64,000 bases of DNA from Thermomicrobiales bacterium (GTDB lineage Bacteria > Chloroflexota > Chloroflexia > Thermomicrobiales > CADCWN01), in contig JAUJMV010000012.1 of the NCBI GenBank assembly GCA_030446685.1, positions 86,631 to 150,630 on the forward strand. Reading direction: 5' to 3'. The notes under the pieces were generated by a model that did not search any database, was not told the origin of the DNA, and was given only the letters and a program-made list of their open reading frames with translations. This document shows positions 1-64,000 of this stretch, piece by piece. The translations under genes and the position numbers were made by a program. Every line of letters starts with the position of its first letter. Positions within the stretch are counted from its first letter, which is position 1.

Positions 1-20
1 GACCTTCGACCTTCGACCCC

Positions 21-953
21 TTACTTCTTGATCAGCCCTTCCTGCTGCAAGAACTCGCGGGCGACCGTGGCCGGCTCCTTCTTGTTGGCGGTGACCTCGT
101 TGTTGAGGCGCCGGGCGACCTCGTTGGTCAGCTTCGGCGCCAGCTTGTTGAGCGTCTCGGCCACCTGCGGGTTCTGGTCGAGCACTTGCTGGCGCACGAT
201 CGGGGCGATCTGGTAGGGCGGGAAGAAGTTGGTGGTGTCCTGGAGGATGACCAGGTTGTTGGCGCTGATCTCGCCGTCGGTGGCGAACGCGACCGCCGCC
301 TCGACCTGGCCCTGGAGCAGCGGCTGGTACTTGAGGTTGGGGTCGACCGACTTGTACTCCTGGAGCTGGAAGGGGCCGAACTTCTCCCGCATCCCCGCCA
401 GCCCGTCGGGGCGCTCCTGGAACTCGGGCGGGCCGGCCATGCGGATCTGGCTCGCCTTGGCGACGAAGTCCTGCAGGGTCTTGACGCCGAGGCGGTTCGA
501 GGTTTCCTGCGTCATCGCGATCGCGTTGCTGTTGTTCATCGGGGCCGGCTCGAGGACGGCCAGGTTGTGGAGCTGCTTGTACTCGTCCTTGACCACGGTG
601 AAGACCTGCCGCGGGTCGCTGCTCGGCCCCTTCTTGAGGATGGTCAGGTAGGCGGTGCCGGTGTACTCGGCGTAGACGTCGATCTGGCCGTCCTTGATCG
701 CGTTGAACAGCACCTGCTCGGTGCCGAGGTTCAGCTTGCTCTTGTCGACCTTGAAGCCGGCGTCCTCCAGCATGAAGCCGTACATGTGGCCAAGCAGTTC
801 CGCCTCGGTGAAGCCTTTCGAGGCGACCCGGATTGTCGTATTACTGTTGCTGTTGCCGCCGCCACTGCCGCCCTCGCTGGTGCCGCAGGCCGCCAGGGTC
901 GGCAGCAGCAGCGCCAGGAGCAGCGTGATGGACCAAACGCGCGAGCGTCGCAT
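21..953 (-). CDS. Glycine betaine/choline-type ABC transporter substrate-binding lipoprotein
   Basis: Periplasmic-side solute receptor of an osmoprotectant (OpuC/YehZ-OsmF type) importer, 310 residues. The N-terminus is basic, then hydrophobic, and ends in a lipobox (LPTLAAC) followed by a Ser/Gly/Asn linker. The body has the family start (RVASKGFTEAELLGHMYG) and a DVYAEYTGTAY segment typical of quaternary-amine binding proteins. I start at ATG 953 because AGGAGG lies 9 bases upstream; an in-frame ATG at 971 would add six residues but has no such site. The permease lies just upstream (about 120 bases); an ATPase, if present, is outside the window. The family call is firm, the exact ligand is not. 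Confidence 0.9.
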   Translation of the reverse strand: MRRSRVWSITLLLALLLPTLAACGTSEGGSGGGNSNSNTTIRVASKGFTEAELLGHMYGFMLEDAGFKVDKSKLNLGTEQVLFNAIKDGQIDVYAEYTGTAYLTILKKGPSSDPRQVFTVVKDEYKQLHNLAVLEPAPMNNSNAIAMTQETSNRLGVKTLQDFVAKASQIRMAGPPEFQERPDGLAGMREKFGPFQLQEYKSVDPNLKYQPLLQGQVEAAVAFATDGEISANNLVILQDTTNFFPPYQIAPIVRQQVLDQNPQVAETLNKLAPKLTNEVARRLNNEVTANKKEPATVAREFLQQEGLIKK

Positions 954-1090
954 CGGCGTATTCCTCCTCATCGGATTCCACCCCTCATCGGGTTATCACC
1001 CGCCGTCGTCGTCTTCAGTTGTGCGTCGGTGGCCGCAAGCGGCAGTCCTATGGCACCGGGCGCCCTCCCTCCCTCCGCGGCTTCCTCGTC

Positions 1091-1744
1091 CTAGCCGGTC
1101 GGCGGCTGTAACGCGCGCTGCACGGTCCCTATTCCGATCTCCGCGGCGATCGCCAGGAGCGCCACCGGGATCGCGCCGACCAGCAGGATGGCGTTATTGA
1201 GCGTGGCGAACCCCAGCGTGATGAAGGTGCCGAGGCCGCCGCCGCCGATGAAGGCGGCCAGGGTGGCGCTGGCGATCACCTCCACGGCGGCGGTCCTGAT
1301 CCCCGCGACGACCACCGGCAGCGCCAGGGGGAACTCGACGCGCCGCAGCACCTGGCCCGGCGCCATCCCCATTCCCGCCGCCGCCTCGCGGATCGCCGGG
1401 TCGATCTTGCGGAAGGCGGCGTCGGTGTTGATCAGGATCGGCGGGAGCGCCAGGATCGTCAGCGCGATCAGCGCCGAGGCGCGCGACAGGCCGAAGTAGG
1501 GGATCGCCAGGAAGAGGATTGCCAGGCTGGGGATCACCCGCAGCCCGTTGAAGGCGTTGATGAACGTCACCGCCGCCAGCCGCGAGCGCGAGGTCAGCAC
1601 GCCGAGCGGGACGCAGACGGCGATCGCCACGCCGAGCGCCACGGCGACCAGCAGGAGATGCTCGCCCAGCGCATTCAGGAGCTGGCCGGGGCGCGCGGCG
1701 GCATATTGGTAGGCTTGCGCGAGATCGTCCATCCTCTTCGCCAT
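1091..1744 (-). CDS. Osmoprotectant ABC transporter permease (OpuBB/YehW type)
   Basis: Inner-membrane permease of about 217 residues, partner of the betaine-type binding protein downstream on the same strand. About five hydrophobic segments are visible (for example LLLVAVALGVAIAVCVPLGV). The permease coupling loop is present as EAAAGMGMAPGQVLRRVEFP, which contains the EAA...G signature that contacts the ATPase, and is followed by LALPVVVAGIRTAAVEVIA. The frame is open to 1810, but the extra N-terminus is Pro/Arg-rich and unlike the family, so I start at ATG 1744; ATG 1732 is also possible. No strong Shine-Dalgarno helps the choice. Confidence 0.88.
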   Translation of the reverse strand: MAKRMDDLAQAYQYAAARPGQLLNALGEHLLLVAVALGVAIAVCVPLGVLTSRSRLAAVTFINAFNGLRVIPSLAILFLAIPYFGLSRASALIALTILALPPILINTDAAFRKIDPAIREAAAGMGMAPGQVLRRVEFPLALPVVVAGIRTAAVEVIASATLAAFIGGGGLGTFITLGFATLNNAILLVGAIPVALLAIAAEIGIGTVQRALQPPTG

Positions 1745-2076
1745 TGTTGTGGCCGGTGGATAACGGGCGGCCCCGGCGCGGGGGCGCGCGGTGCCGGTGG
1801 GACACAGCACGCGTATTCTAACACGTTGCGGTGCGCAGGGTCGGCGGATTGCGTGGTTCGTGGTTTGTCACCATTTTGCCCTGTGCCGTTTCTTGGTGCG
1901 GGATCGCGCGCCGCCGCCTCACGATGCGGCCGGCACTGGCCCCCGCCGCCCCTCTACGCGCATCGCGGGGGCGCGAGTCGTCGTCGCAAGCGGTGAGCGC
2001 GGCGGCGGAGGCGGCGCGGTTGCCGCGGGGGTGGTTGTCTGCCGGGGCTACCGGGCCAGCCTGGCGGGCGTGCCGC

Positions 2077-2799
2077 TCAGCGGGGGACGCGCTCCGGCGC
2101 CGGGGCGGCGCCGCGCACCAGGACGGCGTTGACGAGGAAGGCCACGGCGAGTAGCAGCAGGCCGAGCGCGATCGCCCGCGCGAACTCGCCGCGCTGCACT
2201 TCCAGCGCGATCGCCGTCGTCATCACGCGCGTGGAGTCGAGGAATTCGCCGCGCACGAAGTTGCCGCCGACCATCAGCGAGGCGCCGACCTCGGAGATCG
2301 CCCGCCCGAAGGCCGCCGCGACCGCCACCAGTACCTGCGGCCGCGCGGCCCGCACGACCTCCCAGGCGACGCGCCGCTCGGTCGCGCCGTCAGCCCGCAG
2401 CGCGCCGACCAGATCGCCGTCGAGGAGGCCGAGGGCGGCGCGGGTCAGCCCGGCGGCGAGCGGCGCGGCGACGATGAACTGGGCGAGGATCATCGCCGCC
2501 GGGGTGTAGATCAGCGCGAGCGGCCCGAGCGGGCCACTGCGCCAGAGCAGGAGCGAGACCCCCAGGCCGACGATCACCGGCGGCAGCCCCATCCCGGTGT
2601 TCACCAGCGCCGCGACGAGCCCGCGACCCGGGAAGCGCCGCAATGCCAGGGTCACGCCGACCGGCACGCCGACGAGCGCGGCCAGGAGCGTCGCCAGCCC
2701 GGACACGAAGAGCGACAGTCCCACGATCCGCAGCGTCGCGGCGTCCCCGCGCGCCAGCAGGCGCAGCGCGTCCGCGAACCCCTCCCGGATCAGGTCCAT
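2077..2799 (-). CDS. tupB: Tungstate-type ABC transporter permease (TupB-like)
   Basis: About 240 residues with five to six membrane segments, resembling the single-gene permeases of tungstate and molybdate importers. The EAA-like loop is GALRADGATERRVAWEVVRA and is followed by the conserved AFGRAISEVGASLMVGGN stretch, which is characteristic of TupB/WtpB permeases. It lies downstream of the matching TupA-like binding protein. The upstream open region to 2949 is Pro/Arg-rich and looks non-coding, so ATG 2799 is taken. No ATP-binding gene follows: the next gene on this strand is an osmoprotectant permease, so the usual third tup gene is missing here. Confidence 0.85.
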   Translation of the reverse strand: MDLIREGFADALRLLARGDAATLRIVGLSLFVSGLATLLAALVGVPVGVTLALRRFPGRGLVAALVNTGMGLPPVIVGLGVSLLLWRSGPLGPLALIYTPAAMILAQFIVAAPLAAGLTRAALGLLDGDLVGALRADGATERRVAWEVVRAARPQVLVAVAAAFGRAISEVGASLMVGGNFVRGEFLDSTRVMTTAIALEVQRGEFARAIALGLLLLAVAFLVNAVLVRGAAPAPERVPR

Positions 2800-2961
2800 G
2801 GGGGCCGTGGGGCGCGGGCCGTGGGCCGGGGCCGATGAGGCGTGGGGCGAGTGACGGGCAATGGCGCCCGCCGGCGCCGGTTGCCGGGGCGCGTGGTGGT
2901 CGGCGCGAGGCCGGCCTCCGTACCGTGCGGCCCATGCCCCGCGCCACACATCCCGCGGCCC

Positions 2962-3951
2962 TCAGTCCCGCGGGTCATTCAGGCCGCAACTGTTGCCGGC
3001 GCAGGGGGTGAAGAGCGACTGCCCGTAGCGCTCGCGCCCGAACTCGCCGATGAACTGCTGCGTCTCCGGGGCGAGGAGGAAGTCGCTGAAGGCCCGCGCG
3101 CCGGCCGCGTTGACGGCCGGATGGCGCGCGGGGTTGACCGCGATGACGTGGTAGACGTTCAGCAGGCGCTCGTCCCGCTCGGTCAGGATGTCGAGGTCGA
3201 CGCGGTCCTTGAACGACAGGTAGGTGCCGCGGTCGCTGATCGTGTAGGCGCGGCGCTGGTCGGCGATTTGCAGGGTCTGGCCCATCCCGCCCCCCGACTC
3301 GACGTACCAGCCCTGGCCCCGCGGCGCGATCCCCGCCTCGCGCCACAACCGCAGTTCGAGCTGTTGCGTGCCGGAACCGTCGCCACGGCTGATGAAGGCG
3401 GCGCCCCAGGCGGCGATCCGCCGCAGCGCCGCCAGCGCATCGGGCGTACCCCTGATTCCCGCCGGGTCCTCCGCCGGGCCGACGACGACGAAGTCGTTGT
3501 ACATCACCAGCCGCCGGTCGATCCCCGCGCCCGAGGCGACGAACTGGCGCTCGTTCTCCGGCGCGTGGGCCAGGACGACGTCTGCCTCGCCGCGCTGCCC
3601 GAGGGCGATCGCCGCGCCGGAGCCGACCGAGACGGTCTTGACCGCGTAGCCGGTCTGCCGCTCGAAGCGGGGGATCAACTCGTCCAGCAGCCCGCTGTCT
3701 TGCGTGCTCGTCGTCGTCGAGAGGATCAGGTCCCGCAGGCCGCCGGCGCGGGGGATCGGGGTCGGCTGCGCCGCGGTCGCCGGTCGCGCCGTCCCCGCGG
3801 GCGATGCCGCCGCGGTCCTGCCCGCCGCTGTCCCAGCCGGGGCGTTGGTCGCCGGCGCCGCGCCGCCGCAGGCCGCGAGCAGCAGCGGCAGGATGACGGC
3901 GAGCGTCAGCGGCCACCGGTGCGGGTGCAACATGTCACCCCGCCTCGCCAC
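2962..3951 (-). CDS. tupA: Tungstate-type ABC transporter substrate-binding lipoprotein (TupA-like)
   Basis: Extracellular oxyanion receptor of 329 residues. A lipoprotein signal (LPLLLAACGG) is followed by an Ala/Thr/Pro linker and then ILSTTTSTQDSGLLDELIP, the ligand-binding signature of TupA/WtpA-type tungstate receptors. Further family features are VGSGAAIALGQRGEADVVLAH and SRGDGSGTQQLELRLW. GTG 3951 has GGAGGGAGG just upstream; ATG 3933 is an alternative that also keeps the signal peptide. It sits between a ModE-like regulator (upstream) and the permease (downstream), which supports an oxyanion-responsive operon. Tungstate is favoured over molybdate by the TTTSTQDSG motif; this is family knowledge, not proof. 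Confidence 0.88.
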   Translation of the reverse strand: MARRGDMLHPHRWPLTLAVILPLLLAACGGAAPATNAPAGTAAGRTAAASPAGTARPATAAQPTPIPRAGGLRDLILSTTTSTQDSGLLDELIPRFERQTGYAVKTVSVGSGAAIALGQRGEADVVLAHAPENERQFVASGAGIDRRLVMYNDFVVVGPAEDPAGIRGTPDALAALRRIAAWGAAFISRGDGSGTQQLELRLWREAGIAPRGQGWYVESGGGMGQTLQIADQRRAYTISDRGTYLSFKDRVDLDILTERDERLLNVYHVIAVNPARHPAVNAAGARAFSDFLLAPETQQFIGEFGRERYGQSLFTPCAGNSCGLNDPRD

Positions 3952-4079
3952 AAGAGCCTCCCTCCGACCGCCGATCGCCCGCCACAGCTCGATTCACCGC
4001 GCCGTCCGGCAAGGAATTATCACACGGCTGCCGCTGGAATTGCCACCGGTCGCGAAGGGGAGGCGGGTGTCGCGGGGGG

Positions 4080-4469
4080 TCAGCCCTCGGCGTCGAATGC
4101 GGCGCGGAAACGCGCGGCGACCCACTCGTCCAGCCCGGCGCTGAACGCGCGCCAGCGGCGCACCAGGTCGCGGCCCTCGGCCGTCAGCCGGCTGCCGCCG
4201 CCCGCCGCGCCGCCGCTCTGCGTGGCGACGAGCCGGACGCCGAGGTTCCGTTCGATCTCGCGCAGTTTGTAGAGGGCCGTGCGGTACGGCACCGCGAGGC
4301 GCTCGGCGGCCTTCGCCAGCGAGCCGGTCTCCTCGATCCCCTCCAGCAGCGCCACGCGCCATTCCGAGAGGGCGATCTTCCCCTCGCTCTCCAGCCACAG
4401 CTTGGCGCGCGGCTCCAGGGGACGATCCGCTGTCGCGCCGTTCGATCCCCTCGCGATTGCCTGGCGCAT
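4080..4469 (-). CDS. ModE-like winged-helix transcriptional regulator
   Basis: Cytoplasmic DNA-binding protein of 129 residues that matches only the N-terminal LysR/ModE-type winged helix: EGKIALSEWRVALLEGIEE, then SLAKAAERLAVPYRTALYKL and REIERNLGVRLVATQSGG. The C-terminal TOBE (molbindin) ligand domains of full ModE are absent, so any oxyanion sensing would need another route. It is first in a same-strand run with the tungstate-type binding protein and permease and is the natural regulator for them. A role in tungstate-dependent control is inferred from position. Confidence 0.82.
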   Translation of the reverse strand: MRQAIARGSNGATADRPLEPRAKLWLESEGKIALSEWRVALLEGIEETGSLAKAAERLAVPYRTALYKLREIERNLGVRLVATQSGGAAGGGSRLTAEGRDLVRRWRAFSAGLDEWVAARFRAAFDAEG

Positions 4470-4504
4470 ACGCAGCCTCCGGGCCTGCTATGCCGTCCGG
4501 GAGC

Positions 4505-4894
4505 CTATCGCGGCTCGGCGTCAGGGCGTGAGGCAGCGCCCTGGCGGGCGGCGCTCGGCGGGTCCAGCAACAGATCCATCCCGAGGAGATCGGGGCGCCG
4601 GACGCCGATCCGGTCGAGGAGCGGCCCGACCTCCTGAAGCCGGCGCAGCAAGGCGAAGAGGTCTCCCTTCTGGTCCGGTGTCAGATCTCCCTCGTAGTAG
4701 TCGCCGATGAGCTGGGCAACGCCGCCCATGTAGTTCGACCACTCGGCCGCGAAGCTGGCGCGCTCGCCGTCGGCCAGATCCGGCCACTCGGCGGCGGTCT
4801 CGGGAACCTCCGCGACCATCGCGGCGATGTCGCTCAAGTCGTGGGTATTGCGGATCTGGCGGTCACTCAGGCGCCCGCCGGTACGCGCAGCCAT
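4505..4894 (-). CDS. Hypothetical protein in an HD-hydrolase operon
   Basis: A 129-residue acidic soluble protein without a domain I recognise. A conserved-looking core, HDLSDIAAMVAEVPETAAEW through GDYYEGDLTPDQKGDLF, is predicted helical and is followed by a short Pro/Ala tail. The first ATG (4894) lies inside the 3' end of the upstream gene, overlapping it by 28 bases, so translation is probably coupled. No signal peptide or membrane segment. It is the last of three overlapping genes behind an HD-domain hydrolase. Function unknown. Confidence 0.6.
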   Translation of the reverse strand: MAARTGGRLSDRQIRNTHDLSDIAAMVAEVPETAAEWPDLADGERASFAAEWSNYMGGVAQLIGDYYEGDLTPDQKGDLFALLRRLQEVGPLLDRIGVRRPDLLGMDLLLDPPSAARQGAASRPDAEPR

Positions 4895-5478
4895 CGTCGG
4901 TCTTCCCTCTCCGATTGTTCGAGTTGGGGCAATCCCCCGCGCAACTGGTACGCTGTCGTCCAGTGTCCCGTCGGTAAGCGATAGTCTACCATCAACCAGT
5001 CGCGGCCTCGCGGGCCGCGCAGTTCGCGCGATTCGCGCACCACCGTCAATTGCCAGACCCCTTGGAAGCGGCTGACCAGCACCCCGCTTTCGGGGTCCGC
5101 GATCACCGCCTGGATGCTGGCGACGTAGCCCGCCAGGGTGGCGTCGGTCGGCCATTCTTCCTGGACGACCACATGCCGCAAGTAGTGGATCTCCGCCGGC
5201 GGCAGCCGGTCCCCGGTTCGCACCCGGCCGCCATCCGGGCGGGGCGCGCCCACGAGGTTGCCCCGCGCCCGTTCCAGGGCGTGTGGATCGAACCCGGCCC
5301 GCGCGACGTGCCGCAGCACCCCGGCCAGCTCCTCCGGCGCGAGATCGCGGCGGGGAGCGGTGGCCGCGTCGAGGATCAGCCGGTGCGCGTCCCGCTCCGC
5401 CCGTCCGGCGCCCGGCCGAGTGGCGGCGGCAACGAGGCGGTCCAACTCGGCACGCCGGGCATCAGGCTCCCGGCTCAT
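4867..5478 (-). CDS. Hypothetical protein, middle gene of an overlapping trio
   Basis: About 203 residues. The N-terminal half is charged and helical (about 1-85). The C-terminal half looks like a mixed alpha/beta domain with the segments IHYLRHVVVQEEWPTD, SGVLVSRFQGVWQLTVVRES and GRDWLMVDYRLPTGHWTTAY. I do not recognise the family. The ATG at 5478 overlaps the end of the upstream HD gene by 17 bases, and the 3' end overlaps the next gene by 28 bases. The longer open frame to 5562 adds only Pro/Arg-rich sequence and is rejected. Confidence 0.6.
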   Translation of the reverse strand: MSREPDARRAELDRLVAAATRPGAGRAERDAHRLILDAATAPRRDLAPEELAGVLRHVARAGFDPHALERARGNLVGAPRPDGGRVRTGDRLPPAEIHYLRHVVVQEEWPTDATLAGYVASIQAVIADPESGVLVSRFQGVWQLTVVRESRELRGPRGRDWLMVDYRLPTGHWTTAYQLRGGLPQLEQSEREDRRWLRVPAGA

Positions 5479-6118
5479 GCGCCGCCTCCCGCGCGTCGAA
5501 GGCGGCGAGGACGGCGGCGTAGGCGGCGGCGATCGCCGGCAGCACGCTCTCGCGCCCCCCACCGCCGTTGAGGCCGCGGATGCTGCCGATGTCGGCGCGG
5601 GTCAGCCGCTCGGTCAGCGCGGCGAGCCGGCGCGTGCCGAAGAGCGCCGCCGCCTCGTCCGCGCCGATCCGCCCCTGCGCCACCCGCCCGAGGGCGTCGT
5701 GCGCGGCGATGATCGCCAGCGCGTCGGCCCGCTGCTCCGCGGTCAGGGGGAAGTCGGCGAGGTAGGGCGGGGCGAGTTCCGCCGACTCGATCGCGTGCCG
5801 CACGTTGAAGGCGTCGAGCAGCTTCCCGATGTCGTGGAGGACCGCCGCCGCGCGCAGGGTGCGCCGGTCGGCCTCGTCCAGCCCGCCGGTGTCGAGCAGC
5901 GCCAGCATCTCGAGCGTGTGCTCGACCGGGTCGGTGGTGCGCCCGAGGTCAGGATGGAAGTGGGGGCGGTGCTGGCGCAGCCCGCGCAACCCCGGGAAGT
6001 TCGCGTACAGATAGCGCGCGATCCGCGGCCCGCGCGCCGCGAATGCCGCGTCGTCGGGCGCCTCGAGCGCGAAGGTCGGTAACAGGCGGCTCGCCGGCCT
6101 CGCGGGCTGCTCCCCCAC
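5462..6118 (-). CDS. HD-domain metal-dependent phosphohydrolase
   Basis: A 218-residue soluble protein with the HD-superfamily metal ligands in order: DPVEHTLEML (His), AAVLHDIGKLLD (the HD doublet, about residue 95) and IIAAHDALGR (third His). Such proteins hydrolyse nucleotides or nucleotide second messengers; the substrate cannot be told from sequence. The start is GTG 6118, with GAGGAC upstream supplied by a tandem word repeat at 6122-6147 that also forms the end of the preceding gene. It heads a run of three overlapping genes whose other two members are unknown. Confidence 0.75.
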   Translation of the reverse strand: MGEQPARPASRLLPTFALEAPDDAAFAARGPRIARYLYANFPGLRGLRQHRPHFHPDLGRTTDPVEHTLEMLALLDTGGLDEADRRTLRAAAVLHDIGKLLDAFNVRHAIESAELAPPYLADFPLTAEQRADALAIIAAHDALGRVAQGRIGADEAAALFGTRRLAALTERLTRADIGSIRGLNGGGGRESVLPAIAAAYAAVLAAFDAREAAHEPGA

Positions 6119-6132
6119 GCCGTCCTCGGTCC

Positions 6133-7053
6133 TCAGTCCTCAGTCTCGTCGCCGCCGCGCAGGAAGTCCGGCGACTTATAGGCCGGGTCGGGATACTGAT
6201 AGAAGCCGCGCCCGGTCTTCACGCCGAGGTCGCCGCGCGCGACCCGCTCGGTGAGGACCGGTGGCGGCAGATCGGACGGGTCGCCGCTCTCGCGCGCGTA
6301 GTGCTCCTCGATGTCCCGGACCACATCGAGACCGATCTCGTCCATCAGCCCGAACGGCCCCTGCGGCGTCTGGTACATCGTCATGAAGGCGCGGTCGACG
6401 TCCTCGTGCGAGGCGACACCGCTGTCGACGACCTTGAGCGTCTCCTTCTTGATCGCGCGCCAGACGCGGTTGAAGATGAAGCCGGTGCTCTCCCGGCGCA
6501 CGCGCAGCGGCAGCAGCCCGATCCGCCGCCCGAACGCCAGCAGCGCCGCGATCGTCTCCGGCGTGGTGGCGCCACCGCCGCCCACCTCGACCAGCGGCTT
6601 GTCCCAAACCGGGTTGTAGAAGTGGAAGTTGGCGCACTGGCCGGGGCGCGCGGTGGCGTCCTCCAGGAGGCTGATCCGGATCGAGGAGCTGTTGGTCGCC
6701 AGGATCGCGCCCTCGCGGCAGTACTCGTCGAGCTGGCCGAGGACCGCGCGCTTCAGCTCCACGCGCTCCGGCACCGCCTCGATCACCAGGTCCGCGTCGC
6801 GCACCGCCGCGCCGAGGTCGGCCTCGTAGCGCAGGTGCGCGGCGACGACGTCCGCGGGCCAGTCCTCCGCCGTCGCCAGCCCCGCCGCGAGCCAGCCCCG
6901 GATCGTCCCCGCCTGTGCCCGTCGCGCGAGGGCCAGCGCCGCCGGGTCGGCGTCGTAGACCGCCACCGGCACCCCGTGCCGCGCGATCTGCAGCGCGATC
7001 TGCCGGCCCATCGTCCCCGCCCCGATCACCGCCACCCGTTCGATCCGCTCCAT
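6133..7053 (-). CDS. 3-hydroxyacyl-CoA dehydrogenase
   Basis: NAD-dependent oxidation of 3-hydroxyacyl-CoA in fatty-acid degradation or a related acyl-CoA pathway; 306 residues, the usual length for the stand-alone enzyme. The Rossmann motif VAVIGAGTMGRQIALQIARH is at residues 7-26. The catalytic His lies in CANFHFYNPVWDKPLVEV, preceded by the active-site Ser of ATNSSSIRISLL. The C-terminal dimerisation domain includes TGFIFNRVWRAIKKE and GPFGLMDEIGLDVV. No thiolase or enoyl-CoA hydratase gene is nearby. The last residues (GGDETED) are encoded by a TCCTCAG word repeat. Confidence 0.9.
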   Translation of the reverse strand: MERIERVAVIGAGTMGRQIALQIARHGVPVAVYDADPAALALARRAQAGTIRGWLAAGLATAEDWPADVVAAHLRYEADLGAAVRDADLVIEAVPERVELKRAVLGQLDEYCREGAILATNSSSIRISLLEDATARPGQCANFHFYNPVWDKPLVEVGGGGATTPETIAALLAFGRRIGLLPLRVRRESTGFIFNRVWRAIKKETLKVVDSGVASHEDVDRAFMTMYQTPQGPFGLMDEIGLDVVRDIEEHYARESGDPSDLPPPVLTERVARGDLGVKTGRGFYQYPDPAYKSPDFLRGGDETED

Positions 7054-7348
7054 CCCGCCGTCCTCGTCACCTCACCCGGCGACTCGCCCGCCCCGCGCCC
7101 GCGCCCCCGCGGCCCCCCGCCGCGATCCCCGGTGGAGGAGCATTATTGCGCGGCGGGCGCGCGGAGGCAATCTCCCGCGCGCGGAGCGGCCGCCACCTCC
7201 AGACCTCGCGCTGTCGGGGGGAGGCCCGGACGTGGGCGGGGGCGGGCGGACACCACGCATCGCGCGCTCGTGCGATGTGGCACCCGGCCTCCCAATCGGG
7301 TACAGTCACGCGTGGGGTGGGTCGTGGCGCGACGGGGAGACGGGGGTG

Positions 7349-7663
7349 ATGTGGAAGGCGAAGCTGTTCGGATCGTTGCCGACCCTGCTCGATTTCGTCA
7401 ACGGACACGGGCTGGAGCATCACCAGTTCAAGGTCGCGGTGGTGCTGCCGCGCGCCTGGCAGCGTCGAGGCGGGCCGCGCTACTACCTGATTTACCGCGC
7501 CCACGAGCCGGAGCCGATTCTGGCCGGCGCGAGCGAGGCCGAACTGGGCAAGCGCATCCCGATCGACGAGGAGACCGCGGTGGACCGCGCCGCCGAGATC
7601 ATCCACAACGCGCAGCACCGCGACGATCCCCGGCGCGCCGCCGACCCCGACAAGCCGCGCTGA
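7349..7663 (+). CDS. Conserved-looking small hypothetical protein
   Basis: A 104-residue protein starting MWKAKLFGSLPTLLDFVNGH, with a beta-rich middle (HHQFKVAVVLPRAWQ and RYYLIYRAHEPEPILAG) and a helical C-terminus ending in a charged tail. No membrane segment or known motif. ATG 7349 is preceded by GGGAGACGGGGG. Its last base overlaps the ATG of the glycosyltransferase gene at 7663, so the two are likely co-transcribed. Function unknown. Confidence 0.6.
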   Translation: MWKAKLFGSLPTLLDFVNGHGLEHHQFKVAVVLPRAWQRRGGPRYYLIYRAHEPEPILAGASEAELGKRIPIDEETAVDRAAEIIHNAQHRDDPRRAADPDKPR

Positions 7664-8936
7664 TGGCCGCCTCGCGTCCCGCGCGCGTCGGGATCGACGC
7701 CCACCTCCTCTCCTTCGCGGCTTCCTACCGCCAGGCCGGCGTCAGCCGCTATATCGCCGAGCTGCTGCGCGCGTTCGCCGCGGAGGCGGCCCCCCCCCGC
7801 CCCCCAACGTTGGTAGGGCGCGTAGACCGGGTGGCTCCCCCCAACGTTGGGGGGGGGGGGGCGCCCGCGCGCGCGCGCCCGGCGCCGGCGCCGGGCCGGC
7901 GCGCCCGCCGCCGGGGTTCGCGCCGGGGGGCGGGGTGCGCTGGCGCCACAGCCGCCTGCCGACGGCCCGACCGCCGGTGCGGATCGCCTGGGAGCAGGCG
8001 GCCGGACCGCTGGCGGCGGCGCGCGAGCGGCTCGACCTGCTGCACGGGCCGGTTAACGTGCTGCCGCTCCTCGCGCCCTGCCCCGGCGTGGTCACCGTCC
8101 ACGACCTGGCCTTCCTGGCGCACGCCGAGGCGTTCCACCCGGCCAAGCGGCGCTACCTGACCCTGGCGACCGCGCTCTCGGCCCGCCGCGCCGCGCGGGT
8201 GATCGCGGTCTCGGCCGCCACGCGCGACGAGCTGGTGCGGCGGCTCGGCGTGCCGGCGCGCAAGGTGACGGTTGTCCACAACGCCGCCGATCCGGCCTTC
8301 CGCCCGCTCCCCGCCGCGGAGGTCGCGCGCTTCCGCGCGGCGCAGGGGCTGTCGGCGCGGGTCGTCCTCGCCGTCGGCACCCTGGAGCCGCGCAAGAACC
8401 TGACTGGCCTGCTCGACGCCTTCGCGCGGCTGGCGCCGGCGACCGACGCCGAGCTGGTCGTCGTCGGCGGCAAGGGCTGGCTCTACGACGCGGTCTTCGG
8501 CCGGCTGGAGCGGCTGGGGCTGGCCGGGCGGGTGCGGTTCGCCGGCTACGTCCCGGATGATCAACTCCCGCTGTGGTACAATGTCGCCGAGGTATTCGTC
8601 TATCCCTCGCGTTACGAAGGCTTCGGCCTGCCGCCGCTGGAGGCCCTGGCCTGCGGGACGCCGGTGGTGACGAGCGATACCTCGTCCCTGCCGGAGGTCG
8701 TCGGCGACGCCGCCCTGTTGGTCGATCCCGACGACCCCGCCGCCCTCGCCGCCGCCCTGTCCCGCCTGCTCGCCGATCCCGCCCTCCGGGCGGCGCTGCG
8801 CGAGCGCGGCATCCGCCGCGCCGCCGACTTCTCCTGGTCGCGCACCGCCGCCGCCACGCGCGCGGTCTACGACGCGGTGCTGGCGGAGAGGGGAGGGCGG
8901 AAGGCCGGAGGCCGGAGACCGAAGGCGGCGGACTAG
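7663..8936 (+). CDS. GT4-family glycosyltransferase, reading frame broken near residue 45
   Basis: Retaining glycosyltransferase of the GT-B fold. The first 44 residues (RVGIDAHLLSFAASYRQAG, VSRYIAELLRAF) are read from 7663, but the rest of the enzyme is in another frame, clearly recognisable from about 7905 on. The second part has GVVTVHDLAFLAHAEAFHP, the domain-2 start AVGTLEPRKNLTGLLDAF and the donor-binding EGFGLPPLEALACGTPV with the two family Glu residues. The break coincides with two CCAACGTTGG palindromes flanked by long C and G runs (7790-7862). Either this element was inserted and shifted the frame, or homopolymers were misread there. Substrates unknown. Confidence 0.8.
7790..7862. 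repeat. Palindromic CCAACGTTGG repeat pair inside the glycosyltransferase gene
   Basis: Two copies of the 10-base palindrome CCAACGTTGG occur at 7804-7813 and 7841-7850, each with a C run before it. The second is followed by 13 G. A third copy with the same C6/G6 arms stands between genes at 12970-12987. The reading frame of the glycosyltransferase changes across this block. The interrupted part falls where the family has a variable loop. Confidence 0.75.
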
Positions 8937-9031
8937 ACGGCGTACGATGGGCGGCACGGCCTCTCCACGATCATTTCGCCCCACGGCCCTTGCCCCTCGC
9001 CCTCGTCCACTGGGAAGGAGTCTCCTGCCGC

Positions 9032-10243
9032 ATGATCCGGCGACGATTCGTCCGCCGCCCGCTCTGCCTCTTCCTGGCGCTGTACCTGCTGCCGGCGCTG
9101 GCCGGCTGCGCCCAGCTCGCGCCGGTGCGAGTCGATGCCTCCGGCACGCCGCTCGCCACGGCCGAGGCGCGGCCCCAGCAGCGCCCGACGCCGGTCCCAA
9201 CCGTCCCCGGCCCGCCCGCGCCGACGCCGATCGCGCCGATCGCTGACCTCGTGCCGGGACGGACGATCGCCTTCGTCTCCGACCGCGGCGGGCGGATCGA
9301 TCTCTGGCTGCGCGACATCGACCCGGTGGCGCCGCGGCTCCGGCGCCTGACCAACGACGCCGCGATCGAGATGTTCCCGATCTGGTCGCCCGACGGGACG
9401 ATGCTGGCCTACGTGGTCGAGGACGAGCACGAGGTGCGCAACCTCTGGGTCCTCGATCTGCGGACCGGCCGCCACCGGCAACTGACGCGCGAGGAGCCGC
9501 CCTTCAACGTGCGCCGTGCGGTCTGGCTGCGCGGCGGGCGGGCGCTGCTGTACGACACCGGCAAGCTCTTCGATCGGCGGCCCGAACTACGCGTCGTCAC
9601 GAGCGAGGGCAGCCCGCTCGCCCCCCTGGTCCCGGCGGGCGACAACGTGATCTTCGACTGGTCGAGCGACGGCGAGACGGTGATCTGCGCCATCGCCCCG
9701 CCCCTCGGCGAGCCGAAGATCGTCGTGGCGGAGGCGACGCCCGGCACGACGCTGCGCCCTGCGGCCGGCGACCCGGTCGGCTTCGCGGTCGAGTTGTCGC
9801 CCGACGGGCGGTACGCCACGTTCAGCGCGCCGCCGCTGAGCGACGAGCAGAGCGCTTGGATCCTGGAGGTCGCGACGGGGAAGACGTGGGAGTTGAACAA
9901 GGAGGTCAAGGGGCGGCGCTACGACCACGATTTTGCCTGGTCGCCCGACGGTCGCCTGGCCTTTGCCCACAGCTCCGCCGGGGTCACGGACGGGGAGGGG
10001 CGGCTGACGTTGGTGGTCTCGCGCCAGCGTCTAACCTACGGCAGCGCCGACGCCGCGCCGCAGTGGTCGCCCAACTCGGGCCAGCCGCCCCTGCCTCGGC
10101 GCCGACGTGCCTGGTCGCCGGCCTGGCTGCCGAGCCCGCCGCGCGTGGCGGAGGCGACGATCGCCGACGTGGCGAATCCTCGATGTCGGAGCGGTACGCC
10201 ACTGACGGTCGCGCCGCCGCTGAGCGGACCAAGCCTGGTCTGA
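9032..10243 (+). CDS. Beta-propeller (TolB/PD40-like) lipoprotein with damaged C-terminus
   Basis: A secreted lipoprotein: basic start, hydrophobic stretch and lipobox (LLPALAGC), then a Thr/Pro linker. The body holds repeated PD40 blades: RTIAFVSDRGGRIDLWLRD, MFPIWSPDGTMLAYVVED, VELSPDGRYATFSAPPLS, HDFAWSPDGRLAFAHSS and ADAAPQWSPNSG. ATG 9032 is the only start that gives a signal peptide. After about residue 340 the sequence loses blade character. A better ending of the same gene (SPDGRWIAYLSDAQ, DIWIISADPPF, NWSPAWLP) lies at 10275-10605 in another frame, so the end shown here is probably the product of a tail duplication or assembly error. Confidence 0.75.
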   Translation: MIRRRFVRRPLCLFLALYLLPALAGCAQLAPVRVDASGTPLATAEARPQQRPTPVPTVPGPPAPTPIAPIADLVPGRTIAFVSDRGGRIDLWLRDIDPVAPRLRRLTNDAAIEMFPIWSPDGTMLAYVVEDEHEVRNLWVLDLRTGRHRQLTREEPPFNVRRAVWLRGGRALLYDTGKLFDRRPELRVVTSEGSPLAPLVPAGDNVIFDWSSDGETVICAIAPPLGEPKIVVAEATPGTTLRPAAGDPVGFAVELSPDGRYATFSAPPLSDEQSAWILEVATGKTWELNKEVKGRRYDHDFAWSPDGRLAFAHSSAGVTDGEGRLTLVVSRQRLTYGSADAAPQWSPNSGQPPLPRRRRAWSPAWLPSPPRVAEATIADVANPRCRSGTPLTVAPPLSGPSLV

Positions 10244-10407
10244 CGCGACTGGCAGTGCTCAACCGCGGCCTCGGCGACGCACGATTTCGCCTGGTCGCCC
10301 GACGGCCGCCTGGTCGCCCGACGGGCGCGGCGATCGCCTACCGGCCTCATCCGACGCGCAGGTCGCGCGCCGACGGCAGCGCCGACGCCGCGCCGCAGTG
10401 GTCGCCC
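10038..10407. repeat. 35-base perfect direct repeat marking the tail duplication
   Basis: The 35 bases at 10038-10072 (starting ACGGCAGCGCCGACG) recur exactly at 10373-10407, an offset of 335. They encode the blade motif GSADAAPQWSP in both copies. The surrounding sequence is only partly similar, as expected for a duplication that has since decayed or been misassembled. Confidence 0.85.
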
Positions 10408-10605
10408 GATGGTCGCTGGATCGCCTATCTCTCCGACGCGCAGGAGCCGAACCCGGCCGAGTCGGATATCTGGATCATCAGCGCCGACCCTCCCTTCGGG
10501 GAGAAATACAACCTGACCGGCGCGACGGAGGGGCAGCCGTCGAACGGCAACAACTGGTCGCCGGCCTGGCTGCCGCAGCCGCGGGAGGCCGCGCGTGGCG
10601 GTTGA
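10275..10605 (+). pseudogene. Second copy of the beta-propeller gene tail
   Basis: In a different frame from the upstream lipoprotein gene, this stretch encodes blade sequence ADAAPQWSPDGRWIAYLSDA, then SDIWIISADPPFGEKYNLTG and NNWSPAWLPQPRE. It starts with a near repeat of the upstream blade HDFAWSPDGRL. It looks like the genuine C-terminus, displaced by a partial duplication. Its stop overlaps the GTG start of thiL by 11 bases, the arrangement expected if this is the original gene end. Confidence 0.6.
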
Positions 10606-11638
10606 GCGGCCGGGCACCGTCGCGGCGCTCGGCGAGTTCGCGCTGATCGACCGGCTCGCCGCGGTCCTGGCCGAGGCCGGCGCGGCGGCTGCGCCCGAGC
10701 TGCTCGGCATCGGCGACGACGCGGCGGTCTGGACCCCCACGCCCGGCGCCCGCGGCGTGATCACCACCGACAGCCTGATCGCCGGGGTCCATTTCCGCCT
10801 CGACTGGACCGGCTGGCGCGACCTGGGCCACAAGGCGCTGGCGGTCAACCTGAGCGATGTCGCGGCGATGGGCGCGCGGCCCCGCCTGGCGGTCGTCTCG
10901 CTCGGGCTGACCGGCGGGGAGGCGGTGGCCGATCTCCTCGACCTCTACCGCGGCCTCGGCGCGCTCGCCGCCCGGCACGGGGCCGTCGTCGCCGGGGGCG
11001 ACGTGGTCGCCTCGCCCGACCGCCTCGGCCTCCACGTCACGGTCGTCGGTGAGAGCTGGCCCGACGCCGGGGGGCGGCTGCTGACGCGCGACGGGGCGCG
11101 GCCCGGCGATCTGGTGGCGGTCAGCGGGCCGCTCGGCCTCGCCGCCGCCGGCCTGCGCCTGCTGCTCGACGGGGGGCGGCCGGCCGCGGCCGGGGACGGC
11201 GCGCTGCTGGCCGCGCACCACCGCCCGGAGCCGCGCGTCGCCTACGGGCGGGCGCTGATCGAGGCCGGGGCGAGCGCGGCGATCGATCTGAGCGACGGGC
11301 TGTGGGGCGACCTCGCCCGGCTCTGCGCGCGCAGCGGCGTCGGCGCGCGGATCGACGCGGCGGCGCTGCCGGTCCCGGACCGCGTGCGCGATCGCTTCCC
11401 GGACGCCTGGCTCGACCTGGCGGCGCGCGGCGGCGAGGACTACGAACTCCTCTTCACCCTCCCCCCCGCCGCGCTCGAACCGCTACGCGCGCGCTGCGCC
11501 GCCGCCGATCTCCCCGCCCCCGCGGTGATCGGCGCGATCCGCCCCGCGCCGGCGTCCGGCGCGCCGATCGTCCTGCGCCGGCCGGACGGGGCGGAGGAGC
11601 CGGTGGTCGGCGGGGCGTTCGACCACTTCGGGACGTAG
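10595..11638 (+). CDS. thiL: Thiamine-monophosphate kinase
   Basis: Phosphorylates thiamine monophosphate to thiamine diphosphate with ATP, the last step of cofactor synthesis; 347 residues, normal for ThiL. Family motifs in order: GIGDDAAVW (about 38), TTDSLIAGVHFRLDW, AVNLSDVAAMGARP, AGGDVV, IDLSDGLWGDL and GGEDYELLF. The GTG start at 10595 overlaps the upstream gene tail by 11 bases. No other thiamine gene is in the window. The last about 150 bases of the gene are found again in degenerate form at 12750-12885. Confidence 0.95.
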   Translation: MAVERPGTVAALGEFALIDRLAAVLAEAGAAAAPELLGIGDDAAVWTPTPGARGVITTDSLIAGVHFRLDWTGWRDLGHKALAVNLSDVAAMGARPRLAVVSLGLTGGEAVADLLDLYRGLGALAARHGAVVAGGDVVASPDRLGLHVTVVGESWPDAGGRLLTRDGARPGDLVAVSGPLGLAAAGLRLLLDGGRPAAAGDGALLAAHHRPEPRVAYGRALIEAGASAAIDLSDGLWGDLARLCARSGVGARIDAAALPVPDRVRDRFPDAWLDLAARGGEDYELLFTLPPAALEPLRARCAAADLPAPAVIGAIRPAPASGAPIVLRRPDGAEEPVVGGAFDHFGT

Positions 11639-11967
11639 GCGTGCGCCGACCGCCAGCGGGGCTTCCGAGGGCGCTGTGTTTTGCCGGTCGCGGCGGGCCG
11701 GTGACTGAAGTCGCGCCCCGCTCGGCAGGGAAGGGACCACGACGAGGAGGGATGCCGTGCTATCTCGTCTGCACCCGCGCGTGAAGGTTCCACGTTGTGT
11801 GCCCGCTCGTCTGCCTGTCCGGCACACTGAAGCCTGGACGCTTTGCGGGAGAGGATAAGCGGCGGGTCGGGTGGTGTCGGTGATAGCCGACGGCGCCGGC
11901 CCGTTGAGACCCTCAACCCGAATTTCGTTCCGTTGGTCGTCGAGGGTCAGGTATCGTTGCAGGGCAT
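11639..11967. other. Gene-free stretch between thiL and the GNAT chimera
   Basis: Visibly less GC-rich than its surroundings in its second half. The only small frame with a good Shine-Dalgarno (AGGAGGG before ATG 11752) encodes ten residues and then stops. I see no convincing promoter or hairpin. Confidence 0.4.
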
Positions 11968-12611
11968 ATGCAGTATCAAACACTTGAGGATGTGCTTGAC
12001 GCTAATGCGCAAGGCCGCCTCCGGGAGTGGCTCATCGAGTACCTGCAGCACGAAGGGGGCAACCCCGGCCTTGCCAAGCATATTCTCGAGCGACCCGCCG
12101 CCATGCTCCGCCTCGCGGAGTACCCGATTGGCGGACTACAGCGTCTGATTGGACCCGAAGACGGTATGCTCTGGCAGGAAGATGGGACTACCTGGGAGCG
12201 TAGGGTGACGGGGTTTCTCCGTAATAGCCGTCGCCCACGGACGGCGTACAACCTCGCCATCGTCCGCCGCGGCGATGCCGCGGCGATCGGCTGGATCGGC
12301 GCCGGCCGCCCGCGCGACAGCGTCCTCGGGGACCAGGATTTCGGCTACGCGCTCAATCGGCAGTCCTGGGGCTGTGGCTATGCGACCGAAGCGCTCCGAG
12401 CGTTGGTCGCGTACCTCTTCGAGCACGGCGGCGCACGGAAGATTTCCGGCGAGTGTGTCGGGCCAACCCTGCTTCCGCACGGGTGATGGAAAAAGCCGGG
12501 CTGCAGCTCGAAGCCCGCTGGCAAGTACCCGCCCCCGCCAGCGGCCAGCCTGAGGAACGATTGCGCTACGCGATCGTGCGTGGAGAGTGGTTGGCGCAGC
12601 GTAACCCATGA
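11968..12611 (+). CDS. Chimera: uncharacterised N-terminal domain joined to a truncated GNAT acetyltransferase, with a frameshift
   Basis: Residues 1-85 (QTLEDVLDANAQGRLREW, EYPIGGLQRLIGPEDGM, TTWERRVTGFL) resemble no enzyme I can name. From about residue 95 the sequence becomes the C-terminal part of a RimJ/RimL-type acetyltransferase: AYNLAIVRRGDAAAIGWIGA, DFGYALNRQSWGCGYATEAL. The GNAT N-terminus is missing. The frame stops at 12486, but a one-base change near 12460 restores NPASARVMEKAGLQLEARWQ up to a stop at 12611, the normal GNAT ending. Base composition is lower in GC than the neighbours, and the segment is bounded by two copies of the thiL 3' end, which suggests acquisition. Confidence 0.6.
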
Positions 12612-12749
12612 CGCAGAGGAAGTTGACAACGAATCTCCCCCGATCCCACCCCCACCGATGAACTGCCTGGGTGGGCATGCCCGCCACGCGCCCGCTGCGG
12701 CGGATCGTGTTGCCGGCTCATGCCGCGGCCAGGTGGGGGAGCGGCGGTG

Positions 12750-12885
12750 CGGTCGCTGCGCCACCGCCGATCTCCACGCCCCGGCCGCCCCGCGCCCGCA
12801 CCCGGCCCGGCGATCGCGCTGCGCCGGCCGGACGGGACAGGGGAGCCGGTGGTCGGTGGGGCGTTCGACCACTTTGGGGCGTAGG
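12750..12885 (+). pseudogene. Second, degenerate copy of the thiL 3' end
   Basis: Translates in one frame to IALRRPDGTGEPVVGGAFDHF plus a stop, nearly identical to the ThiL C-terminus (VLRRPDGAEEPVVGGAFDHF). Nucleotide similarity starts at the ADLPAP coding region and continues through the stop codon and the first following bases. It lies 1.25 kb downstream of the real thiL end and brackets the GNAT chimera. Confidence 0.8.
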
Positions 12886-12969
12886 GCGTTCCCGAACAAC
12901 CGGCGCCGCCGCGAGCATTGTGCGGAGGCACCGCCAACCCGGTTAGGCACCCGTGTCCCAGGAACCTCT

Positions 12970-12987
12970 CCCCCCAACGTTGGGGGG
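12970..12987. repeat. 18-base perfect palindrome
   Basis: Six C, AACGTT, six G. The same core occurs twice inside the glycosyltransferase gene at 7804 and 7841. A second G run follows within three bases. Confidence 0.75.
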
Positions 12988-13139
12988 CTGGGGGGCGCCC
13001 CGTTGCGGGAGGACGCGGTCCAATGAGTGACGCCTTATGGTTTCCCCTGGTACACTACAATGCAGTCAGGAGGCCGGGGCCGCGTGTGTGGCCCCGGCCG
13101 GGGTTCGCGGTTGGCGGGCGGGCGGACAGGGGCGGCGGG

Positions 13140-13678
13140 ATGGGTGAGGCGCGGGCGGTGACGGGGCGCGGCCGGCGCCGGCGCTCGATTTCATCAGCCA
13201 TAGCCCCGAGCAGACGCGGCGGGTCGGGCGGCGGCTGGGGCAGCACGCCCGCGGCGGGGATCTATTCCTGCTGAGCGGCACCTTCGGCGCGGGGAAGACG
13301 CTGCTGACGCAGGGGCTCGCGGCGGGGCTGGGGGTCGCCGAGAAGGTGAACAGCCCCAGCTTCACGCTGGTCAACGAGTACGCGGGGCGCGACGCCGCGG
13401 GCCGACCGGTGCGGCTCTACCACGTCGATCTCTACCGCCTGGAGACCGCCGCCGACGTCGCCTCGGTCGGCCTCGACGAGTACCTGGCCGATCCGGACGG
13501 CGTCTGCGCGATCGAGTGGCCGGAGCGGATCGTCCCGCCGCCGACCGACGACGCGCTGCTGATCGCGCTCGACCCGGTGAGCGAGACGAAGCGCCGCCTG
13601 CGGCTGATCCCCTACGGCGCGCGACCGGCGACCCTGCTGGGCGAGGTCAAGGCGGAGGCGTTCGGTGTCGACCGCTGA
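13140..13678 (+). CDS. tsaE: tRNA threonylcarbamoyladenosine biosynthesis ATPase TsaE (frameshift near the start)
   Basis: P-loop ATPase that works with TsaB and TsaD in making t6A at position 37 of ANN-decoding tRNAs. Visible: N-terminal LDFISHSPEQTRRVGRRLG, Walker A SGTFGAGKTLLTQGLA, NSPSFTLVNEY, the conserved YHVDLYRLE and CAIEWPER. The frame carrying these has a stop at 13145 and no usable start before the P-loop. ATG 13140 in the neighbouring frame gives MGEARAVTGRG, so a one-base error around 13160-13185 in a GCCGGCGCCGGCGC stretch is likely. It overlaps tsaB by 14 bases. Confidence 0.85.
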
Positions 13679-14381
13679 GGCTCCGCTCCTGGCGATCGAC
13701 ACCTCGACGCTGCAGGCCGGGCTGGCGGTGTACGGGGAGGACGGCCCGCTCGCCGAGCTCACCTGGCCGGCGGGGCGGGCGCAGACGGCGGCGCTGCTCG
13801 ACGCGATCGACCGGCTGCTGGCGCTGGCCGGCCTGCGGGCGACCGATCTCGGCGCGGTGGCGGTGGCGACCGGCCCCGGCTCGTTCAACGGGCTGCGGGT
13901 GGGGCTGAGCACGGCGAAAGGGCTCGCCTTCGCCCGCGGGCTGCCGCTGATCGGGATCCCGACCCTCGACGCGACCGCCTACCCGCACATCGGGGCCGGG
14001 CGACCGGTGCGCGCGGTCCTGGCCGCCGGGCGCGGGCGGCTGGTGAGCGCGCTCTACCGTTGGCAGGGCGACAGTCCACCGTACGGCCTGCGGCGGGCGG
14101 GCGAGTACGAGAACACCTCGCCGGAGGGCCTGGCGGCGCTGATCGTCGAGCCGACGATCCTCTGCGGCGAACTCGACGGCGCGACCGCCCGGACCCTGGC
14201 GACCCTCGCCCCGGTGGCGCGGATCGCCGCCCCGGCGCTGCGCCCACGCCGCCCCGGCTCCCTGGCCGAGTTGGCCCGCGAGCGGGCGCGGCGGGGCGAC
14301 TACGACGACCCGGCCCTGCTGGAGCCGGTCTATCTGCACGGACCGGGCGGACAGGCGGGCAGGCAGGCAGGCGGACAGTGA
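13665..14381 (+). CDS. tsaB: tRNA threonylcarbamoyladenosine biosynthesis protein TsaB
   Basis: Inactive ASKHA-fold partner that scaffolds TsaD and TsaE in t6A synthesis; 238 residues. Family motifs are LLAIDTSTLQAGLAVYG (residues 8-24), AVATGPGSFNGLRVGLSTAK and GLPLIGIPTLDATAY. The GTG start at 13665 lies within the tsaE 3' end, so the two are coupled. The C-terminal GGQAGRQAGGQ is encoded by a GGCAGGCAGGCAGG word repeat rather than by conserved sequence. Confidence 0.93.
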   Translation: MSTAEAPLLAIDTSTLQAGLAVYGEDGPLAELTWPAGRAQTAALLDAIDRLLALAGLRATDLGAVAVATGPGSFNGLRVGLSTAKGLAFARGLPLIGIPTLDATAYPHIGAGRPVRAVLAAGRGRLVSALYRWQGDSPPYGLRRAGEYENTSPEGLAALIVEPTILCGELDGATARTLATLAPVARIAAPALRPRRPGSLAELARERARRGDYDDPALLEPVYLHGPGGQAGRQAGGQ

Positions 14382-14492
14382 ACGGAGGCGATGCCGTGCC
14401 TTTTCCTATGAAACGTTCCTGTCGCCTGGCGGACTGCTCGCGCGCCGATCTGCCCGCCCTCGACCTGCGCGCCCGTCCGCCCGCCCGCCTCT
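14345..14492. repeat. Paired tandem-word repeat between tsaB and rimI
   Basis: Left arm 14345-14377 is built of GGCAGGC/GGCGGAC units. The right arm around 14450-14492 carries the complementary CCCGCC/CCGTCCGCC units. The left arm contains the tsaB stop region. The 137-base gap holds no other supported gene. Confidence 0.6.
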
Positions 14493-14518
14493 CCGCCTAT
14501 CACAAGGACTAGCGCGTC

Positions 14519-15202
14519 GTGCCATACTACATTGAGCCGATGCAGCAGGAAGACGTGGCCGAGGTGAGCCAGGTGGAGCGGCGGTGCTTCTCCAACCCCT
14601 GGCCGAGCAGCGCGTACCGGCGCGAGCTGCGCAATCCCAACCAGAATTACTACGTCGTGGCGCGCTGGCGCGATCCGCGCGCCCCGACGCCGCCCCCCGC
14701 CGAGGAGCGTGCCCGCCCCGCCCTCGGGCTGCTGCCGTTCGTGCGCCGCGCCGACCCGGCCGCGACGAAGGGGCCGATCCTCGGTTTCGGCGGGATGTGG
14801 ATCATGCTCGACGAGGCGCACATCACCACGATCGGGGTCGTCCCGGAGCAGCGCGGGCGGTCGCTCGGGGAGGCCCTCTTCGTGGCGCTGCTCGACGAGG
14901 CGCAGCGGCGGCGGGCGCGTTGGGTGACGCTGGAGGTCCGCGTCTCCAACGCGGGGGCGCAGGCGCTCTACGAGAAATACGGCTTCACGCGCCAGGGCGT
15001 GCGCAAGCGGTACTACAGCGACAACGGCGAGGACGCCTACATCATGTGGTCGCCGCCGCTGACCGACCCCGCGACCCGCGAGCAGTACCGCGAGTTGCGC
15101 GCCGCCCTGGGGCCGAAGCTGGCGCGCTGGCACGACTCGCTGGAGGAGGCGGATCGGCGGATTGGCGGGCAGGCGGGCCGCTACGTGGGAAATGGGGAAT
15201 GA
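14519..15202 (+). CDS. rimI: Ribosomal-protein-alanine-type N-acetyltransferase (RimI-like GNAT)
   Basis: GNAT acetyltransferase located inside the t6A operon, the usual place for RimI. The core has IEPMQQEDVAEVSQVERRCF, the acetyl-CoA loop VVPEQRGRSLGEALFVALL (about residues 101-119) and VRVSNAGAQALYEKYGFTRQ. Two features are longer than in typical RimI: a Pro/Ala-rich insertion at about residues 52-82 and a C-terminal helix (TREQYRELRAALGPKLARWH) of about 50 residues. GTG 14519 fits the first beta strand of the family. The C-terminal GGQAGRYVGNGE again derives from a word repeat. Confidence 0.85.
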   Translation: MPYYIEPMQQEDVAEVSQVERRCFSNPWPSSAYRRELRNPNQNYYVVARWRDPRAPTPPPAEERARPALGLLPFVRRADPAATKGPILGFGGMWIMLDEAHITTIGVVPEQRGRSLGEALFVALLDEAQRRRARWVTLEVRVSNAGAQALYEKYGFTRQGVRKRYYSDNGEDAYIMWSPPLTDPATREQYRELRAALGPKLARWHDSLEEADRRIGGQAGRYVGNGE

Positions 15203-15268
15203 TGGACCCCGCCCTCGCTATCTCCGCCCATCTCCGTTCACTGCCCACCTGCCCGCCTGCCCGACCGG
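15164..15268. repeat. Paired inverted word repeat between rimI and tsaD
   Basis: GGGCAGGCGGGC at 15167-15178 pairs perfectly with GCCCGCCTGCCC at 15251-15262. The left arm is translated as the RimI C-terminus, and the right arm ends eight bases before the tsaD Shine-Dalgarno GGGGGA. Confidence 0.75.
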
Positions 15269-15275
15269 GGGAACG

Positions 15276-16379
15276 ATGACCACGATCCTGGCGCTCGAGA
15301 CGTCCTGCGACGAGACGGCCGCGGCGGTGATCCGCGGCGGGCGGCGGATCCTCTCCAATGTCGTCGCCTCGCAGATCGACCTGCACCGCGAGTACGGCGG
15401 TGTCGTGCCGGAGCTGGCCTCGCGCCGGCACATCACCGCCCTCTGGCCGACCGTGCAGGCCGCGCTGGAGCGGGCGGGCGCGACGCTCGACGACCTCGAC
15501 GCGCTGGCGGTGACGGAGGGGCCGGGCCTCGCCGGGGCGCTGCTGGTGGGGGTCAACTGGGCCAAGGCGGTCGCCTACGCGCGCGGGCTGCCGCTGGTCG
15601 CGGTCAACCACCTGGAGGCGCACATTTACGCGAATTGGCTCTTGCAGCCGGGGGAGGACGAGGCGACGCCGCCCCCCTCCTTCCCACTCGTCTGCCTGAT
15701 CGTCTCCGGCGGGCACACCGAGCTGGTCCTGATGACCGGCCACGGCCACTACCGCCTGCTGGGGCAGACGACCGACGACGCGGCCGGCGAGGCGTTCGAC
15801 AAGGGCGCGCGCATCCTCGGCCTCGGCTATCCGGGCGGCCCCGCCATCCAGCGCGCGTCGGAGGGCGGGCGCGCGGATCGCTACCGGCTGCCGCGCGCCT
15901 GGCTGGGCGATTCGTCCGATTTCAGCTTCAGCGGGCTCAAGACCGCGCTGCTGCGGGCGACCGAGAAATACCGCCTGCCCGATCCGCCGGCCGACGCGCC
16001 GCGCGTGCCGGCTCCCGGCAGCCCCTTCCCGCCGCATCGCCCCGCGCGCCTCCATCCCTCGATGCCGGTCGCCGACCTCGCGGCGTCCTACCAGGAGGCG
16101 ATCGTCGACGTGCTGGTGGAGAAGACGATCCGCGCCGCCCACGCGGCCGGGGCGACGATGGTGCTGCTGGCCGGCGGGGTGGCCGCGAACGGCGCCCTGC
16201 GCGAGCGCCTGGGGCGCCGGCTCGACCTGCCGGTGCGCTACCCGCCCCCGAGCCTCTGCACCGACAACGCGGCGATGGTCGGCGCCGCGGCGCACCACCG
16301 CTTGCGGGCCGGCGTCCAGGCCGGCTGGTCGCTCGACGCGCGCCCGAACCTGCCGCTTGTTTCGGGGCCGCGCGTCTGA
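15276..16379 (+). CDS. tsaD: tRNA N6-adenosine threonylcarbamoyltransferase
   Basis: Transfers the threonylcarbamoyl group to A37 of tRNA; 367 residues. Starts MTTILALETSCDETAAAVI. Metal ligands are in NHLEAHIYANW (HxxxH), with SGGHTELVLM, DDAAGEAFDKGARILGLGYP, FSFSGLKTALLR and LLAGGVAANGALRERL, plus a C-terminal TDNAAMVGAAA containing the third metal ligand. A Pro-rich insertion (about residues 230-255) is longer than usual. ATG 15276 follows GGGGGA at good spacing; an open frame reaches further upstream but only through repeat sequence. Confidence 0.95.
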   Translation: MTTILALETSCDETAAAVIRGGRRILSNVVASQIDLHREYGGVVPELASRRHITALWPTVQAALERAGATLDDLDALAVTEGPGLAGALLVGVNWAKAVAYARGLPLVAVNHLEAHIYANWLLQPGEDEATPPPSFPLVCLIVSGGHTELVLMTGHGHYRLLGQTTDDAAGEAFDKGARILGLGYPGGPAIQRASEGGRADRYRLPRAWLGDSSDFSFSGLKTALLRATEKYRLPDPPADAPRVPAPGSPFPPHRPARLHPSMPVADLAASYQEAIVDVLVEKTIRAAHAAGATMVLLAGGVAANGALRERLGRRLDLPVRYPPPSLCTDNAAMVGAAAHHRLRAGVQAGWSLDARPNLPLVSGPRV

Positions 16380-16419
16380 ACACGCCGGATGGCGCATCTG
16401 TTAGGCGATTGAACACAAA

Positions 16420-16458
16420 GCGCGGGGCCGAATGCCGGCCCCGCGCGATAATGTTTTT
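16420..16458 (+). terminator. Rho-independent terminator after tsaD
   Basis: An 11-base perfect stem (GCGCGGGGCCG / CGGCCCCGCGC, loop AATGC, 16420-16446) followed seven bases later by five T. It lies between tsaD and the oppositely oriented response-regulator gene and may serve both. Confidence 0.8.
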
Positions 16459-16478
16459 GACGTGCGACGTCCGGACCT

Positions 16479-16901
16479 TCAGAGGCGCGATTCCGCCGCC
16501 GCACCGGCGTACGCGGCCACCTGGTCGATCAGGCGGTCAAGGTCGAACGGCTTGGGGAGGAACGCGTCGGCGCGGCAGTCGCGCCACTGCGCGCGTTCGA
16601 GGGGGCGCGCCGACATAATCAGCACCGGGAGGTCCGCCGTGCGCGCGTCGCCGCGGATGATCTGGCAGGCGCTGAGCCCGTCCAGGCGCGGCATATTGAC
16701 ATCCATCAGGACCAGCGCGGGCCGGATGGCGTCGAGCAGCGACAGCGCCGCGCGCCCGTTCTCGGCCGTCCAGACGCGGTAGCCTTCGTCGTTGAGGACC
16801 GTTTCGACCAGGTCGCGCACCGCATCGTCGTCATCAACAACCAGGATGGCCGGGGCCAAGCCAGGCGCGGGCGTGCGAATGGGGGTGAGCACACTTGTCA
16901 T
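16479..16901 (-). CDS. Stand-alone response regulator receiver protein
   Basis: A single CheY-type receiver domain of 140 residues without an output domain. Visible: acidic pocket AILVVDDDDAVRDLVETVL, phosphoacceptor Asp in ALVLMDVNMPRLDG, Ser/Thr site VLIMSARP and the conserved Lys of AFLPKPFDLDRLI. ATG 16901 starts the first receiver strand after a short Pro-rich leader (TPIRTPAPGLAPA); the open frame to 17042 has no family similarity before it. No histidine kinase is adjacent, so partners are unknown. Confidence 0.9.
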   Translation of the reverse strand: MTSVLTPIRTPAPGLAPAILVVDDDDAVRDLVETVLNDEGYRVWTAENGRAALSLLDAIRPALVLMDVNMPRLDGLSACQIIRGDARTADLPVLIMSARPLERAQWRDCRADAFLPKPFDLDRLIDQVAAYAGAAAESRL

Positions 16902-17218
16902 AATCTGGCACTCGCGTTCCTTCCGGACGGGCCGAATCATGCGCACATACCGTACAGTAATCGGATGATGGGCGGCTGTTGTTTCGCTGGAGCCTTCGCC
17001 TGCGCCCCGCTCGGCGCCGTTCACGACGGTTCGCCGCCTCACCCCTCGCCTATCGCACGATGTGTGCCAGTTTCGATTTCCGCGTCAGGGGTGGAAAACC
17101 GCGCTGTACGTGCAATCGCCGGCCGGGTGACGAGTCCGGGGAGCGGGACCGTCGGGGTGCGCGGCCGGATGGCCGCGCCGAACGATCGTCGCGCGGCTTG
17201 GCGCGGGCGGGGCGGCGG
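16902..17218. other. Upstream region of the response-regulator gene
   Basis: About 317 bases between the M23 peptidase stop and the response-regulator start, both on the minus strand. I found no convincing promoter hexamer pair. A TGGCAC followed five bases later by GTGC on the minus strand only partly resembles a sigma-54 site. Confidence 0.3.
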
Positions 17219-18784
17219 TCAGCGCGGCAGGTAGCGCAGCGGGTCGACGTAGTCGCCGTCGCGCACGATGACGAAGTGGAGGTGCGGGCCGGTGGAGAAG
17301 CCGGTCGTCCCCATGTAGGCGATCGTCTGGCCGCGCGCCACCCGCTGGCCCGGCTCCGCGACCAGCCGGACCGCGTGGCCGTACCAGGTGACGAAGCCGT
17401 TGCCGTGGTCGATGCCGACGGCGTTGCCCAGGCCGCCGCGCCAGCCGGCGAAGATCACCGTCCCGGCGTCGGCGGCGACGAGCGGCGTCCCTTGCACGTT
17501 GGCGATGTCGATGCCGTTGTGCCCGCCTGAGCCGTAGATCTGCGGGTTCTCGCCGAAGTACTGCGTCAGCGTGCCGACCGTCGGCCAGATGAAACCGCCG
17601 GTCGCGCGGGCCGGCGGGGCGGCCGGCGCGGGGGCGGGGGCGGGTGTGGGCTCTGGTGCGGGTTCGGGCGCCGCGGCGGGCGCGGGGGCCGGCGCGGGCG
17701 CTGGCGGCGGCGGGGGCGGCGGGGCGGCGGCGACCGGCGGCGGGGGCGCGGGCAACCTGCCGCCGGGGATCATCAGCTCCTGGCCCGGCAGCGGCGGGGT
17801 GCCGCCGAGGCCGTTCGGCGCGAAGGCCCGGATGTCGCCCGGCTCGACGCCGTACTTCCCCGCGATCCCTTCCAGCGTCTCACCGGGGCCGACCCGGTGG
17901 AGGATGCCGTTCACGGGGGGGATGATCAGCCGCTGCCCGACGCCGAGGACCTCCGCATTGCCAAGGTTGTTGGCCCAGACAATCGTCCGCGGCTCCAGAC
18001 CGAAGCGGTCGGCGATCGTCCAGAGGGTGTCGCCGCCGCGCACGATGTACGTCTCGACGCGCTCGCGGGTCGGCATCCGCCCGCCCGGCACCAGCAGCAG
18101 TTGGTTGGGGATCAGATCGTCCGGCCCCGCGACGTCGTTCGGCGCGTAGCCGGTGATCGCCGCGACGCCGACCTTGTACTTGGCGGCGATCGCGTCGAGC
18201 GTGTCGTTGCCCTGCACCTGGTGGAGCATGCCGTCGGTCGGGGGGATGCGCAGCCTGGTCCCGGCGGGCAGCGGCTTCGCGGGATCCTGCTGGTTGTTGG
18301 CCCAGAGGAGCGTCTCCGGCGCGAGCTTGTGCCGCTGCGCCACTTGCGCGATCGTCTCGCCCGGCCGGGTCTCGTAGAGGGTGATCCGCAGGCGGAAGGC
18401 GGTCGCCGGGAGGGCGGGCCGGGTGAAGTAGCCGGCGCCGGGGCGGTTCTCCGCGGGGGGCGGGGCGAGCTGGGCGTTGAGCGGCACGCTGATGTCGTGG
18501 CTGACGCCGGGCTCCAGCGCGACCGGCATCGCGCGCAAGGTGGGATCCCAGAAGCCTTTGCCCGCCACGACGACCGCGACGACCAGCGCGACCAGCAGGT
18601 GCGGCAGGAGCCGGCCAAGCAGGAGCGGCCCGCGCGGCGCGGTCGCCCCCCCGCGCCCGTGTCGCGGGGAACCGGGCCGGACAGCGCCGCGCCCGCCGCG
18701 CGGCGGGCCGCCCACGGACTCCGTCGCCGCGCCCGACGGCGGCGCGAACGGCATCGCTTCCGCGACCGGGATCGCGCCGCGCAT
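17219..18784 (-). CDS. Membrane-anchored LysM / M23 zinc metallopeptidase
   Basis: Cell-wall hydrolase of about 521 residues. Order: Pro/Gly-rich cytoplasmic N-terminus, one membrane segment (LLPHLLVALVVAVVVAGKGF, about 62-81), four LysM-type repeats (ETRPGETIAQVAQRHKLAP, VQGNDTLDAIAAKYKVG, VRGGDTLWTIADRFGLEP and VGPGETLEGIAGKYGVEP), a Pro/Ala linker, then the M23 domain. The metal ligands are visible in GGHNGIDIANVQGTPL (HxxxD) and TGPHLHFVIVRDGDYVDPL (HxH). ATG 18784 is chosen; upstream in-frame sequence overlaps the promoter at 18925-18954 and cannot be coding. Expected role: peptidoglycan cross-link cleavage. Confidence 0.92.
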   Translation of the reverse strand: MRGAIPVAEAMPFAPPSGAATESVGGPPRGGRGAVRPGSPRHGRGGATAPRGPLLLGRLLPHLLVALVVAVVVAGKGFWDPTLRAMPVALEPGVSHDISVPLNAQLAPPPAENRPGAGYFTRPALPATAFRLRITLYETRPGETIAQVAQRHKLAPETLLWANNQQDPAKPLPAGTRLRIPPTDGMLHQVQGNDTLDAIAAKYKVGVAAITGYAPNDVAGPDDLIPNQLLLVPGGRMPTRERVETYIVRGGDTLWTIADRFGLEPRTIVWANNLGNAEVLGVGQRLIIPPVNGILHRVGPGETLEGIAGKYGVEPGDIRAFAPNGLGGTPPLPGQELMIPGGRLPAPPPPVAAAPPPPPPPAPAPAPAPAAAPEPAPEPTPAPAPAPAAPPARATGGFIWPTVGTLTQYFGENPQIYGSGGHNGIDIANVQGTPLVAADAGTVIFAGWRGGLGNAVGIDHGNGFVTWYGHAVRLVAEPGQRVARGQTIAYMGTTGFSTGPHLHFVIVRDGDYVDPLRYLPR

Positions 18785-18924
18785 TGCCAGGCCATCCCGT
18801 TGTCCGTCGCTGGCGACACGCCCCACGCGCGGCTCCCTCACCCCCCGCCGCCCGGCCACCCGCGCGCCGGGGTGTTGCTCGAGCGCACGAACGTACGCAA
18901 GGAAACGCCCTTCTCGTGCCGGGC

Positions 18925-18954
18925 AGCATACCACCGAGGTGTACGTACTGTCAA
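18925..18954 (-). promoter_or_regulatory. Sigma-70-type promoter of the LysM-M23 gene
   Basis: On the minus strand, TTGACA (18954-18949), 18-base spacer, TATGCT (18930-18925). The perfect -35 and near-perfect -10 stand about 140 bases before the chosen start codon. The spacer begins with GTACGTACAC, also found in the thyX promoter. Confidence 0.8.
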
Positions 18955-19060
18955 GCGCCGCGCTCCAATCGCGACCCTGTCGCCCGGCGTCAGACCACGG
19001 TCCGGCGAGGGAAGGTCCGGGGGGGCGGAGCGAGGGGGGGCGCCGGGGGCCGCCCCCCGA

Positions 19061-21400
19061 TCAGCCGTCGCGCGCCACCGTGCCGGCCGCGCCGTTGGCG
19101 GGCGTGGGGGGCGAACCGGCGCCCGCCTCTGGCTCGGCTAGCCCGAACTTGCGGGCGAACTCCGCGCGCTCGCGCTTGCCGAGGCGTCGCCACTCGTCGG
19201 GCGTCGGGGGGGCGCCGCGCAGGGCGCGCGCGACGATCGCGCGCTCGACGCCGGAGAGGCGGGTCGCGTCGCGGATGTAGTCCTCGAAGGCGCCGTAGGC
19301 GGTCGGGGCGAGGCGCCGCGCGATCAGGCAGATCGCCTCGGCGTAGACGCGGATCTCGTGCTGGGCGTGGGCGTCGAGGCGCAATTCGAGGAAGTGGAAG
19401 AGGTTGTGCAGGTTGATCTTCCAGTACCACTCGGTATAGACCGCGACCGGCAGGGCAATCCGCGCCAGCTCGCGCGCGATCCCGGCGTCGATCAGCTCCT
19501 GGTAGCCGGCGTAGGTCTCCCGCTGCCCGGCCAGCAGCAGCTCGCGCACCCGCGCCCGCAGCGCCGGATCGACCGCCGCCGCGCTGCGCCCCTGCTTGTT
19601 GTCGGTGCTCTGGAAGCTGATCTGCGTGTCGTCCGGCAGGTACATCTCCTCCGGCAGGACCGAGTAGCGGGCTGACAATTCGTTGACGCTGTTGTGGACG
19701 ACGAAGCCGTTGGCGACGAAGTTGTGGAAGGGGCCGGCGACTGCCAGGTCATAGGTCATCTCCTCGCCGGCGTACTCGATGCGGACGACCCTGGACCACT
19801 GGCGGAAGAGCCGGGTCGCGCGTAGCCGCCGCTTCCCTTCCGGCCGCTCCCGGCCCGTTTGGTGATCGGTCCAGAACCGGCCGAGGTCCGCGCCGGACGC
19901 GATCGCGTCGCGCAAGGCGAGTTCGAGGTTGAGCCGATGCAGATCGGCGTGACAACGCCGGCACAAGCTGGTCAGGTTCGCCTCGTCGCGCGCCCGCGCC
20001 GGGTTGTGCCAGACGGGATCGACGTGGTGCGCGTGCAGATCGTCATTCCCCCGGCAGATGACGCACTTGTAGCCGTTGCGCTCGTGCGCCCGCCGGGCGT
20101 GTTCGACCGTCCAGCGGCCGATATGCGCCCGTTCCGGCGTGACGCCGCCCTTCCAGAAATTGGAGCGCGGCCCGCCGCGAGCCTCCCTGATCGCCGCTAA
20201 CTCCCGCTCACTGAAGACCCGTTGCTTGGCGAAAGTTCGCCGCTGCCCGCGCTGCGCGCGCGATGACAGGCGCACCGTTTCAGCCGGCGTAAATTGCACG
20301 TTGTTCTTGCGTAGCCACTTGCGGATCGTGTGATACGACACCCCGCTTTCCTCGGCCATCTGCGTGACGCCGCAGCCGGCAGCCTTGCGCGCCATCAACC
20401 ACTCGGCGCTCTGATGGAGAGGCACGCCATTGGTGGCGAACGCCGGCCCATTGCCGTCCCAGGTCACGCCGCCGCGATCGTTCAGCCGTAGCCCTGTTGC
20501 CTGCTCAAGGGTTAGCCAGCCCCGGTCGGTCAGGCAGCGATGATCCTTGGTCATCTTCAGGCTCTTGCCGTTGTCCAGCGTGACCTTGAAGACGGACTTC
20601 ACCCCGGTCTGCCAGACGTCGGTCACATGCGTATAGCGAATCTCGCCGGTTTCTTCATCACACATCCGCAGACGCATCTTGCGCAGGCGGTCGCGCATCG
20701 GCGCGCGCACCTCGAATTTGCCGTTCGCGTAGTCGCGCCAGTCGCGGCCCCAGACGAAGATGGCCGGGTCCCGCGGGCTGTTCGGAACCGCGCGTTCCGC
20801 CTTGAGCACATCGGCCCGCACGAGATTCCGCAACGACTCCTCGCGCCGCTCGACCAAGCGGGCGAGTTCGGGGATGGTATAGCGACGGCCCGGCTCGATT
20901 CGCTCGAGGAACAGCGGTTTCCTCTTCGGGACGGCGTGTGTCGTCCCTTCGTGCCAGAGGCGGTGGAACTTCTCGACGGTCATCCCGTGGTGCTGCCGCT
21001 CCCCGCGCTTCTCCGCCCCCGGCAAGTCGAAGCTCAGGACCGAATCGCCGGCGAGGCAGGATGTCCGGTGCCGCAGCCACTGGCGCGCCACGAAGAGCGG
21101 CGCCTTGACGTGCAGCTTGACTTCGACCATCTCGAACGGCGAGGTGTGCCGATTGCGCAGGAGGTAGCGGATCAGCGCTCGGTCCTCGCTGAGCTTGCGG
21201 GTGCCGGGGCCGTAGGAGACGCGCGCTGCCTGGACGATCGCGGCGTCGTCGCCCATGTAGTCGACCAGGCGCACGAAGCCGTGGTCCAGCACCCGGATCG
21301 GGACGCCGAGGATCGCGTCGACCGCCGGGGTCGCGGGCCGCGGGAGGGGCGCGACCGACTCGTCGAACCGTAGACCGTCGTTCGCCATGCCGTCGTCCAT
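19061..21400 (-). CDS. thyX: Flavin-dependent thymidylate synthase interrupted by an intein
   Basis: Makes dTMP from dUMP with FAD, NADPH and methylenetetrahydrofolate. The host protein has RVLDHGFVRLVDYMGDDAAI, NRHTSPFEMVEVKLHVKAPL and the ThyX signature RHRxxSxNExSxRY, formed only after splicing: WLRHRTS from the N-extein joins SVNELSARYSVLPEEMYLPD. The C-terminal part includes YAGYQELIDAGIARELARI. The mature length of about 323 residues is close to known ThyX with a short extension at each end. ATG 21400 follows a G-rich ribosome-binding stretch; GTG 21436 is also in frame. No thyA is present in the window. Confidence 0.95.
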   Translation of the reverse strand: MDDGMANDGLRFDESVAPLPRPATPAVDAILGVPIRVLDHGFVRLVDYMGDDAAIVQAARVSYGPGTRKLSEDRALIRYLLRNRHTSPFEMVEVKLHVKAPLFVARQWLRHRTSCLAGDSVLSFDLPGAEKRGERQHHGMTVEKFHRLWHEGTTHAVPKRKPLFLERIEPGRRYTIPELARLVERREESLRNLVRADVLKAERAVPNSPRDPAIFVWGRDWRDYANGKFEVRAPMRDRLRKMRLRMCDEETGEIRYTHVTDVWQTGVKSVFKVTLDNGKSLKMTKDHRCLTDRGWLTLEQATGLRLNDRGGVTWDGNGPAFATNGVPLHQSAEWLMARKAAGCGVTQMAEESGVSYHTIRKWLRKNNVQFTPAETVRLSSRAQRGQRRTFAKQRVFSERELAAIREARGGPRSNFWKGGVTPERAHIGRWTVEHARRAHERNGYKCVICRGNDDLHAHHVDPVWHNPARARDEANLTSLCRRCHADLHRLNLELALRDAIASGADLGRFWTDHQTGRERPEGKRRLRATRLFRQWSRVVRIEYAGEEMTYDLAVAGPFHNFVANGFVVHNSVNELSARYSVLPEEMYLPDDTQISFQSTDNKQGRSAAAVDPALRARVRELLLAGQRETYAGYQELIDAGIARELARIALPVAVYTEWYWKINLHNLFHFLELRLDAHAQHEIRVYAEAICLIARRLAPTAYGAFEDYIRDATRLSGVERAIVARALRGAPPTPDEWRRLGKRERAEFARKFGLAEPEAGAGSPPTPANGAAGTVARDG
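19691..21058 (-). other. Intein (456 residues) with HNH endonuclease, inserted in the ThyX active-site motif
   Basis: Starts with Cys (CLAGDSVLSFD), ends FVANGFVVHN, and is followed by Ser (+1 nucleophile). The N-terminal splicing block B is represented by SLKMTKDHRCLT. The C-terminal block F is EEMTYDLAVAGPFHNFVAN. Between them lie a helix-turn-helix (VTQMAEESGVSYHTIRKWL) and an HNH nuclease with zinc ligands and catalytic His: CVICRGNDDLHAHHVDP and LTSLCRRCHADLHRL. All expected splicing residues are present, so both splicing and homing look functional. Many ThyX inteins use this same site. Confidence 0.95.
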
Positions 21401-21504
21401 CGTCGCCCCCCCATGCCCCTGTCCGGTCGCCGCCACCTATTGTCGGCAGCCCGGCGGCCCGCCGGGCCATTGACAGGGCCGCGCCGCATGCTACCATTAC
21501 CGGC

Positions 21505-21533
21505 AGTGTACGTACGCGCCGCCGGGCTGTCAA
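21505..21533 (-). promoter_or_regulatory. Sigma-70-type promoter of thyX
   Basis: On the minus strand, TTGACA (21533-21528), a 17-base spacer, TACACT (21510-21505), about 100 bases before the thyX start. The spacer end and -10 together contain GTACGTACAC, shared with the M23 peptidase promoter. Confidence 0.8.
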
Positions 21534-21572
21534 GGTGCGGCATCGCCGGGCGGGCCGGCGGGGGACGGACGA

Positions 21573-21602
21573 TTGTTCGCCGAGGGGGCGACGTAGTATA
21601 CT
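21573..21602 (+). promoter_or_regulatory. Candidate rightward promoter
   Basis: TTGTTC (21573-21578), an 18-base spacer and TATACT (21597-21602). It would drive the GNAT-like gene 300 bases downstream with a long leader. The -10 is good, the -35 only fair. Confidence 0.5.
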
Positions 21603-21909
21603 TAGACGCGACGGAAGATGACGGAGGCCGGCATGCGCCGCTTCGTTTTCCCGCCAGCCAGGCCGGCGAGACTGCCGGATGCGGCCCCGCCGCGACCGAC
21701 CTGGCGCACGACCGTGACTGGGATGGTGCGCGGCCCCGCTCACGATCGCGGTCAGGCTGGGGCCATGAGACGTTACAAGTTGACGGGCGGCTGGCGCGCG
21801 CACGGCGGGAGCGGAGGGCTTCGGTTCGCGCGCTTTTTGCGTTCCGTTGGGAGGAGACGGGACCGCGCGCGGCGCGGGGGCGCGGCGCGCGATCTGCCGG
21901 CAGTGCGGC

Positions 21910-23034
21910 ATGCCTGACGCGGGGGAGCGGCTGCCGGTGGTGATCCGGGCGCTCGGGGTGCGCGATCTACCGGGGCTGCTGCGGATGCGCCACGGCGGCG
22001 TCCGCCTCGATCTGCCGGAAACGCTGCTCGGGGCCTACACCCCGCTGAAGGGCGTGGCCCAGAGCCGCTGGCTGCCCCCGCGCCGCGGGCGCGTCCGCAC
22101 CTACGTCGCCCTCGCCGGCGGCGCCCCGGCGGCGTTCGTGCAGACGCGCGACCGGTCGGGCGGTTACAAGTGGGACCTCCTCCACCTCGGCGCGGCCACC
22201 GGATCGCCGGGCGCCGCCGACCGCCGCGTCGATCTGTGGACGGCGCTGCTCGACTACACGACCGCCGCCGCCGGGCGGCGCGGCATCCAGCGGCTCTACG
22301 CGAAGCTGCCGGGCGGGGGCGACGCGGGCGCGGCGTTCCGGGCGGCCGGCTACACCCGCTACGGCGAGCAAGCGATCTACCTGCTGCACGGACGGCCCGG
22401 TGACGGCGCGCCCGGGGCCGTCCCGGCGGATGACGGCGGGCTCGCGCTGCGCCCGCAGGCTCCGGGCGACGCCTGGGCGCTCCACCAGCTCTACACCTGG
22501 ACGACGCCCAAGCCGGTGCAGTACGCCGAGGCCCACACCAGCAACCGCTGGGACCTGGCCGCGCCCGCCCCGTTCGGGACACGGGGGCGCGGCGCGGGCG
22601 AGTGGGGCTTCATCGCCGAGCGGGGCCACGAGATCGTCCTCTACTGCCGCGTCGGGCGGCAGGGGCGTCGGTCGCGCCTCGAATTCGTCTTCGACCCGCA
22701 GCGCGGGGAGCTGCTCGGCCCGACCATCGGCGCGGTGCTGCGCTGGCTGGCGCCAGGGCCGGGCGAGCGGGTCTACTGCGCGGTTCGCGAATTCCAGGCG
22801 GAGCTGGCCGGCGTGCTGGAGACCCGGGGGTTCGAGCCGCTGGGGGGGCAGGAGCTCCTCGTGCGCTACACCACCGTGTCGCTCCGCGCCCGCGGGCGGC
22901 AGGGCTGGCCGGTGCTGGAGAAGGTGCGCGTCGGCGTGCCGGCCCCCCTCGCGGGGGTGTCGGGCGTGGAGCGCGGAGTGGGGGGAGGGCTCGTGGGCGA
23001 CAGCACGCTGGCCGGCGATCGCGCGCCGCACTGA
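21910..23034 (+). CDS. GNAT-like protein with two acetyltransferase-type halves
   Basis: A 374-residue soluble protein. The N-terminal half reads as a GNAT fold: RALGVRDLPGLLRMRHGGV, a strand AYVALAGGAPAAFVQTRDRS-like region, and RGIQRLYAKLPGGGDAGAAF followed by RAAGYTRYGEQAIYLL. The second half repeats the pattern with LALRPQAPGDAWALHQLYTW and ETRGFEPLGGQELLVRYT. No canonical acetyl-CoA loop (Q/RxxGxG/A) is obvious, so catalytic activity is uncertain. ATG 21910 is the last start before the conserved region. It precedes the R3H ATPase gene in the same direction. Confidence 0.65.
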   Translation: MPDAGERLPVVIRALGVRDLPGLLRMRHGGVRLDLPETLLGAYTPLKGVAQSRWLPPRRGRVRTYVALAGGAPAAFVQTRDRSGGYKWDLLHLGAATGSPGAADRRVDLWTALLDYTTAAAGRRGIQRLYAKLPGGGDAGAAFRAAGYTRYGEQAIYLLHGRPGDGAPGAVPADDGGLALRPQAPGDAWALHQLYTWTTPKPVQYAEAHTSNRWDLAAPAPFGTRGRGAGEWGFIAERGHEIVLYCRVGRQGRRSRLEFVFDPQRGELLGPTIGAVLRWLAPGPGERVYCAVREFQAELAGVLETRGFEPLGGQELLVRYTTVSLRARGRQGWPVLEKVRVGVPAPLAGVSGVERGVGGGLVGDSTLAGDRAPH

Positions 23035-23077
23035 CCGCATGTCCCGTTGAACCTAGGCCAATCAGAGGTGATGCAAC

Positions 23078-24941
23078 TTGCTACAGGTAGAACCGCAGGA
23101 GCTGCACGGCTACGCGCGCAAGGGTTACGAAGAGGAAGTCACCGATAATCTGGAGGATCTGTTCGCCGCCCTGCCGCCCCACCTGGTGGCGCGGTTGCGC
23201 ACCACCGACAACCGCGCGCTGCTGGAGCTGGTCCTGGACCTCGGCCGCAAGCCGGAGGCCCGCTTCGCGGGGACCGAGCTGGTCCTCGACGAGCAGGACG
23301 TGACGCGCGCCGACCTGGAGTACGTCGCCGGGCGGATCGGCCACTTCGGGGAGGACAACCGCGCCGGGATCGAGCGGACGCTGCACCGCATCTCGGCGAT
23401 CCGCAACCGCTCCGGCGCCATCGTCGGCCTGACCTGCCGGATCGGGCGCGCCGTCTACGGCACGATCGCGATCATCCAGGACCTGGTCGAGTCGGGCGAG
23501 AGCATCCTGATCCTCGGGCGCCCCGGCGTCGGCAAGACGACGATCCTGCGCGAGACGGCGCGGGTGCTGGCCGACGCGCTGCGCAAGCGGGTGGTGATCG
23601 TCGACACCTCCAACGAGATCGCCGGGGACGGCGACATCCCGCACCCGGCGATCGGCCGGGCGCGGCGGATGCAGGTGCCGCGCCCGTCGGAGCAGCACGC
23701 GGTGATGATCGAGGCGGTGGAGAACCACATGCCGGAGGTGATCGTCATCGACGAGATCGGCACCGAGCTGGAGGCGCAGGCGGCGCGGACGATCGCCGAG
23801 CGCGGGGTGCAGTTGGTCGGCACGGCGCACGGCAACACGCTCGAGAACCTGATGCTCAACCCGACGCTGGCCGACCTGATCGGCGGCATCCAGTCGGTGA
23901 CCCTCTCCGACGAGGAGGCGCGGCGGCGCGGCACGCAGAAGTCGGTGCTGGAGCGCAAGGCGCCGCCGACCTTCACGGTGCTGGTGGAGATCCAGGACCG
24001 CGACCGGGTGGCGATCCACCGCGACATCGGGGCGGCGGTCGACGCCACGCTGCGCGGCAGCCCGCTGGCGACCGAGGCGCGCCAGCGCCGCGACGACGGC
24101 GGGATCGACGTGAGCCACCAGGAGAGCGACCCGCGCCCGCAGGACGGCGGGCGCGCGGGCGGGCGGCGGCGCGACGACCGCGCCCAGGCGCTCCCCGGCT
24201 TCGGCTTCGGCAACCGGCGGGCCGGGCGGGGGCCGAACCCCGCCGCGCCTCTGGGGACCGCGCCCCCGTCGCGCGGCCGGGAGGCGCCGGGCGCCCCGGC
24301 CGTGACCCTGCCGCCGGCGGCCGCGCTGGACGCCCCGGCGGCCGGCGCGGCCCCGGCTACGGATGCGCCCGACCCGCTGGCGCGGGGCGCGGGACCGCGT
24401 CCCGGCCGCTGCGGCTCTACCCGTTCGGCGTCAGCCGCAACCGGCTGGAGCAGGCGATCGCCCATCTCGGCGTCGCCGCGACGATCATCCGCGACCTGCG
24501 CGACGCCGACATGGTGATCACGCTGAAGAACTACTACCGCCGCCGCCCGCAGCAGTTGCAGGAGGCGGAGGCGCTCGGCAAGCCGGTCTACGTGCTGCGC
24601 AGCAATACCGGCACGCAGATGGAGACGGTCCTCGCCGGCGTCTTCGGCACGACGGCGCCGGCCGGGGCGCGGGAGGGCCAGTTCCCACCGCCGCGCCCGG
24701 CGCCGGTGACCCGATCGGGATCGACGACGAGCCGGAGGACGACGTGACGCACGCGCTCTTCGAGGCCGAGGTGGCGGTGAACGAGGTGATGGACTCGGCC
24801 CGGCCGATCGCCCTCACCCCGCAGAGTTCCTACATCCGCCGCCTCCAGCACCAGGTCGCCGAGCGGTACAACCTCAACTCGCGCAGCCGCGGCAAGGAAC
24901 CCTACCGGCGGGTCGAGATCCTGCCGGGGGGCGGCAGTAAT
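23078..24941 (+). CDS. AAA ATPase with C-terminal R3H single-stranded nucleic-acid-binding domain (frameshifted in the second half)
   Basis: Conserved Chloroflexota-type protein. N-terminus [20 protein letters not shown]; SpoIIIAA-like ATPase core with Walker [21 protein letters not shown], Walker [21 protein letters not shown] and [20 protein letters not shown]. After a Pro/Ala/Arg linker the protein continues in a second frame from about 24400 ([40 protein letters not shown]). From about 24715 it is in a third frame ([20 protein letters not shown], the R3H motif). The start is TTG 23078 with GAGGTG eight bases upstream. The probable stop at 24939-24941 also needs a one-base correction in a G run. 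Confidence 0.8.
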
Positions 24942-24942
24942 G

Positions 24943-25077
24943 CGGATTGCGGATTGCGGATTGCGGATTGCGGAATACGAGGCCCCCGAGGGGGCGTGGT
25001 GGGTACCGCGCACATGGGCGCTGCTGGCGGGCGGTTCGCCCCTACAACCCCAAATCCGCAATCCGCTCCCCGCAATC
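24943..25077. repeat. GCGGATT tandem repeat with inverted partner, between the R3H ATPase and tmk
   Basis: Left arm 24943-24976 is four and a half copies of GCGGATT. The right arm 25052-25077 has complementary AATCCGC units and ends at the tmk ATG. The spacer contains GGGCGGTTCGCCCCTAC, a half-copy of the element at 35811-35934. Confidence 0.8.
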
Positions 25078-25713
25078 ATGAGTTTCATCGTCTTCGAGGG
25101 GCCGGAGGGGGGCGGCAAGACGACGCAGGTGCGCGCCGCCGCCGCCGCGTTGCGGGCGCGGGGCGTGCCGCTGGCGGTGACGCGCGAGCCGGGCGGCACC
25201 GCTATCGGCGAGCAATTGCGCGCGGTTTTGCTCCAAACGTCCGCCTCTGCTATGCTGCCGCGGGCCGAGGCGCTGATCCTCTTCGCGGCGCGGGCGCAGC
25301 ATGTGCGGGAAGTGATCGCGCCGTCCCTGGCGCGCGGCGAGGTGGTGCTGTGCGATCGGTACGTCGGCGCGACCTATGCGTACCAGGGCTACGGGCGCGG
25401 GCTGCCGCTCGAGGAGTTGCGCGCGGTGCAGGCCTTCGCCGCCGGCGCGGTGGCGCCCGCGCTGACGATCCTGCTGGACCTGCCGGCCGAGCTCGGCCTG
25501 GCGCGGCGGGTCGCCGCCGGCGGGGTCAACCGGCTCGACGACGCCGGCCTCGACTTCCACCGCCGGGTGCGGGACGGCTACCTGGCCCTGGCGGCGGCGG
25601 ACCCGGGGGGGTGGGTGGTGATCGACGCGACGGCGGCGGTGGCGGCGGTGACGGGGCGCGTCCTGGCGGCCGTCGGCGCGCACCTGGGGCTGCATCTGGA
25701 ACGGAAGGACTGA
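25078..25713 (+). CDS. tmk: Thymidylate kinase
   Basis: Phosphorylates dTMP to dTDP; 211 residues. P-loop FEGPEGGGKTTQVRAAA (residues 5-21), the DR(Y/H) motif VVLCDRYVGATYAYQGYGRG and the lid region RVAAGGVNRLDDAGLDFHRR. The ATG at 25078 comes directly after a repeat arm, without a Shine-Dalgarno, so translation may depend on the leader structure or on coupling. The thyX gene that makes its substrate lies 3.7 kb upstream on the other strand; darA follows downstream. Confidence 0.95.
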   Translation: MSFIVFEGPEGGGKTTQVRAAAAALRARGVPLAVTREPGGTAIGEQLRAVLLQTSASAMLPRAEALILFAARAQHVREVIAPSLARGEVVLCDRYVGATYAYQGYGRGLPLEELRAVQAFAAGAVAPALTILLDLPAELGLARRVAAGGVNRLDDAGLDFHRRVRDGYLALAAADPGGWVVIDATAAVAAVTGRVLAAVGAHLGLHLERKD

Positions 25714-25717
25714 TTCC

Positions 25718-25846
25718 CGAGTCCTAGACTTTGAATGCTGAGTCCTGAGTGCCGAGCAAAGCCCGGGACTCGAGGCGCCGGGGAGCAGGTAATGAGATGC
25801 GGCGCTCGGCCAGCGCTGATTATTCAGGACTTAGGACCTAGCACTG
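25718..25846. repeat. GAGTCCT / TGAGTGC word repeat with inverted partner, between tmk and darA
   Basis: Left arm 25718-25756 contains GAGTCCTAGACTTTGAATG and TGAGTCCTGAGTGCCGAG. The right arm around 25826-25846 contains the complement-like CAGGACTTAGGACCTAGCACT. The arms are imperfect but share word content in inverted order. Confidence 0.65.
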
Positions 25847-25855
25847 GGGAGAGCG

Positions 25856-26221
25856 ATGAAGCTGGTTGTCGCCGTCGTGCAGGGGAAGGACGCCGAGGCG
25901 CTGCTCGATGCGCTGCGCGCGAACGGCTACCGCGCCACGCAGATCAACAGCTCCGGCGGCTTCCTGCGCGAGAACAACGTGACCGTGATGACCGGGGTCA
26001 ACGATGCCCAGGTGCCGGAGGTCTTCCGGCTGATCCGGGACAACTGCTACACCCGCACGCAATACGTCAACCCCCTGCTGCCGATCATGGAACCGGGCGA
26101 GTTCTACATGCCGAGCCCGGTCGAGGTGCAGGTCGGCGGCGCGACGGTCTTCGTCCTGCCGGTGGTCCGCTACGAGCGAATCCTGGCCCCGGCGGCGGGC
26201 GGGGTCGGCGCGGCGGAGTGA
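25856..26221 (+). CDS. darA: Cyclic-di-AMP receptor of the DarA/PstA family
   Basis: A 121-residue PII-like protein that binds c-di-AMP as a trimer. Family landmarks are MKLVVAVVQGKDAEALLDAL, YRATQINSSGGFLRENNVTV and the loop around REN, followed by TQYVNPLLPIMEPGEFYMPS and VQVGGATVFVLPV. The start follows GGGGAGAGCG. In Firmicutes darA also commonly follows tmk, so the pairing is conserved across phyla; the downstream target in Chloroflexota is not known. No diadenylate cyclase is in the window. Confidence 0.93.
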   Translation: MKLVVAVVQGKDAEALLDALRANGYRATQINSSGGFLRENNVTVMTGVNDAQVPEVFRLIRDNCYTRTQYVNPLLPIMEPGEFYMPSPVEVQVGGATVFVLPVVRYERILAPAAGGVGAAE

Positions 26222-26281
26222 TCGTCCACCGCTGACGCGCGAATCGGTGGCAGGCACACCAGGGATGCGGAGGGGGAACCG

Positions 26282-27241
26282 ATGTCGCTCGAAGGGCTGA
26301 TCGCGCGGGGCTTCCAGCTCCTGCTGGCGCTCACCGGGGCCTACACCGTGTCGCTCTGGTTCGCGCTGATCGTGTGGACCTTCCGCGACATCGAGTCGCG
26401 CAGCCGCAGCGTGATCGCGCAGATCTTCTCCACCCTGGTCGTCGTCCTCTTTTTCATCCCCGGCGTCCTGATCTACCTGATCCTCCGCCCCAGAGAGACC
26501 CTCGACGAGGCGTTCGGGCGCGCGCTCGAAGAGGAGTACCTGCTGCAGGACCTGGAAGACCTCAGCCTCTGCGCCACCTGCCACCGCCCGGTGCGCGACG
26601 ACTTCGTCGCCTGCCCGCACTGCTACACCGAACTGCGCCGGCCCTGCCCGGCCTGCGCCCGGCTGGTCGACATGGTCTGGGCGATCTGCCCTTACTGCAC
26701 CGCCGACCTGGCGGAGGACCCGGCCGACGGCGACGCGCAGGAGGCCCCGTGGGAGGAGCAGCGGCCCGCCCTGCTGCCCCACCCGCTCCGCGTGCTGCGC
26801 GAGCAGACCGAGGTGCGCGTCCGGCACTCGCTCGACTTCGGGCCGTCGGAGGCGCCCCGCTTGGCCGAGGGTGACGCGGCCCAGACTGCGCCGCTGCTGA
26901 CGCGCGAGACACGGGAGAGCGGCTCGTGGGCCGATGACACCGGCAAGCGCTCCTGGATCCTCACGCGCGCGCGCGAGGTCTTCGCCCCGCTCCTACCCAC
27001 CGACCCGCGGTCGCATACCGATGGGCGCGACGGCGCGAACGGGGGCCGTCGCACTGGCGCCGAACCCGACCATGACGGCCACGCACCGAACGGTCGCGCC
27101 ACGCGCGCGGCCTACCGCCGCGAGGACGAGGATCACCGCGCCGCGGCCGAGCCGGCCGTGGCGGCGCCGGTCGCGGCGGCGCCGGTCGCGGCGCCGCCCG
27201 CCGGCGGCGAGCAGGCCGGGCATCCCAGCGGCGAGCAGTAG
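26282..27241 (+). CDS. Membrane protein with cytoplasmic double zinc ribbon
   Basis: A 319-residue protein. Two membrane segments occur near the N-terminus (FQLLLALTGAYTVSLWFAL and FSTLVVVLFFIPGVLIYLIL). Next comes a double zinc ribbon with paired cysteines CATCHRP, CPHCYTEL, CPACARLV and CPYCTADL, and finally a long disordered Arg/Asp/Ala-rich tail ending in Pro/Ala repeats. The topology suggests a membrane-tethered cytosolic zinc ribbon. It follows darA by 60 bases on the same strand. Function unknown. Confidence 0.75.
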   Translation: MSLEGLIARGFQLLLALTGAYTVSLWFALIVWTFRDIESRSRSVIAQIFSTLVVVLFFIPGVLIYLILRPRETLDEAFGRALEEEYLLQDLEDLSLCATCHRPVRDDFVACPHCYTELRRPCPACARLVDMVWAICPYCTADLAEDPADGDAQEAPWEEQRPALLPHPLRVLREQTEVRVRHSLDFGPSEAPRLAEGDAAQTAPLLTRETRESGSWADDTGKRSWILTRAREVFAPLLPTDPRSHTDGRDGANGGRRTGAEPDHDGHAPNGRATRAAYRREDEDHRAAAEPAVAAPVAAAPVAAPPAGGEQAGHPSGEQ

Positions 27242-27469
27242 GGCCCCGCCGCTCCACGAGCTTCGCCTGCGGCCGCGAACACCACGCCCTTGTCGCTGGC
27301 AGGCCCGAACTCGTGAGCCTGACCCGCAAGTGGGCTTGTCTTCGCCGAGGGGCGCCCAGGCGCGGCCGGAGGGCGGACGAATGCGCAAATACTCCAGCCG
27401 GAGCCCGCATTGCGGCGGCGCGCGCCGGGTGGGCTGGAGCCTGCCACCCGCCGTGCGCGGGACCCGCGG

Positions 27470-28795
27470 TCAGTCGTGCCCGGGCGCCGGCGTCGGGTCG
27501 CGCGGGGCGGCGGACGCCGGCGTGGTGGGGAGGGTGGCGGTGGCGGCGGGGTGGGGCCGCAGCATCCACCAGACCCAGGCCAGCACGACGAGGTAGAGGG
27601 CGGTGTCGACGACGAAGATCGCCCGCAGGCTGGCGTACTTCGCGAGGAGGCCGGTCACCTGCGGGCTGACCGCGCCGCCGATCATCCCGATTCCCGCCAG
27701 CGTCCCGTAGGCGCCCATCTTCGCGCCCCCCGGCAAGGCCCGGCCCCCGATCGCGTAGGTCAGCGGCAGCGCCCCGCCGGCCAGCAGGCCGAGCAGCGTG
27801 CGGAAGATCAGCAGTTGCCACCACTGGCCGACGAAGGCGATCGGCAGGCAGCAGGCCGCCCCCGCGGCCAGCGAGCCGAGCAGCAGCGGGCGGGGCGCGA
27901 GGCGGCTGGAGAGCCGACCGGCGGCGACCGACGCGACGCTGCCGGCGATCGCGCCGAGCGTCAGCACCAGCCCGCTGATCGAGCCGATCAGCCCGGCCGG
28001 CGCGTTGAGCGTGCCGATGTAGAGCGGCAGGAGCGGGCCGAACGAGCGGTCGATGAACTGGATCGCGAAGATCGCCGCCAGCATGCCGACGAAGACCGGC
28101 ACGCGCAGCAGGGCGCGCAGCGGCAGGGCCGCCTCGCCCCCGCGCCGCCCCGGGCCGCCGGCCTGCTCGCGCTCCTCGTGGTAGCCGAAGGTGATCAGCA
28201 GGAAGCCGATCAGGCAGAGCGCCGAGGCGAGGAAGAAGGATGCCTTCAGGCCGGCCGCGTCGACGACGATCCCGCCGAGGAGCGGCGCGGCGATCCCGCT
28301 GGCGAGCTGCGTGGCCTGGATCAACCCGACCGCCTCGCCGACCCGGTCGCGCGGGGCGATCGTCGAGGCGAGCGCGACCGACATCGCGCTGAAGCCGCCG
28401 AAGACGCCGATCAGCAGGCGCAGGCCGAAGAGCTGGTAGACGTTGGTGACGAAGGCCATCGCCGCGATCAGGAAGACGAACGACAGCGCCGCGCGCTGCA
28501 TCACCGGCTTGCGCCCGTGCCGCTCGGCCCAACTCGACCAGAGCGGGGCGAGCAGCCCGGCGAGCAGCGGGCTGACGCCGAAGATCACGCCCGCCCAGAG
28601 GGCGGCGTCGCCGGGGTCGGTCACGCCGAGCTGCCTGATGTAGAGCGGCAGGAAGGGGATGACGAAGAAGAAGCCGGTGAAGAGGGTGAAGACCGCGACC
28701 ATCACGACGTAGAGGTTGCGCCGCCACTCCTCCTCGGGCGGCAACCGCCAGGGACGCCAGCGCGATACCTGCCCGGCCTGGCGCGCGTCCTGCAT
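27470..28795 (-). CDS. Major facilitator superfamily transporter
   Basis: A 441-residue, 12-helix exporter of the multidrug/sugar MFS type. The loop 2-3 signature is present as PLWSSWAERHGRKPVMQRAA, followed by LRLLIGVFGGFSAMSVALA. The second half starts with VFVGMLAAIFAIQFIDRSFG. ATG 28795 has an excellent GGGGAGGGGGAGG ribosome-binding site; the frame is open to 28906 but only through promoter DNA. It is divergent from the DUF2089 operon and shares an AT-rich palindromic operator candidate. The substrate is unknown; drug efflux is an inference. Confidence 0.88.
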   Translation of the reverse strand: MQDARQAGQVSRWRPWRLPPEEEWRRNLYVVMVAVFTLFTGFFFVIPFLPLYIRQLGVTDPGDAALWAGVIFGVSPLLAGLLAPLWSSWAERHGRKPVMQRAALSFVFLIAAMAFVTNVYQLFGLRLLIGVFGGFSAMSVALASTIAPRDRVGEAVGLIQATQLASGIAAPLLGGIVVDAAGLKASFFLASALCLIGFLLITFGYHEEREQAGGPGRRGGEAALPLRALLRVPVFVGMLAAIFAIQFIDRSFGPLLPLYIGTLNAPAGLIGSISGLVLTLGAIAGSVASVAAGRLSSRLAPRPLLLGSLAAGAACCLPIAFVGQWWQLLIFRTLLGLLAGGALPLTYAIGGRALPGGAKMGAYGTLAGIGMIGGAVSPQVTGLLAKYASLRAIFVVDTALYLVVLAWVWWMLRPHPAATATLPTTPASAAPRDPTPAPGHD

Positions 28796-28886
28796 CGGCC
28801 TCCCCCTCCCCTCGTCACCGCCCCATTCTAGCACAGCGCTCCACGGCGCCGCCCCCGCGCCCGGCGGAGCGGCGCGAGGGCCGGTC

Positions 28887-28916
28887 AATAAAATTAATAC
28901 ACACATTAATTTTATT
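28887..28916. promoter_or_regulatory. Perfect 12-base AT-rich inverted repeat (operator candidate)
   Basis: AATAAAATTAAT, spacer ACACAC, ATTAATTTTATT. It stands between the divergent MFS and DUF2089 genes and ends ten bases before the -35 of the rightward promoter. In this GC-rich DNA such an AT island is very unlikely by chance. It fits a dimeric repressor or activator site; the DUF2089 protein itself is a plausible ligand. Confidence 0.8.
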
Positions 28917-28926
28917 TTGGCGAGTA

Positions 28927-28954
28927 TTGACAGGGGCGGAATCCGTGGTATGCT
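28927..28954 (+). promoter_or_regulatory. Sigma-70-type promoter of the DUF2089 operon
   Basis: TTGACA (28927-28932), a 16-base spacer, TATGCT (28949-28954), about 50 bases before the GTG start at 29004. The palindrome at 28887-28916 lies immediately upstream. Confidence 0.8.
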
Positions 28955-29003
28955 GTGAGCAGGAGGTTGAGAAAATCAACGGAGCACTTAAGGAGATAGA
29001 GCG

Positions 29004-29417
29004 GTGAGCGCCGGCAAGCAGTACCAACTCCCCAATCAGTGCCCGGTCTGCGGCGGGCAGTTCGAGATCGTCCGCGTCGCCTGCACCAACTGCGCCACGG
29101 TGATGGAGGGGCATTTCAGCCAGGGACGCTTCGCCAACCTCAACCAGCAGCAGTGGCACTTCATCGAGACCTTCATCCGCTGCAAGGGCAAGATCAAGGA
29201 CGTCGAGGTCGCGCTCGACATCTCCTACCCCACCGTCGTCAGCCGGCTCAACGAGGTCGTGCGGGCGCTCGGGTTCGAGACGGGCGAGGACGCCGCGGAG
29301 ATGCGCCGCGTGACCGCCGCCGAGGAGAAGCGCCGCGAGGCGCTCGACCGGCTCGCCAGGGGCGAGATCAGCCCGAAGGACGCCCTGCGGCTGATGGGCG
29401 GCGCCGCGGCCGAGTAG
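29004..29417 (+). CDS. DUF2089 family zinc-ribbon / helix-turn-helix regulator
   Basis: A 137-residue cytoplasmic protein. The zinc ribbon has CPVCGGQ and CTNCATVMEGHF. Then come the family core FIETFIRCKGKIKDVEVALD, a helix-turn-helix YPTVVSRLNEVVRALGFE, and a C-terminal short SHOCT-like helix pair RLARGEISPKDALRLM. GTG 29004 follows AAGGAG at good spacing. It is the first gene of a rightward run (small protein, DUF2807, ABC exporter). DUF2089 proteins are little studied; a regulatory role is supported by the helix-turn-helix and position. Confidence 0.88.
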   Translation: MSAGKQYQLPNQCPVCGGQFEIVRVACTNCATVMEGHFSQGRFANLNQQQWHFIETFIRCKGKIKDVEVALDISYPTVVSRLNEVVRALGFETGEDAAEMRRVTAAEEKRREALDRLARGEISPKDALRLMGGAAAE

Positions 29418-29538
29418 CGGCGCCGACCCTGGGCCGGCGGCCGGGCCGCTCGGCGGGCAGGAAGTCAGGACGCCATAACCGGGCGCCGCGGCGGCGGCCG
29501 GTCGGAGAGACGCACCCTTTGCACGGGAGGTGACGGCG

Positions 29539-29739
29539 ATGCTGAGCCTGCACGAGCTTGACGCCCTGGCCCGCGAGCGGTATCGGACCCGGCTGGCGGA
29601 GGCCGACGCGCGGCGCGCTGTCGGCGCCATCCCCAGGGCGCCCGTCCGCGAGGCCCTCGCGGCGGTGCTGATCGCGATCGCCGTCCGGCTGGCGCCCGCC
29701 GCGCAAGCGGGCTACCGGCCTGCCCACCCGCGCCCCTGA
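29539..29739 (+). CDS. Small hypothetical protein (66 residues)
   Basis: Starts MLSLHELDALARERYRTRLA with a helical, charged N-terminal half. A hydrophobic stretch follows (EALAAVLIAIAVRLAPAA), possibly one membrane helix. GGGAGG stands nine bases before ATG 29539, which supports real translation. It lies between the DUF2089 and DUF2807 genes in the same direction. No known family. Confidence 0.6.
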   Translation: MLSLHELDALARERYRTRLAEADARRAVGAIPRAPVREALAAVLIAIAVRLAPAAQAGYRPAHPRP

Positions 29740-29790
29740 ACGCCGCCGCCCGCTTGCTCTTTGCCACTGATTACCCCCCAGGAGGTTCCC

Positions 29791-30450
29791 ATGCGCGGTT
29801 CAGGCAACGTCGTCAGCGAGACACGCGAGGTCGGCGGCTTCGACGGGGTCGCACTGGGCGGCATCGGGACGGCGATCCTCGCCCAGGGCGAGACCGAATC
29901 GCTGACCGTCGAGGCCGAGGACAACATCCTGCCCCACATCAAGGCCGTGGTCCGCGACGGCCGCTTGACGATCGGCTTCGAGAAGGATCTCTCCCCGTCG
30001 CCGCGCCCGACCGCGCCGATCCGCTTCCACATCGGCCTGCGCGACCTCCGCGCGGTGCGGCTCTCCGGGGCCGGCAAGGTCGAGGTCGGCCCGCTGCGGA
30101 CCGCGCGCCTGGAGGTCGCGGTCAGCGGCGCGGGCGGGATCACCCTCGAACGGCTCGCCGCCGAGGCCCTGACGGTCGGCATCTCCGGCGCGGGCCAGGT
30201 CCGGGTCGCGGGGGAGGCGGCGACCCAGGAGTTGACGATCACCGGCGCGGGCGAGTACCGCGCGGGCGAGCTGGCGACGCGCGAGGCCCGCGTGGCCATC
30301 AGCGGCGCGGGGAGCGCCAGGGTACGGGTCAGCGACGCGCTCAACGTGCGGATCACCGGCGCCGGCTCGGTCGAGTACGCGGGCAGCCCGCGGGTCAGCC
30401 AGCAGCTCACCGGGATCGGGCGGGTCCGCCAATTAGCGAGCGCCGGCTGA
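29791..30450 (+). CDS. DUF2807 (GIN-domain) beta-solenoid protein without signal peptide
   Basis: A 219-residue repeat protein made of SGAG/TGAG turns: VRLSGAGKVEVGPLRTARLE, VAVSGAGGITLERL, VGISGAGQVRVAGE, ITGAGEYRAGEL, ISGAGSARVRVSD and ITGAGSVEY. These are typical of the right-handed beta-helix of DUF2807. Most family members are exported; this one starts MRGSGNVVSETREVGGFDGV after a perfect AGGAGG and has neither signal peptide nor membrane segment, so it is predicted cytosolic. A partner role for the DUF2089 regulator or the ABC exporter is inferred from position only. Confidence 0.88.
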   Translation: MRGSGNVVSETREVGGFDGVALGGIGTAILAQGETESLTVEAEDNILPHIKAVVRDGRLTIGFEKDLSPSPRPTAPIRFHIGLRDLRAVRLSGAGKVEVGPLRTARLEVAVSGAGGITLERLAAEALTVGISGAGQVRVAGEAATQELTITGAGEYRAGELATREARVAISGAGSARVRVSDALNVRITGAGSVEYAGSPRVSQQLTGIGRVRQLASAG

Positions 30451-30611
30451 CCGGGCGTCCGGCGGCCACGCTATTGTCGATCCAGGTAGGCGGCCGCCCT
30501 GGTCGCACCGGCCCGCCGCCTGGCGCCCGAGGGCGTCGCCAGCGTCGCCCCGCGCAATGCTCCACTGACCACGACCACCGGCCACTGATCACTACCGGGA
30601 GGCGACGACTG

Positions 30612-31664
30612 ATGACGGACCAGGTCCGGCAGCACGTCCAAGGCGAGAGGCGGTGCGAGACGGATGATGAGGCGGACGGGGCGATCGCCGCCCGGCGGCT
30701 GCGCCGGGTCTACGAGCGGGGTGGCCGGCCCTTCCGCCCGAAGAAGCGCACGGTCGCCGTGGAGGAGATCTCCTTCACCGTGCCGCGCGGGACGATCTTC
30801 GGGCTGCTCGGGCCGAACGGCGCGGGGAAGACGACCACCATCAAGATGCTCTCGACCCTGCTGATCCCCACCAGCGGGACGGCCACGGTCGGCGGCTACG
30901 ATGTCGTGCGCGACGAGCGCCAGGTCCGGCGGCGGCTCGGCGTCGTCCTCGGGGGCGACCGCGGGCTCTACGCGAAGCTCTCCGCGCGCGACAATTTGAC
31001 CTATTTCGGCAACCTCTACGGCATGACGCGCGCGGCGATCGCGCGACGCACCGACGAACTGCTGGACCTGGTCAACCTCCGGGACCGCGCGGGGGAGCGG
31101 GTCGAGGGCTACTCGCGGGGGATGAAGCAGAGCCTCCACCTGGCGAAGGCGCTGCTCCACGACCCGCCGATCCTGATCCTCGACGAGCCGACGATCGGCC
31201 TCGACCCCGCCGCGGCGGTCGATCTGCGCCGGGCGGTGGCCGCGCTGGTCCCGGACCACACCGTCCTGCTGACGACCCACGACATGTACGAGGCCGACGC
31301 GCTCTGCCGCGAGATCGCGATCGTGGACCGGGGCCTGATCGTCGCGCAGGGGACGCCGACCGAGCTGAAGGCGCGCGTCGCCGGCGAGCGCCGGGTCGTC
31401 GTCGCGACCGGGCAGGCGCTCAATGGCCGCGCCGCGGCGATCGACGCGCAACTGGCCGTGCTCGACGGCGTGCGCGGGGTCAGCCAGGCGCTCGACGCGC
31501 GCGGCGGGACCGAGTTGACGATCCGCTGCGCCGACACCGCGCTCACGCTCGACGGGGCGCTGGCGATCCTGCGCGGCCACGGCGCGACGGTCAGCGGCGT
31601 CCGCATCGTCGAGCCGACGCTGGAGGACGCCTTCCTGGCGATCGCGGGGAGGACCTTCGAATGA
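30612..31664 (+). CDS. ABC-2-type exporter ATP-binding protein
   Basis: A 350-residue ATPase of the DrrA/antibiotic-efflux class. Walker A GPNGAGKTTTIKML (about residues 70-83), signature YSRGMKQSLHLAKALL, Walker B ILILDEPTIGLDPAAA, switch His TTHDMYEADALC and a C-terminal regulatory domain ending VEPTLEDAFLAIAGR. ATG 30612 follows GGGAGG. Its stop overlaps the next ATG (ATGA), so it is coupled to the permeases. A CCACTGA-word repeat lies in its leader at about 30565-30598. Confidence 0.92.
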   Translation: MTDQVRQHVQGERRCETDDEADGAIAARRLRRVYERGGRPFRPKKRTVAVEEISFTVPRGTIFGLLGPNGAGKTTTIKMLSTLLIPTSGTATVGGYDVVRDERQVRRRLGVVLGGDRGLYAKLSARDNLTYFGNLYGMTRAAIARRTDELLDLVNLRDRAGERVEGYSRGMKQSLHLAKALLHDPPILILDEPTIGLDPAAAVDLRRAVAALVPDHTVLLTTHDMYEADALCREIAIVDRGLIVAQGTPTELKARVAGERRVVVATGQALNGRAAAIDAQLAVLDGVRGVSQALDARGGTELTIRCADTALTLDGALAILRGHGATVSGVRIVEPTLEDAFLAIAGRTFE

Positions 31665-32542
31665 CAAACGCGGAGCCCACCATGGGGACAAGCGCCGGGG
31701 TGCGGGATGGGACCCCCGCATCCGCGGTGGCGTTCGTCGGGCCGGTCGCGCACCTCTGGGCGGTCGTCTTCATGACGGCGCGGGCCTACGTGGCGCGCTC
31801 GAACGCCTACCTGATCGACGTGATCCGCTGGCCGCTCGCGCCGCTGATCTTCTACGCGACGATGCGGCTGACCTACGCCGCCGCGGGGCAGGAGACGGTG
31901 GCGGGCACGAACGTCGCCGGCTTCCTGCTGGTCGGCATCTTCGGGATGATCACCTGGAGCGGGACGATCTGGTCGAGCGGCTACGCCGTCGAGTACGAGC
32001 GGCACGAGGGGACGATCGCGGCGCTCTTCCTCTCGCCGGCCAGCCGCGCGGCGACGATCGCCGGCTACGGCCTCGGCGGGTTCGTCTGGATGCTCCCCTC
32101 GTTCGTCGTGGTGGCGATTCTCGGCTGGGCGATCGGCGCGCGGCTGAACGTGGCCGATCCACTGGCGGCGGCCGGCGCGGTCGTGGCGTTGCTGGTGGGG
32201 TCGCTGGCCTGCGGCTTCGCCTTCGCCGGGCTCTTCGTCCTCTCGCGGCGGGCCAACCTCCTCGCCAACTTCATCCAGACGCCGGGCTACCTGCTGGCGG
32301 GGGTGCTCTTCCCGCGCGAGCGCCTGCCGGAGGGGCTCTACGCGCTGTCGAACGCCATCCCGGTCAGCCACGCGATCGACGCGCTGCGGGCCAGCACCCT
32401 GCGGGCCGCGACGCTGCGCGAGGTGCTGTGGTCGCTCGCCCTCGCCGGGGCGGTCTCGGCGGTCTACGCCCTGGTCGGCCTCCTGAGTTTGCGGAAGGTG
32501 GAACATGCGGCCAAGCGTTCCGGCCAGCTCGATCTCTACTAG
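31661..32542 (+). CDS. ABC-2-type exporter permease 1
   Basis: A 293-residue membrane protein with six hydrophobic segments, including IRWPLAPLIFYATMRLTYAA and LVGIFGMITWSGTIWSSGYA. The ABC-2 motif is present as YERHEGTIAALFLSPASRAA and NFIQTPGYLLAGVLFPRERL. The ATG overlaps the ATPase stop. Its 3' end overlaps the second permease by 38 bases. Together the three genes encode a heteromeric exporter of unknown substrate. Confidence 0.88.
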   Translation: MTNAEPTMGTSAGVRDGTPASAVAFVGPVAHLWAVVFMTARAYVARSNAYLIDVIRWPLAPLIFYATMRLTYAAAGQETVAGTNVAGFLLVGIFGMITWSGTIWSSGYAVEYERHEGTIAALFLSPASRAATIAGYGLGGFVWMLPSFVVVAILGWAIGARLNVADPLAAAGAVVALLVGSLACGFAFAGLFVLSRRANLLANFIQTPGYLLAGVLFPRERLPEGLYALSNAIPVSHAIDALRASTLRAATLREVLWSLALAGAVSAVYALVGLLSLRKVEHAAKRSGQLDLY

Positions 32543-33350
32543 CCCCGGCGCGCCGGGCGCCTTCCGCCTCGCCTGGCAGGCGACCGCCGCCTCCTGGCGG
32601 GCGATGCTGGCCGAGCGGCTGGGGCACGGCGGGCTGCTGGGCTACCTGGCGATCTGGGTGATCGGCCCGGTCTTCCAGATCGCCATCGCCGCGCTGATCT
32701 ACGGCGCCGGCCAGCCCGCCCTGCTGCGCTACGCCGTCGTCGCGCTGTCGGCCAACACCGTCGTCTTCAGCACGATCTACTTCGTCGGCGAGATCCTCGA
32801 CCGCGAGCGGATGAAGGGGACGCTGATCGGCCTCTTCCTGGCGCCCTGCCCGCGCTTCGCTTGGCTGACCGGCTTCGCGCTGGTCGGCACGGTCGAGACG
32901 GCGCTGGCCGCGGCGGTCGGGCTCGCCTTCGGCCGGTTCGCCCTCGGCGTGCGGTTCGCGCCGAACTGGCCGGCCCTCGCGCTGACCCTGCTCCTCTTCC
33001 TGGCGGCGCTCTGGGGGATCGGGATCATCTTCTCGGCGATCGGACTCTACCTCAAGAAGGCCAACCCCTTCTCGAACCTGGTCTCGCCCTTCATGGTCCT
33101 GCTCGGCGGCGTCTACTTCCCGGTCGCGCTCCTGCCTGACCCGCTGCGCTGGCTGGCGCGCTGCCTGCCGCTCGGCTACGGGATGCAGGCGCTGGCCGAT
33201 GCCGCGCTCTACGGGGCCGGCATCCGCGCGCTCGCGCCGCAACTGCTGCCGCTGGCCGGCTTCGCGCTCGCCCTGCCGGCCGCCGGGGTGCTGGCCTTCG
33301 CCTGGCTCGAACGGCTGGTGCGCCGCCGCGGCGAACTGGACCTGTACTGA
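32505..33350 (+). CDS. ABC-2-type exporter permease 2
   Basis: A 281-residue membrane protein. Segments include GYLAIWVIGPVFQIAIAALI and VVALSANTVVFSTIYFVGEI. The ABC-2 signature region is ILDRERMKGTLIGLFLAPCP and NLVSPFMVLLGGVYFPVALL. It is a paralogue of permease 1: both proteins end in GxLDLY, which suggests tandem duplication. The start lies within permease 1. Confidence 0.86.
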   Translation: MRPSVPASSISTSPGAPGAFRLAWQATAASWRAMLAERLGHGGLLGYLAIWVIGPVFQIAIAALIYGAGQPALLRYAVVALSANTVVFSTIYFVGEILDRERMKGTLIGLFLAPCPRFAWLTGFALVGTVETALAAAVGLAFGRFALGVRFAPNWPALALTLLLFLAALWGIGIIFSAIGLYLKKANPFSNLVSPFMVLLGGVYFPVALLPDPLRWLARCLPLGYGMQALADAALYGAGIRALAPQLLPLAGFALALPAAGVLAFAWLERLVRRRGELDLY

Positions 33351-33419
33351 CGCGCCGCCGGGGGGAGGCGCCCTCGCCGGCTCCGGCGACGATCGATCTC
33401 GACAAGTGGGGAACGGGCG

Positions 33420-34675
33420 ATGCTCACCGTCCTGCGCCAGCGGAACTTCGCGCTCGTCTGGGTCGCCGGGTTGATCTCCCTGACGGGGGACTGGCTGCTC
33501 TCCGTCGCGCTGCCGCTCGTCGTCTACGAGCTGACCGGCTCGACGCTGGCCACCGCCGCCACCGTGGCGACGCGCGTCCTGCCGCGCCTGCTGCTCGGCT
33601 CGGTCGCGGGCGTCTTCGTCGACCGCTGGGACCGGCGGCGCACGATGATCGCCGCCAACTTGCTGCTGGGGCTCTGCCTCTTGCCGCTCCTCCTCGTCCG
33701 CTCGGCCGACTGGCTGTGGCTCCTCTACCTCGTCTCCTTCGTCCAGGCGATCCTGGCCCAGTTCCTGGCCCCGGCCGAGAACGCGCTCCTGCCGCTCCTG
33801 GTGGCCGAGGCGGACCTGGTCCCGGCCAACGCGCTCAACGGCCTGAACAACAACCTGGCCCGGCTGGTGGGGCCGCCGCTGGGCGGGCTGGTCGTGGCGG
33901 CGTGGGGTCTCGGCGGCGCGGCGCTGCTCGACGCGGCCTCGTTCCTCGTGGCGGCGGGCCTGGTCGCGCTCGTCCGCGCCCCCGGCGGGGCGCCTCGCGC
34001 GGCGACGCCCGGCGCCGGGGCCGCGGCCGGCGCGTTCGCGCCTGGGCCGAGTACCGCGCCGGACTGCGGCTGGTGCGGCGGACGCGCCCGGTCGCGGTCA
34101 TCTTCCTCTTCATCGCGCTGACCGGGCTGGGGGAGGGGGCGCTGGGCGCGCTGTTCGTCCCCTTCGTCACCACGGTCCTGGGCGGGGGCGGGGTGGCCTA
34201 CGGGGCGATCCTGGCGGCGCAAGCGGTCGGGGGGCTGGTCGGGAACGCCGCGATCGGGCAGGTGGGGCGCGGGGCGCCGCCGGCGCGCCTGCTCGGCCTC
34301 GGCGCGCTGGGGCTGGGGGGGATCGACTTCCTGATCTTCAACGCCCACCGGGTGACCCCCGGCGTGCTGGCGCCGATCGTCCTGATGGTCGTCGTCGGCC
34401 TCCCGGCGGCGGGGATCGGGGTGGGGGCGAATACGCTCCTCCAGACCGCGGTGGAGGACGCGTATCGCGGGCGCGTCTTCGGGGCGCTGATGGCCCTGCA
34501 AGCCCTCAGTCTGCTGGTGGGGGCGGGGCTGGCAGGTGTCCTGAGCGGGCCGCTCGGCATCGTGCCGCTGCTGACGATCCAGTGCCTCGTCTACGCGCTG
34601 GGCGGCGCGTTGGTGCTCCTCCTGCTCCCCGTCGGACGGGCCGCGGAGCCCGTGGTGGGGAGGGCGGAGGCGTAA
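33420..34675 (+). CDS. MFS transporter, frameshift in the middle
   Basis: MFS exporter of the macrolide-efflux type. First half in one frame: RQRNFALVWVAGLISLTGDW, then TVATRVLPRLLLGSVAGVFV and DRWDRRRTMIAANLLLGLCL. From about 34035 the second half is in another frame: RAWAEYRAGLRLVRRTRPVA, then VFVPFVTTVLGGGGVAYGAI-like sequence and LLQTAVEDAYRGRVFGALMA. A single base lost in a GC-rich stretch explains it. ATG 33420 starts the first helix directly. It follows the ABC exporter genes by 70 bases. Confidence 0.8.
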
Positions 34676-34749
34676 TGGACAGCACTCCTCGGCGGCGGGG
34701 GCAAGTCGAGCGCAGTGCGGGACATCTGAACGAAAGGGAGGAACGAGCG

Positions 34750-35797
34750 ATGACTGCCGCAACCCTGGCGATCGTACCCTTCGACCTGCGGGCGGCGAGC
34801 GCGCGCGAGTACGCCGCGCTGAACGCGTTCTACAACCGCATCCGCGCCGAATCGCACACCCCGACGACCCGCCCGTCCCGACCGACGAGCGTGTGCGTGG
34901 CTGGCGGAACATCCCCCGTTCGTGGACGTCCGCAAATGGATCGTCTGGGATGCAGGCGGTCAGGCGATCGTCGCCGAGGCGCGGCGCCGAGTTCCTACGC
35001 ACCGACGAGAACCGGCACCTGCTGCAGTTCGGCATTGATGTCCTGCCGGAGTACCGCCGGCCAGGGGCTCGCGCCGCCTGCTCGCGCCGATCGTCGAGGT
35101 GGCCCAGCGCGAGGGGCGGCGGTTGCTGATCGCCGGCACCAACGATCGCGTTCCCGGCGAGGCGTTCATGCGCCGCCTGGGCGCGCGGAAGGGCTGGAGA
35201 ACCACACCAACCAGCTCGACCTCGCCGACCTGGACCGCAATCTGCTCCGCGGCTGGCTGGAGCGCGCGGACGCGCGGCGGCGCGCTTCGAGCTCGGCTTC
35301 TGGCCCGGCGCCTACCCCGACGACGACCTCGCGGCGATCGCCGCGCTGCACGAGATCTTGAACGGGGCGCCGACGGACGACCTCGAGATCGAGGATTCCC
35401 GTACCACGCCGGAGCAGTTGCGGCAGATGGAGGCGCACACCTTCGCGCGCGGGATGGAACGCTGGACGCTCTACGCGCGCGAACGGGCGACCGGCGCGTT
35501 CGCCGGCTTCACCGAGGTCTTCTGGCACCCCAATCGCCCGGCGCTCCTCGATCAGGGCGCGACCGGCGTCTTCCGCAGTACCGCAACCACGGCCTGGGGC
35601 GCTGGCTGAAGGCGGCGATGCTCGACCGGGTGCTGCGCGAGCGGCCGCAGGTGCGCTTCGTCCGCACCGGCAACGCCGACTCGAACGCGGCGATGCTGCG
35701 GATCAACCACCAGCTCGGCTTCAAGCCCTACATCGCCCACTGCGTCTGGCAGGTGGAGACGGACAAGGTGCTCGATTACCTCAACAGCGCGGCATGA
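34750..35797 (+). pseudogene. Double GNAT acetyltransferase with many frame changes
   Basis: Recognisable pieces occur in three frames in the right order: LAIVPFDLRAASAREYAALN, then RGWRNIP, then AEFLRTDENRHLLQFGIDVL with PEYRR, LLIAGTNDRVPGEAFMRRLG, APTDDLEIEDSRTTPEQLRQ, TLYARERATGAFAGFTEVFW, and the C-terminal QYRNHGLGRWLKAAMLDRVL with RTGNADSNAAMLRINHQLGF. Together these form a complete tandem GNAT protein of about 350 residues. At least six one- or two-base shifts are needed, so the gene is either dead or in a poorly sequenced stretch. Confidence 0.7.
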
Positions 35798-35810
35798 CCG
35801 GAGACCGGGT

Positions 35811-35934
35811 CGGTGCGTAGGGGCGGCCCTGCGTGGCCGCCCACGGCTCCGCAGAGCCGCCCAAGCCCCCGCCCGCCTGTGACGTGGGGGGTCGGGGAAG
35901 CCGGGCGGCCACGCAGGGCCGCCCCTACGCACCG
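35811..35934. repeat. 31-base perfect inverted repeat
   Basis: Arms 35811-35841 and 35904-35934 are exact reverse complements (CGGTGCGTAGGGGCGGCCCT onward), separated by 62 bases. Each arm also folds on itself (GGCGGCC, CTGCGT, GGCCGCC). Fragments ending in GCCCCTAC occur at about 25031-25046 and 55838-55856. The structure resembles a non-autonomous repeat element. Confidence 0.9.
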
Positions 35935-35994
35935 CGATTGCCTGTGCCGGTCCCTCACTGCGACATCGGGACAAGGATTGGAGAACGGCGCGCG

Positions 35995-37325
35995 ATGGTG
36001 ATGGGAACGGTTATGGAGGCCACCGATACGGCGACCGCCGCGCGGCCGAACCGCGCGCCGATCCTCGCCCTGCTGCTCGGCTCGGCAGTCTCGCAGGTCG
36101 GCAATTCGCTGACCGCCGTGGCGGTGCCCTGGTTCGTCCTGCAGACGACCGGCAGCGCCGCTCGCACCGGCCTGGTCGCCGCCGCCGGCACGCTGCCGAT
36201 CTTCCTCGCCGGCGTCTTCGGCGGCCCGCTCGTCGACCGGCTCGGCTACCGCCGCGCCAGCATCGCCGCCGACCTCGCCGGTGGCGTCACCGTGGCGGCG
36301 ATCCCGGCCTTGCACTACACCGTGGGACTGGCCTTCTGGCAGTTGCTGCTGCTGGTCTTCCTCGGCGCGCTCCTCGACGCGCCGGGCAACACCGCGCGGA
36401 TGAGCCTGCTGCCCGACCTGGCCCGGCTGGCCGGGATGGCGCTGGAGCGCGCCAACGGGGTGACCCAGGTGATCCACAGCCTGTCGCAGCTCGTCGGCCC
36501 GCTGCTGGCCGGTCTGCTGATCGTCGCCCTCGGGCCGAGCAACGTCCTCTGGATCGACGCGGCGACCTTCGCCGTCTCCGGCCACGCTGGTCGCGCTGGC
36601 GGTCCCGGCGGCGAAACAGGCGGAGGCGGAGGCGCGGACCGCCGGGCGCTACCTGGCCGAGCTGCGCGCGGGGTTCGGCTTCGTCCGCCGCCAGCGCCTG
36701 ATCGCCTCGCTGCTGGTCACCTTCGCCGCGATCAACTTCCTGATCGGGCCGCTCTTCACGGTGCTGCTGCCGGTCTACGCCGATCGCACCTTCGGCAGCG
36801 CGGTCGACCTCGGGGTGATGCTGGGGGCTTCGGCCTCGGCGCGCTGGTCGGGGCGGCCCTCTACGGGGCGGTGGGGCCGCGCCTGCCGCGCCGCGCCACC
36901 TTCATCGCCGCCTTCATCGGCGCGGGGCTGCCCTTCTGGGCGCTGGCCTCCACGCCGCCGCTCCTGCCGACCATCGCCGCGCTCTTCGCGGTCGGCCTGG
37001 CCGCCGGGCCGATCAACCCGCTCGCGATGACCTCCTGCAGGAGCGGACGCCGGAGGGGCTGCGCGGGCGCGTGATGGGCATGACGATGGCGATCGCGACC
37101 GCGGCGATGCCGTTCGGGATGCTGGCGGCCGGCATCGCGCTCGAAACAGTCGGGCTGACCGGCACGCTGGTCGCCATCGCCGCCGGGACCCTGCTGGTGA
37201 CGCTGAGCCTGCTGGTCAACCCGTACATGAGCGAGATGGACGCGCTCCCGGCGGCCACCGAAGGAGCTATCGCGCCGGCCGATCCGGCGCCGACCGGGCG
37301 CCTGAACCCGTCGGGCGAGCGGTGA
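35995..37325 (+). CDS. MFS transporter, three frame changes
   Basis: Starts MVMGTVMEATDTATAARPNR. First half: ILALLLGSAVSQVGNSLTAV, then AGVFGGPLVDRLGYRRASIA and MSLLPDLARLAGMALERANG. From about 36585 another frame continues with GRYLAELRAGFGFVRRQRLI and FAAINFLIGPLFTVLLPVYA. From about 36835 the first frame resumes (LGALVGAALYGAVGPRLPRR). From about 37040 a third gives ERTPEGLRGRVMGMTMAIAT to the stop. The joined protein has normal MFS length, so sequencing indels are more likely than decay. Confidence 0.75.
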
Positions 37326-37467
37326 GGACGCGAGTGCCGAGAAGCGTCGCGGTGCGACTTGCCTTCATGGGGCCGGTGATCTTCCCTGGTGCCGCGGTTT
37401 CCGGCGGGTCAAGTGCCGCCGACACTCGGCACGCAGAGCATGCACTGAGGGCGGGGAGGGAACGATC

Positions 37468-38520
37468 GTGCAAGGGCCGACGCCGGAAAGTTTCATTGCG
37501 CTGCTGGGCGGCTTCCCGGAGGTGGGGGCGGCGGAGACAGTGGTGCTGGACAGCGTAGAGGAAGCTGGGTACACGCGGCGCCTGATCGAGTACACAACCG
37601 CGCCTGGCGAGCGGGTGAAGGCGTTCCTGCTGGCGCCGAAAGGGGGGCCGGGAAGGCGCCCCGGCATCCTGGCGATCCACCAAGACGGGGGCCGGCGGCC
37701 GTACGAGTTCGGCAAGAGCGAGCCGGCCGGTCTCGGTGGCCGCGAGGCTGCGCTACGGCCTGGAACTCTGCCTGCGGGGCTACGTCGTACTCTGCCCGGA
37801 TCGGTTCGGTTTCGAGAGCCGCAGCCTGGCACGCTCGCGGTACGCCGAGCAGTTCAAGGACTTCCGCATCTTCACGGAAGGGGGCTGGAGTTGACGGAAG
37901 ACCTGTACAAGGGCTGCGTCGCCAACCGCCTGCTGTTCGACGGCCGGACGCCACTGGGCGTGGAGTTGCACGAACTGCGGTGCGCGCTCAACTGCCTGGC
38001 CGCGCAGCCGGGGGTGGACCAGCGCCGGATCGGCGCGATCGGGCATTCGGCCGGTGGGGGGCTGACCGCCCTGCTGATGTACGTCGATCCGCGCGTGCGT
38101 GTCGGGGTGGCGTCCTGCGGCACCTGGTTGTCGCGCTGGAATTGGGGGCCGCACGGCGCCCTCCGCCCGATCAACGGGTTTGCCGGCGCGGTGGCACCGG
38201 GCCTGGGGCGTTGGGGCGACCAGGACGACATCCTGGCCGGTCTTGCCCCGCGTCCCTATCTGGAAACGCGGGGCGATCCCGCGCCGCCGGGGCAGGTGGC
38301 GGAACTGATTGGGAAGGCCGGGGAGCGCTACGCCGCGTCGGGCGTTCCCGAACACTTCGCCTACCTGACTTACGACGCGGGGCACACATTCCGGCGGGAT
38401 ATGCGCGAGCGTTCCTATGCCTGGTTCGATCAGTTTCTGGTGGAGGACGTAACGATGCGGCCGGCTCGGGCGCTGTACAGGGTATCGTGCGACGCGGCAA
38501 TCGGAAGGAGTGGACGATGA
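37468..38520 (+). CDS. Dienelactone-hydrolase / acetyl-xylan-esterase-like alpha/beta hydrolase with two compensating frame changes
   Basis: Cytosolic serine hydrolase of about 350 residues. The nucleophile elbow is RRIGAIGHSAGGGLTALLMY, and the catalytic His is in YLTYDAGHTFRRDMRERSYA. Between 37745 and 37875 the sensible sequence lies in another frame (LELCLRGYVVLCPDRFGFES, AEQFKDFRIFTE), after which the original frame resumes at LELTEDLYKGCVANRLLFDG. GTG 37468 follows GGGGAGGG. The substrate is unknown. The gene overlaps the next start by four bases. Confidence 0.78.
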   Translation: MQGPTPESFIALLGGFPEVGAAETVVLDSVEEAGYTRRLIEYTTAPGERVKAFLLAPKGGPGRRPGILAIHQDGGRRPYEFGKSEPAGLGGREAALRPGTLPAGLRRTLPGSVRFREPQPGTLAVRRAVQGLPHLHGRGLELTEDLYKGCVANRLLFDGRTPLGVELHELRCALNCLAAQPGVDQRRIGAIGHSAGGGLTALLMYVDPRVRVGVASCGTWLSRWNWGPHGALRPINGFAGAVAPGLGRWGDQDDILAGLAPRPYLETRGDPAPPGQVAELIGKAGERYAASGVPEHFAYLTYDAGHTFRRDMRERSYAWFDQFLVEDVTMRPARALYRVSCDAAIGRSGR

Positions 38521-39915
38521 CATTAGATGATCAGCGGCAAGACCGGCAAGCAGGGGCGCCGTTCGAGGGCGCGACGGAGGAGCGCGGGGCGCGGGCGACC
38601 GCCGGGGGGGTGCGGCGCTTCGCGGTCGGCGGGGCGGGGCGGCCGCCGCGTGTGAGTATCAGCAACCCCTTGGGTTCGATCGATGTGCGCGCGGCCGAGG
38701 GCGAGGCGGAGCAGGCCGCCGTGGCGGTGCGGGCGCTCAAGCAGGACGGCGCGGAGATCCCGCTCGACGACGTCGCGGAGATCCACTACAAGCCGCAGGG
38801 CGAGATCGAGATCCGCGCCCGGCCGCTCAACATCGAGCGGCAGGTGCGCCGGGCGCGCGAGGCGTTCGACTTCGGGCGGTCAGCTTCCTCGACAACCTCG
38901 GCGAGATCATCGAGTCGGCGGTGACCGGCGCGCTGGGGCCGGCCGGCTTCCGCATCAACTTCGAGGTTGTCGTCCCGCGCCGCTGCGACCTCGACCTGGC
39001 GACGACGCGCGGCCACGTCGAGGTGCGCGGCGTGGAGGGCGAGGTCAACGCCAGGTCGGTCAACGGGCGCGTCAGAGGCGCGCGGGTGCGGGGCAAGTTC
39101 GTCGCGAAGACCGCCAGCGGGCGGATCGAGATCGAGGACGTCGACGGCGCGGCCCTGCTGCAGACGGCCAGCGGCGGCATCCGCACCGAGCGAGTCACCG
39201 GCAACCTGGTGATGAAGACGGCGAGCGGCGGCGCGCGCAGCCACGCGCTCAACGGCCAGCTCGGCTTCAAGAGCGCCAGCGGCGGGCTCAACGTGCGCGA
39301 GAGCATGCTGAGCGGCTTCTACGTCAACACCGCCAGCGGGGCCTGCTCGATCGACGCGGCGTTCGGGCCGGGCGAGTACGACGCGCGCACCGTCAGCGGG
39401 GGCATCGAGTTGCGGGTGCAAGCCGGACTTCAGCGGCATCCTCACCGGGCGCACGGTCAGCGGCGGCTTCCGCTGCGCTATCCCCTACCGCGACGCCGAC
39501 CGCGACTGGCGCGACGAACTCGAAGACGACGACGAGGACGAGGGCGCGGAGGATCTCCCGGAGGACGAAGGGGCGGGCGGCCCGTCGCGCGGCATCCGGA
39601 TCGACGGCAACACCATCGCCATGCCCGGCATCCGGATCGACGGCGAGGGGGTCAGCCTGCCGGGCATCCGCATCGGCAACGAGGGGTCGAGCTGCCGGGC
39701 ATCCGCATCGGTGGGCGGCCGCGAGACCGGGAGCGCGAGGCCCGGCGGCAGGAGCGGGAGGCGCGGCGGGAGGCGCGCGAGGGCCGGCGGCGCAAGCGCA
39801 ACCGCTGGGAGTTCCTGCTGGGCGACCCGGCGATCGCCGCCGCCCGGACGACGCGCCTGCGCGTGCGCACCGTCAGCGGCAGCCTGAGCATCCGGCAAGG
39901 GGGGAGGACCAGGAC
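38517..39915 (+). CDS. DUF4097 beta-solenoid protein, several frame changes
   Basis: ATG 38517 follows GGAAGGAG. First frame: PRVSISNPLGSIDVRAAEGE, EIHYKPQGEIEIRARPLNIE. After about 38878 a second frame carries the repeat core: FEVVVPRRCDLDLATTRGHV, SVNGRVRGARVRGKFVAKTA, QTASGGIRTERVTGNLVMKT and TASGACSIDAAFGPGEYDAR. From about 39425 a third frame gives ILTGRTVSGGFRCAIPYRDA and a GIRIDG tail, and the last part (WEFLLGDPAIAAARTTRLRV) returns to the second frame. No signal peptide: predicted cytosolic, like the DUF2807 protein. No stop is found in the expected place, so the boundary with the next gene is uncertain. Confidence 0.72.
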
Positions 39916-40408
39916 ATGCACAACGAAACCGGCGCGTGGACCGCCCCCGACGCCCCCACCCCGCCGCCCGCGCCGAGCGCCCGGCGGGCGCCTGGCCCGA
40001 CTCGGAGCTGTGGCCCGCCCAGGCGCCGGCGCCGCCCACGCCGCCCACGCCCCCAACCCCGCCGGTAGCCGGCGCAATGCCGGTCCCGCCGGCGCCACCA
40101 TCCCCACCACTGGGCGCGACGGAGCAACCCGCGCCCGACGGGGCAGATGGGGCAGATGGGCGCGCAGGGCGCGGGGCCGTTGGCGCGGCCGCTGCCGCCG
40201 CAGGACCTACCCACCGGCGAGCCTGACGAACAGGTCGCGCCGGACACGGACAACGCCGAAGCCTACCGCGTCCGCCGGCACCATCGGGACCGACGACGCG
40301 CCGCTCAAGAGTGCCGAGCAGACCCGGATGGAGATCCTGCAGGCGGTCGAGCGCAAGGAGATCACGGCCGGGGAGGCCCTGGTGCTCCTCCGCCAGCTTG
40401 ACGGCTGA
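39916..40408 (+). CDS. Proline-rich protein with C-terminal SHOCT-like helix pair, frameshifted
   Basis: ATG 39916 follows GGGGAGG. N-terminus MHNETGAWTAPDAPTPPPAP, then Pro/Ala-rich low complexity that is sensible in two frames. The C-terminus SAEQTRMEILQAVERKEITA GEALVLLRQLDG is in a third frame, and its last 25 residues resemble the SHOCT-type ending of the DUF2089 regulator upstream. The pairing of DUF4097 with a small SHOCT protein is common in this phylum. The exact frame path is unresolved. Confidence 0.55.
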
Positions 40409-40441
40409 GCACAACCGCGTAACGAGAGCGTGGTTACGCCA

Positions 40442-40476
40442 CGAGGCGGGCGGCCCACCGTGGGCCGCCCGCCTCG
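40442..40476 (+). terminator. Strong hairpin at the end of the DUF4097 cluster
   Basis: A 16-base perfect stem, CGAGGCGGGCGGCCCA and its complement, with a three-base CCG loop. No T run follows, so termination is likely but may be of a non-classical type. Confidence 0.65.
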
Positions 40477-40675
40477 CGATCGCCAGTGACGCGAGGGCGG
40501 CATCAATGCCGGCCCCCGTGGCCACCCGCGCTACCTGCGTGGCACCCTGGTATAGTGCGCGCAACCGGAGGAGCACGGGGGGAGATCGGTAGCGCAAACG
40601 CCGGCGGCCCGGGCGGTCATGGCACGGGGCAGTGGCCATGTGTCGGGCAGACGCGGGGGGAGAAGGTGCGGGGTG

Positions 40676-41281
40676 ATGGGCTCTTTATGGAGTGACGACG
40701 ACTGCGCGGCGTGGGCGCGGGCACTGTCGGGCTACGAGCGGGCGATCGAGTCGCGGGCCGTCTCCCGGCTCGCCGATCTCGACCGCTGGTATCGGGACGA
40801 CCTGCCGGGCCTGCTCGCCGCCCGCGACCCCGCCCACCTGACCCTGGAGGAACTGATCCGCGTCACCGAGTGGAAGATGAAGCGGGGCGCCTGGCGGGCG
40901 CGCAACCTCGCGCTGGTGCGCGGCAACGACCCCGACGAAGTCCGGCGGCTCAGCGCCGACGCCCTGGCGCGGATCCCCGACCCGCGCCGGCCGATCGCCC
41001 TGCTGGCGCAACTGGCCGGCGTCGGCCCGGCGACCGCCTCCGCCGTCGTCGCGGCGGCCCACCCGGCGGTCTACCCCTTCTTCGACGAGGACGTGGCCGC
41101 GCAGATCCCCGACCTCGGCCCGGTCGCCTTCACCTTGCCCTACTACCTGCGCTACGCCGCGCGCCTGCGCGACCGCGCCGCCCGGCTCGCCGCCGCCTGC
41201 CCCGCGGCCGGCTGGACCGCGCACGCCGCCGGCCAGGCCCTCTGGGCCAGCGCGGCGTGCGGAACGCGGCGTGCGGAATAG
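40676..41281 (+). CDS. Helix-hairpin-helix protein resembling base-excision glycosylases
   Basis: A 201-residue soluble protein. The centre has a helix-hairpin-helix: PIALLAQLAGVGPATASAVV followed by AAAHPAVYPFFDEDVAAQIP, which places an acidic FDED where HhH-GPD glycosylases have their catalytic Asp. The N-terminal half is helical (LSGYERAIESRAVSRLADLD, RVTEWKMKRGAWRARNLALV). No iron-sulphur cysteines. DNA binding is plausible, glycosylase activity unproven. ATG 40676 is chosen; the last residues (AACGTRRAE) are encoded by a GTGCGGAA word repeat. A TATAGT at 40551-40556 could be its -10 element. Confidence 0.65.
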   Translation: MGSLWSDDDCAAWARALSGYERAIESRAVSRLADLDRWYRDDLPGLLAARDPAHLTLEELIRVTEWKMKRGAWRARNLALVRGNDPDEVRRLSADALARIPDPRRPIALLAQLAGVGPATASAVVAAAHPAVYPFFDEDVAAQIPDLGPVAFTLPYYLRYAARLRDRAARLAAACPAAGWTAHAAGQALWASAACGTRRAE

Positions 41282-41373
41282 GGACGGGGCGACGTGGGAC
41301 GCGGACGGGGTGGTTATCGGGCAGCGCGGTCCCGGCGCCCATTCCGCCCTCCGGACTCCGCACCGCGCATCCG
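41253..41373. repeat. GTGCGGAAC word repeat with inverted partner, between convergent genes
   Basis: Left arm 41253-41279 contains GCGTGCGGAA twice. The right arm 41341-41373 has ATTCCGCCCTCCGGACTCCG and CACCGCGCATCCG. The arms overlap the 3' ends of both converging genes and so are partly coding on each side. Confidence 0.65.
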
Positions 41374-42315
41374 GCTGAGCCACGGGCCGAGCGGGCCGCC
41401 GCTCACGGGGGAGGGGACGAGGACGGTCAGCGCGCCGGGCAGGACCTCGGCGATGAACGGGGTCGTGCCGGCGGGGTCGCCGTCGAACTCGACCGGCAGG
41501 GGCGGGTCGGCGTGGACCTCGATCTGGCGCCCCTGCTCGTAGCGCAGGTAGGGCGAGCGGTAGCGGCGGGTGAGGATCGAGAGGAACGAGACGACGGCGT
41601 CCCGCGGCCCCGGCGCGGTGAAGAGGCAGAGGTCGAGCAGGCCGTCGGTGGAGCTGATGTTGGGGCCGACGCTCAGCCCGCGCGTGAGGACATCGCCGCC
41701 GTTGGCGACCAGGGCCATCCAGCCGCGCTCGCGGATCAACCGCCCATCGATCAGGATGGTGAACTCGACCACCGGCCGATCGAGTAGGCTCCGCGCGCCG
41801 AAGAGGACGTAGGCCGCCAGGCCGAAGGTGCGCTTCAGGTCGCGGCTGGTCGTCGCCATGACGTGCGCGTCGTACCCCGCGCCCCCCATGTGCAGCAGGT
41901 AGCGCTCCCCGACCGCCGCCACGTCGAGGGCGACCGCGATCGCCTCGCCGCGCAAGATGCGGCAGACAGCGAGCGGGTCGGCGGGGATGCCGAGGCCTTG
42001 GGCGATGATGTTGGTCGTCCCGGCCGGCAGGATCGCCAGGGGTGTCCCGCCCCCGATCAGGCCCGAGGCGACCGCGTTGACCGTCCCGTCGCCGCCGCTC
42101 GCCAGGACGACGTCGGCCTCGTCCGTCGCCTCGCGCACCGCGGCGGTGTCGCCGTCACCGGCGGTCTCGACGACGCGCACCGCGAAATCCGGTCCCAACT
42201 CGCGGCGCAGGATCCGCGTGAGGTCGGCAGTGGTGAGCTTGCCGATGCTGGGATTGTGGAACGCGACGAGCCGCTGCCTCTTCGATCGCCCCAGCCTCGG
42301 TTCGGTGGTCGTCAA
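41314..42315 (-). CDS. Diacylglycerol / sphingosine kinase family lipid kinase (YegS/DgkB-like)
   Basis: A 333-residue cytosolic kinase. Phosphate-binding loop DVVLASGGDGTVNAVASGLI (about residues 68-87), then GTPLAILPAGTTNIIAQGLG, and C-terminal domain motifs FGLAAYVLFGARSLLDRPVV and STDGLLDLCLFTAPGPRDAV. The closing pair DPPLPVEFDGDPAGTTPF is the usual C-terminal nucleotide/lipid-site region. It may act on membrane diacylglycerol or a related lipid. ATG 42315 lies close to the family start (RLVAFHNPSIGKLTT). Confidence 0.88.
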   Translation of the reverse strand: MTTTEPRLGRSKRQRLVAFHNPSIGKLTTADLTRILRRELGPDFAVRVVETAGDGDTAAVREATDEADVVLASGGDGTVNAVASGLIGGGTPLAILPAGTTNIIAQGLGIPADPLAVCRILRGEAIAVALDVAAVGERYLLHMGGAGYDAHVMATTSRDLKRTFGLAAYVLFGARSLLDRPVVEFTILIDGRLIRERGWMALVANGGDVLTRGLSVGPNISSTDGLLDLCLFTAPGPRDAVVSFLSILTRRYRSPYLRYEQGRQIEVHADPPLPVEFDGDPAGTTPFIAEVLPGALTVLVPSPVSGGPLGPWLSRMRGAESGGRNGRRDRAAR

Positions 42316-42560
42316 TCTTGAATCGCGCAGCGCGCGCTCCCTCTCCGTTTAGCCGGGCCGGGCCGGGGTGTCGCCGGTGGCCGCGAGTGCGCCGATCCGC
42401 CGCCCCACGCCCGGCGGAATTGTCGCACACAGCGATCCCCCCGACAATTCGCGGCCAGCCGGACGGCTGTACGCCGCGTCATGCCGGAGGGAGGAATGCA
42501 CGGATGGGCGGCGGGGGGCCGGCTCATTTAGCCGGCGCCCGCCCCGACGCCCCGGCGCCG

Positions 42561-42683
42561 CTACTGGTACTCTTCCTCGGGGCCGAAGATCTTCTCGGTG
42601 ATGAAATTCGCGGCCCAGGTCGCCGCGGCGGCCAGGACGATCCCGAGGATGCCGCGCACCGTGTTGCGCACGAGACTGTTCAT
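42561..42683 (-). CDS. 40-residue single-span membrane peptide
   Basis: Reads MNSLVRNTVRGILGIVLAAA, then ATWAANFITEKIFGPEEEYQ and a stop. It has one amphipathic-to-hydrophobic helix with a basic N-terminal and an acidic C-terminal end. AAAGGAG stands seven bases before the ATG, the best ribosome-binding site in this part of the window. It lies directly downstream of HU on the same strand, behind a TGAGTGC repeat. Function unknown. Confidence 0.7.
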   Translation of the reverse strand: MNSLVRNTVRGILGIVLAAAATWAANFITEKIFGPEEEYQ

Positions 42684-42697
42684 GCCTGCTCCTTTCT

Positions 42698-42780
42698 CAG
42701 TGCTGAGTGCTGAGCGACGAGTGCTGAGTGGGGCTGTAACTCTCGACCGTATGCGCCGAACGCTCAGTTCTACTCGGCAC
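42698..42780. repeat. TGAGTGC tandem repeat with inverted partner
   Basis: Left arm 42698-42730 carries TGAGTGCTGAG, a GCGACGAG interruption and TGCTGAGTG. The right arm 42759-42780 has CGCTCAGTTCTACTCGGCAC. The right arm codes for the last residues of HU; the left arm lies just before the Shine-Dalgarno of the 40-residue gene. Confidence 0.7.
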
Positions 42781-43180
42781 GCGTCTGATGCTCGTGCCGC
42801 GCCAGGGCCTCGACGGCGACCGCGCGTTCCAGCCGTTCCGTGTCGCCGCCGGGCGCCGGACGCGGCGCGGCGGCCACCTCCAGCACCCCGTCGGCCCCCA
42901 CCAGCGCCCCGACGATGCGGTTCTTGAACGTCGATGAGGCGGTGAACCCCGGCGTCAGCGTCGCCGCGATCGTGATCTGCTGCCCGGTCTGCGGGTTGAT
43001 CCCGCGCCGCGTGCTCCGCTGGCGCATCTCAAAGGTGCCGAACCCCGTCCACACCACCTTGCCGCCGGCGATCAGCGAGCGCCCGACGACCCGCACCGCC
43101 GCCCCCAGCACCTGGCCCACGACCGTCTGCGGCACCCCGCTTTCTTTCGCCACCTGCCGAATGAACTCGTTCTTATGCAC
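42770..43180 (-). CDS. HU-family nucleoid protein with C-terminal extension
   Basis: A 136-residue protein whose first about 92 residues are HU: KNEFIRQVAKESGVPQTVVG, VVWTGFGTFEMRQRSTRRGI, the arm NPQTGQQITIAATLTPGFTA and FKNRIVG. A further 40 residues (Pro/Ala/Arg, acidic) are not in standard HU. The start is GTG 43180 with GGAGAG upstream. It compacts or bends DNA; being near the membrane peptide and YggT-like genes does not add to the assignment. Confidence 0.9.
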   Translation of the reverse strand: MHKNEFIRQVAKESGVPQTVVGQVLGAAVRVVGRSLIAGGKVVWTGFGTFEMRQRSTRRGINPQTGQQITIAATLTPGFTASSTFKNRIVGALVGADGVLEVAAAPRPAPGGDTERLERAVAVEALARHEHQTRAE

Positions 43181-43344
43181 GACCGCTCTCCACCCCTTCC
43201 AGCGCCGCCCGGATCGTCTCGGCTGCCCCCGATGCTGTTCTCACAACCGTTCGCAATGGCGACCGAGCACCTCGTTCATCCGCCGCTCGGGCATGCACCG
43301 TCGCTCCCCGCCGGGCGCGCGGCGCGCTGGTGTCGTGGCCGTTC

Positions 43345-43628
43345 TCAGTAGAGGGCGCGGCGCCGGTCGAGCCAGGAGACGATGCCGGCGCACAGCAGCA
43401 GGCCGGCCCCGTACGCGAGGCTCGCCGCGATCTGCGGCGGCAGGGCAGTGGTTGTCGACGGGGGGAGAAGAACGGCAGCAGCGTAAAGGGGCGAATCAGG
43501 AGATCGTTCACCCGGAGAAACTCCCCGACCACGCCGCCCCCCCGTTCCACCCCGCCAGCGATCAGTGCCAGTCCCGCGACGAGCAGCGTTTCCATCGCGG
43601 CCGCTATGAGTAGCAGCCCCTCCGTCAC
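43345..43628 (-). CDS. Two-span membrane protein (YggT-like), frameshifted
   Basis: N-terminal part TEGLLLIAAAMETLLVAGLA, LIAGGVERGGGVVGEFLRVN and DLLIRPFTLLPF. From about 43445 the other frame gives PPQIAASLAYGAGLLLCAGI VSWLDRRRALY and a stop at 43345, forming a second membrane helix. The open frame that ignores the shift runs into HU with meaningless sequence, so I prefer the corrected reading. The start (GTG 43628 or ATG 43595) is uncertain. Confidence 0.55.
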
Positions 43629-43787
43629 GCCGGTTAAGGACGCATTTCCTGTGCCACGACGCCGTATTTGCCCGGTCAACGCGTTTTCCCTTCCCCCCTT
43701 CGCGCCGGCCCGGCGCGCGGCCCGCGCCCCCGCCGCCCGGCCGGCGGCGGGGGGATCATCTCCGCGCCTGGCCCGGTATCGCCGATG

Positions 43788-43804
43788 GAACGAAATGTTC
43801 GTTC
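43788..43804. promoter_or_regulatory. Perfect palindrome GAACGAA-ATG-TTCGTTC
   Basis: Seven-base arms with a three-base centre. It resembles but does not match the Gram-positive LexA box, which needs a four-base centre. It lies upstream of the YggT-like and HU genes. Confidence 0.5.
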
Positions 43805-43930
43805 ACGGCGTTCTCTATGGTAGGTACTGATGGGCTAGTGGCGAGACTGCTCTCAGCACCATCCTCCACGCGGCGGTCGGTGAGGCTGGCACCGGCCGCT
43901 GCCTTTTTGTGCGGGCCGGGACTGTGGGGC

Positions 43931-43970
43931 GCGGCGAAGGGCGCCGGCATCCCCCGGCGCCCTTCGCCGC
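43931..43970. terminator. 17-base perfect hairpin downstream of the DUF2085 gene
   Basis: GCGGCGAAGGGCGCCGG and its complement with a six-base CATCCC loop. It stands 50 bases after the DUF2085 stop on that strand. No T run is present. Confidence 0.55.
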
Positions 43971-44019
43971 GCTCCTTTCCCTCTCCGCGACGCACGGCCC
44001 ATGGCCTGCGCCCCACGGC

Positions 44020-44667
44020 CTACGCCCCAACGCCCGCGTCCTGGGCGAAGCGGCGCTCCAACTGGTCCCGCATCTCGCCGAACGCTTGTTCGAGATGGGG
44101 GAAGGCGACCCAGAAGCAGGAGAGCGCGAAGAGCCCCCCCGTGACCACGCGCAATTCCCAGGTGCTCTCGCGCAGGCCGAAGAGCTGCGTGAAGCCGTCG
44201 AGCGCCATCGGGACCCAGAGCAGGAACATCCAGCGCCAGCGCAGCGGCCGGGGTCGCCCGATCCGCCGCAGCAGCGGGTAGGCCAGTCCGAGCAGGAAGA
44301 ACCCGCTGTAGATCGCCATGCACCGCTGGCAGTAGCACACCTGGTGACCGAAGGCGAAGAACGAGCGCTCCGGCATCTGGTGGCAGGTCAGGCGGTAGAA
44401 TCCGTAGATCAGGTTCGCCGGCAGCGTATAGCCCTGCGCGCGCAGCCAGGGGCCGAGCAGCGGCAGCCCGGCGAAAAGGCCGACGAGCAGGTTGACCGTG
44501 AGGATCCAGTGCCGCGCGAGCGCCAGGATCACCCGGTCGACGCCGGCGGCGAACGCGCGCGCCCGCGGCGACGACGGAGGGGCCGGCAACAGCGCCGTGG
44601 CGGCCTCCGCGCCGCCGGGCACCCCCGGCGTCGGGCCTTCCCCACTCGGCGGTAGCCTCTCGCTCAT
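44020..44667 (-). CDS. DUF2085 membrane protein
   Basis: A 215-residue integral membrane protein with four helices. The DUF2085 signature is clear: FYRLTCHQMPERSFFAFGHQ and VCYCQRCMAIYSGFFLLGLA, containing the conserved CHQ and CYCQRC cysteines. Other helices are ARHWILTVNLLVGLFAGLPL and MFLLWVPMALDGFTQLFG. ATG 44667 is chosen; upstream in-frame sequence is Gly/Arg-rich. The function of the family is unknown. Confidence 0.88.
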   Translation of the reverse strand: MSERLPPSGEGPTPGVPGGAEAATALLPAPPSSPRARAFAAGVDRVILALARHWILTVNLLVGLFAGLPLLGPWLRAQGYTLPANLIYGFYRLTCHQMPERSFFAFGHQVCYCQRCMAIYSGFFLLGLAYPLLRRIGRPRPLRWRWMFLLWVPMALDGFTQLFGLRESTWELRVVTGGLFALSCFWVAFPHLEQAFGEMRDQLERRFAQDAGVGA

Positions 44668-44743
44668 CCCGTCGCTCCCTGCTGGCCCCCCGCGCCTTCG
44701 GCCCCGGCCCACCGCGGCGGGGGGCCGGGGGGGGTGCCACCCG

Positions 44744-45826
44744 CTACTTCGCGACCGCCGCGGCGACGGGCACCGCCGCCCCTTCCATCAGCGACCGCGC
44801 CGTCCCCAGCGCCTTCTCGACATCCTCGTCGGTGATCTGGTAGTGCGTGACCATCCGCAGGCCGCGCAGCCCGTAGTTGGAGATCTTGACCCCGTCCTCG
44901 GCCATCCCGGCGATGAACTCCTCGCTGGTGATGCGGTCGGCCGCCGGGCGGAAGATCACGATGTTGCTCTGGGTCGTCTCGAGATCGACGTGGATGCCGT
45001 CGATCTGCGCCAGCCCCTCGGCCAGCCGCCGCGCCCGCGCGTGGTCCTCCGGCAGGCGCTCGGTCATCTCGGTCAGCGAGACGATCGCGGCGGCGGCGAT
45101 CACGCCCGCCTGCCGCATCGCGCCGCCGACCAGCTTGCGGTTGGCCCGCACCCCCTGGATGAAGTCGCGCGAGCCGACGACGATCGAGCCGACCGGCGCG
45201 GCCAGCCCCTTCGAGAAGCAGAACTGCACCGAGTCGACCGGCGCGACGACCTCGGCGACGGGCAGGCCGAGCGCCGCCGCCGCGTTGAAGATCCGCGCGC
45301 CGTCAACGTGGACCGGCACCCCCCGCTCGTGGGCCACGTCCGCGATCTGGCGCAACTGCTCCGGCCGCAGCACCGCGCCGCCGCAGCGGTTGTGGGTGTT
45401 CTCCAGGCAGACGACGCCGGTGCGGGGGTAGCCGGGGCGCGGGGCGCGGATCGCGTCGGCGACCTCGCGCGGGTCGAGCATGCCGAAGCGGTCGGTGCGC
45501 AGCTTGTTGAAGGGCAGGCCGCCGAGCGTCGCCGCGCCGCCGCTCTCGTACCAGAAGATGTGGCTCTCGTCGCCGAGGATCACCTCGTCGCCGCGCCCGC
45601 AGTGGGTCAGGATCGCGATCAGGTTGCCCATCGTGCCGGAGGAGACGTAGCAGGCGGCCTCCTTGCCGAGCCGCTCCGCCGTCAGCGCCTCCAGCCGGTT
45701 GACGGTCGGGTCCTCGCCGTACTGGTCGTCGCCGACCTCCGCCTCCGCCATCGCCCGGCGCATCGCCGGCGTCGGCAGAGTGACGGTGTCACTGCGCAGA
45801 TCGATGAAGCCGTTCGGATGCGCCAT
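44744..45826 (-). CDS. ltaE: Low-specificity L-threonine aldolase
   Basis: PLP-dependent cleavage of threonine to glycine and acetaldehyde; 360 residues. Visible: [20 protein letters not shown] (residues 7-26), [37 protein letters not shown] (PLP-ring Asp) and [20 protein letters not shown] with the Schiff-base Lys. The C-terminus [16 protein letters not shown] is typical. It is divergent from the M20 peptidase gene. No neighbouring glycine or threonine genes. Confidence 0.93.
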
Positions 45827-46043
45827 GGTTGCCCCGCACTCCCTTCATCCCGCCGCCGCGGCGCCGCAACGCGGCACCGCCCGTCGCGGGTGTACCCCTC
45901 TCGCCTCGTCCCCGAATTATAGACCAGCACTCGATGCGGCGCTATTATGCTGCCGGGACGTGTCGTCGATGAGGCGGCCCGAGGTATCAGTCATTCGACG
46001 CGCCCGGCCGGCGCTTGGCCGGGGCGAGAGAGCGGAGGGGGGC

Positions 46044-47366
46044 GTGGTGATCGATTGGGAGCAGGTCCGCGACGAGGTGACGGGGCATCTGCAGGCGCTG
46101 CTGCGGATCAACACCGTCAATCCGCCCGGTAACGAGACCGCGGCGGCGGCCTACCTCGCCAGCGTCGCGCGCGAGGCGGGCATCGCCGGCGAGATCGTCG
46201 AGGGGGCGCCGGGGCGCGGCAACTTCGTCGCGCGCCTGGCGGGGGGCGGGGCCGGGCGGCCGGTCGCGCTGCTCGGCCACACCGATGTCGTCGGGGTCGA
46301 GCCGGAGCACTGGACGCACGACCCGTTCGGCGGCACGGTGGCGGACGGTTACGTCTGGGGGCGCGGCGCGGTGGACATGAAGAACCAGGTCGCCGCGAAC
46401 CTGATGGTGTTGCTGCTCCTCAAGCGCGAGGGCGTGGCCCTGGGGCGCGACGTGATCCTGGCCGCGTTCGCCGACGAGGAGGCTGGCAGCCGCTGGGGCG
46501 CGGGGTGGCTGTGGGAGCACCGCCGCGATCTGATCGACGCGGAGTACGGGCTCAACGAGTTCGGCGGCCAGCCGGTCGAGGTCGCCGGGCGGCGCTTCTA
46601 CACGGTGCAGGTCGGCGAGAAGGGCGCGGCGCGGATGCGGATCACCGCGCGGGGCGAGCCGGGCCACGCCTCGGTGCCGCGCCGGGACACGGCGATGGAG
46701 CGTCTCGGCCGGGCGTTGGTGCGCCTGCACGAGTTCGCGCCGCCGACGATCATCGTGCCCCAGGTCGCGCGGATGCTCCGCACGATCGGGGCGGCGGGCG
46801 GGCCGGAGGGCGTGGCGACCGTCAAGCGTCTCCTGGCCGCACCGGGCGAGGCGTCGCTCGCCGCGCTGCCGCTGGACGAGCAGATGCGCGCGATGCTGCT
46901 TGCCACGACGCGCAACACGGCGGTCCCGACGATCGTCCGCGGCGGGCACCGGATCAACGTCATCCCGTCCGAGGTCTCGGTCGACGTGGACGGCCGTATC
47001 CTCCCCGGCGAGGACCCTGCCGATTGGGCGCGCCAGGTCCAGGCCGCGGTCGGCGGCGAAGTCGAAGTCGAGCTGCTCGACGGCGCACCCGGGGTCGCCG
47101 CGGACCCCGACTCGCCCTTCTTCGACGCGATCGCCGCGGCAATGGACGACGAGGCGCCCGGCAGCGCGCTGCTGCCCTACGTCGTCTCGGGCGGCACCGA
47201 CGCGCGGCTGCTGCCGGGGATCAAGGTCTACGGCTTCATGCCGTCGCGCAGCGGCGAGGACATCGCCGGCCGGATGCACGCGCACGACGAGCGCGTCCGC
47301 GTCGACGACCTCCTCTTCGCCACCCGCTGCCTCTACGGCGTCGTCGCCCGCTTCTGCGCGGCGTAG
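46044..47366 (+). CDS. M20-family metallopeptidase (ArgE/DapE-like)
   Basis: A 440-residue zinc amidohydrolase. Metal ligands: first His in [20 protein letters not shown], bridging Asp in [17 protein letters not shown], catalytic Glu pair in [20 protein letters not shown] and the terminal His in [17 protein letters not shown]. The lid domain starts at [23 protein letters not shown] 46044 or 46047 follows GGAGGGG. It removes an acyl or amino-acid group from an unknown substrate. It is convergent with the PRC/DUF2382 gene. Confidence 0.9.
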
Positions 47367-47388
47367 GAGGGGGGGCGCCGTGAGGGCA

Positions 47389-47424
47389 AGACGGAGCGCC
47401 GGGCCAAGCGGCCCGGCGCTCCGT
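47389..47424. terminator. Shared hairpin between the convergent M20 and PRC/DUF2382 genes
   Basis: A 16-base perfect stem (GACGGAGCGCCGGGCC and complement) with an AAGC loop. It stands 23 bases after the M20 stop and 37 bases past the opposite gene. Likely bidirectional. Confidence 0.75.
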
Positions 47425-47461
47425 CGGTGTTCTGCCCACTGTTCGCTGGTCGCGTCGCGCG

Positions 47462-48847
47462 TTACCGGCCGCTGCCCGGCCGCCGCCCGGTGTCCCGGCG
47501 TTCCCGACCGCGCTCCTCCACCTCGACCCGCTCCCGGCGCACGGTGTCGGTGATCTGCTCCCGCTCGACCACGCGCTCCTTGTCGAGCACCACCTCGCCG
47601 GTGACGACCGCTTCCTTCTCGACGACAGCCTCCTCGCCGCGCACGGGGACGCTGATCGTGCCGCCCTGGAAGACCTCGTCGCCAGGCCGGACCGGACGAT
47701 CGGCGATGTCGCGCTCCTGGACGTGGACCTCCTCGTGGGCCAGCTCGACCGGGACGGAGACCTGCTCCTCGACCACCCGCTTGCGGATCTCGACCGCGCC
47801 CAGCTCCGCCTCGCGCTTCGCCACCTCCACGCGCTCCTCGGCGACCGGGACGACGATCTGATCCTCGCTCGCCCGGCCGCGGGCCGGCGCCGGCGCTGGG
47901 GCCGACGGCCGCGCGCCGGTGTCCCGCGGCTGCACGCTCTCGCGAACCTGGCCCACGTCTGCCAGCGTTTGTTGCCCCTGGCCGGCACGCACCTCGGGGA
48001 TGGGCTGCGCCTGCCGTGCGCCCGCTCTGGGGACGGCGGGAGGCGCGGGCGCGGGCTGTTGCCGGGCCGCGGGTTGGCGCGCGGGCGCCGGCTGCGTGTG
48101 CCGCGTGCCCTCTTCGACTTCGACGCGCTCCCGGCGCACGGTGTCGGTGATCAGCTCCCGGTCGACCACCTGGTCCTTGTCGAGCACCACCTCGCCGGTG
48201 ATCACCGCCTCCTTCTCGACGACGACCTCCTCACCCAGCACCGGGACGCGGATTGTGCCCTCCTGGAAGAGTTGGTCGCCGGGGCGCGCCGGGCGGTCGG
48301 TGATGTCGCGCGCCTCGATATGCACCTCCTCGCGCATCACCTCGACCGGGACCGTCCGCTGCTCCTCCACGACCCGCTTGCGGACCAGCACCGCCCCCAA
48401 CTCGGTCTCGCGCTTCGCGACCTCGAGGCGCTCCTCGGCGACCGGGACGACGATCTCGTCGTCGGTGGCCCAGGCCGCTGGTGGGCGGGTGGGTTGCTCC
48501 CGCCGGGCATCCCCGATGACCACCGCGTCCTCGTCCGCGGCCGCGAGCGGGGCGCCGCCGCGCGTCGCGATCTGCCGGGTCTCGTCCTCGGCGCGCTCGT
48601 CGTCGACGCCGTGGAACGCGGCACGGTCGAATGGCTGTGCCCCGGCCAGTCGCGACCCCGGCTGGCGCAGATGGACCGCCGCCCCGGTGGCGTTGTCGAT
48701 CGCGCTCGCCGGGATGAGGAACTCCTCCGAGCCGCGGCGGACGACGATCTCACTGACCTCGCGGGTCTCTCGGTCCACGATGACGTGGGTGACGTGGCCG
48801 ACCTCGCCGTCCGGGGCCATGACGCGCGCGTCCCGTTCGATCTTCAT
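47462..48847 (-). CDS. PRC-barrel protein with two DUF2382 (YsnF/AvaK) domains
   Basis: A 461-residue soluble protein. The PRC barrel is at about 1-70 (MAPDGEVGHVTHVIVDRETR, VSEIVVRRGSEEFLIPASAI). Then two copies of DUF2382: DEIVVPVAEERLEVAKRETE to LITDTVRRERVEVEEG, and DQIVVPVAEERVEVAKREAE to QITDTVRRERVEVEERG, joined by a Pro/Ala/Gln linker. The copies are about 75 percent alike, so the domain was duplicated in tandem. Such proteins occur in stress-responsive sets, but the role is unknown. It is directly downstream of the DUF1002 gene, 63 bases away. Confidence 0.9.
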   Translation of the reverse strand: MKIERDARVMAPDGEVGHVTHVIVDRETREVSEIVVRRGSEEFLIPASAIDNATGAAVHLRQPGSRLAGAQPFDRAAFHGVDDERAEDETRQIATRGGAPLAAADEDAVVIGDARREQPTRPPAAWATDDEIVVPVAEERLEVAKRETELGAVLVRKRVVEEQRTVPVEVMREEVHIEARDITDRPARPGDQLFQEGTIRVPVLGEEVVVEKEAVITGEVVLDKDQVVDRELITDTVRRERVEVEEGTRHTQPAPARQPAARQQPAPAPPAVPRAGARQAQPIPEVRAGQGQQTLADVGQVRESVQPRDTGARPSAPAPAPARGRASEDQIVVPVAEERVEVAKREAELGAVEIRKRVVEEQVSVPVELAHEEVHVQERDIADRPVRPGDEVFQGGTISVPVRGEEAVVEKEAVVTGEVVLDKERVVEREQITDTVRRERVEVEERGRERRDTGRRPGSGR

Positions 48848-48910
48848 GTCCGTCCTCCCTGATGATGCCTCGATGATGTCTCGTCCGCGTCAGCGTTGCT
48901 CGGTCGGTGC

Positions 48911-50383
48911 CTACTGGCGCGGGCGGTCGGTTCGCTCGCGCGTCACCGGTGCCTCCCGCGTCTCAACCGTCTCGACCGTCCGCGCCGGCTCCACGGTCTC
49001 GACCGTCCTCACCGGCTCGACCGTACGCACCGGGGCGTTGCGCTCGAGGATGAAGCTGTCGCGACGCCGGCGCAGCAGGAACGGCAGGAGGAGCAAGGGG
49101 AGCAGCAGCAGTGGCAGCAGCCACAGTGGGTTGAAGCCGCCCTCGTCGCGCTCCTCCGCCACCGGAGCCGGGGCCGCCGCGGCGGGTGTGGTCGTCGCGA
49201 TAGGCGCCGCGGCAGCCGTGGCGACCGGCGTGGTCGCGGCGCGGGTCGGCGTGATCGCGGCAGCGGCCGTAGCAACCGGCGTGGTCGCGGCGCCCGCTGC
49301 CGCCGGTGGCGTCGCGGCGGGTGTTGTCGCCGCGCCCGTGCTGGTCGCCTCGATCCGCGTCGCACGCCCGTCGGGGCTGGTGTCGACGTTCACCCGGTCG
49401 GTCGCCCGGATGTCGGCAACCGTGGCCGGGCGGCCGTCACGGATGACCGTCACGCCGGGGGCCGGGTTTACCTGGCGCTCCTGGCCGTTCGTGTCGCGGA
49501 CCGCGAGGGAGTCGCCGGCCCTCGTCACGGTACCACTGAACGAGTTACCGGCGGCGCCCGGCGCACCGGCCGGCGCGCCCGGCCCAGCCGGGACGACCCG
49601 GACCTGGTCCGGCGCGACCTGCTCGATCTGGTAGCCCCGCGCGTAGGTGCCGTAGTCCAGCCCACTGAGCTGCTTCAGGAAGGCGATCGTCTCCGGCCGC
49701 TGCCCCGCGGGGATCTGGAACCCCTCACTGGCGGCGGCGGCATCGAGCGCGGCGCCGATCGCCGCGTCATCCCGCGCCTGGCCGGTGATCACGTCCTGCC
49801 CGGCCTTTAACAGGACGGTCGAGGCCTTGTTCAGGTCGCCGTCCGGCCCGGCCAGCGCGACCGTCCGCGCGACCTGCTGGTAGGCCAGTCGCACGCGCGC
49901 CGGGTCGGGCTGCTGGCCGGCCTGGCACTGCGGGAACGCCTTGAGCGCGCCGACCAGCGCCGTCTCGCCGGTGACCGGGTTGGAGGGTGGCGCGGCGATC
50001 AGGACCGACGCATCGCCCACCCCCGCCGTCACCAGGGCGTCGGCGTACACCGCCGCCGGGATGCGGGTGATGTTCTGCGTGCTGACCGTCAGCCCCTCGC
50101 CCCGGTTCAGGCAGGTCAGCCCCGCGCTGGAGATCGTGTCATCGCCCGGCGCCACCGGCAGCCCGGTGCCTTGCAGGGCGCTGACCAGTTCCTCCGTTGT
50201 GACCGTGTCGACCTTTGCCGTGCCGTCGTCGTTGAAGATCTGCGCCAATTCCTGCCGACCGGTCGGCGTGAGATCGGCGCCGTAGACGATGACCCGCTCG
50301 CCGGCCGCGCCCGCCGGGGCGATCCCCAGCAGTAGCGCGACCAGCGCCAAGATGATCACCGCGTAGGCTCTGCTCTGTTTCAA
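48911..50383 (-). CDS. Secreted DUF1002 protein with C-terminal membrane anchor
   Basis: A 490-residue protein. Signal peptide AVIILALVALLLGIAPAGAA, then a DUF1002 (YpuA-like) domain: ERVIVYGADLTPTGRQELAQ, TVTTEELVSALQGTGLPV, SSAGLTCLNRGEGLTVSTQN and NPVTGETALVGALKAFPQC. After a Thr/Ala linker of ATTPVATAAA repeats comes a membrane helix (FNPLWLLPLLLLPLLLLPFL) with RRRR on the inside, and a tail of VRTVEPVRTVETVEP repeats. Expected to sit outside the membrane with a short cytosolic tail. Function unknown. Confidence 0.85.
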   Translation of the reverse strand: MKQSRAYAVIILALVALLLGIAPAGAAGERVIVYGADLTPTGRQELAQIFNDDGTAKVDTVTTEELVSALQGTGLPVAPGDDTISSAGLTCLNRGEGLTVSTQNITRIPAAVYADALVTAGVGDASVLIAAPPSNPVTGETALVGALKAFPQCQAGQQPDPARVRLAYQQVARTVALAGPDGDLNKASTVLLKAGQDVITGQARDDAAIGAALDAAAASEGFQIPAGQRPETIAFLKQLSGLDYGTYARGYQIEQVAPDQVRVVPAGPGAPAGAPGAAGNSFSGTVTRAGDSLAVRDTNGQERQVNPAPGVTVIRDGRPATVADIRATDRVNVDTSPDGRATRIEATSTGAATTPAATPPAAAGAATTPVATAAAAITPTRAATTPVATAAAAPIATTTPAAAAPAPVAEERDEGGFNPLWLLPLLLLPLLLLPFLLRRRRDSFILERNAPVRTVEPVRTVETVEPARTVETVETREAPVTRERTDRPRQ

Positions 50384-50951
50384 CGTCCCTTCCCTCCCAC
50401 TCCAGGACTATCCCCGCCACTCGGGGAACTTGCGGATAACGGGGACCATCCCCGGCCTGCCGCCGAGGACACCCCGGAGCGGCAGAGAGCCGCCCTCACC
50501 GGGCGCTCGTGCGGTGGACAATTGGCAAGTGGCGTGCCAGTGTCGCGGCCCGGAGCGGGGGAGGATCGCGATTTCTGGACCACCAAGCCAGAAAAAGCCA
50601 ACAAAAACACCGGCGTCATCCAGCGTTCGGCGTTGGGGAAGTGCGTCCCGCGACCCTTCGTCCCGCCGCCGGGAGCTTTCGCACCCGCCGTGTCTCGGGG
50701 ATCGATCGTAACTGTTCAGAGGCGGGGGCAAACTCGTCGAATCCCGGCCCGTCGCCCAGTACGCATGCTGGCGCAGAGAGCAGGGGCAACGAACTTGCGC
50801 GGCCAGTCTGAACAGTTACGATCGATCGGTCCCCCGGCCGCGCCCGGTCGGCCCCCGAGTGGTATCATCCCCCGTGTGCAATCACGCGCCGGCGCGGCCG
50901 GCTCCGCTGGGCGATAGGCCGATCGAGACGGGAAGGCAGAGGAGCAACCGC
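50384..50951. other. murA upstream region
   Basis: About 570 bases without a gene. It contains a local hairpin TTTCTGG...CCAGAAA near 50570-50592 and a 21-base perfect inverted repeat (50700-50827). A TATCAT near 50862 could be a -10 element, but no good -35 is present. Confidence 0.5.
50700..50827. repeat. 21-base perfect inverted repeat upstream of murA
   Basis: Arms 50700-50720 (GATCGATCGTAACTGTTCAG plus A) and 50807-50827 are exact complements with 86 bases between. Related GTAAC/GTTCA words occur at about 52367-52376 and 52838-52851, bracketing the next gene-free region. Confidence 0.85.
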
Positions 50952-52302
50952 ATGTTTCTGGTCGAAGGCGGACACCGCCTGGCGGGGACGATCGCGCCCG
51001 CCGGCAACAAGAACGCGGCGCTGCCGATCCTGGCGGCGGCGCTGCTGACCGACGAGCCGGTCACGCTGCGCAACCTGCCGCGCATCCGCGATGTCGAGGT
51101 GCTGCTCGAACTGTGGCGCAAATCTGGCGCAAATCGGCGTGCAGATCACCGAGCACGGCCCCAACGAGGTCACGATCCACGCGCGCGAAATCGCCACGAC
51201 CGACCTCGACCCGCGGCTCTGCGCGCGTATCCGCGCCTCGATCCTCCTCGCCGGCCCGCTGGTGAGCCGCTGCGGCCGGGTCCGATTTCGCGCCGCCGGG
51301 CGGCGCGACAGCATCGGGCGGCGGCGGATCGACACCCACTTCCTGGCGCTCGGCGCGCTCGGGGCCGAGACGACGCTGGCGACGGGCGGCGCCTTCGAGT
51401 TGCGCGCCGACGAGTTGCACGCGGCGGACATCTTCCTCGACGAGGCGAGCGTGACCGCGACCGAGAACGCGGTCGCCGCCGCCGTCCTCACCCCGGGGCG
51501 CACGACGATCGCCAACGCCGCCAGCGAGCCCCACGTCCAGGATCTCTGCCACTTCCTCAACGGCCTGGGCGCGCGGATCGGCGGGGTCGGCACCAACATG
51601 CTGACGATCGACGGCGTCGAGCGGCTGCACGGCGGCAGCTACCGGATCAGCGCCGACCACATCGAGGTCGGCAGCTACATCGGCCTGGCGGCGGCGACCG
51701 GCAGCGAGCTGACGATCCGCGACGCGGTCCCCGAGCACCTGCGGATGATCGGCCTCGTCTTCGCGCGCCTCGGCATCCGCACCGAGGTCCGCGGGGCCGA
51801 TCTCTTCGTCCCCGGCGACCAGGCGCTCCGGATCCAGGACGACCTGCACGGGGCGATCCCCAAGATCGACGACGGCCCCTGGCCGGCCTTCCCGGCCGAC
51901 CTGACCAGCATCGCGCTGGTCACTGGGCGACCCAGGCGCGCGGCACGGTGCTGATCTGGGAGAAGATGTTCGAGAGCCGCCTCTACTTCACCGACAAGCT
52001 GATCCAGATGGGCGCGCGGATCGTCCTCTGCGACCCCCACCGGGCGGTGGTGGTCGGCCCGGCGCAACTGCACGGCGAGACCCGCGCAGAGCCCGGACAT
52101 CCGCGCGGGGATGGCGCTGCTGATCGCGGCCCTGGCGGCGCGCGGGACGAGCACGATCCACGCGGTCGAGCAGATCGATCGCGGCTACGAGCGGCTGGAC
52201 GAGCGCCTCGGCGCGCTCGGCGCGCGGATCGAGCGCGTCGACCACCGCGTCGGCGCGAGGCGTCTGACGAAGTACGAACGACGAAGTACGAACGACGAAT
52301 GA
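50952..52302 (+). CDS. murA: UDP-N-acetylglucosamine 1-carboxyvinyltransferase, three frame changes, Asp at the active-site Cys position
   Basis: First committed step of peptidoglycan synthesis. Segments in order: [20 protein letters not shown] and [16 protein letters not shown]; then, in a second frame from about 51125, [60 protein letters not shown] and [20 protein letters not shown]-like sequence. From about 51930 [20 protein letters not shown], and from about 52090 [20 protein letters not shown] and [20 protein letters not shown]. The loop that normally holds the catalytic Cys reads RRDSIGRRR, with Asp aligned to Cys. The last residues are encoded by an ACGAAGTACGA repeat. Confidence 0.85.
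51114..51135. repeat. 11-base tandem duplication inside murA
   Basis: TGGCGCAAATC occurs twice back to back (51114-51124, 51125-51135). Removing a 10-base unit restores the MurA frame as [13 protein letters not shown], so this duplication causes the first frame break. Confidence 0.85.
52266..52302. repeat. ACGAAGTACGA word repeat at the murA 3' end
   Basis: Alternating GACGAAGTACGAAC units followed by GACGAATGA. It encodes the MurA tail [12 protein letters not shown] and includes the stop codon. Confidence 0.7.
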
Positions 52303-52966
52303 CGGGGGCCGGTGGGAGGCTGGTGGCTCCACCCGCCGGCCTCGCGCCGCCGGGCAGTCGCCATCCGTAACGGTTCAGGATCGGGTGCGCGGTGAGCGGG
52401 TATCGGCGAGCCGACCCCGCCCGATCGCGCGGCCTGCCCTGCCCCATTCGCCGATCCGCCCCGCCCCCCGCCCCCTGGCACCGCCCGCCCCCGCCGCCGG
52501 GTCCGATCGGTATCCGGGCGCGCACGCCCCGCCGACCGCGCGGACGCGCCCGGCGCGCGAAAACGCCGTTTTCGCGAAACGAACCGCTCTTGCCCGGCGC
52601 GATTATGGCGCCCCACCAGGGAAAACGGTCCCGTCGATGGGCCGGAGGATAGTCCAAATGACCCCCAAATCCCCCATTTCCGCCCCGCGCCATCTCGCGC
52701 CCAGGCGTGGCCGCCCCGTCTCGGTTCGACCCATCGGCCCCTCTTCCCCCTGGACGAGCGCCCCGCCCCGACATCGGGAGCGGGCGGGGCCACCCGGCGC
52801 CGCGCCCTCCCACCGGGGCGCAAAGGGCCAGCCTGCTCCGAACTGTTACCGCCATCCAACGCTTCCGCGGCCCCTGCCCCCCTGTGCTACACTCCGGGCG
52901 CGATCCCGGCCAGGGCGATGGACCCGTCCGGGCGGCCCGGCCCGGACGGCACGGAGGGGAGTGGTG
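52303..52966. other. Gene-free region between murA and the enolase-superfamily gene
   Basis: About 660 bases. It contains GTAACGGTTCAG near 52367 and the related inverted GAACTGTTAC near 52841, the 21-base palindrome at 52556-52576 and a TACACT hexamer near 52890 that may be the -10 of the dehydratase gene. The translated frames are Pro/Arg-rich and not protein-like. Confidence 0.5.
52556..52576. promoter_or_regulatory. 21-base palindrome CGCGAAAACG-C-CGTTTTCGCG
   Basis: Perfect ten-base arms around one central base. The AAACG/CGTTT core with a central CG step is like operators of LacI-family sugar regulators. It stands about 390 bases upstream of a sugar-acid dehydratase gene; no LacI gene is in the window. 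Confidence 0.55.
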
Positions 52967-54289
52967 ATGTCCGAGACAGCCGCGCAGACACTGAACGACG
53001 ACGGCCTGCCCGAGCCGGCGGTGGCGCCCGCCTGGGAGCCGACCGGCGGGCTGCCGGCCTTGCGGATCACCAATGTCAAGGCGATCCCGACCGCGCCGGA
53101 CAACATCCGGCTGGTGGTGGTCAAGGTCGAGACGAGCGAGCCGGGGCTCTACGGCCTGGGCTGCGCCACCTTCACCCAGCGCCCGCTCGCCGTCGTCACC
53201 GCGATCGAGGAGTATCTCAAGCCGTTCCTGATCGGGCGCGACCCCAACGACATCGAGGACATCTGGCAGTCGGCCTACGTCAGTTCCTACTGGCGCAGCG
53301 GCCCGGTCCTCAACAATGCCCTCTCAGGCGTCGACATGGCGCTGTGGGACATCAAGGGCAAGCGCGCGGGGATGCCGGTCTACCAACTGCTGGGGGGCAA
53401 GTGCCGGCGCGCGGCCGACGTCTACGTCCACGCCGGCGGGCGCGACCCCCAGGAGGTCGAGGAGAACGCGCGGCGCTTCCTGGAGCAGGGCTACCGCTTC
53501 ATCCGCTGCCAGGTCGCCGTCCCCGGTTACTCCACCTACGGCTCGCAGATTCGGCCGAAGGCGGCCGCGCCGACCTTCGCCCAGCCGCTCGGCCTCAGCC
53601 AGGAGCCCTGGGAGCCGACGCCCTACTGCCGCCTGGTGCCGAAGCTCTTCGAGCACATCCGCACGGCGCTCGGCGACGAGGTGGAACTGCTGCACGACAT
53701 CCACGAGCGCATCCCGCCGATCGCGGCGATCGGGCTGGCGAAGGAGCTGGAGCAGTACCGGCTCTTCTTCCTCGAAGACCCGTTCGCGCCGGAGGACAAC
53801 GGCTACTTCCCGATCCTGCGCCAGCAGACGGCGATCCCGATCGCGATGGGCGAGCTGTACGTGAACCAGGCGGAGTACGTGCCGCTGATCCGCGACCGGC
53901 TGATCGACTTCATCCGCGTCCACCTCTCCGACATCGGCGGGCTCAGCCCGGCGCGCAAGCTGGCGGCCTTCTGCGAGTTCTTCGGGGTCCGCACCGCCTG
54001 GCACGGCCCCGGCGACGTGTCGCCGGTCGGCCACGCGGCGAACCTGCACCTCGATCTGGCCTGTTACAACTTCGGCATCCAGGAGTGGACCACCTTCAGC
54101 GAGCGCGCCCGCGAGGTCTTCCCCGGCACGCCGGAGGCGCGCGCCGGCGCGATCTGGTCGAACGACCGGCCGGGCCTGGGGGTGGACATCGACGAGGGGT
54201 TGGCGGCGAAGTACCCCTTCCCGGCGCACCCGCTCAACGGCGCCTGGCCGCCGGTCCGCCGCCGCGATGGCACCGTAGTGCGACCGTAG
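52967..54289 (+). CDS. Enolase-superfamily sugar-acid dehydratase (ManD/RspA family)
   Basis: A 440-residue Mg-dependent dehydratase acting on an acid sugar such as D-mannonate or D-gluconate. Capping domain: LRITNVKAIPTAPDNIRLVV and SSYWRSGPVLNNALSGVDMA. Barrel: LWDIKGKRAGMPVYQLLGGK; metal ligands in LLHDIHERIPPIAAIGLAKE, FFLEDPFAPEDNGYFPILRQ and IPIAMGELYVNQAEYVPLIR; catalytic His in RTAWHGPGDVSPVGHAANLH. ATG 52967 follows GGAGGGG; GTG 52964 is adjacent. ManD-type enzymes are split between efficient and promiscuous members, so the true substrate is open. Confidence 0.9.
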   Translation: MSETAAQTLNDDGLPEPAVAPAWEPTGGLPALRITNVKAIPTAPDNIRLVVVKVETSEPGLYGLGCATFTQRPLAVVTAIEEYLKPFLIGRDPNDIEDIWQSAYVSSYWRSGPVLNNALSGVDMALWDIKGKRAGMPVYQLLGGKCRRAADVYVHAGGRDPQEVEENARRFLEQGYRFIRCQVAVPGYSTYGSQIRPKAAAPTFAQPLGLSQEPWEPTPYCRLVPKLFEHIRTALGDEVELLHDIHERIPPIAAIGLAKELEQYRLFFLEDPFAPEDNGYFPILRQQTAIPIAMGELYVNQAEYVPLIRDRLIDFIRVHLSDIGGLSPARKLAAFCEFFGVRTAWHGPGDVSPVGHAANLHLDLACYNFGIQEWTTFSERAREVFPGTPEARAGAIWSNDRPGLGVDIDEGLAAKYPFPAHPLNGAWPPVRRRDGTVVRP

Positions 54290-54309
54290 CGGTTCACGGG
54301 ACGATATGC

Positions 54310-54384
54310 ACCGCGGAGGGCGCGGAGATCACAGAGGACGAGAAAAGAGACAAAATCTGCCGCGTTCTCTGCGCCCTCCGCGGT
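54310..54384. repeat. 17-base inverted repeat downstream of the dehydratase gene
   Basis: ACCGCGGAGGGCGCGGA (54310-54326) pairs with TCTGCGCCCTCCGCGGT (54368-54384), one mismatch. The 41-base loop is purine-rich and AT-rich (GAGGACGAGAAAAGAGACAA). AAAA follows the right arm. It lies between convergent genes and may terminate both. Confidence 0.75.
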
Positions 54385-54401
54385 AAAACGGTTCCCGCAG
54401 G

Positions 54402-54743
54402 TTACAGGGCCAGGAGGAGGGCGACGGCGGCGGGGGTGGAGGTCGGGCGGGCGGGGGTGGTGTCGGCGCCGGAGGCGAGGAAGGCGATCAGCAGGGCGAT
54501 GCAAGCCAGGGTGGCGAGGACCAGGCCGAGCAGGGCGAGGCGCGCCCCGCGGCCCGGCCCCTGCGCGCCGGGGGTGTAGGGCAGGATCGCGCCGGACTTC
54601 GGGGCCGGCACGGTCGCCGCCGCGGCCGGCGACTCGCCGCGCAGGTTCGCGCCGCACTGCCCGCAGAACTTGTTGATCGGCAGGTTCTCCGCGCCGCAGC
54701 GCGGGCAGATCAGGAAGCGCCGCCGCGCCGATGTGTCAGCCAT
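54402..54743 (-). CDS. Zinc-ribbon single-span membrane protein
   Basis: A 113-residue protein. The N-terminal zinc ribbon has FLICPRCGAENLPINKFCGQ CGANL (two CxxC pairs). Then a linker, one membrane helix (LALLGLVLATLACIALLIAF) and a short Thr/Pro outer tail ending in VALLLAL. ATG 54743 opens at the ribbon (MADTSARRR). Function unknown; it may be a small adaptor. Confidence 0.7.
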   Translation of the reverse strand: MADTSARRRFLICPRCGAENLPINKFCGQCGANLRGESPAAAATVPAPKSGAILPYTPGAQGPGRGARLALLGLVLATLACIALLIAFLASGADTTPARPTSTPAAVALLLAL

Positions 54744-54939
54744 GCCCCCGCTATCCGAACCGCTCGCCCCGGCCCGGCGATCCGCGCGAATCGCCCGCCA
54801 GCACGCCGGCGCTGCTACACGCCCCACGTCCCCATTATCCCCGATGCCGACCGCCGCGGCAACGCGACCATTGGGCATTCCGCGCGGTTTGGGGCAGAAT
54901 AGAGGGCCGTGGGCGGTCGGCGCGATCGAGGGGGAGAGG

Positions 54940-55293
54940 ATGCAGACGGAGAAGGTCTACTACGGCGTGATCATGGAGTTCCGGCCCAACGATCCGCTCG
55001 GAGTCGCCAACACGGTGGTCGAGCTGCTGCCGCGGCGGCGTCGGGAGGCCTACCAGCAGGCGCTGGCACAGGTGCCGGAGCCCGTCGATCGGTCGAGCGA
55101 GAAGCTGCTGTACGACAATCGCGAGGATGCGCTGGCGGCGGCGCAGGTCCTGCGCGGCGCGGCCGACCGGGTCTCGATCCAGCAGGTGCAGCGGCGCAAC
55201 GACATGGAGACGGAGAGCGTCTACGGGCTGGCGGGCTGGCTGATGCCGAGCGGCCACCAGTACGTGCCGATCTCCGTGCGCGAGCCGGTCTGA
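54940..55293 (+). CDS. Hypothetical protein A of a tandem pair
   Basis: A 117-residue soluble protein, MQTEKVYYGVIMEFRPNDPL to YVPISVREPV. The centre reads SSEKLLYDNREDALAAAQVL, compatible with an alpha/beta domain. ATG 54940 follows GGGGGAGAGG directly. It shares layout and a few aligned positions with the next gene (YxN followed by AAQ), so the two may be distant paralogues. No known family. Confidence 0.6.
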   Translation: MQTEKVYYGVIMEFRPNDPLGVANTVVELLPRRRREAYQQALAQVPEPVDRSSEKLLYDNREDALAAAQVLRGAADRVSIQQVQRRNDMETESVYGLAGWLMPSGHQYVPISVREPV

Positions 55294-55339
55294 GCGCGTC
55301 GGGCGGCTGGACGTTGCGATAGCTGTTGAGGGACGGGAA

Positions 55340-55717
55340 ATGCCAGAGGGGAACGCGACGCCGCCTGCGCCGGTCCGCCAGTTGCTGGCGGTGATCTACG
55401 GCTTCGAGGACTTCCGGGATGGCGAGCGGCGCCTGATGCTGCAACAGGAACTGCCGGCCAGCGCGTTCACCATGCTCGAGCAGCAGTTGGAGGCGGTGCC
55501 GAAGCGGTCGCTGGTCGACTACGGGCCGGGGCTGCTGGTCTACAGCAACTTCCAGCACGCCCGCTTCGCCGCACAGACGGTCGCCAAGGTCGCGGCCTAC
55601 GTGGCGCTGCGCGAGGTGGTCGCCGGGGCCGAGCCGGGCGCGGACGTCTGGCCGGCGGCGAACGGCGGGCGTTACAGCAGTGTCCCCGGCGGCCTCACCG
55701 AGACGATCAAGGAGTAG
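55340..55717 (+). CDS. Hypothetical protein B of a tandem pair
   Basis: A 125-residue soluble protein beginning MPEGNATPPAPVRQLLAVIY GFEDFRDGERR. The C-terminal half holds PGLLVYSNFQHARFAAQTVA KVAAYVAL. It follows gene A by 46 bases on the same strand. Function unknown. Confidence 0.6.
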   Translation: MPEGNATPPAPVRQLLAVIYGFEDFRDGERRLMLQQELPASAFTMLEQQLEAVPKRSLVDYGPGLLVYSNFQHARFAAQTVAKVAAYVALREVVAGAEPGADVWPAANGGRYSSVPGGLTETIKE

Positions 55718-55890
55718 AAGTCACCCTGCCGAGGTCGGTCGGGTGGCCGGCCACCGCCGTCCGCGGCGGGGTACAGCCGTAGGACGGCTAGGCGCGGTGT
55801 CCGATCGACCGTGCTGATAGTGGGCAACGCGGGCGGGCACGCGGCCTGCCCCTACGGACGATCGACCATGCCGCTCGCGCAGGCGGGTGG

Positions 55891-56358
55891 CTACGCCCGC
55901 TCCCTGGTCGGGTCCAGCTCGTGGAGGCGGGTCAGGAAGTGGCTCCAGCCTTCCAGATGGCCCTGCCGCTCCTCCCGGCTCTCGGGCGTGTCGGTGTAGG
56001 GGCCGTGCGTCAGGGTGAGGGTCGTGCCGCCGTCGCCGTGCGGGGCGAAGGTGATGGCGACCTCGCTGTGGTGCGCCGCTTCGTGGTCCCACTGCCAGGT
56101 GAAGGCGAGCCGTTCGCCGGGGCTGAAGGCGGTGTAGCGACCGCGCAGGCGCCAGCCCAGCTCGGGCCAGGCGAAGTCGTACTCCCCGCCGGGGCGCGGC
56201 TCGGTTGTCGCCTCCTGCGGCCACCACTGCTGGAGGAGCGCCGGCGTCGTCCAGTAGGCGAAGAGCGTCGCGGGCGCGAGGGGGAACTCGTCGCGCACGA
56301 TCAGCCGGTCAGGGGCCGAAGGACATTCCCCGATCGCCGGTTGTAACTCCGCCGCCAT
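55891..56358 (-). CDS. SRPBCC / AHSA1 family lipid- or ligand-binding protein
   Basis: A 155-residue protein of the START-like helix-grip fold. Conserved blocks are DRLIVRDEFPLAPATLFAYW, TTPALLQQWWPQEATTEPRP, GGEYDFAWPELGWRLRGRYT and TFAPHGDGGTTLTLTHGPYT, ending GHLEGWSHFLTRLHELD. GGAGGTG stands five bases before ATG 56358, which decides the start over ATG 56370. This class binds hydrophobic ligands or helps chaperones; nothing nearby narrows the role. Confidence 0.85.
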   Translation of the reverse strand: MAAELQPAIGECPSAPDRLIVRDEFPLAPATLFAYWTTPALLQQWWPQEATTEPRPGGEYDFAWPELGWRLRGRYTAFSPGERLAFTWQWDHEAAHHSEVAITFAPHGDGGTTLTLTHGPYTDTPESREERQGHLEGWSHFLTRLHELDPTRERA

Positions 56359-56538
56359 CAGCACCTCCATCCGTCCCGAGAGTCTGCACTGGCGATAGCA
56401 GCACGAGGTCGCGCCGCGCGGCCATCCTATCATGCCCCGCTCGGCGGTGCGGCGCGCCCGCCCGCCCGACCGGCGAAGCGCGCTGCCCGGCCACCGGCTC
56501 GGCGTAGTACGCAGGCGCGGATCTGCGACGGTTCGCCC

Positions 56539-56567
56539 TTGACGCCCCGGCGGGGCTCTGCCACACT
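56539..56567 (+). promoter_or_regulatory. Candidate promoter of the second HD gene
   Basis: TTGACG (56539-56544), a 17-base spacer and CACACT (56562-56567). The -35 is good, the -10 weak. Confidence 0.4.
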
Positions 56568-56575
56568 CTGTGCCG

Positions 56576-57241
56576 ATGGGCGCACGTACACCTGTGGTGG
56601 GAGTGCTGATAGCCGGCGGGCGGGCGCGTCGAGGGCGGGCGGTGGCGACGATGATGGCGGCGGCGCGGGGGGCGGCTATCGCGTCGGCCAGTTCTTGCGG
56701 GCGCTCGTGCCGCTCGTGCCGGCGCGCGACCGCGCCCTCGCCGCGGCGGTCCTGACCCCGGCGCAGTTCGTCGCCTTCCGCGCGCAGGGCGCCGCCGATC
56801 AGCGCCACGCGGCCCTGGTCCTGCGGACGGTGCTGGCGGCGGGCGGGCGCGACCAGGATCTGGCGGTGGCGGCGCTGCTGCACGACCTGGGCAAGGTCGC
56901 CGCGGACGGCGCGGGGCGGGTGCGGCTGCCGCACCGGGTGGCGAAGGTGCTGCTCGCGCGGGCCTGGCCCGCGGCCTGGGCGCGGCTGGGCGCGCGACCG
57001 CGTCGTGGGCCGCTCCTGGGCTGCTATCTGCTCCAGCACCACCCGGCGCTCGGGGCGGCGTGGGCCGCGCGCCTCGGCTGCGCGCCGCGCGCCTGCGCGC
57101 TGATCGCCGCGCACCAGGACGGCAATTGCGGACTGCGGGTTCCCGCGGTGGGGAAGATGCGGATTGCGGAATGGGGACCGGCACGATGCCGATCTGGATG
57201 AGGCGTTGCGTCTGCTGCGATGGGCCGATGATCGATCCTGA
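56576..57241 (+). pseudogene. HD-domain protein gene disrupted at both ends, with a repeat element in its 3' part
   Basis: The core reads GQFLRALVPLVPARDRALAA, DQRHAALVLRTVLAAGGRDQ, DLAVAALLHDLGKVAADG (HD doublet) and LLGCYLLQHHPALGAAWAAR, with LIAAHQDG following. The frame then runs through a GCGGATT-type element and stops at 57201. Beyond the element another frame continues with DADLDEALRLLRWADDRS and a stop at 57241, which looks like the natural C-terminus. The N-terminal start is also unresolved: ATG 56576 is in a different frame from the core. So the gene is either interrupted by an insertion or affected by several sequence errors. Confidence 0.6.
57121..57178. repeat. GCGGATT-family repeat inside the HD gene
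   Basis: Contains AATTGCGGACTGCGGGTT and GATGCGGATTGCGGAATG around a TTCCCGCGG centre. It is the same word family as 24943-25077. Its reverse-complement partner is at 57323-57352. Confidence 0.7.
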
Positions 57242-57307
57242 GCCCAACGGAGTGCGGACGGCCGCGGGCGCCCCCGGTATTGGCGCAAGGCGAGAGGGCG
57301 CGTCGGC

Positions 57308-58135
57308 ATGAGCGTCGTCGACTCCGCAATCCGCAATCCGCAATCCGCAATCCCCTACCAGTGTCGCCTGCCCGGGTTCGAGGGGCCGCTCGACGTGCTG
57401 CTGCGGCTGATCGAGCGGCGCGAACTCGACATCACCGCGATCTCGCTGGCGGCGGTGGCGGACCAGTTCCTGGAGCACCTGGCGGGGCTGCCCGACCGCG
57501 ACCCGGCGATTCTGGCCGAGTTCGCGGCGGTCGCCTCGCGCCTGCTGCTGCTGAAGACGCGCGTCCTCTTCCCCCGCGCGCCGGAGCCGGCCGGGGAGCC
57601 GGAGGGCGCCGAGGACGACCCGGACGATCTGGTGGCCCAGTTGCGCGAGTACCGACGGATCAAGGCGGCGGCCGGGGGGTTGGCGGCGCGCGAGCGGGAC
57701 GGGCTGCGCGCCTTCGCCCCGCGCGTCGGCCCGCCGGACCCGGATGGGCCGCCGGCGGCCGCCGCGCCGGTCGTCGAGGTGACGCTGGCCCCGGCCGGGC
57801 CGGCCGATCTCTTGCGCGCGGCCCACCGGCGGCTGTCGCGGCTGCCGGCGACGCCGCGCGTGCTGACACTGCCGCCCCGGATCAGCGTCGGCGAGATGGC
57901 GGCGCGGATCGCCGAGCGGCTGCGGGCACGCCGGGCGGTCCGCTTCAGCGCGCTGGTGACGCCGGGGATGCCGCGGGGCGATGTCGTGACGACCTTCATG
58001 GCGATCCTCGAGCTGGTGCGCCGCCGCCGCGCCGAGGCGCGTCAGGAGGAGCCGTTCGGCGAGATCGTCGTCCTGCCGCCGCCGGGGGCGCTCGCCGAGG
58101 CTGGGCGGGAGGTCGAGGATGCCGCCGACGACTGA
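57308..58135 (+). CDS. scpA: Segregation and condensation protein A
   Basis: Kleisin subunit of the bacterial SMC complex; 275 residues. N-terminal kleisin block: LPGFEGPLDVLLRLIERREL DITAISLA and LAEFAAVASRLLLLKTRVLF; the C-terminal winged helix includes PPRISVGEMAARIAERLRAR and VVTTFMAILELVRRRRAEAR. The first about 16 residues ([14 protein letters not shown]) are encoded by an AATCCGC tandem repeat and are not part of the family. A start inside the repeat (ATG 57308) is the only one available. It overlaps scpB by 17 bases. Confidence 0.93.
   Translation: MSVVDSAIRNPQSAIPYQCRLPGFEGPLDVLLRLIERRELDITAISLAAVADQFLEHLAGLPDRDPAILAEFAAVASRLLLLKTRVLFPRAPEPAGEPEGAEDDPDDLVAQLREYRRIKAAAGGLAARERDGLRAFAPRVGPPDPDGPPAAAAPVVEVTLAPAGPADLLRAAHRRLSRLPATPRVLTLPPRISVGEMAARIAERLRARRAVRFSALVTPGMPRGDVVTTFMAILELVRRRRAEARQEEPFGEIVVLPPPGALAEAGREVEDAADD
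57323..57352. repeat. AATCCGC tandem repeat translated as the ScpA N-terminus
   Basis: Four copies of CCGCAAT in tandem. It is the reverse complement of the GCGGATT words at 57121-57178. It lies in frame inside the scpA coding region. Confidence 0.75.
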
Positions 58136-58820
58136 CGGCGGGGGGGCGGGGCAGGCGCCGCTGCCGGCGTCGGCGGGCGGCGCGGCCGGCGAGCTGGCGC
58201 TGCCCGCGCTCTGCGAGGCGCTGCTCTTCGTCGCCGCCGCGCCGGCGCCGGTCGAGGATCTGGCGAATGCCGCCGGCGTGCCACCCGCGGTGATCGAGGC
58301 GGCGCTGGCCGAGCTGGCGGGGCAGCTCGCGGGGCGGGGCATTCGCTTGCAGCGGCACGGCGACCGCTACGCGCTGGTGAGCGCGCCGCCGGCCGCGCGG
58401 CCGATCGCGCGCTTCCTCGGCCTGAGCCGGGTCGAGCGGCTGTCGGCGGCGGCGCTGGAGACGCTGGCGATCGTCGCCTACCGCGGGCCGGTCACGCGCG
58501 GCGAGGTTGAGGCGATCCGCGGCGTCGACAGCAGCGGGGTGCTGCAGACACTGGTCGCGCGGGAACTGGTCGAGGCGGTCGGGCGGCGGGCGGCGGTCGG
58601 GGCGCCGATCGAGTACGCGGTCACCGCCGCCTTCCTGCGCCACTTCGGGCTGGCGAGCCTGGCCGACCTGCCGCCGCTGGGCGAGGTCAACGACGAGCCG
58701 GTCGAGGAGGTCTGGGACCGGCGCATGGCGAGCGACGAGCGACGAGCGACAGCTTGCCCTGAGCGAAGCGAAGGGAGCGACGAACACCGGCGCGGGCAGG
58801 GGAACTCTAGTCCGGCGTGA
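58119..58820 (+). CDS. scpB: Segregation and condensation protein B
   Basis: Second accessory subunit of the SMC complex; about 233 residues. Two winged-helix domains: LCEALLFVAAAPAPVEDLAN, then LSAAALETLAIVAYRGPVTR and GEVEAIRGVDSSGVLQTLVA. FLRHFGLASLADLPPLGEVN is the typical C-terminal core. After EEVWDRRM the sequence becomes repeat-encoded (SDERRATACPERSEGSDEHR), so the biological end is probably near residue 205. The smc gene is not in the window. Confidence 0.92.
   Translation: MPPTTDGGGAGQAPLPASAGGAAGELALPALCEALLFVAAAPAPVEDLANAAGVPPAVIEAALAELAGQLAGRGIRLQRHGDRYALVSAPPAARPIARFLGLSRVERLSAAALETLAIVAYRGPVTRGEVEAIRGVDSSGVLQTLVARELVEAVGRRAAVGAPIEYAVTAAFLRHFGLASLADLPPLGEVNDEPVEEVWDRRMASDERRATACPERSEGSDEHRRGQGNSSPA
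58729..58785. repeat. GCGACGA repeat plus CCCTGAGCGAAGCGAAGGG element at the scpB 3' end
   Basis: GAGCGACGAGCGACGAGCGA followed by CTTGCCCTGAGCGAAGCGAA GGGAGCGACGAAC. It encodes the non-conserved ScpB tail. It belongs to the same class of gene-end word repeats as the others in this window. Confidence 0.7.
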
Positions 58821-59012
58821 TATCGCGCGCCATGTCGTCCTCCGCTCGCCGCCGGGAAAACCCGCGGCCGGCATGCTGCGTATATGGGGTGAGGCGTGTC
58901 CGTGCCGGGTGCGCCGACCCGTTATCGTCCCGACTTCGATCGGTCGCCGGCGGCGCGCGCAGCGCGTGTGCCGCCGTGGTTGCCGTGCTGAGACGCGCTG
59001 AGGGGTGGTGGG

Positions 59013-59534
59013 ATGCCCGCGTGGTTGTCCGAAGACCGGATGCTGATCGTCTACCTGGTCCTGCTCGGCGTCGGCGTCGTCGCGGCGCTCGCCCTCGCCC
59101 TGCTCGGCGAGGCCGGCGAGCCGCTGGCGCTGACCCCGCTCAGCCCGGCGGTGCTCGTCGCCTGCCTGACCTGCTTCGGGGGCGCGGGGGTGCTGGCGCT
59201 GCGCCTGTTCGGCTTCCCGGTGGGGCTGAGCCTGATCGCCGCCCTGCTCTTCGCCGGGTTCAGCGCGACACTCTTCGCCCTCCTGGCGACCGTCGCCAGC
59301 CGCGCGGCCGAGCGGCGCAAGGCGCTCGGCGACCTCGTCGGGGCGCTGGCGCGGGTGGTGACGCCGATCGAACCGGGCCGCACCGGCCTGATCGCCACCA
59401 ACGGCTCCCGCCCCGCCCTGACGCTGCCGGCGACCTCGCGCGAGTCCCGGCCGCTGCCCACCGGCACCACCGTCGTCGTGACCGCGCTCCACGGGGCCGC
59501 GGCGGAAGTCACCCCCCTGCCGAGGGACGATTGA
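59013..59534 (+). CDS. Membrane protein with C-terminal NfeD-like domain
   Basis: A 173-residue protein. Three membrane segments (MLIVYLVLLGVGVVAALALA, PLSPAVLVACLTCFGGAGVL and GLSLIAALLFAGFSATLFAL) are followed by a soluble beta-barrel-like end: ALARVVTPIEPGRTGLIATN, then LPTGTTVVVTALHGAAAEVT. The layout matches NfeD-type proteins that partner flotillins or SPFH proteins; no such gene is adjacent. ATG 59013 follows GGGGTGGTGGG. Confidence 0.7.
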   Translation: MPAWLSEDRMLIVYLVLLGVGVVAALALALLGEAGEPLALTPLSPAVLVACLTCFGGAGVLALRLFGFPVGLSLIAALLFAGFSATLFALLATVASRAAERRKALGDLVGALARVVTPIEPGRTGLIATNGSRPALTLPATSRESRPLPTGTTVVVTALHGAAAEVTPLPRDD

Positions 59535-59732
59535 AGGCCACGGCGCTGCCCGCGACCACGCCGGTGAGCGGGAGGGGGCGAAATCAAGCGCCACGGCGTA
59601 CGTTTATTCGCCCTGGGCCACGCAGTATATCGCACACAAGGAGGATGCCCCGGTCAAATGGCCGGTGCTTTTCTCTGCTTCGCCACGCTACAGGGGGGTA
59701 GCGCAGATCGGCAGCGCCTGACAAGCGAAGGA

Positions 59733-60434
59733 ATGGGGCACGAGGAAATGCCGTCCTCCGATCGCGCCGATCTCAAGCAAGCACTTGGACATGTCCTATG
59801 GATCGGGGGCGCCCCCGATGCTGGAAAGACTTCCGTTGCCCGGTTTCTCTCCCGGAACTATCGCCTGCGGTGGTACAACTTCGACTACTTCGAGCCGGAG
59901 CATGTTGGGCGGCTGAATCCCGAGCGCCACCCGGCCCTGCATGCATTTATCGGCATGACGATGGATCAACGGTGGGTGCTGCGTCCGGTCGAGGTCATGG
60001 CGCAGGTGACTATCGCGGCCTGGACCGAACGGTTCGGGATGGTCGTCGAGGACCTGTTGTCGTGGCCGCGCGACGGCATCATTCTCGCCGAGGGGCCCGG
60101 GTTCTTCCCCGAGTGCGTTGCGCCGCTCATCTCCAGCCCCCGCCAGGCGGTCTGGCTCGTGCCGACCGAGGCATTCAAGCGGGCGACGCACAGCACCCGG
60201 GAAAACAAGGTAACGATGCCGCTTCAGACGAGTGATCCCGAGCGGGCCTACCGCAACCACGTCGAGCGGGACTTGTGCCTCGCCCGACATGTTCAGGAGC
60301 GAGTCGAGCAACTTGGCTTGACGGTTCATGAGGTGGATGGTACTCGGTCTATTGAGGAGATGACTGCTCTCGTTGAGGTGCACTTTGCACCGCTGCTGCC
60401 CGGAGTTGACGAGCCAGGCGCCGGCGGCGCGTAA
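59733..60434 (+). CDS. P-loop kinase-like protein
   Basis: About 233 residues. Walker A is HVLWIGGAPDAGKTSVARFL (about 17-36), followed by LRWYNFDYFEPEHVGRLNPE. A Walker B-like strand is GIILAEGPGFFPECVAPLIS. The C-terminal helices include DPERAYRNHVERDLCLARHV. This resembles small-molecule or nucleotide kinases of the AAA/zeta-like group, but I cannot assign a substrate. Base use is less GC-biased than the neighbours, hinting at transfer. ATG 59733 and ATG 59748 are both possible starts, neither with a clear ribosome-binding site. Confidence 0.6.
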   Translation: MGHEEMPSSDRADLKQALGHVLWIGGAPDAGKTSVARFLSRNYRLRWYNFDYFEPEHVGRLNPERHPALHAFIGMTMDQRWVLRPVEVMAQVTIAAWTERFGMVVEDLLSWPRDGIILAEGPGFFPECVAPLISSPRQAVWLVPTEAFKRATHSTRENKVTMPLQTSDPERAYRNHVERDLCLARHVQERVEQLGLTVHEVDGTRSIEEMTALVEVHFAPLLPGVDEPGAGGA

Positions 60435-60520
60435 GCGGGTGCGACGCCCGACCGTCTTCCGCACGGCAGGGGTGGGGGGGCGTGCGGCGGGGGTGTTCGT
60501 GATTTTGGTCACGAAACCCG

Positions 60521-60549
60521 TTGACAGCGGCCCTCGTTTCCGGTCTAAT
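60521..60549 (+). promoter_or_regulatory. Sigma-70-type promoter of the ferredoxin gene
   Basis: TTGACA (60521-60526), a 17-base spacer, TCTAAT (60544-60549), about 137 bases before the GTG start. The best promoter match on the plus strand here. Confidence 0.8.
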
Positions 60550-60685
60550 CAGGGGCGATGGCGCGGAGCCGGCTGGGCGGTGGCCCCGAGTCCGGCCTGT
60601 GGGAGAGGGGCGTTCCCCGGCCGCTCCGCCGGCAGTGATCGGCGGGGGGCGCGGGAACGACGGACAAGCGAAAGGGATCACGGTC

Positions 60686-60927
60686 GTGACCTACATCATC
60701 ACCGAGCCGTGCAAGGGGGTGAAGGACGCCTCCTGCGTGGAGGTCTGCCCGGTCGACTGCATCCACTCGGATGATGACCAGGAGATGTACTTCATCGACC
60801 CGGACGAGTGCATCGACTGCGGCGCCTGCGAGTCGGTCTGCCCGGTCAACGCGATCTACTACGAGGAGGACACCCCGAGGAGTGGAAGGAGTACCTGGCG
60901 ATCAACGCCGCGTACTTCAAGAAGTAG
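60686..60927 (+). CDS. 7Fe-8S-type ferredoxin, one base missing near the end
   Basis: Small electron carrier of about 80 residues. Cluster ligands: ASCVEVCPVDCIHSD for one cluster and CIDCGACESVCPVNAIYYEE for the other; the CxxC-variant spacing fits the 3Fe-4S plus 4Fe-4S type. The called frame loses sense after EEDTP. Adding one C to the run at about 60873 restores EEWKEYLAINAAYFKK and a stop at 60927, the usual ending. GTG 60686 is followed directly by the conserved TYIITEPCKG. Partners are not evident. Confidence 0.88.
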
Positions 60928-60986
60928 GCGGCGGGCGACCGGCCGGCGATCCCCGTGGCGGCGATTCGGCAGGAGATGACGCGGTA

Positions 60987-61019
60987 GCGGCCCCGGCGCC
61001 GGGCGAGCGTCGGGGCCGC
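60987..61019 (+). terminator. Hairpin after the ferredoxin gene
   Basis: Nine-base perfect stem GCGGCCCCG / CGGGGCCGC with a 15-base loop, itself GC-rich. No T run; termination is likely from position only. Confidence 0.45.
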
Positions 61020-61239
61020 CCTTGCCGCACGCGGCCCCGACGCTGCGTCCATTCGCGCCAGGCGACGGCCGGCCGTTCGACAAGGCGCGAGGGCCGCGCT
61101 CCCCCGCCGTCCCAGCCCCTTTGAGGACCGCGCCGCGACCATGCCGTTCTCCGGGCCTTCCCGGCCTTCCGGGGGAGGCGGTGCCTTGTGCCCCCGCCCC
61201 CCCCCCCCTCCGCGCCCCGATGCTCCTCCTCGCGGGTAC

Positions 61240-61268
61240 TTTACAGATCGCGCTCCGCACGGTATTAT
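61240..61268 (+). promoter_or_regulatory. Sigma-70-type promoter upstream of the oligopeptide-binding protein
   Basis: TTTACA (61240-61245), 17-base spacer, TATTAT (61263-61268). Both hexamers match the consensus at five of six bases. Confidence 0.7.
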
Positions 61269-61503
61269 CTCTAGCTGTATCCTCAGGGGAGCAAGCTGGC
61301 AGGCAGACGAGCGCCGACACCGCCATGGTGGCCCCGCCCTGTCGCCGCGTGACGCCACCGGAGCGGGAACTTAATGCCCGCCCGCGGCGTCATAGAGGGG
61401 AGATTGGGCGGGGAAGCCGCGGCGCGCATTGGACAACCGGGTGGTATCCCGGTGCTTTGGAGTGGGGGCCGGTGACGGCCCGTTTGTCAGGGAGGATCGC
61501 AGC

Positions 61504-63488
61504 ATGGAGACAGGGTCCGAACCGCGCGAGTTGATGCGGCAGGTGGCCGCGGGGCAGTTGAGCCGGCGGGCATTCATCGCGCGGGCCGCGGCGCTCGGCT
61601 TCTCGGCGTCGGCGATCGCCGGCTTCCTGGCCGCCTGCGGCGGCGCCGCCGCGACCAACACCGTCCCGGCCGCCGCGCCGACGACGGCCGCGACGACGGC
61701 CCGGGCCGCCACGACGACGAGCGCGGCGCCGGCGACGACCGCGCGCGCCACCGCCACCGCGACCCGCACCGGCAGCCCCACCGCGACCCGCGCCGCGGCT
61801 GCGGGCGGCGGCAGCGTGGGCAGCGCGTCCTCGGCCGCGCCGGGGCGCGGCGGCGGCGTCGGCCCCGGCCCTCGCGGCGCGGCGGCGGCGGGGTCGTGAA
61901 GCTGCTCTGGTGGCAGGCGCCGACGATCCTCAACTCGCACCTCGCGCAGGGCACCAAGGATTACGACGCCGCCCGGATCACCCTGGAGCCGCTCGCCTCC
62001 TTCGGCCCGGACGACCAACTGGTGCCGTTCCTGGCGGCGGAGATCCCGTCGCGCGCCAACGGCGGTCTTTCCGCCGACCTGAAGACGGTGACCTGGAAGC
62101 TCAAGCAGGGCGTCAAGTGGAGCGACGGGCAGCCCTTCACCGCCAAGGATGTCGCCTTCACCTACCGCTACATCACCGATAAGGACACCGCCACGGTCAG
62201 CCAGGGCCTCTACCAGGACATCGCCAGCGTCGAGACCCCGGATGACCACACCGTCAAGATCACCTTCAAGGAGCCGACGCCCGGCTGGTACGTCCCCTTC
62301 GTCGGGAGCCAGGGCTACATCCTGGCCGAGCACCAGTTCAAGGACGGCCTGGGGGCGGCGGCCAAGAACTTCGCCGGCAACCTGAAGCCGATCGGCACCG
62401 GCCCCTACCGCGTGGTGGAGTTCAAGCCGCAGGACCTCGTCACCTACGAGATCAACCCGAACTACCGCGACCCCAACGCGCCCTTCTTCGATCGGGTCGA
62501 GATGAAGGGCGGCGGCGACGCGACCTCGGCGGCGCGCGCGGTCCTGCAGACCGGCGACTACAACGTCGCCTGGAACCTGCAGATCGCGCCGAGCGTCCTC
62601 AACCAGTTGTCGCAGGGCGGCAAGGGGCGGCTCTTGACCACCCCGAACTGGGGGATCGAGCGCATCCTGGTCAACTTCTCCGACCCCAACAAGGAGGTCG
62701 ACGGCGAGCGGTCGGCGAAGAGCACCCAGCACCCCTTCTTCTCCGATAAGAAGGTGCGCGATGCCTTCGCGCTCCTCACCGACCGCAAGACGATCGCCGA
62801 GACGCTCTACGGCCCGGCGGGCCAGCCGACCGCCAACATCCTGACCAACCCGAAGCCTTACGCCTCCAACAACACCAAGTGGGAGTTCAACATCCAGAAG
62901 GCGGAGCAACTGCTGACCGAGGCCGGCTGGGTCAAGCAGGGGCAGTACCGCCAGAAGGGCGGCGCGCAGATGAGCCTGGTCTTCCAGACCAGCCAGAACA
63001 CCGTGCGCCAGCAGCACCAGCAACTGGTCAAGGACTCCTTCGAGCGGGCCGGCATCAAGACCGAGATCAAGGCGATCGACTCGGGGGTCTACTTCTCCTC
63101 CGACCCCGGCAACGCGGACACCTCCGCGCACTTCTACGCCGACCTGGAGATGTTCACCAATTCCAACGGCCAGCCGGACCCCTGGACCTACTTCCACGGC
63201 TGGACCACCGAGGAGATCGCCCAGAAGGAGAACACCTGGAACGGCAACAACTACCACCGCTGGTCGAACCCCGAGTACGACCGGCTGGTGGCCCAGGCGA
63301 AGACCGAGCTGAACGAGGAGCGGCGCCAGCAGATGTTCGTCCGGATGAACGACATCCTGGTGAACGAGGTGGTGGTCATCCCGCAGGTCGACCGCCTCGG
63401 CCCGCAGGCGTTCTCGAACGACCTGAAGAACGCCGAGCTGACCGCCTGGGACGTGACGACCTGGAACATCGCCAACTGGACCAAGTAG
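61504..63488 (+). CDS. Oligopeptide-type ABC transporter substrate-binding protein, one base missing in the linker
   Basis: Family 5 extracellular binding protein of about 660 residues. N-terminus: ELMRQVAAGQLSRRAFIARA with twin Arg, then ALGFSASAIAGFLAACGG (lipobox), a Thr/Ala-rich linker and the receptor domain, read from about 61890 in a shifted frame (LLWWQAPTILNSHLAQGTKD). Typical blocks are TWKLKQGVKWSDGQPFTAKD, GTGPYRVVEFKPQDLVTYEI and VRDAFALLTDRKTIAETLYG. A single lost base in the GGCGGCGGCGG stretch at about 61880 accounts for the break. No permease genes are in the window. The ligand could be a peptide or another large solute. Confidence 0.88.
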
Positions 63489-63512
63489 GGCCGGCGACGG
63501 CGCGACGGCAAG

Positions 63513-63543
63513 GGGGCCGGCCAGCGGAATGCTGGCCGGCCCC
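63513..63543. terminator. Hairpin between the convergent binding-protein and LuxR genes
   Basis: A 13-base perfect stem (GGGGCCGGCCAGC / GCTGGCCGGCCCC) with loop GGAAT. The flanks AA and TT could extend it with a one-base bulge. Likely bidirectional. Confidence 0.75.
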
Positions 63544-63634
63544 TTCGTCGATCACCGTCTGGCGTGGCGGCGCATCCCCCACGCCCCCGCGCGGCCGGAC
63601 CGCGTCGCGCGTCCCGGCGGCCCCTGCCGGCGCC

Positions 63635-64000
63635 CTACAGCTTGATCAGCCCGCGCGTCAGGGCGATGGCGACCGCCTCGGTGCGGTCGCTCACGTCGAG
63701 TTTCTGGAAGATGTTGGCGACGTGGGTCTTGACGGTGCTCTCGCTGATGTGCAGCGAGACGCCGATCTGCTTGTTGGCCGAGCCGCGCGCCAGCAGCCGC
63801 AGCACGTCCAGCTCGCGCTCGGTCAGGGCGCTCGCCGGGGGCGGGGCGGCCTTGGCGCGCGAGAAGCGGTCGAGCAGCTTCGTCGCCACCGCCGGTTGCA
63901 GCAGCGACTCCCCGCGGGCGACCGCGCGCACCGCCCGGAAGAGCTCGTCGCGCGGCGCGTCCTTGAGCAGGTAGCCCCGCGCCCCGGCGGCGATCCCCTG
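63635..64000 (-). CDS. LuxR/NarL-type response regulator, partial at the window edge
   Basis: Only the C-terminal 121 residues are present; the receiver domain lies outside. The visible receiver end reads GIAAGARGYLLKDAPRDELF with the conserved Lys. The output domain is the LuxR helix-turn-helix: ALTERELDVLRLLARGSANK, QIGVSLHISESTVKTHVANI FQKLDVSDRTEAVAIALTRG. A histidine kinase may lie further upstream. Targets unknown. Confidence 0.9.
   Translation of the reverse strand, partial: QGIAAGARGYLLKDAPRDELFRAVRAVARGESLLQPAVATKLLDRFSRAKAAPPPASALTERELDVLRLLARGSANKQIGVSLHISESTVKTHVANIFQKLDVSDRTEAVAIALTRGLIKL

Follow-up and report, generated by a model that had tools for sequence, protein, structure and literature searches.

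The last part of thiL, the gene for thiamine-monophosphate kinase, occurs a second time downstream of the gene as a decayed copy that is joined, at a short stretch of microhomology, to the end of a dispersed intergenic repeat. The best explanation of this arrangement, which we regard as probable, is that microhomology long ago mediated a partial duplication of the thiL tail next to the dispersed repeat, the spacer that separates thiL from tsaE being in decay. The thiL tail relic is real but ordinary, and the segment looks like a decaying, mostly non-coding spacer, shaped by the usual wear of genomes and not by a mobile element. Coordinates without a contig name refer to the window, i.e., the whole stretch of 64,000 nt that was analysed (scaffold C33:86631-150630, in a genome of 7.04 Mb and 111 contigs), and the features are collected in Table 1.

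Table 1. Features of the window from thiL to tsaE (positions in the window).
Feature	Position	Strand	Remarks
thiL (thiamine-monophosphate kinase), intact	10595-11638	+	347-aa ORF; AIRS and AIRS_C domains
thiL tail, copy 1	11492-11639	+	last ~148 nt of thiL
Fragment of interspersed repeat	11686-11731		GTGACTGAAGTCGC-like sequence; matches in many contigs
Chimeric ORF	11968-12486	+	172 aa; 5' orphan part and GNAT
5' part of chimeric ORF	11968-12231	+	88 aa; no significant homologue found
GNAT (Acetyltransf_3) remnant	12202-12610	+	N-terminal part missing; frameshifted near 12460
Dispersed intergenic repeat	12679-12768		looser alignment from 12634; other copies or parts at C56, C49, C25 and C86
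Junction microhomology	12754-12768	+	identical to repeat end in C56 and C86; 14/15 nt match thiL 11492-11506
thiL tail, copy 2, decayed	12754-12885	+	10- and 6-nt deletions, frame lost
tsaE (open frame)	13148-13675	+	TsaE domain; first gene past the segment

The thiL sequence shares 75% identity with its counterpart in a genome of the same family (G001) and 47-66% among long matches in genomes of the same order. Comparison of the window with itself returned two matching pairs at the gene end, 11539-11639 with 12785-12885 (87% over 101 nt, ungapped) and 11487-11523 with 12749-12785 (86% over 37 nt), and a gapped alignment of the two tails extended from 11492 to just beyond the stop codon. The local score of the tail repeat was 149, whereas none of 300 dinucleotide shuffles scored above 39; the preliminary description, which placed a repeat of the thiL end 1.25 kb downstream, was right in its coordinates, and the repeat lies far above chance. 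When each 300-nt stretch of the window was compared with the 1.5 kb downstream of it, the thiL tail score was topped by one of the 146 other stretches (278, near 47.6 kb, where a separate tandem repeat lies), and the third-ranked score was 65. Across the genome, strong matches to the tail were confined to two places (E 2e-72 and 1e-31, the next being 7e-5), with no third strong copy among the best 40 of 681 candidates scored.

Copy 2 has lost 10 nt at one place and 6 nt at another relative to copy 1, and of its 16 substitutions 15 lie within thiL. Its reading frame is broken because of the 10 and 6 nt deleted. The substitutions inside thiL are distributed over codon positions 1, 2 and 3 as 6/3/6, or as 5/3/6 when base 12763 is assigned to the dispersed repeat. 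Copy 2 has no evident function and appears to behave like a drifting relic, accumulating deletions as well as substitutions regardless of codon position. A functional copy accompanied by an unconstrained one, the combination expected of a partial duplication, was thus found at this locus, as copy 2 is frame-broken and shows the 6/3/6 distribution.

The left boundary of copy 2 coincides with a repeat that is present elsewhere in the same genome. The window stretch 12679-12768 is 86% identical to a copy on contig C56, with a looser alignment over 12634-12772, and the end of the repeat, CGCTGCGCCACCGCC, matches an internal part of thiL at 14 of 15 positions. At the single mismatch the window, C56 and C86 all have A and thiL copy 1 has G. 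The first 15 nt of the apparent thiL copy belong equally to the repeat, with the join inside this shared stretch. The same short match at the junction, 14/15 nt and identical in C56 and C86, is what a microhomology-mediated duplication is expected to leave. On the right, where copy 2 ends at about 12886-12897, no clear second microhomology was detected, and the alignment fades past about 12897.

A sequence of 20 nt, GCGGTCGCTGCGCCACCGCC, which ends at window position 12768, is present in both C56 and C86, and beyond it these two contigs have just two letters in common. The part of the repeat next to the join (12727-12768) recurs only in C56 and C86; the copies in C49 and C25 stop short of the join. 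The repeat end was located at C86:15577-15638 (L254), at C56:2350-2414 and at window 12712-12768, and the three sequences diverge within a few nucleotides. It is less likely that the dispersed repeat was cut off at 12768, as the C86 copy ends at the same place; judging from the compared copies, the repeat more likely ends naturally there. The C56 copy possesses inverted arms of 12 nt at 92%, which were not reported in the window copy. In C56 a compound dispersed repeat occupies L241:2279-2800; among the best 40 of 299 candidates, it matched C102, C97, C49, C66 and C17 over 80-306 nt and other places over shorter lengths.

The duplication that we favour would have started from DNA downstream of thiL which held the dispersed intergenic repeat, whose end CGCTGCGCCACCGCC resembled the internal part of thiL. 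An illegitimate, microhomology-mediated recombination or a template switch would then have joined a copy of the last ~130 nt of thiL to the repeat end, a microhomology join being proposed because the last 15 nt of the repeat match thiL 11492-11506 at 14 of 15 positions. Junction microhomologies longer than 10 bp at spontaneous rearrangements, duplications included, are reported in PMC3411829. The join may represent one end of a tandem duplication with a unit of about 1.26 kb, the second copy of which was otherwise lost; thiL would have stayed intact throughout, while copy 2 subsequently gathered deletions and substitutions. That such a recombination took place, when it did so, and that the remainder of the second unit was lost are all inferred. 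Among the points against this explanation are the right boundary, which lacks a clear microhomology, and the fact that a full tandem duplication predicts more of the second unit than is seen.

The DNA between the two tails contains the remains of other sequences. Near its left end lies the fragment of an interspersed repeat (Table 1); most of its matches in the genome are short and weak, and elsewhere they are often paired in opposite orientation, about 150-180 nt apart. Further on, the 172-aa ORF matches Acetyltransf_3 at residues 82-163 (E 1.5e-13), and the GNAT sequence resumes in another frame from about 12460, with a stop at about 12610. The presence of an orphan N-terminus, a GNAT part and a frameshift therefore identifies the ORF as a broken chimera, in which the remnants of two unrelated pieces have been fused and frameshifted. 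This agrees with the GNAT chimera announced in the preliminary description, with the domain restricted to residues 82-163 and the frame broken.

Searches with the N-terminal part of the ORF gave no match in Pfam, NCBIfam or PHROGs, nor in Pfam when residues 1-73 were given alone. The best E value of the first 73 aa in 60 relatives was 0.008, and none of 399 other Chloroflexota genomes had a match at E 0.001. Among plasmids, 23 Rhizobium records were returned at E 0.1 or worse with 27% identity, and none of 5 pattern stretches in viral contigs was confirmed. The GNAT part has its best relatives at 38-46% identity; in viral contigs 47 pattern stretches were returned and none was confirmed, and the best solved structure was a bleomycin acetyltransferase (E 0.001 over 36 residues). 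The whole 172-aa ORF had no plasmid or phage match at 1e-5.

The composition of the segment is below the usual, which is not by itself proof of foreign DNA. The GC content of 11640-12753 is 66.7% against a mean of 72.5%, in accordance with the lower GC noted in the preliminary description, and it falls at the 4.4th percentile of 1360 equally long windows taken from 800 kb of the genome. GC dips to 62.4% at 11750-12249. The composition check proposed at the outset thus gave a low GC on one side and an unremarkable trinucleotide profile on the other, with 12.6% of windows deviating at least as much from the mean. Between thiL and the 1200 nt that follow it, GC drops by 0.116 here; in 97 other thiL loci whose downstream sequence was at least 1200 nt long, the drop averages 0.026 and reaches 0.118 at most. 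GC3 of the 5' part of the ORF is 66%, compared with 93-96% in five neighbouring genes, and together with the low GC this leaves room for imported DNA. The term "foreign" applied to the segment was only half right, as nothing in the order is closely related to the broken ORF but the fragments near both ends of the segment are repeats that also occur elsewhere in the genome.

The interval between thiL and tsaE is variable among the loci read. In the window, tsaE is followed by tsaB, rimI and tsaD, these last three named by their ORFs and synteny. G001, the only genome of the same family found, is syntenic with the window through thiL, its contig ending 69 nt past the thiL match; its tsaE-tsaB-rimI-tsaD genes are also syntenic and lie inside a different contig from thiL, with other DNA upstream, where an ORF on the other strand was named peptidase-like from its reading. 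The 60 nt that follow thiL in G001 were compared with the flanks of the two window tails, and 37% and 52% of 500 shuffles did as well, neither flank being matched beyond chance. In other Chloroflexota loci tsaE often comes directly after thiL. Within the Thermomicrobiales, an ORF read as amidase-like stands between the two genes in L046 and L061, other ORFs occupy this position in L050, and in the MAGs L039 and L040 the next gene after thiL is an ORF on the other strand read as phosphatase-like.

Tail relics are uncommon in the genome, and that of thiL is not unique. A survey of 602 putative genes over 800 kb gave 20 with a match to their tail within 4 kb, an approximate count as genes were set by their GC3 signature from stop to stop. 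The second tail copy lay inside another putative ORF in 13 of the 20 cases and outside in 7, thiL included. Relics longer than 100 nt outside ORFs were those of thiL (147 nt, 78%), C25:221211-221594 (213 nt, 75%) and C25:600953-602146 (132 nt, 70%).

Other repeats were recorded along the same scaffold. The PD40 (TolB-like) gene upstream of thiL (9726-10600) has been partly duplicated close to its 3' end, and the duplication has decayed, with the frame broken and repeats of 38 nt at 97%, 335 nt apart, and of 39 nt at 92%, 353 nt apart; the same 3' end is single and intact in G001 and is interrupted here by about 360 nt of partly repeated sequence. The strongest signal in the self-comparison of the window was a 381-nt direct repeat at 47510-48487 (82% identity, copies 597 nt apart). 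Near the start of scaffold C33 (L184 13824-19766) many direct repeats of 65-92% occur in shuffled order within 6 kb, around an N gap.

One of the two interpretations offered in the preliminary description was the remnant of an integrative element that had duplicated the 3' end of its target. According to this reading, which we consider unlikely, the segment is the remnant of a site-specific element inserted at the thiL 3' end, whose own copy restored the gene while the displaced native tail decays, the dispersed repeat being the element end. The geometry is appropriate, as the 3' end of the target is duplicated around the insert, with an intact tail at the gene body and a displaced one at the far end, the insert is lower in GC, and its ORF has no close relatives. 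The join could also be an element end because the abutting repeat ends there in other copies too, three genomic copies in all. Against this stands, first, the integrase record: among the PF00589 (tyrosine integrase) matches listed for the genome (25, of which 23 above the cut-off) none falls in or next to the segment or anywhere in the window, in line with the earlier remark that no integrase is visible. The sole match on the scaffold of the window, C33:180576-181082, is ~81 kb off. Integrase pieces do occur at the end of contig C56, about 2 kb from its copy of the dispersed repeat. Secondly, a search for other insertions at thiL, suggested in the same description, was negative: none of 104 other usable thiL loci (109 given, 5 being without a match, a stop or 300 nt downstream; several contigs counted twice, once per collection) had a comparable tail repeat, two of them showing short tail matches of 25 and 37 nt. 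Thirdly, the thiL tail had a single match in 72,556 plasmid records, covering 38 of its 148 nt. At about 148 nt, a shared core would also be long for site-specific integration. With no tyrosine integrase in the window, no parallel at the other thiL loci examined and a native repeat at copy 2, the element interpretation is not supported by the main tests, and the partial tandem duplication mentioned as its alternative fits better than an element remnant.

A single-crossover or one-sided homologous integration of a fragment or circle carrying a thiL tail, broken genes and the repeat would dispense with an integrase, and we judge it improbable as well. Such an event would yield duplicated ends of the kind seen here, and it would agree with a middle ORF that has no close relative in the order and whose 5' part was absent from the 399 Chloroflexota genomes searched. 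However, copy 2 bears no sign of a functional foreign thiL tail, given its 6/3/6 substitutions and two frame-breaking gaps, and the insert ends, on its far side, in a repeat present elsewhere in the same genome.

A misassembly that fused two strains or two loci at the thiL tail seems very improbable: the assembly is scaffolded and has N runs elsewhere, one of which ends at the base before the first base of the window, but the window itself has zero N runs, the longest exact word common to both tails is 18 nt, which is short for a graph-based false join, and copy 2 is a relic, not the working gene of another strain. Equally remote is the conjecture of a small non-autonomous element, dependent on a recombinase encoded elsewhere for its mobility and using the 3' ends of thiL genes in this little-sampled lineage, whose last trace the two tails would delimit; the 20-nt repeat end would then be the core site, and the cargo would be the orphan N-terminal domain joined to GNAT.

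Short dispersed intergenic repeats of the REP-like type are a known class. The repeat at the thiL join resembles them in being short, intergenic and present in several copies, with the 12-nt arms in the C56 copy, and differs from them in that few copies were found and the arms were not reported in the window copy. The genomic islands located at gene 3' ends (SGI1 at trmE, PMC8409611; islands that restore tRNA or tmRNA genes, PMC4383910), share with the present locus a gene 3' end that occurs twice around a compositionally different segment. In contrast to these islands, the window contains no tyrosine integrase, the thiL loci examined offer no parallel, and a native dispersed repeat lies at the displaced tail. 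The spontaneous duplications and deletions mediated by microhomology (PMC3411829) are alike in having a join at a direct match of more than 10 nt and a second copy of a neighbouring stretch, whereas the thiL case is old, its copy has decayed, and the microhomology is visible at one boundary only. A gene-tail duplication resembling an attachment site can also have another origin, when microhomology joins the tail to a dispersed repeat, and the DNA abutting the displaced tail helps to tell one from the other.

Follow-up and report, generated by a model that had tools for sequence, protein, structure and literature searches.

Tandem-word hairpins between stop codons and Shine-Dalgarno regions in intercistronic gaps of Thermomicrobiales genomes

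The window analysed here is a stretch of 64,000 nucleotides (G000:C33:86631-150630) from a 7.04 Mb Thermomicrobiales (Chloroflexota) MAG, G000, assigned to this order through DarA and Tmk searches. Between the gene for an R3H protein and tmk, it carries an element made of an array of heptamers and, further downstream, the inverted partner of that array. An earlier note on this DNA had claimed the same design, tandem words with an inverted partner, at eight sites. Each listed site was compared with 300 dinucleotide shuffles, and p values are given for tandem words and inverted partner, in that order. Both were significant at 24943-25077 (p =.003/.003), 15164-15268 (p =.003/.003), 14345-14492 (p =.003/.007) and 57121-57352 (p =.003/.003), and the claim stood there. 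The site at 54310-54384 was confirmed as a hairpin, its inverted repeat being strong (p =.003, fold z -6.5) and its tandemness weak (p =.043), and the one at 42698-42780 as an array, with significant tandem words (p =.003) and a nonsignificant partner (p =.126). The sites at 25718 and 41253 were weak. Among the forms described as single-sided, those at 6122 and 58729 are real arrays and that at 52266 is a repeated 14-base unit; the one at 1-20 turned out to be two-sided.

Table 1. Arms and arrays at the listed sites, in window coordinates
Feature	Start	End	Strand
tmk element, 5' arm: exact heptamer array (TGCGGAT) x4.9, directly 3' of the R3H-protein coding region	24941	24974	+
tmk element, 3' arm: AATCCGCAATCCGC and a further partial copy, up to the tmk start codon (25078)	25053	25077	+
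tsaD element, 5' arm: octamer words GGCGGATC/GGCGGATT/GGCGGGCA, in overlap with the GNAT (RimI-like) gene at its 3' end	15148	15178	+
tsaD element, 3' arm: (CTGCCCGC)n, just 5' of the SD of tsaD (15276)	15241	15268	+
14345 element, 5' arm: octamer words GGCGGACA/GGCGGGCA, on the 3'-terminal part of the TsaB-like gene	14346	14378	+
14345 element, 3' arm: CTGCCCGC / CGCCCGTC words	14446	14492	+
Hairpin of degenerate heptamers (GAGTCCT/GAGTGCC words) in the tmk-darA gap; weak alone (p =.18/.07)	25718	25846	+
Weak site: 14-base unit CGCGGCGTGCGGAA x2, weak partner (p =.03)	41251	41373	+
AGTGCTG array, 4.6 degenerate copies, weak partner	42699	42780	+
Strong hairpin, 5' arm: ACCGCGGAGGGCGC, resembling octamer class ACCGCAGAGGCGCAGAG of G001	54310	54323	+
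Strong hairpin, 3' arm: partner of ACCGCGGAGGGCGC	54371	54384	+
5' arm TGCGGATTGCGGA at the 3' end of the gene preceding scpA	57158	57170	+
3' arm (TCCGCAA) x4.4, inside the scpA reading frame at its 5' end	57323	57353	+
(GACCTTC) array; partner 101 nt upstream, beyond the window edge	1	18	+
(GTCCTCA) x3.4 array, without detected partner	6122	6147	+
Single-sided 14-base unit GACGAAGTACGAAC x2.4 (two heptamer words)	52266	52304	+
(CGAGCGA) array, then CAGCTTGCCCTGAGCGAAGCGAAGGGAGCG	58729	58785	+

Other sequence features were observed in the window. A perfect 32-bp inverted repeat (CGGTGCGTAGGGGCGGCCC...) that encloses a 60-nt loop and lacks tandem words lies at 35811-35934 and represents another intergenic hairpin class, like C25:224058 and C25:229382. 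The sequence CGACAGCTNGCCCTGAGCGRAGCGAAGGGAGCG comes after the GAGCGAC array both at 58750-58785 of the window and at G000:C33:7650-7689, and is part of a 40-bp stem at C33:7650. In the region of the tmk element, the R3H-protein frame (window 24363-25727) runs without a stop up to and across the element and continues open through tmk in another frame. The R3H stop (CGCTAG) of G001 (AVDCRST_MAG18), the only same-family relative compared with G000, is absent in G000, indicating that the element or a nearby indel changed the C-terminus. The tmk frame is open across the whole element in G000 (window 24940-25077) and in G001 (L068 ~1411-1515), and in G001 the tmk start codon must fall inside the element.

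For a wider survey, we counted as an element any inverted pair that spanned 11 bp or more, was tandem at period 7 or 8 and had one or more A/T in each word. The samples comprised 762 kb (G000) and 1.14 Mb (G001), with genes predicted by a simple custom caller. The detector passed 47 elements in the G000 sample and 97 in the G001 sample, against 2 and 0, respectively, in shuffled sequence (counted before the A/T-per-word filter), in agreement with the earlier idea that it is the architecture and not the sequence that recurs. Since bulk sequence covers only these samples, genome-wide numbers are sample-based, and it is by extrapolation that G000 and G001 would each hold hundreds of tandem-word hairpins. 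Small samples from other Thermomicrobiales families gave 0-30 elements per Mb. Long exact repeats were concentrated at period 7: runs with at least 16 matches numbered 10 on G000 C33, 20 on G000 C25 and 7 on G001 C167, with none in shuffles of these sequences and none in G018, a distant relative of which 100 kb was scanned. In that stretch of G018 (L129-L133), degenerate heptamers resembling TGCGTCA form two hairpins. Of 71 heptamer runs whose units contain two or more A/T, 54 were intergenic, 8 lay at gene ends and 9 deep in called genes; 62 were thus intergenic or at gene ends, called genes making up ~73% of the sequence, and shuffles contained almost none. The comparison with coding regions and shuffled sequence that had been proposed at the outset therefore came out in favour of gene boundaries. 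Runs of period 6, 9 and 12 lay mostly within genes, as expected for codon-phase repeats.

The elements have a median length of 100 bp, with a loop of 57 nt and an extended stem of 24 bp (both medians). Their arms consist of tandem 7- or 8-base words, the 3' arm being the inverted partner of the 5' arm. AGT was much more frequent than ACT in 5' arms (39:8 and 171:3), which indicates an arm polarity common to many words. In 118 well-behaved stems, 240 unit-to-unit variants were mirrored by a complementary change in the opposite arm and 112 were not, compared to about 10 mirrored variants expected if the arms varied independently; the count of 240 is an upper estimate, as seed-based detection favours mirrored cases. 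Despite differing units, 66 of the 107 stems of at least 16 bp were exact. A telomerase-like origin of the arms was dropped, since the arms mirror each other's irregularities.

Mirrored irregularities are also the expected product of template switching between arms, and the period-7 and period-8 arrays vary in copy number. Both observations fit an origin at the DNA level only, in which slippage grows the words, hairpin-templated (quasipalindrome) correction copies the arms, and elements are intergenic merely since they are harmful elsewhere, with no role for the RNA. We consider this explanation unlikely, albeit a serious candidate, because it accounts neither for words that recur at dozens of loci and are missing from the sister genus nor for a G-U bias restricted to these stems (described below). 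The slippage-grown hairpins suggested in the earlier note are affected by the same observation: slippage alone is insufficient to put one word at dozens of loci.

Elements were located mostly in co-directional gaps, between the stop codon and the next Shine-Dalgarno (SD) region, confirming the position at gene boundaries. With all gap orientations pooled, stems started a median of 0 nt (G000) and 4 nt (G001) past the stop codon and ended a median of 21 nt (G000) and 26 nt (G001) before the next start, and a GGAG-like SD was often found directly 3' of the element. Subtraction of the element left a median gap of 19 nt (G000) and 34 nt (G001); element-free gaps had medians of 131 nt and 128 nt. 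Within the slack of the gap, the element sat toward the stop side (p = 1e-4 and 5e-12). Roughly every fifth medium-length co-directional gap holds such an insert: in G000 and G001 alike, the number of elements in co-directional gaps of 61-200 nt amounts to ~21% of the number of these gaps. The preference for co-directional gaps was significant relative to divergent gaps (p = 1.2e-4) and marginal relative to convergent gaps (p =.053); elements were also present in convergent (13) and divergent (10) gaps. The stop-to-SD placement may reflect this interval being the one harmless place for insertion.

A hairpin directly 3' of a stop codon could also be an intrinsic transcription terminator or an attenuator. 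As a rule, however, no U-run followed the stems: the T fraction was 0.20-0.21, and 4 of 288 ends had at least five T in eight positions. The stems are thus not intrinsic terminators. The loops of ~57 nt and the location of sites inside gene clusters, such as tsaB-rimI-tsaD and R3H-tmk-darA, also speak against this explanation, which we find hardly credible.

We then considered stem mismatches as read on the mRNA strand in co-directional gaps. G-U pairs outnumbered A-C pairs by 38 to 19 (p =.016), and by 22 to 10 in a per-element count (p =.050); a more lenient mismatch set gave 59:34 (p =.012; per element, p =.044). The bias is modest and based on ~60-90 mismatches. Control inverted repeats lacked it, with G-U:A-C ratios of 29:32 for nontandem intergenic repeats and 27:38 for those inside genes, which argues against a general transcription-linked mutational asymmetry. 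The bias therefore suggests, to a modest degree, selection on pairing in mRNA. Together with the placement, it lends modest support to the mRNA structure that the earlier note had envisaged, for which a regulatory role would be hypothetical.

The vocabulary comprised 24 words for 47 elements in G000 and 26 words for 97 elements in G001. There was no single dominant word per genome, the commonest occurring in 5 of 47 and 16 of 97 elements. GATTGCG (GATTGCGGATTGCGG) had 156 matches in G000 and 0 when read backwards; it had 0 matches in G001 and in all other Thermomicrobiales searched, and 16 and 31 in two genomes from another family of the class. GTAGTCC (GTAGTCCGTAGTCCG) had 0 matches in G000, 146 in G001, 27 in G004 and 0 in 58 others. 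Reversed control words gave essentially no matches in the genomes. This distribution indicates that words were amplified privately and patchily, and the earlier view that words differ between loci and form no repeat family had to be abandoned at the scale of the genome. Neighbouring sampled elements did not share words above expectation, and same words were not locally clustered. Words of G000 and G001 also match heptamer arrays on cyanobacterial, Legionella, Streptomyces, Peribacillus and haloarchaeal plasmids. A universal cross-phylum vocabulary was rejected, since reversed control words also match arrays or similar sequences; the sole cross-phylum signal standing out was the cyanobacterial share (6 of 13 records) for the GAGTGCT query. 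On the Natrialba magadii plasmid pNMAG01 (L228, about 216 kb), GAGCTAY, GAACTAC and GAATCAC heptamer arrays lie between two haloarchaeal plasmid genes. Hairpins of related layout with octamer-like words (ACCACAAAGGCACAAAGG; ACCGCAGAGACGCAGAG) were seen at G000:C25:152072 and on G001 C43, C120, C168, C219 and C246, and are possibly a separate, widespread family.

Loop-to-loop BLAST comparison gave only 12 matches, largely arm remnants. In G001, with softer masking, the similarity among same-word loops was slightly but distinctly higher than among different-word loops (p = 7e-10), and also higher than in shuffles (p = 6e-7). This suggests that same-word elements in G001 probably descend from each other as units, with loops diverging fast. 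Same-word loops of G000 were almost unrelated. The sampled stretches of G000 and G001 contained no near-identical element copies, and an Rfam search gave no match above the gathering score. Dispersed intergenic inverted pairs forming hairpins, word families with weakly related loops in G001, and Y1_Tnp genes in both G000 and G001 would be in keeping with REPIN-like nonautonomous elements moved by a tyrosine transposase (RAYT/IS200-like). However, element density within 1.5 kb of five Y1_Tnp loci in G000/G001 was no higher than background, and Y1_Tnp genes occur also in element-sparse genomes, so that their presence is not tied to density. Moreover, the arms are tandem heptamers, with 24-26 words per genome, and not short palindromes with a GTAG/CGTC tag. 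Such an origin is thus improbable, and no enzyme for element spread was found.

The gaps of G000 were compared with their orthologues. Upstream of tmk, G000 has GATTGCG, G001 has GAACGCG and G005, from another family, has a GTTCGNN hairpin; in the other relatives inspected, this gap is tight or short and without an element. Upstream of tsaD, the octamer element of G000 corresponds to a GTAGTCC element in G001. Similarly, the words are GAGGACT versus GAAGTAC at C25:292478, CAGTCGT versus GAAGTAC at C25:205465 and AGTCGGGT versus GAACGCG at C25:139131. Orthologous gaps can thus bear this architecture with different words, in line with the earlier note. A binding array for a translational or transcriptional regulator that recognises heptamers, an idea put forward in print for TAACTGA repeats (PMC4679880), would explain the position beside SD and stop. 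Such wholesale word change between orthologous gaps, and the 24-26 words per genome, make it very improbable; what is conserved is pairing and not a motif.

Occupied and empty orthologous sites were both seen, as for mobile insertion (MITE-like). Of 41 orthologous gaps, 11 and 9 were occupied in G000 and G001, and the 4 that were shared do not exceed chance (p = 0.22). The conservation of position expected by the earlier note was therefore not observed, and no single site is demonstrated as retained. It is simpler to assume that permissive gaps gained and lost elements independently. Word replacement in place is possible at the tmk gap, where the words of G000 and G001 are two substitutions apart and the intermediate GAATGCG is present in G000. 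At G001:C366 ~12248, the orthologue of window 55294, an outer AGTCGTC pair surrounds unpaired inner AGTGCCA and AGTCCGT arrays; from this compound gap, elements seem to insert into elements.

We tentatively favour the explanation that the elements are self-complementary inserts that spread within the genome and are tolerated in intercistronic gaps by folding out of the mRNA. Inserts of ~100 bp, with a stem of ~24 bp of tandem 7-/8-mers and a loop of ~57 nt, would multiply in families that share a word and would be retained chiefly in short intercistronic gaps, from the stop codon to the next SD region. In mRNA, the stem would fold the whole insert out, so that the terminating ribosome and the next SD would stay close, and this closeness would make the insert tolerable. 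The insert may in addition serve as an intercistronic structure, in the manner of REP/BIME hairpins. Words would grow through slippage in 7/8-base steps, arm complementarity would be kept by RNA-level selection, by hairpin-templated copying or by both, and vocabularies would be replaced between genera. It is conceivable, albeit more doubtful, that these inserts form a class defined solely by a structural grammar, in which genome-private words are switched wholesale between genera and selection keeps the arm complementarity and the exact stop-to-SD fit, the insert folding out so that translation of the next gene stays intact. If the fold-out model is true, it would explain how repeats invade operons without silencing the next gene, and would provide hundreds of natural intercistronic stems for studying stop-to-SD distance and structure in reinitiation. 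It is also notable that a single word recurs at dozens of loci whose loops are hardly related, and that units of seven or eight bases occur in such different bacteria.

Cyanobacterial repeats of a comparable kind include STRR and Elhai's small dispersed repeats (SDR). Compared with repeats of the Xanthomonas/cyanobacterial type, the elements have the same intergenic excess of 7-base tandems and the same close convergent array pairs, but no one dominant word. The heptameric GGGNATC repeats of Xanthomonas are paired in convergent orientation at 70-75 sites (Rehm et al. 2015, PMC4692102) and share with the elements of G000 and G001 the 7-base tandem words, the noncoding excess and many close inverted pairs that can form stem-loops. 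They differ by having one word type per genome and are discussed as G-quadruplexes; a multi-word vocabulary, mirrored variation and stop-to-SD fit are not among the features that this account reports (PMC4692102). In Nostoc, the P6b stem of the trnL intron is built on heptamers, TDNGATT or NNTGAGT (PMC4476775), and is thus similar to the elements in being a tandem-heptamer stem, in which either of two words can occupy one position. The NNTGAGT word class is also found in the elements (GAGTGCT, GAGTCCT) and on Nostoc plasmids. In contrast to the ~25 intercistronic words per genome seen here, the cyanobacterial repeats form a stem in a group I intron (PMC4476775) or single-sided arrays.

REPs and REPINs resemble the elements as dispersed inverted hairpin pairs between co-directional and convergent genes (PMC3116915, PMC3733652), and both the location preference and G-T pairing in stems have been noted for REPs (PMC3733652). 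The elements likewise consist of two inverted repeats and a spacer forming a hairpin, but lack conserved palindromic REP arms and a flanked RAYT gene. REPs, as characterised in these reports, have a short conserved palindrome, a GTAG/CGTC tag and a RAYT, whereas the elements are made of tandem words and no RAYT association was found (PMC3116915, PMC3733652). The TAACTGA direct repeats of Beggiatoaceae and cyanobacteria form arrays immediately upstream of start codons (PMC4679880); they are similar as heptamer arrays near start codons and differ, according to that study, in being direct repeats of one word with a single inverted case. Chloroflexus aurantiacus, from the same phylum, has (GATAGRA)n heptamer satellites (PMC6749651), which again are heptamer arrays, but of one word, and paired architecture or gap placement is not reported in the description cited. 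Thus, paired heptamers, heptamer-built stems and REP/REPIN hairpin pairs are already known, whereas the combination of a private multi-word vocabulary, mirrored variation and a tight stop-to-SD fit is, as far as the cited accounts go, not described and sets the elements of G000 and G001 apart.
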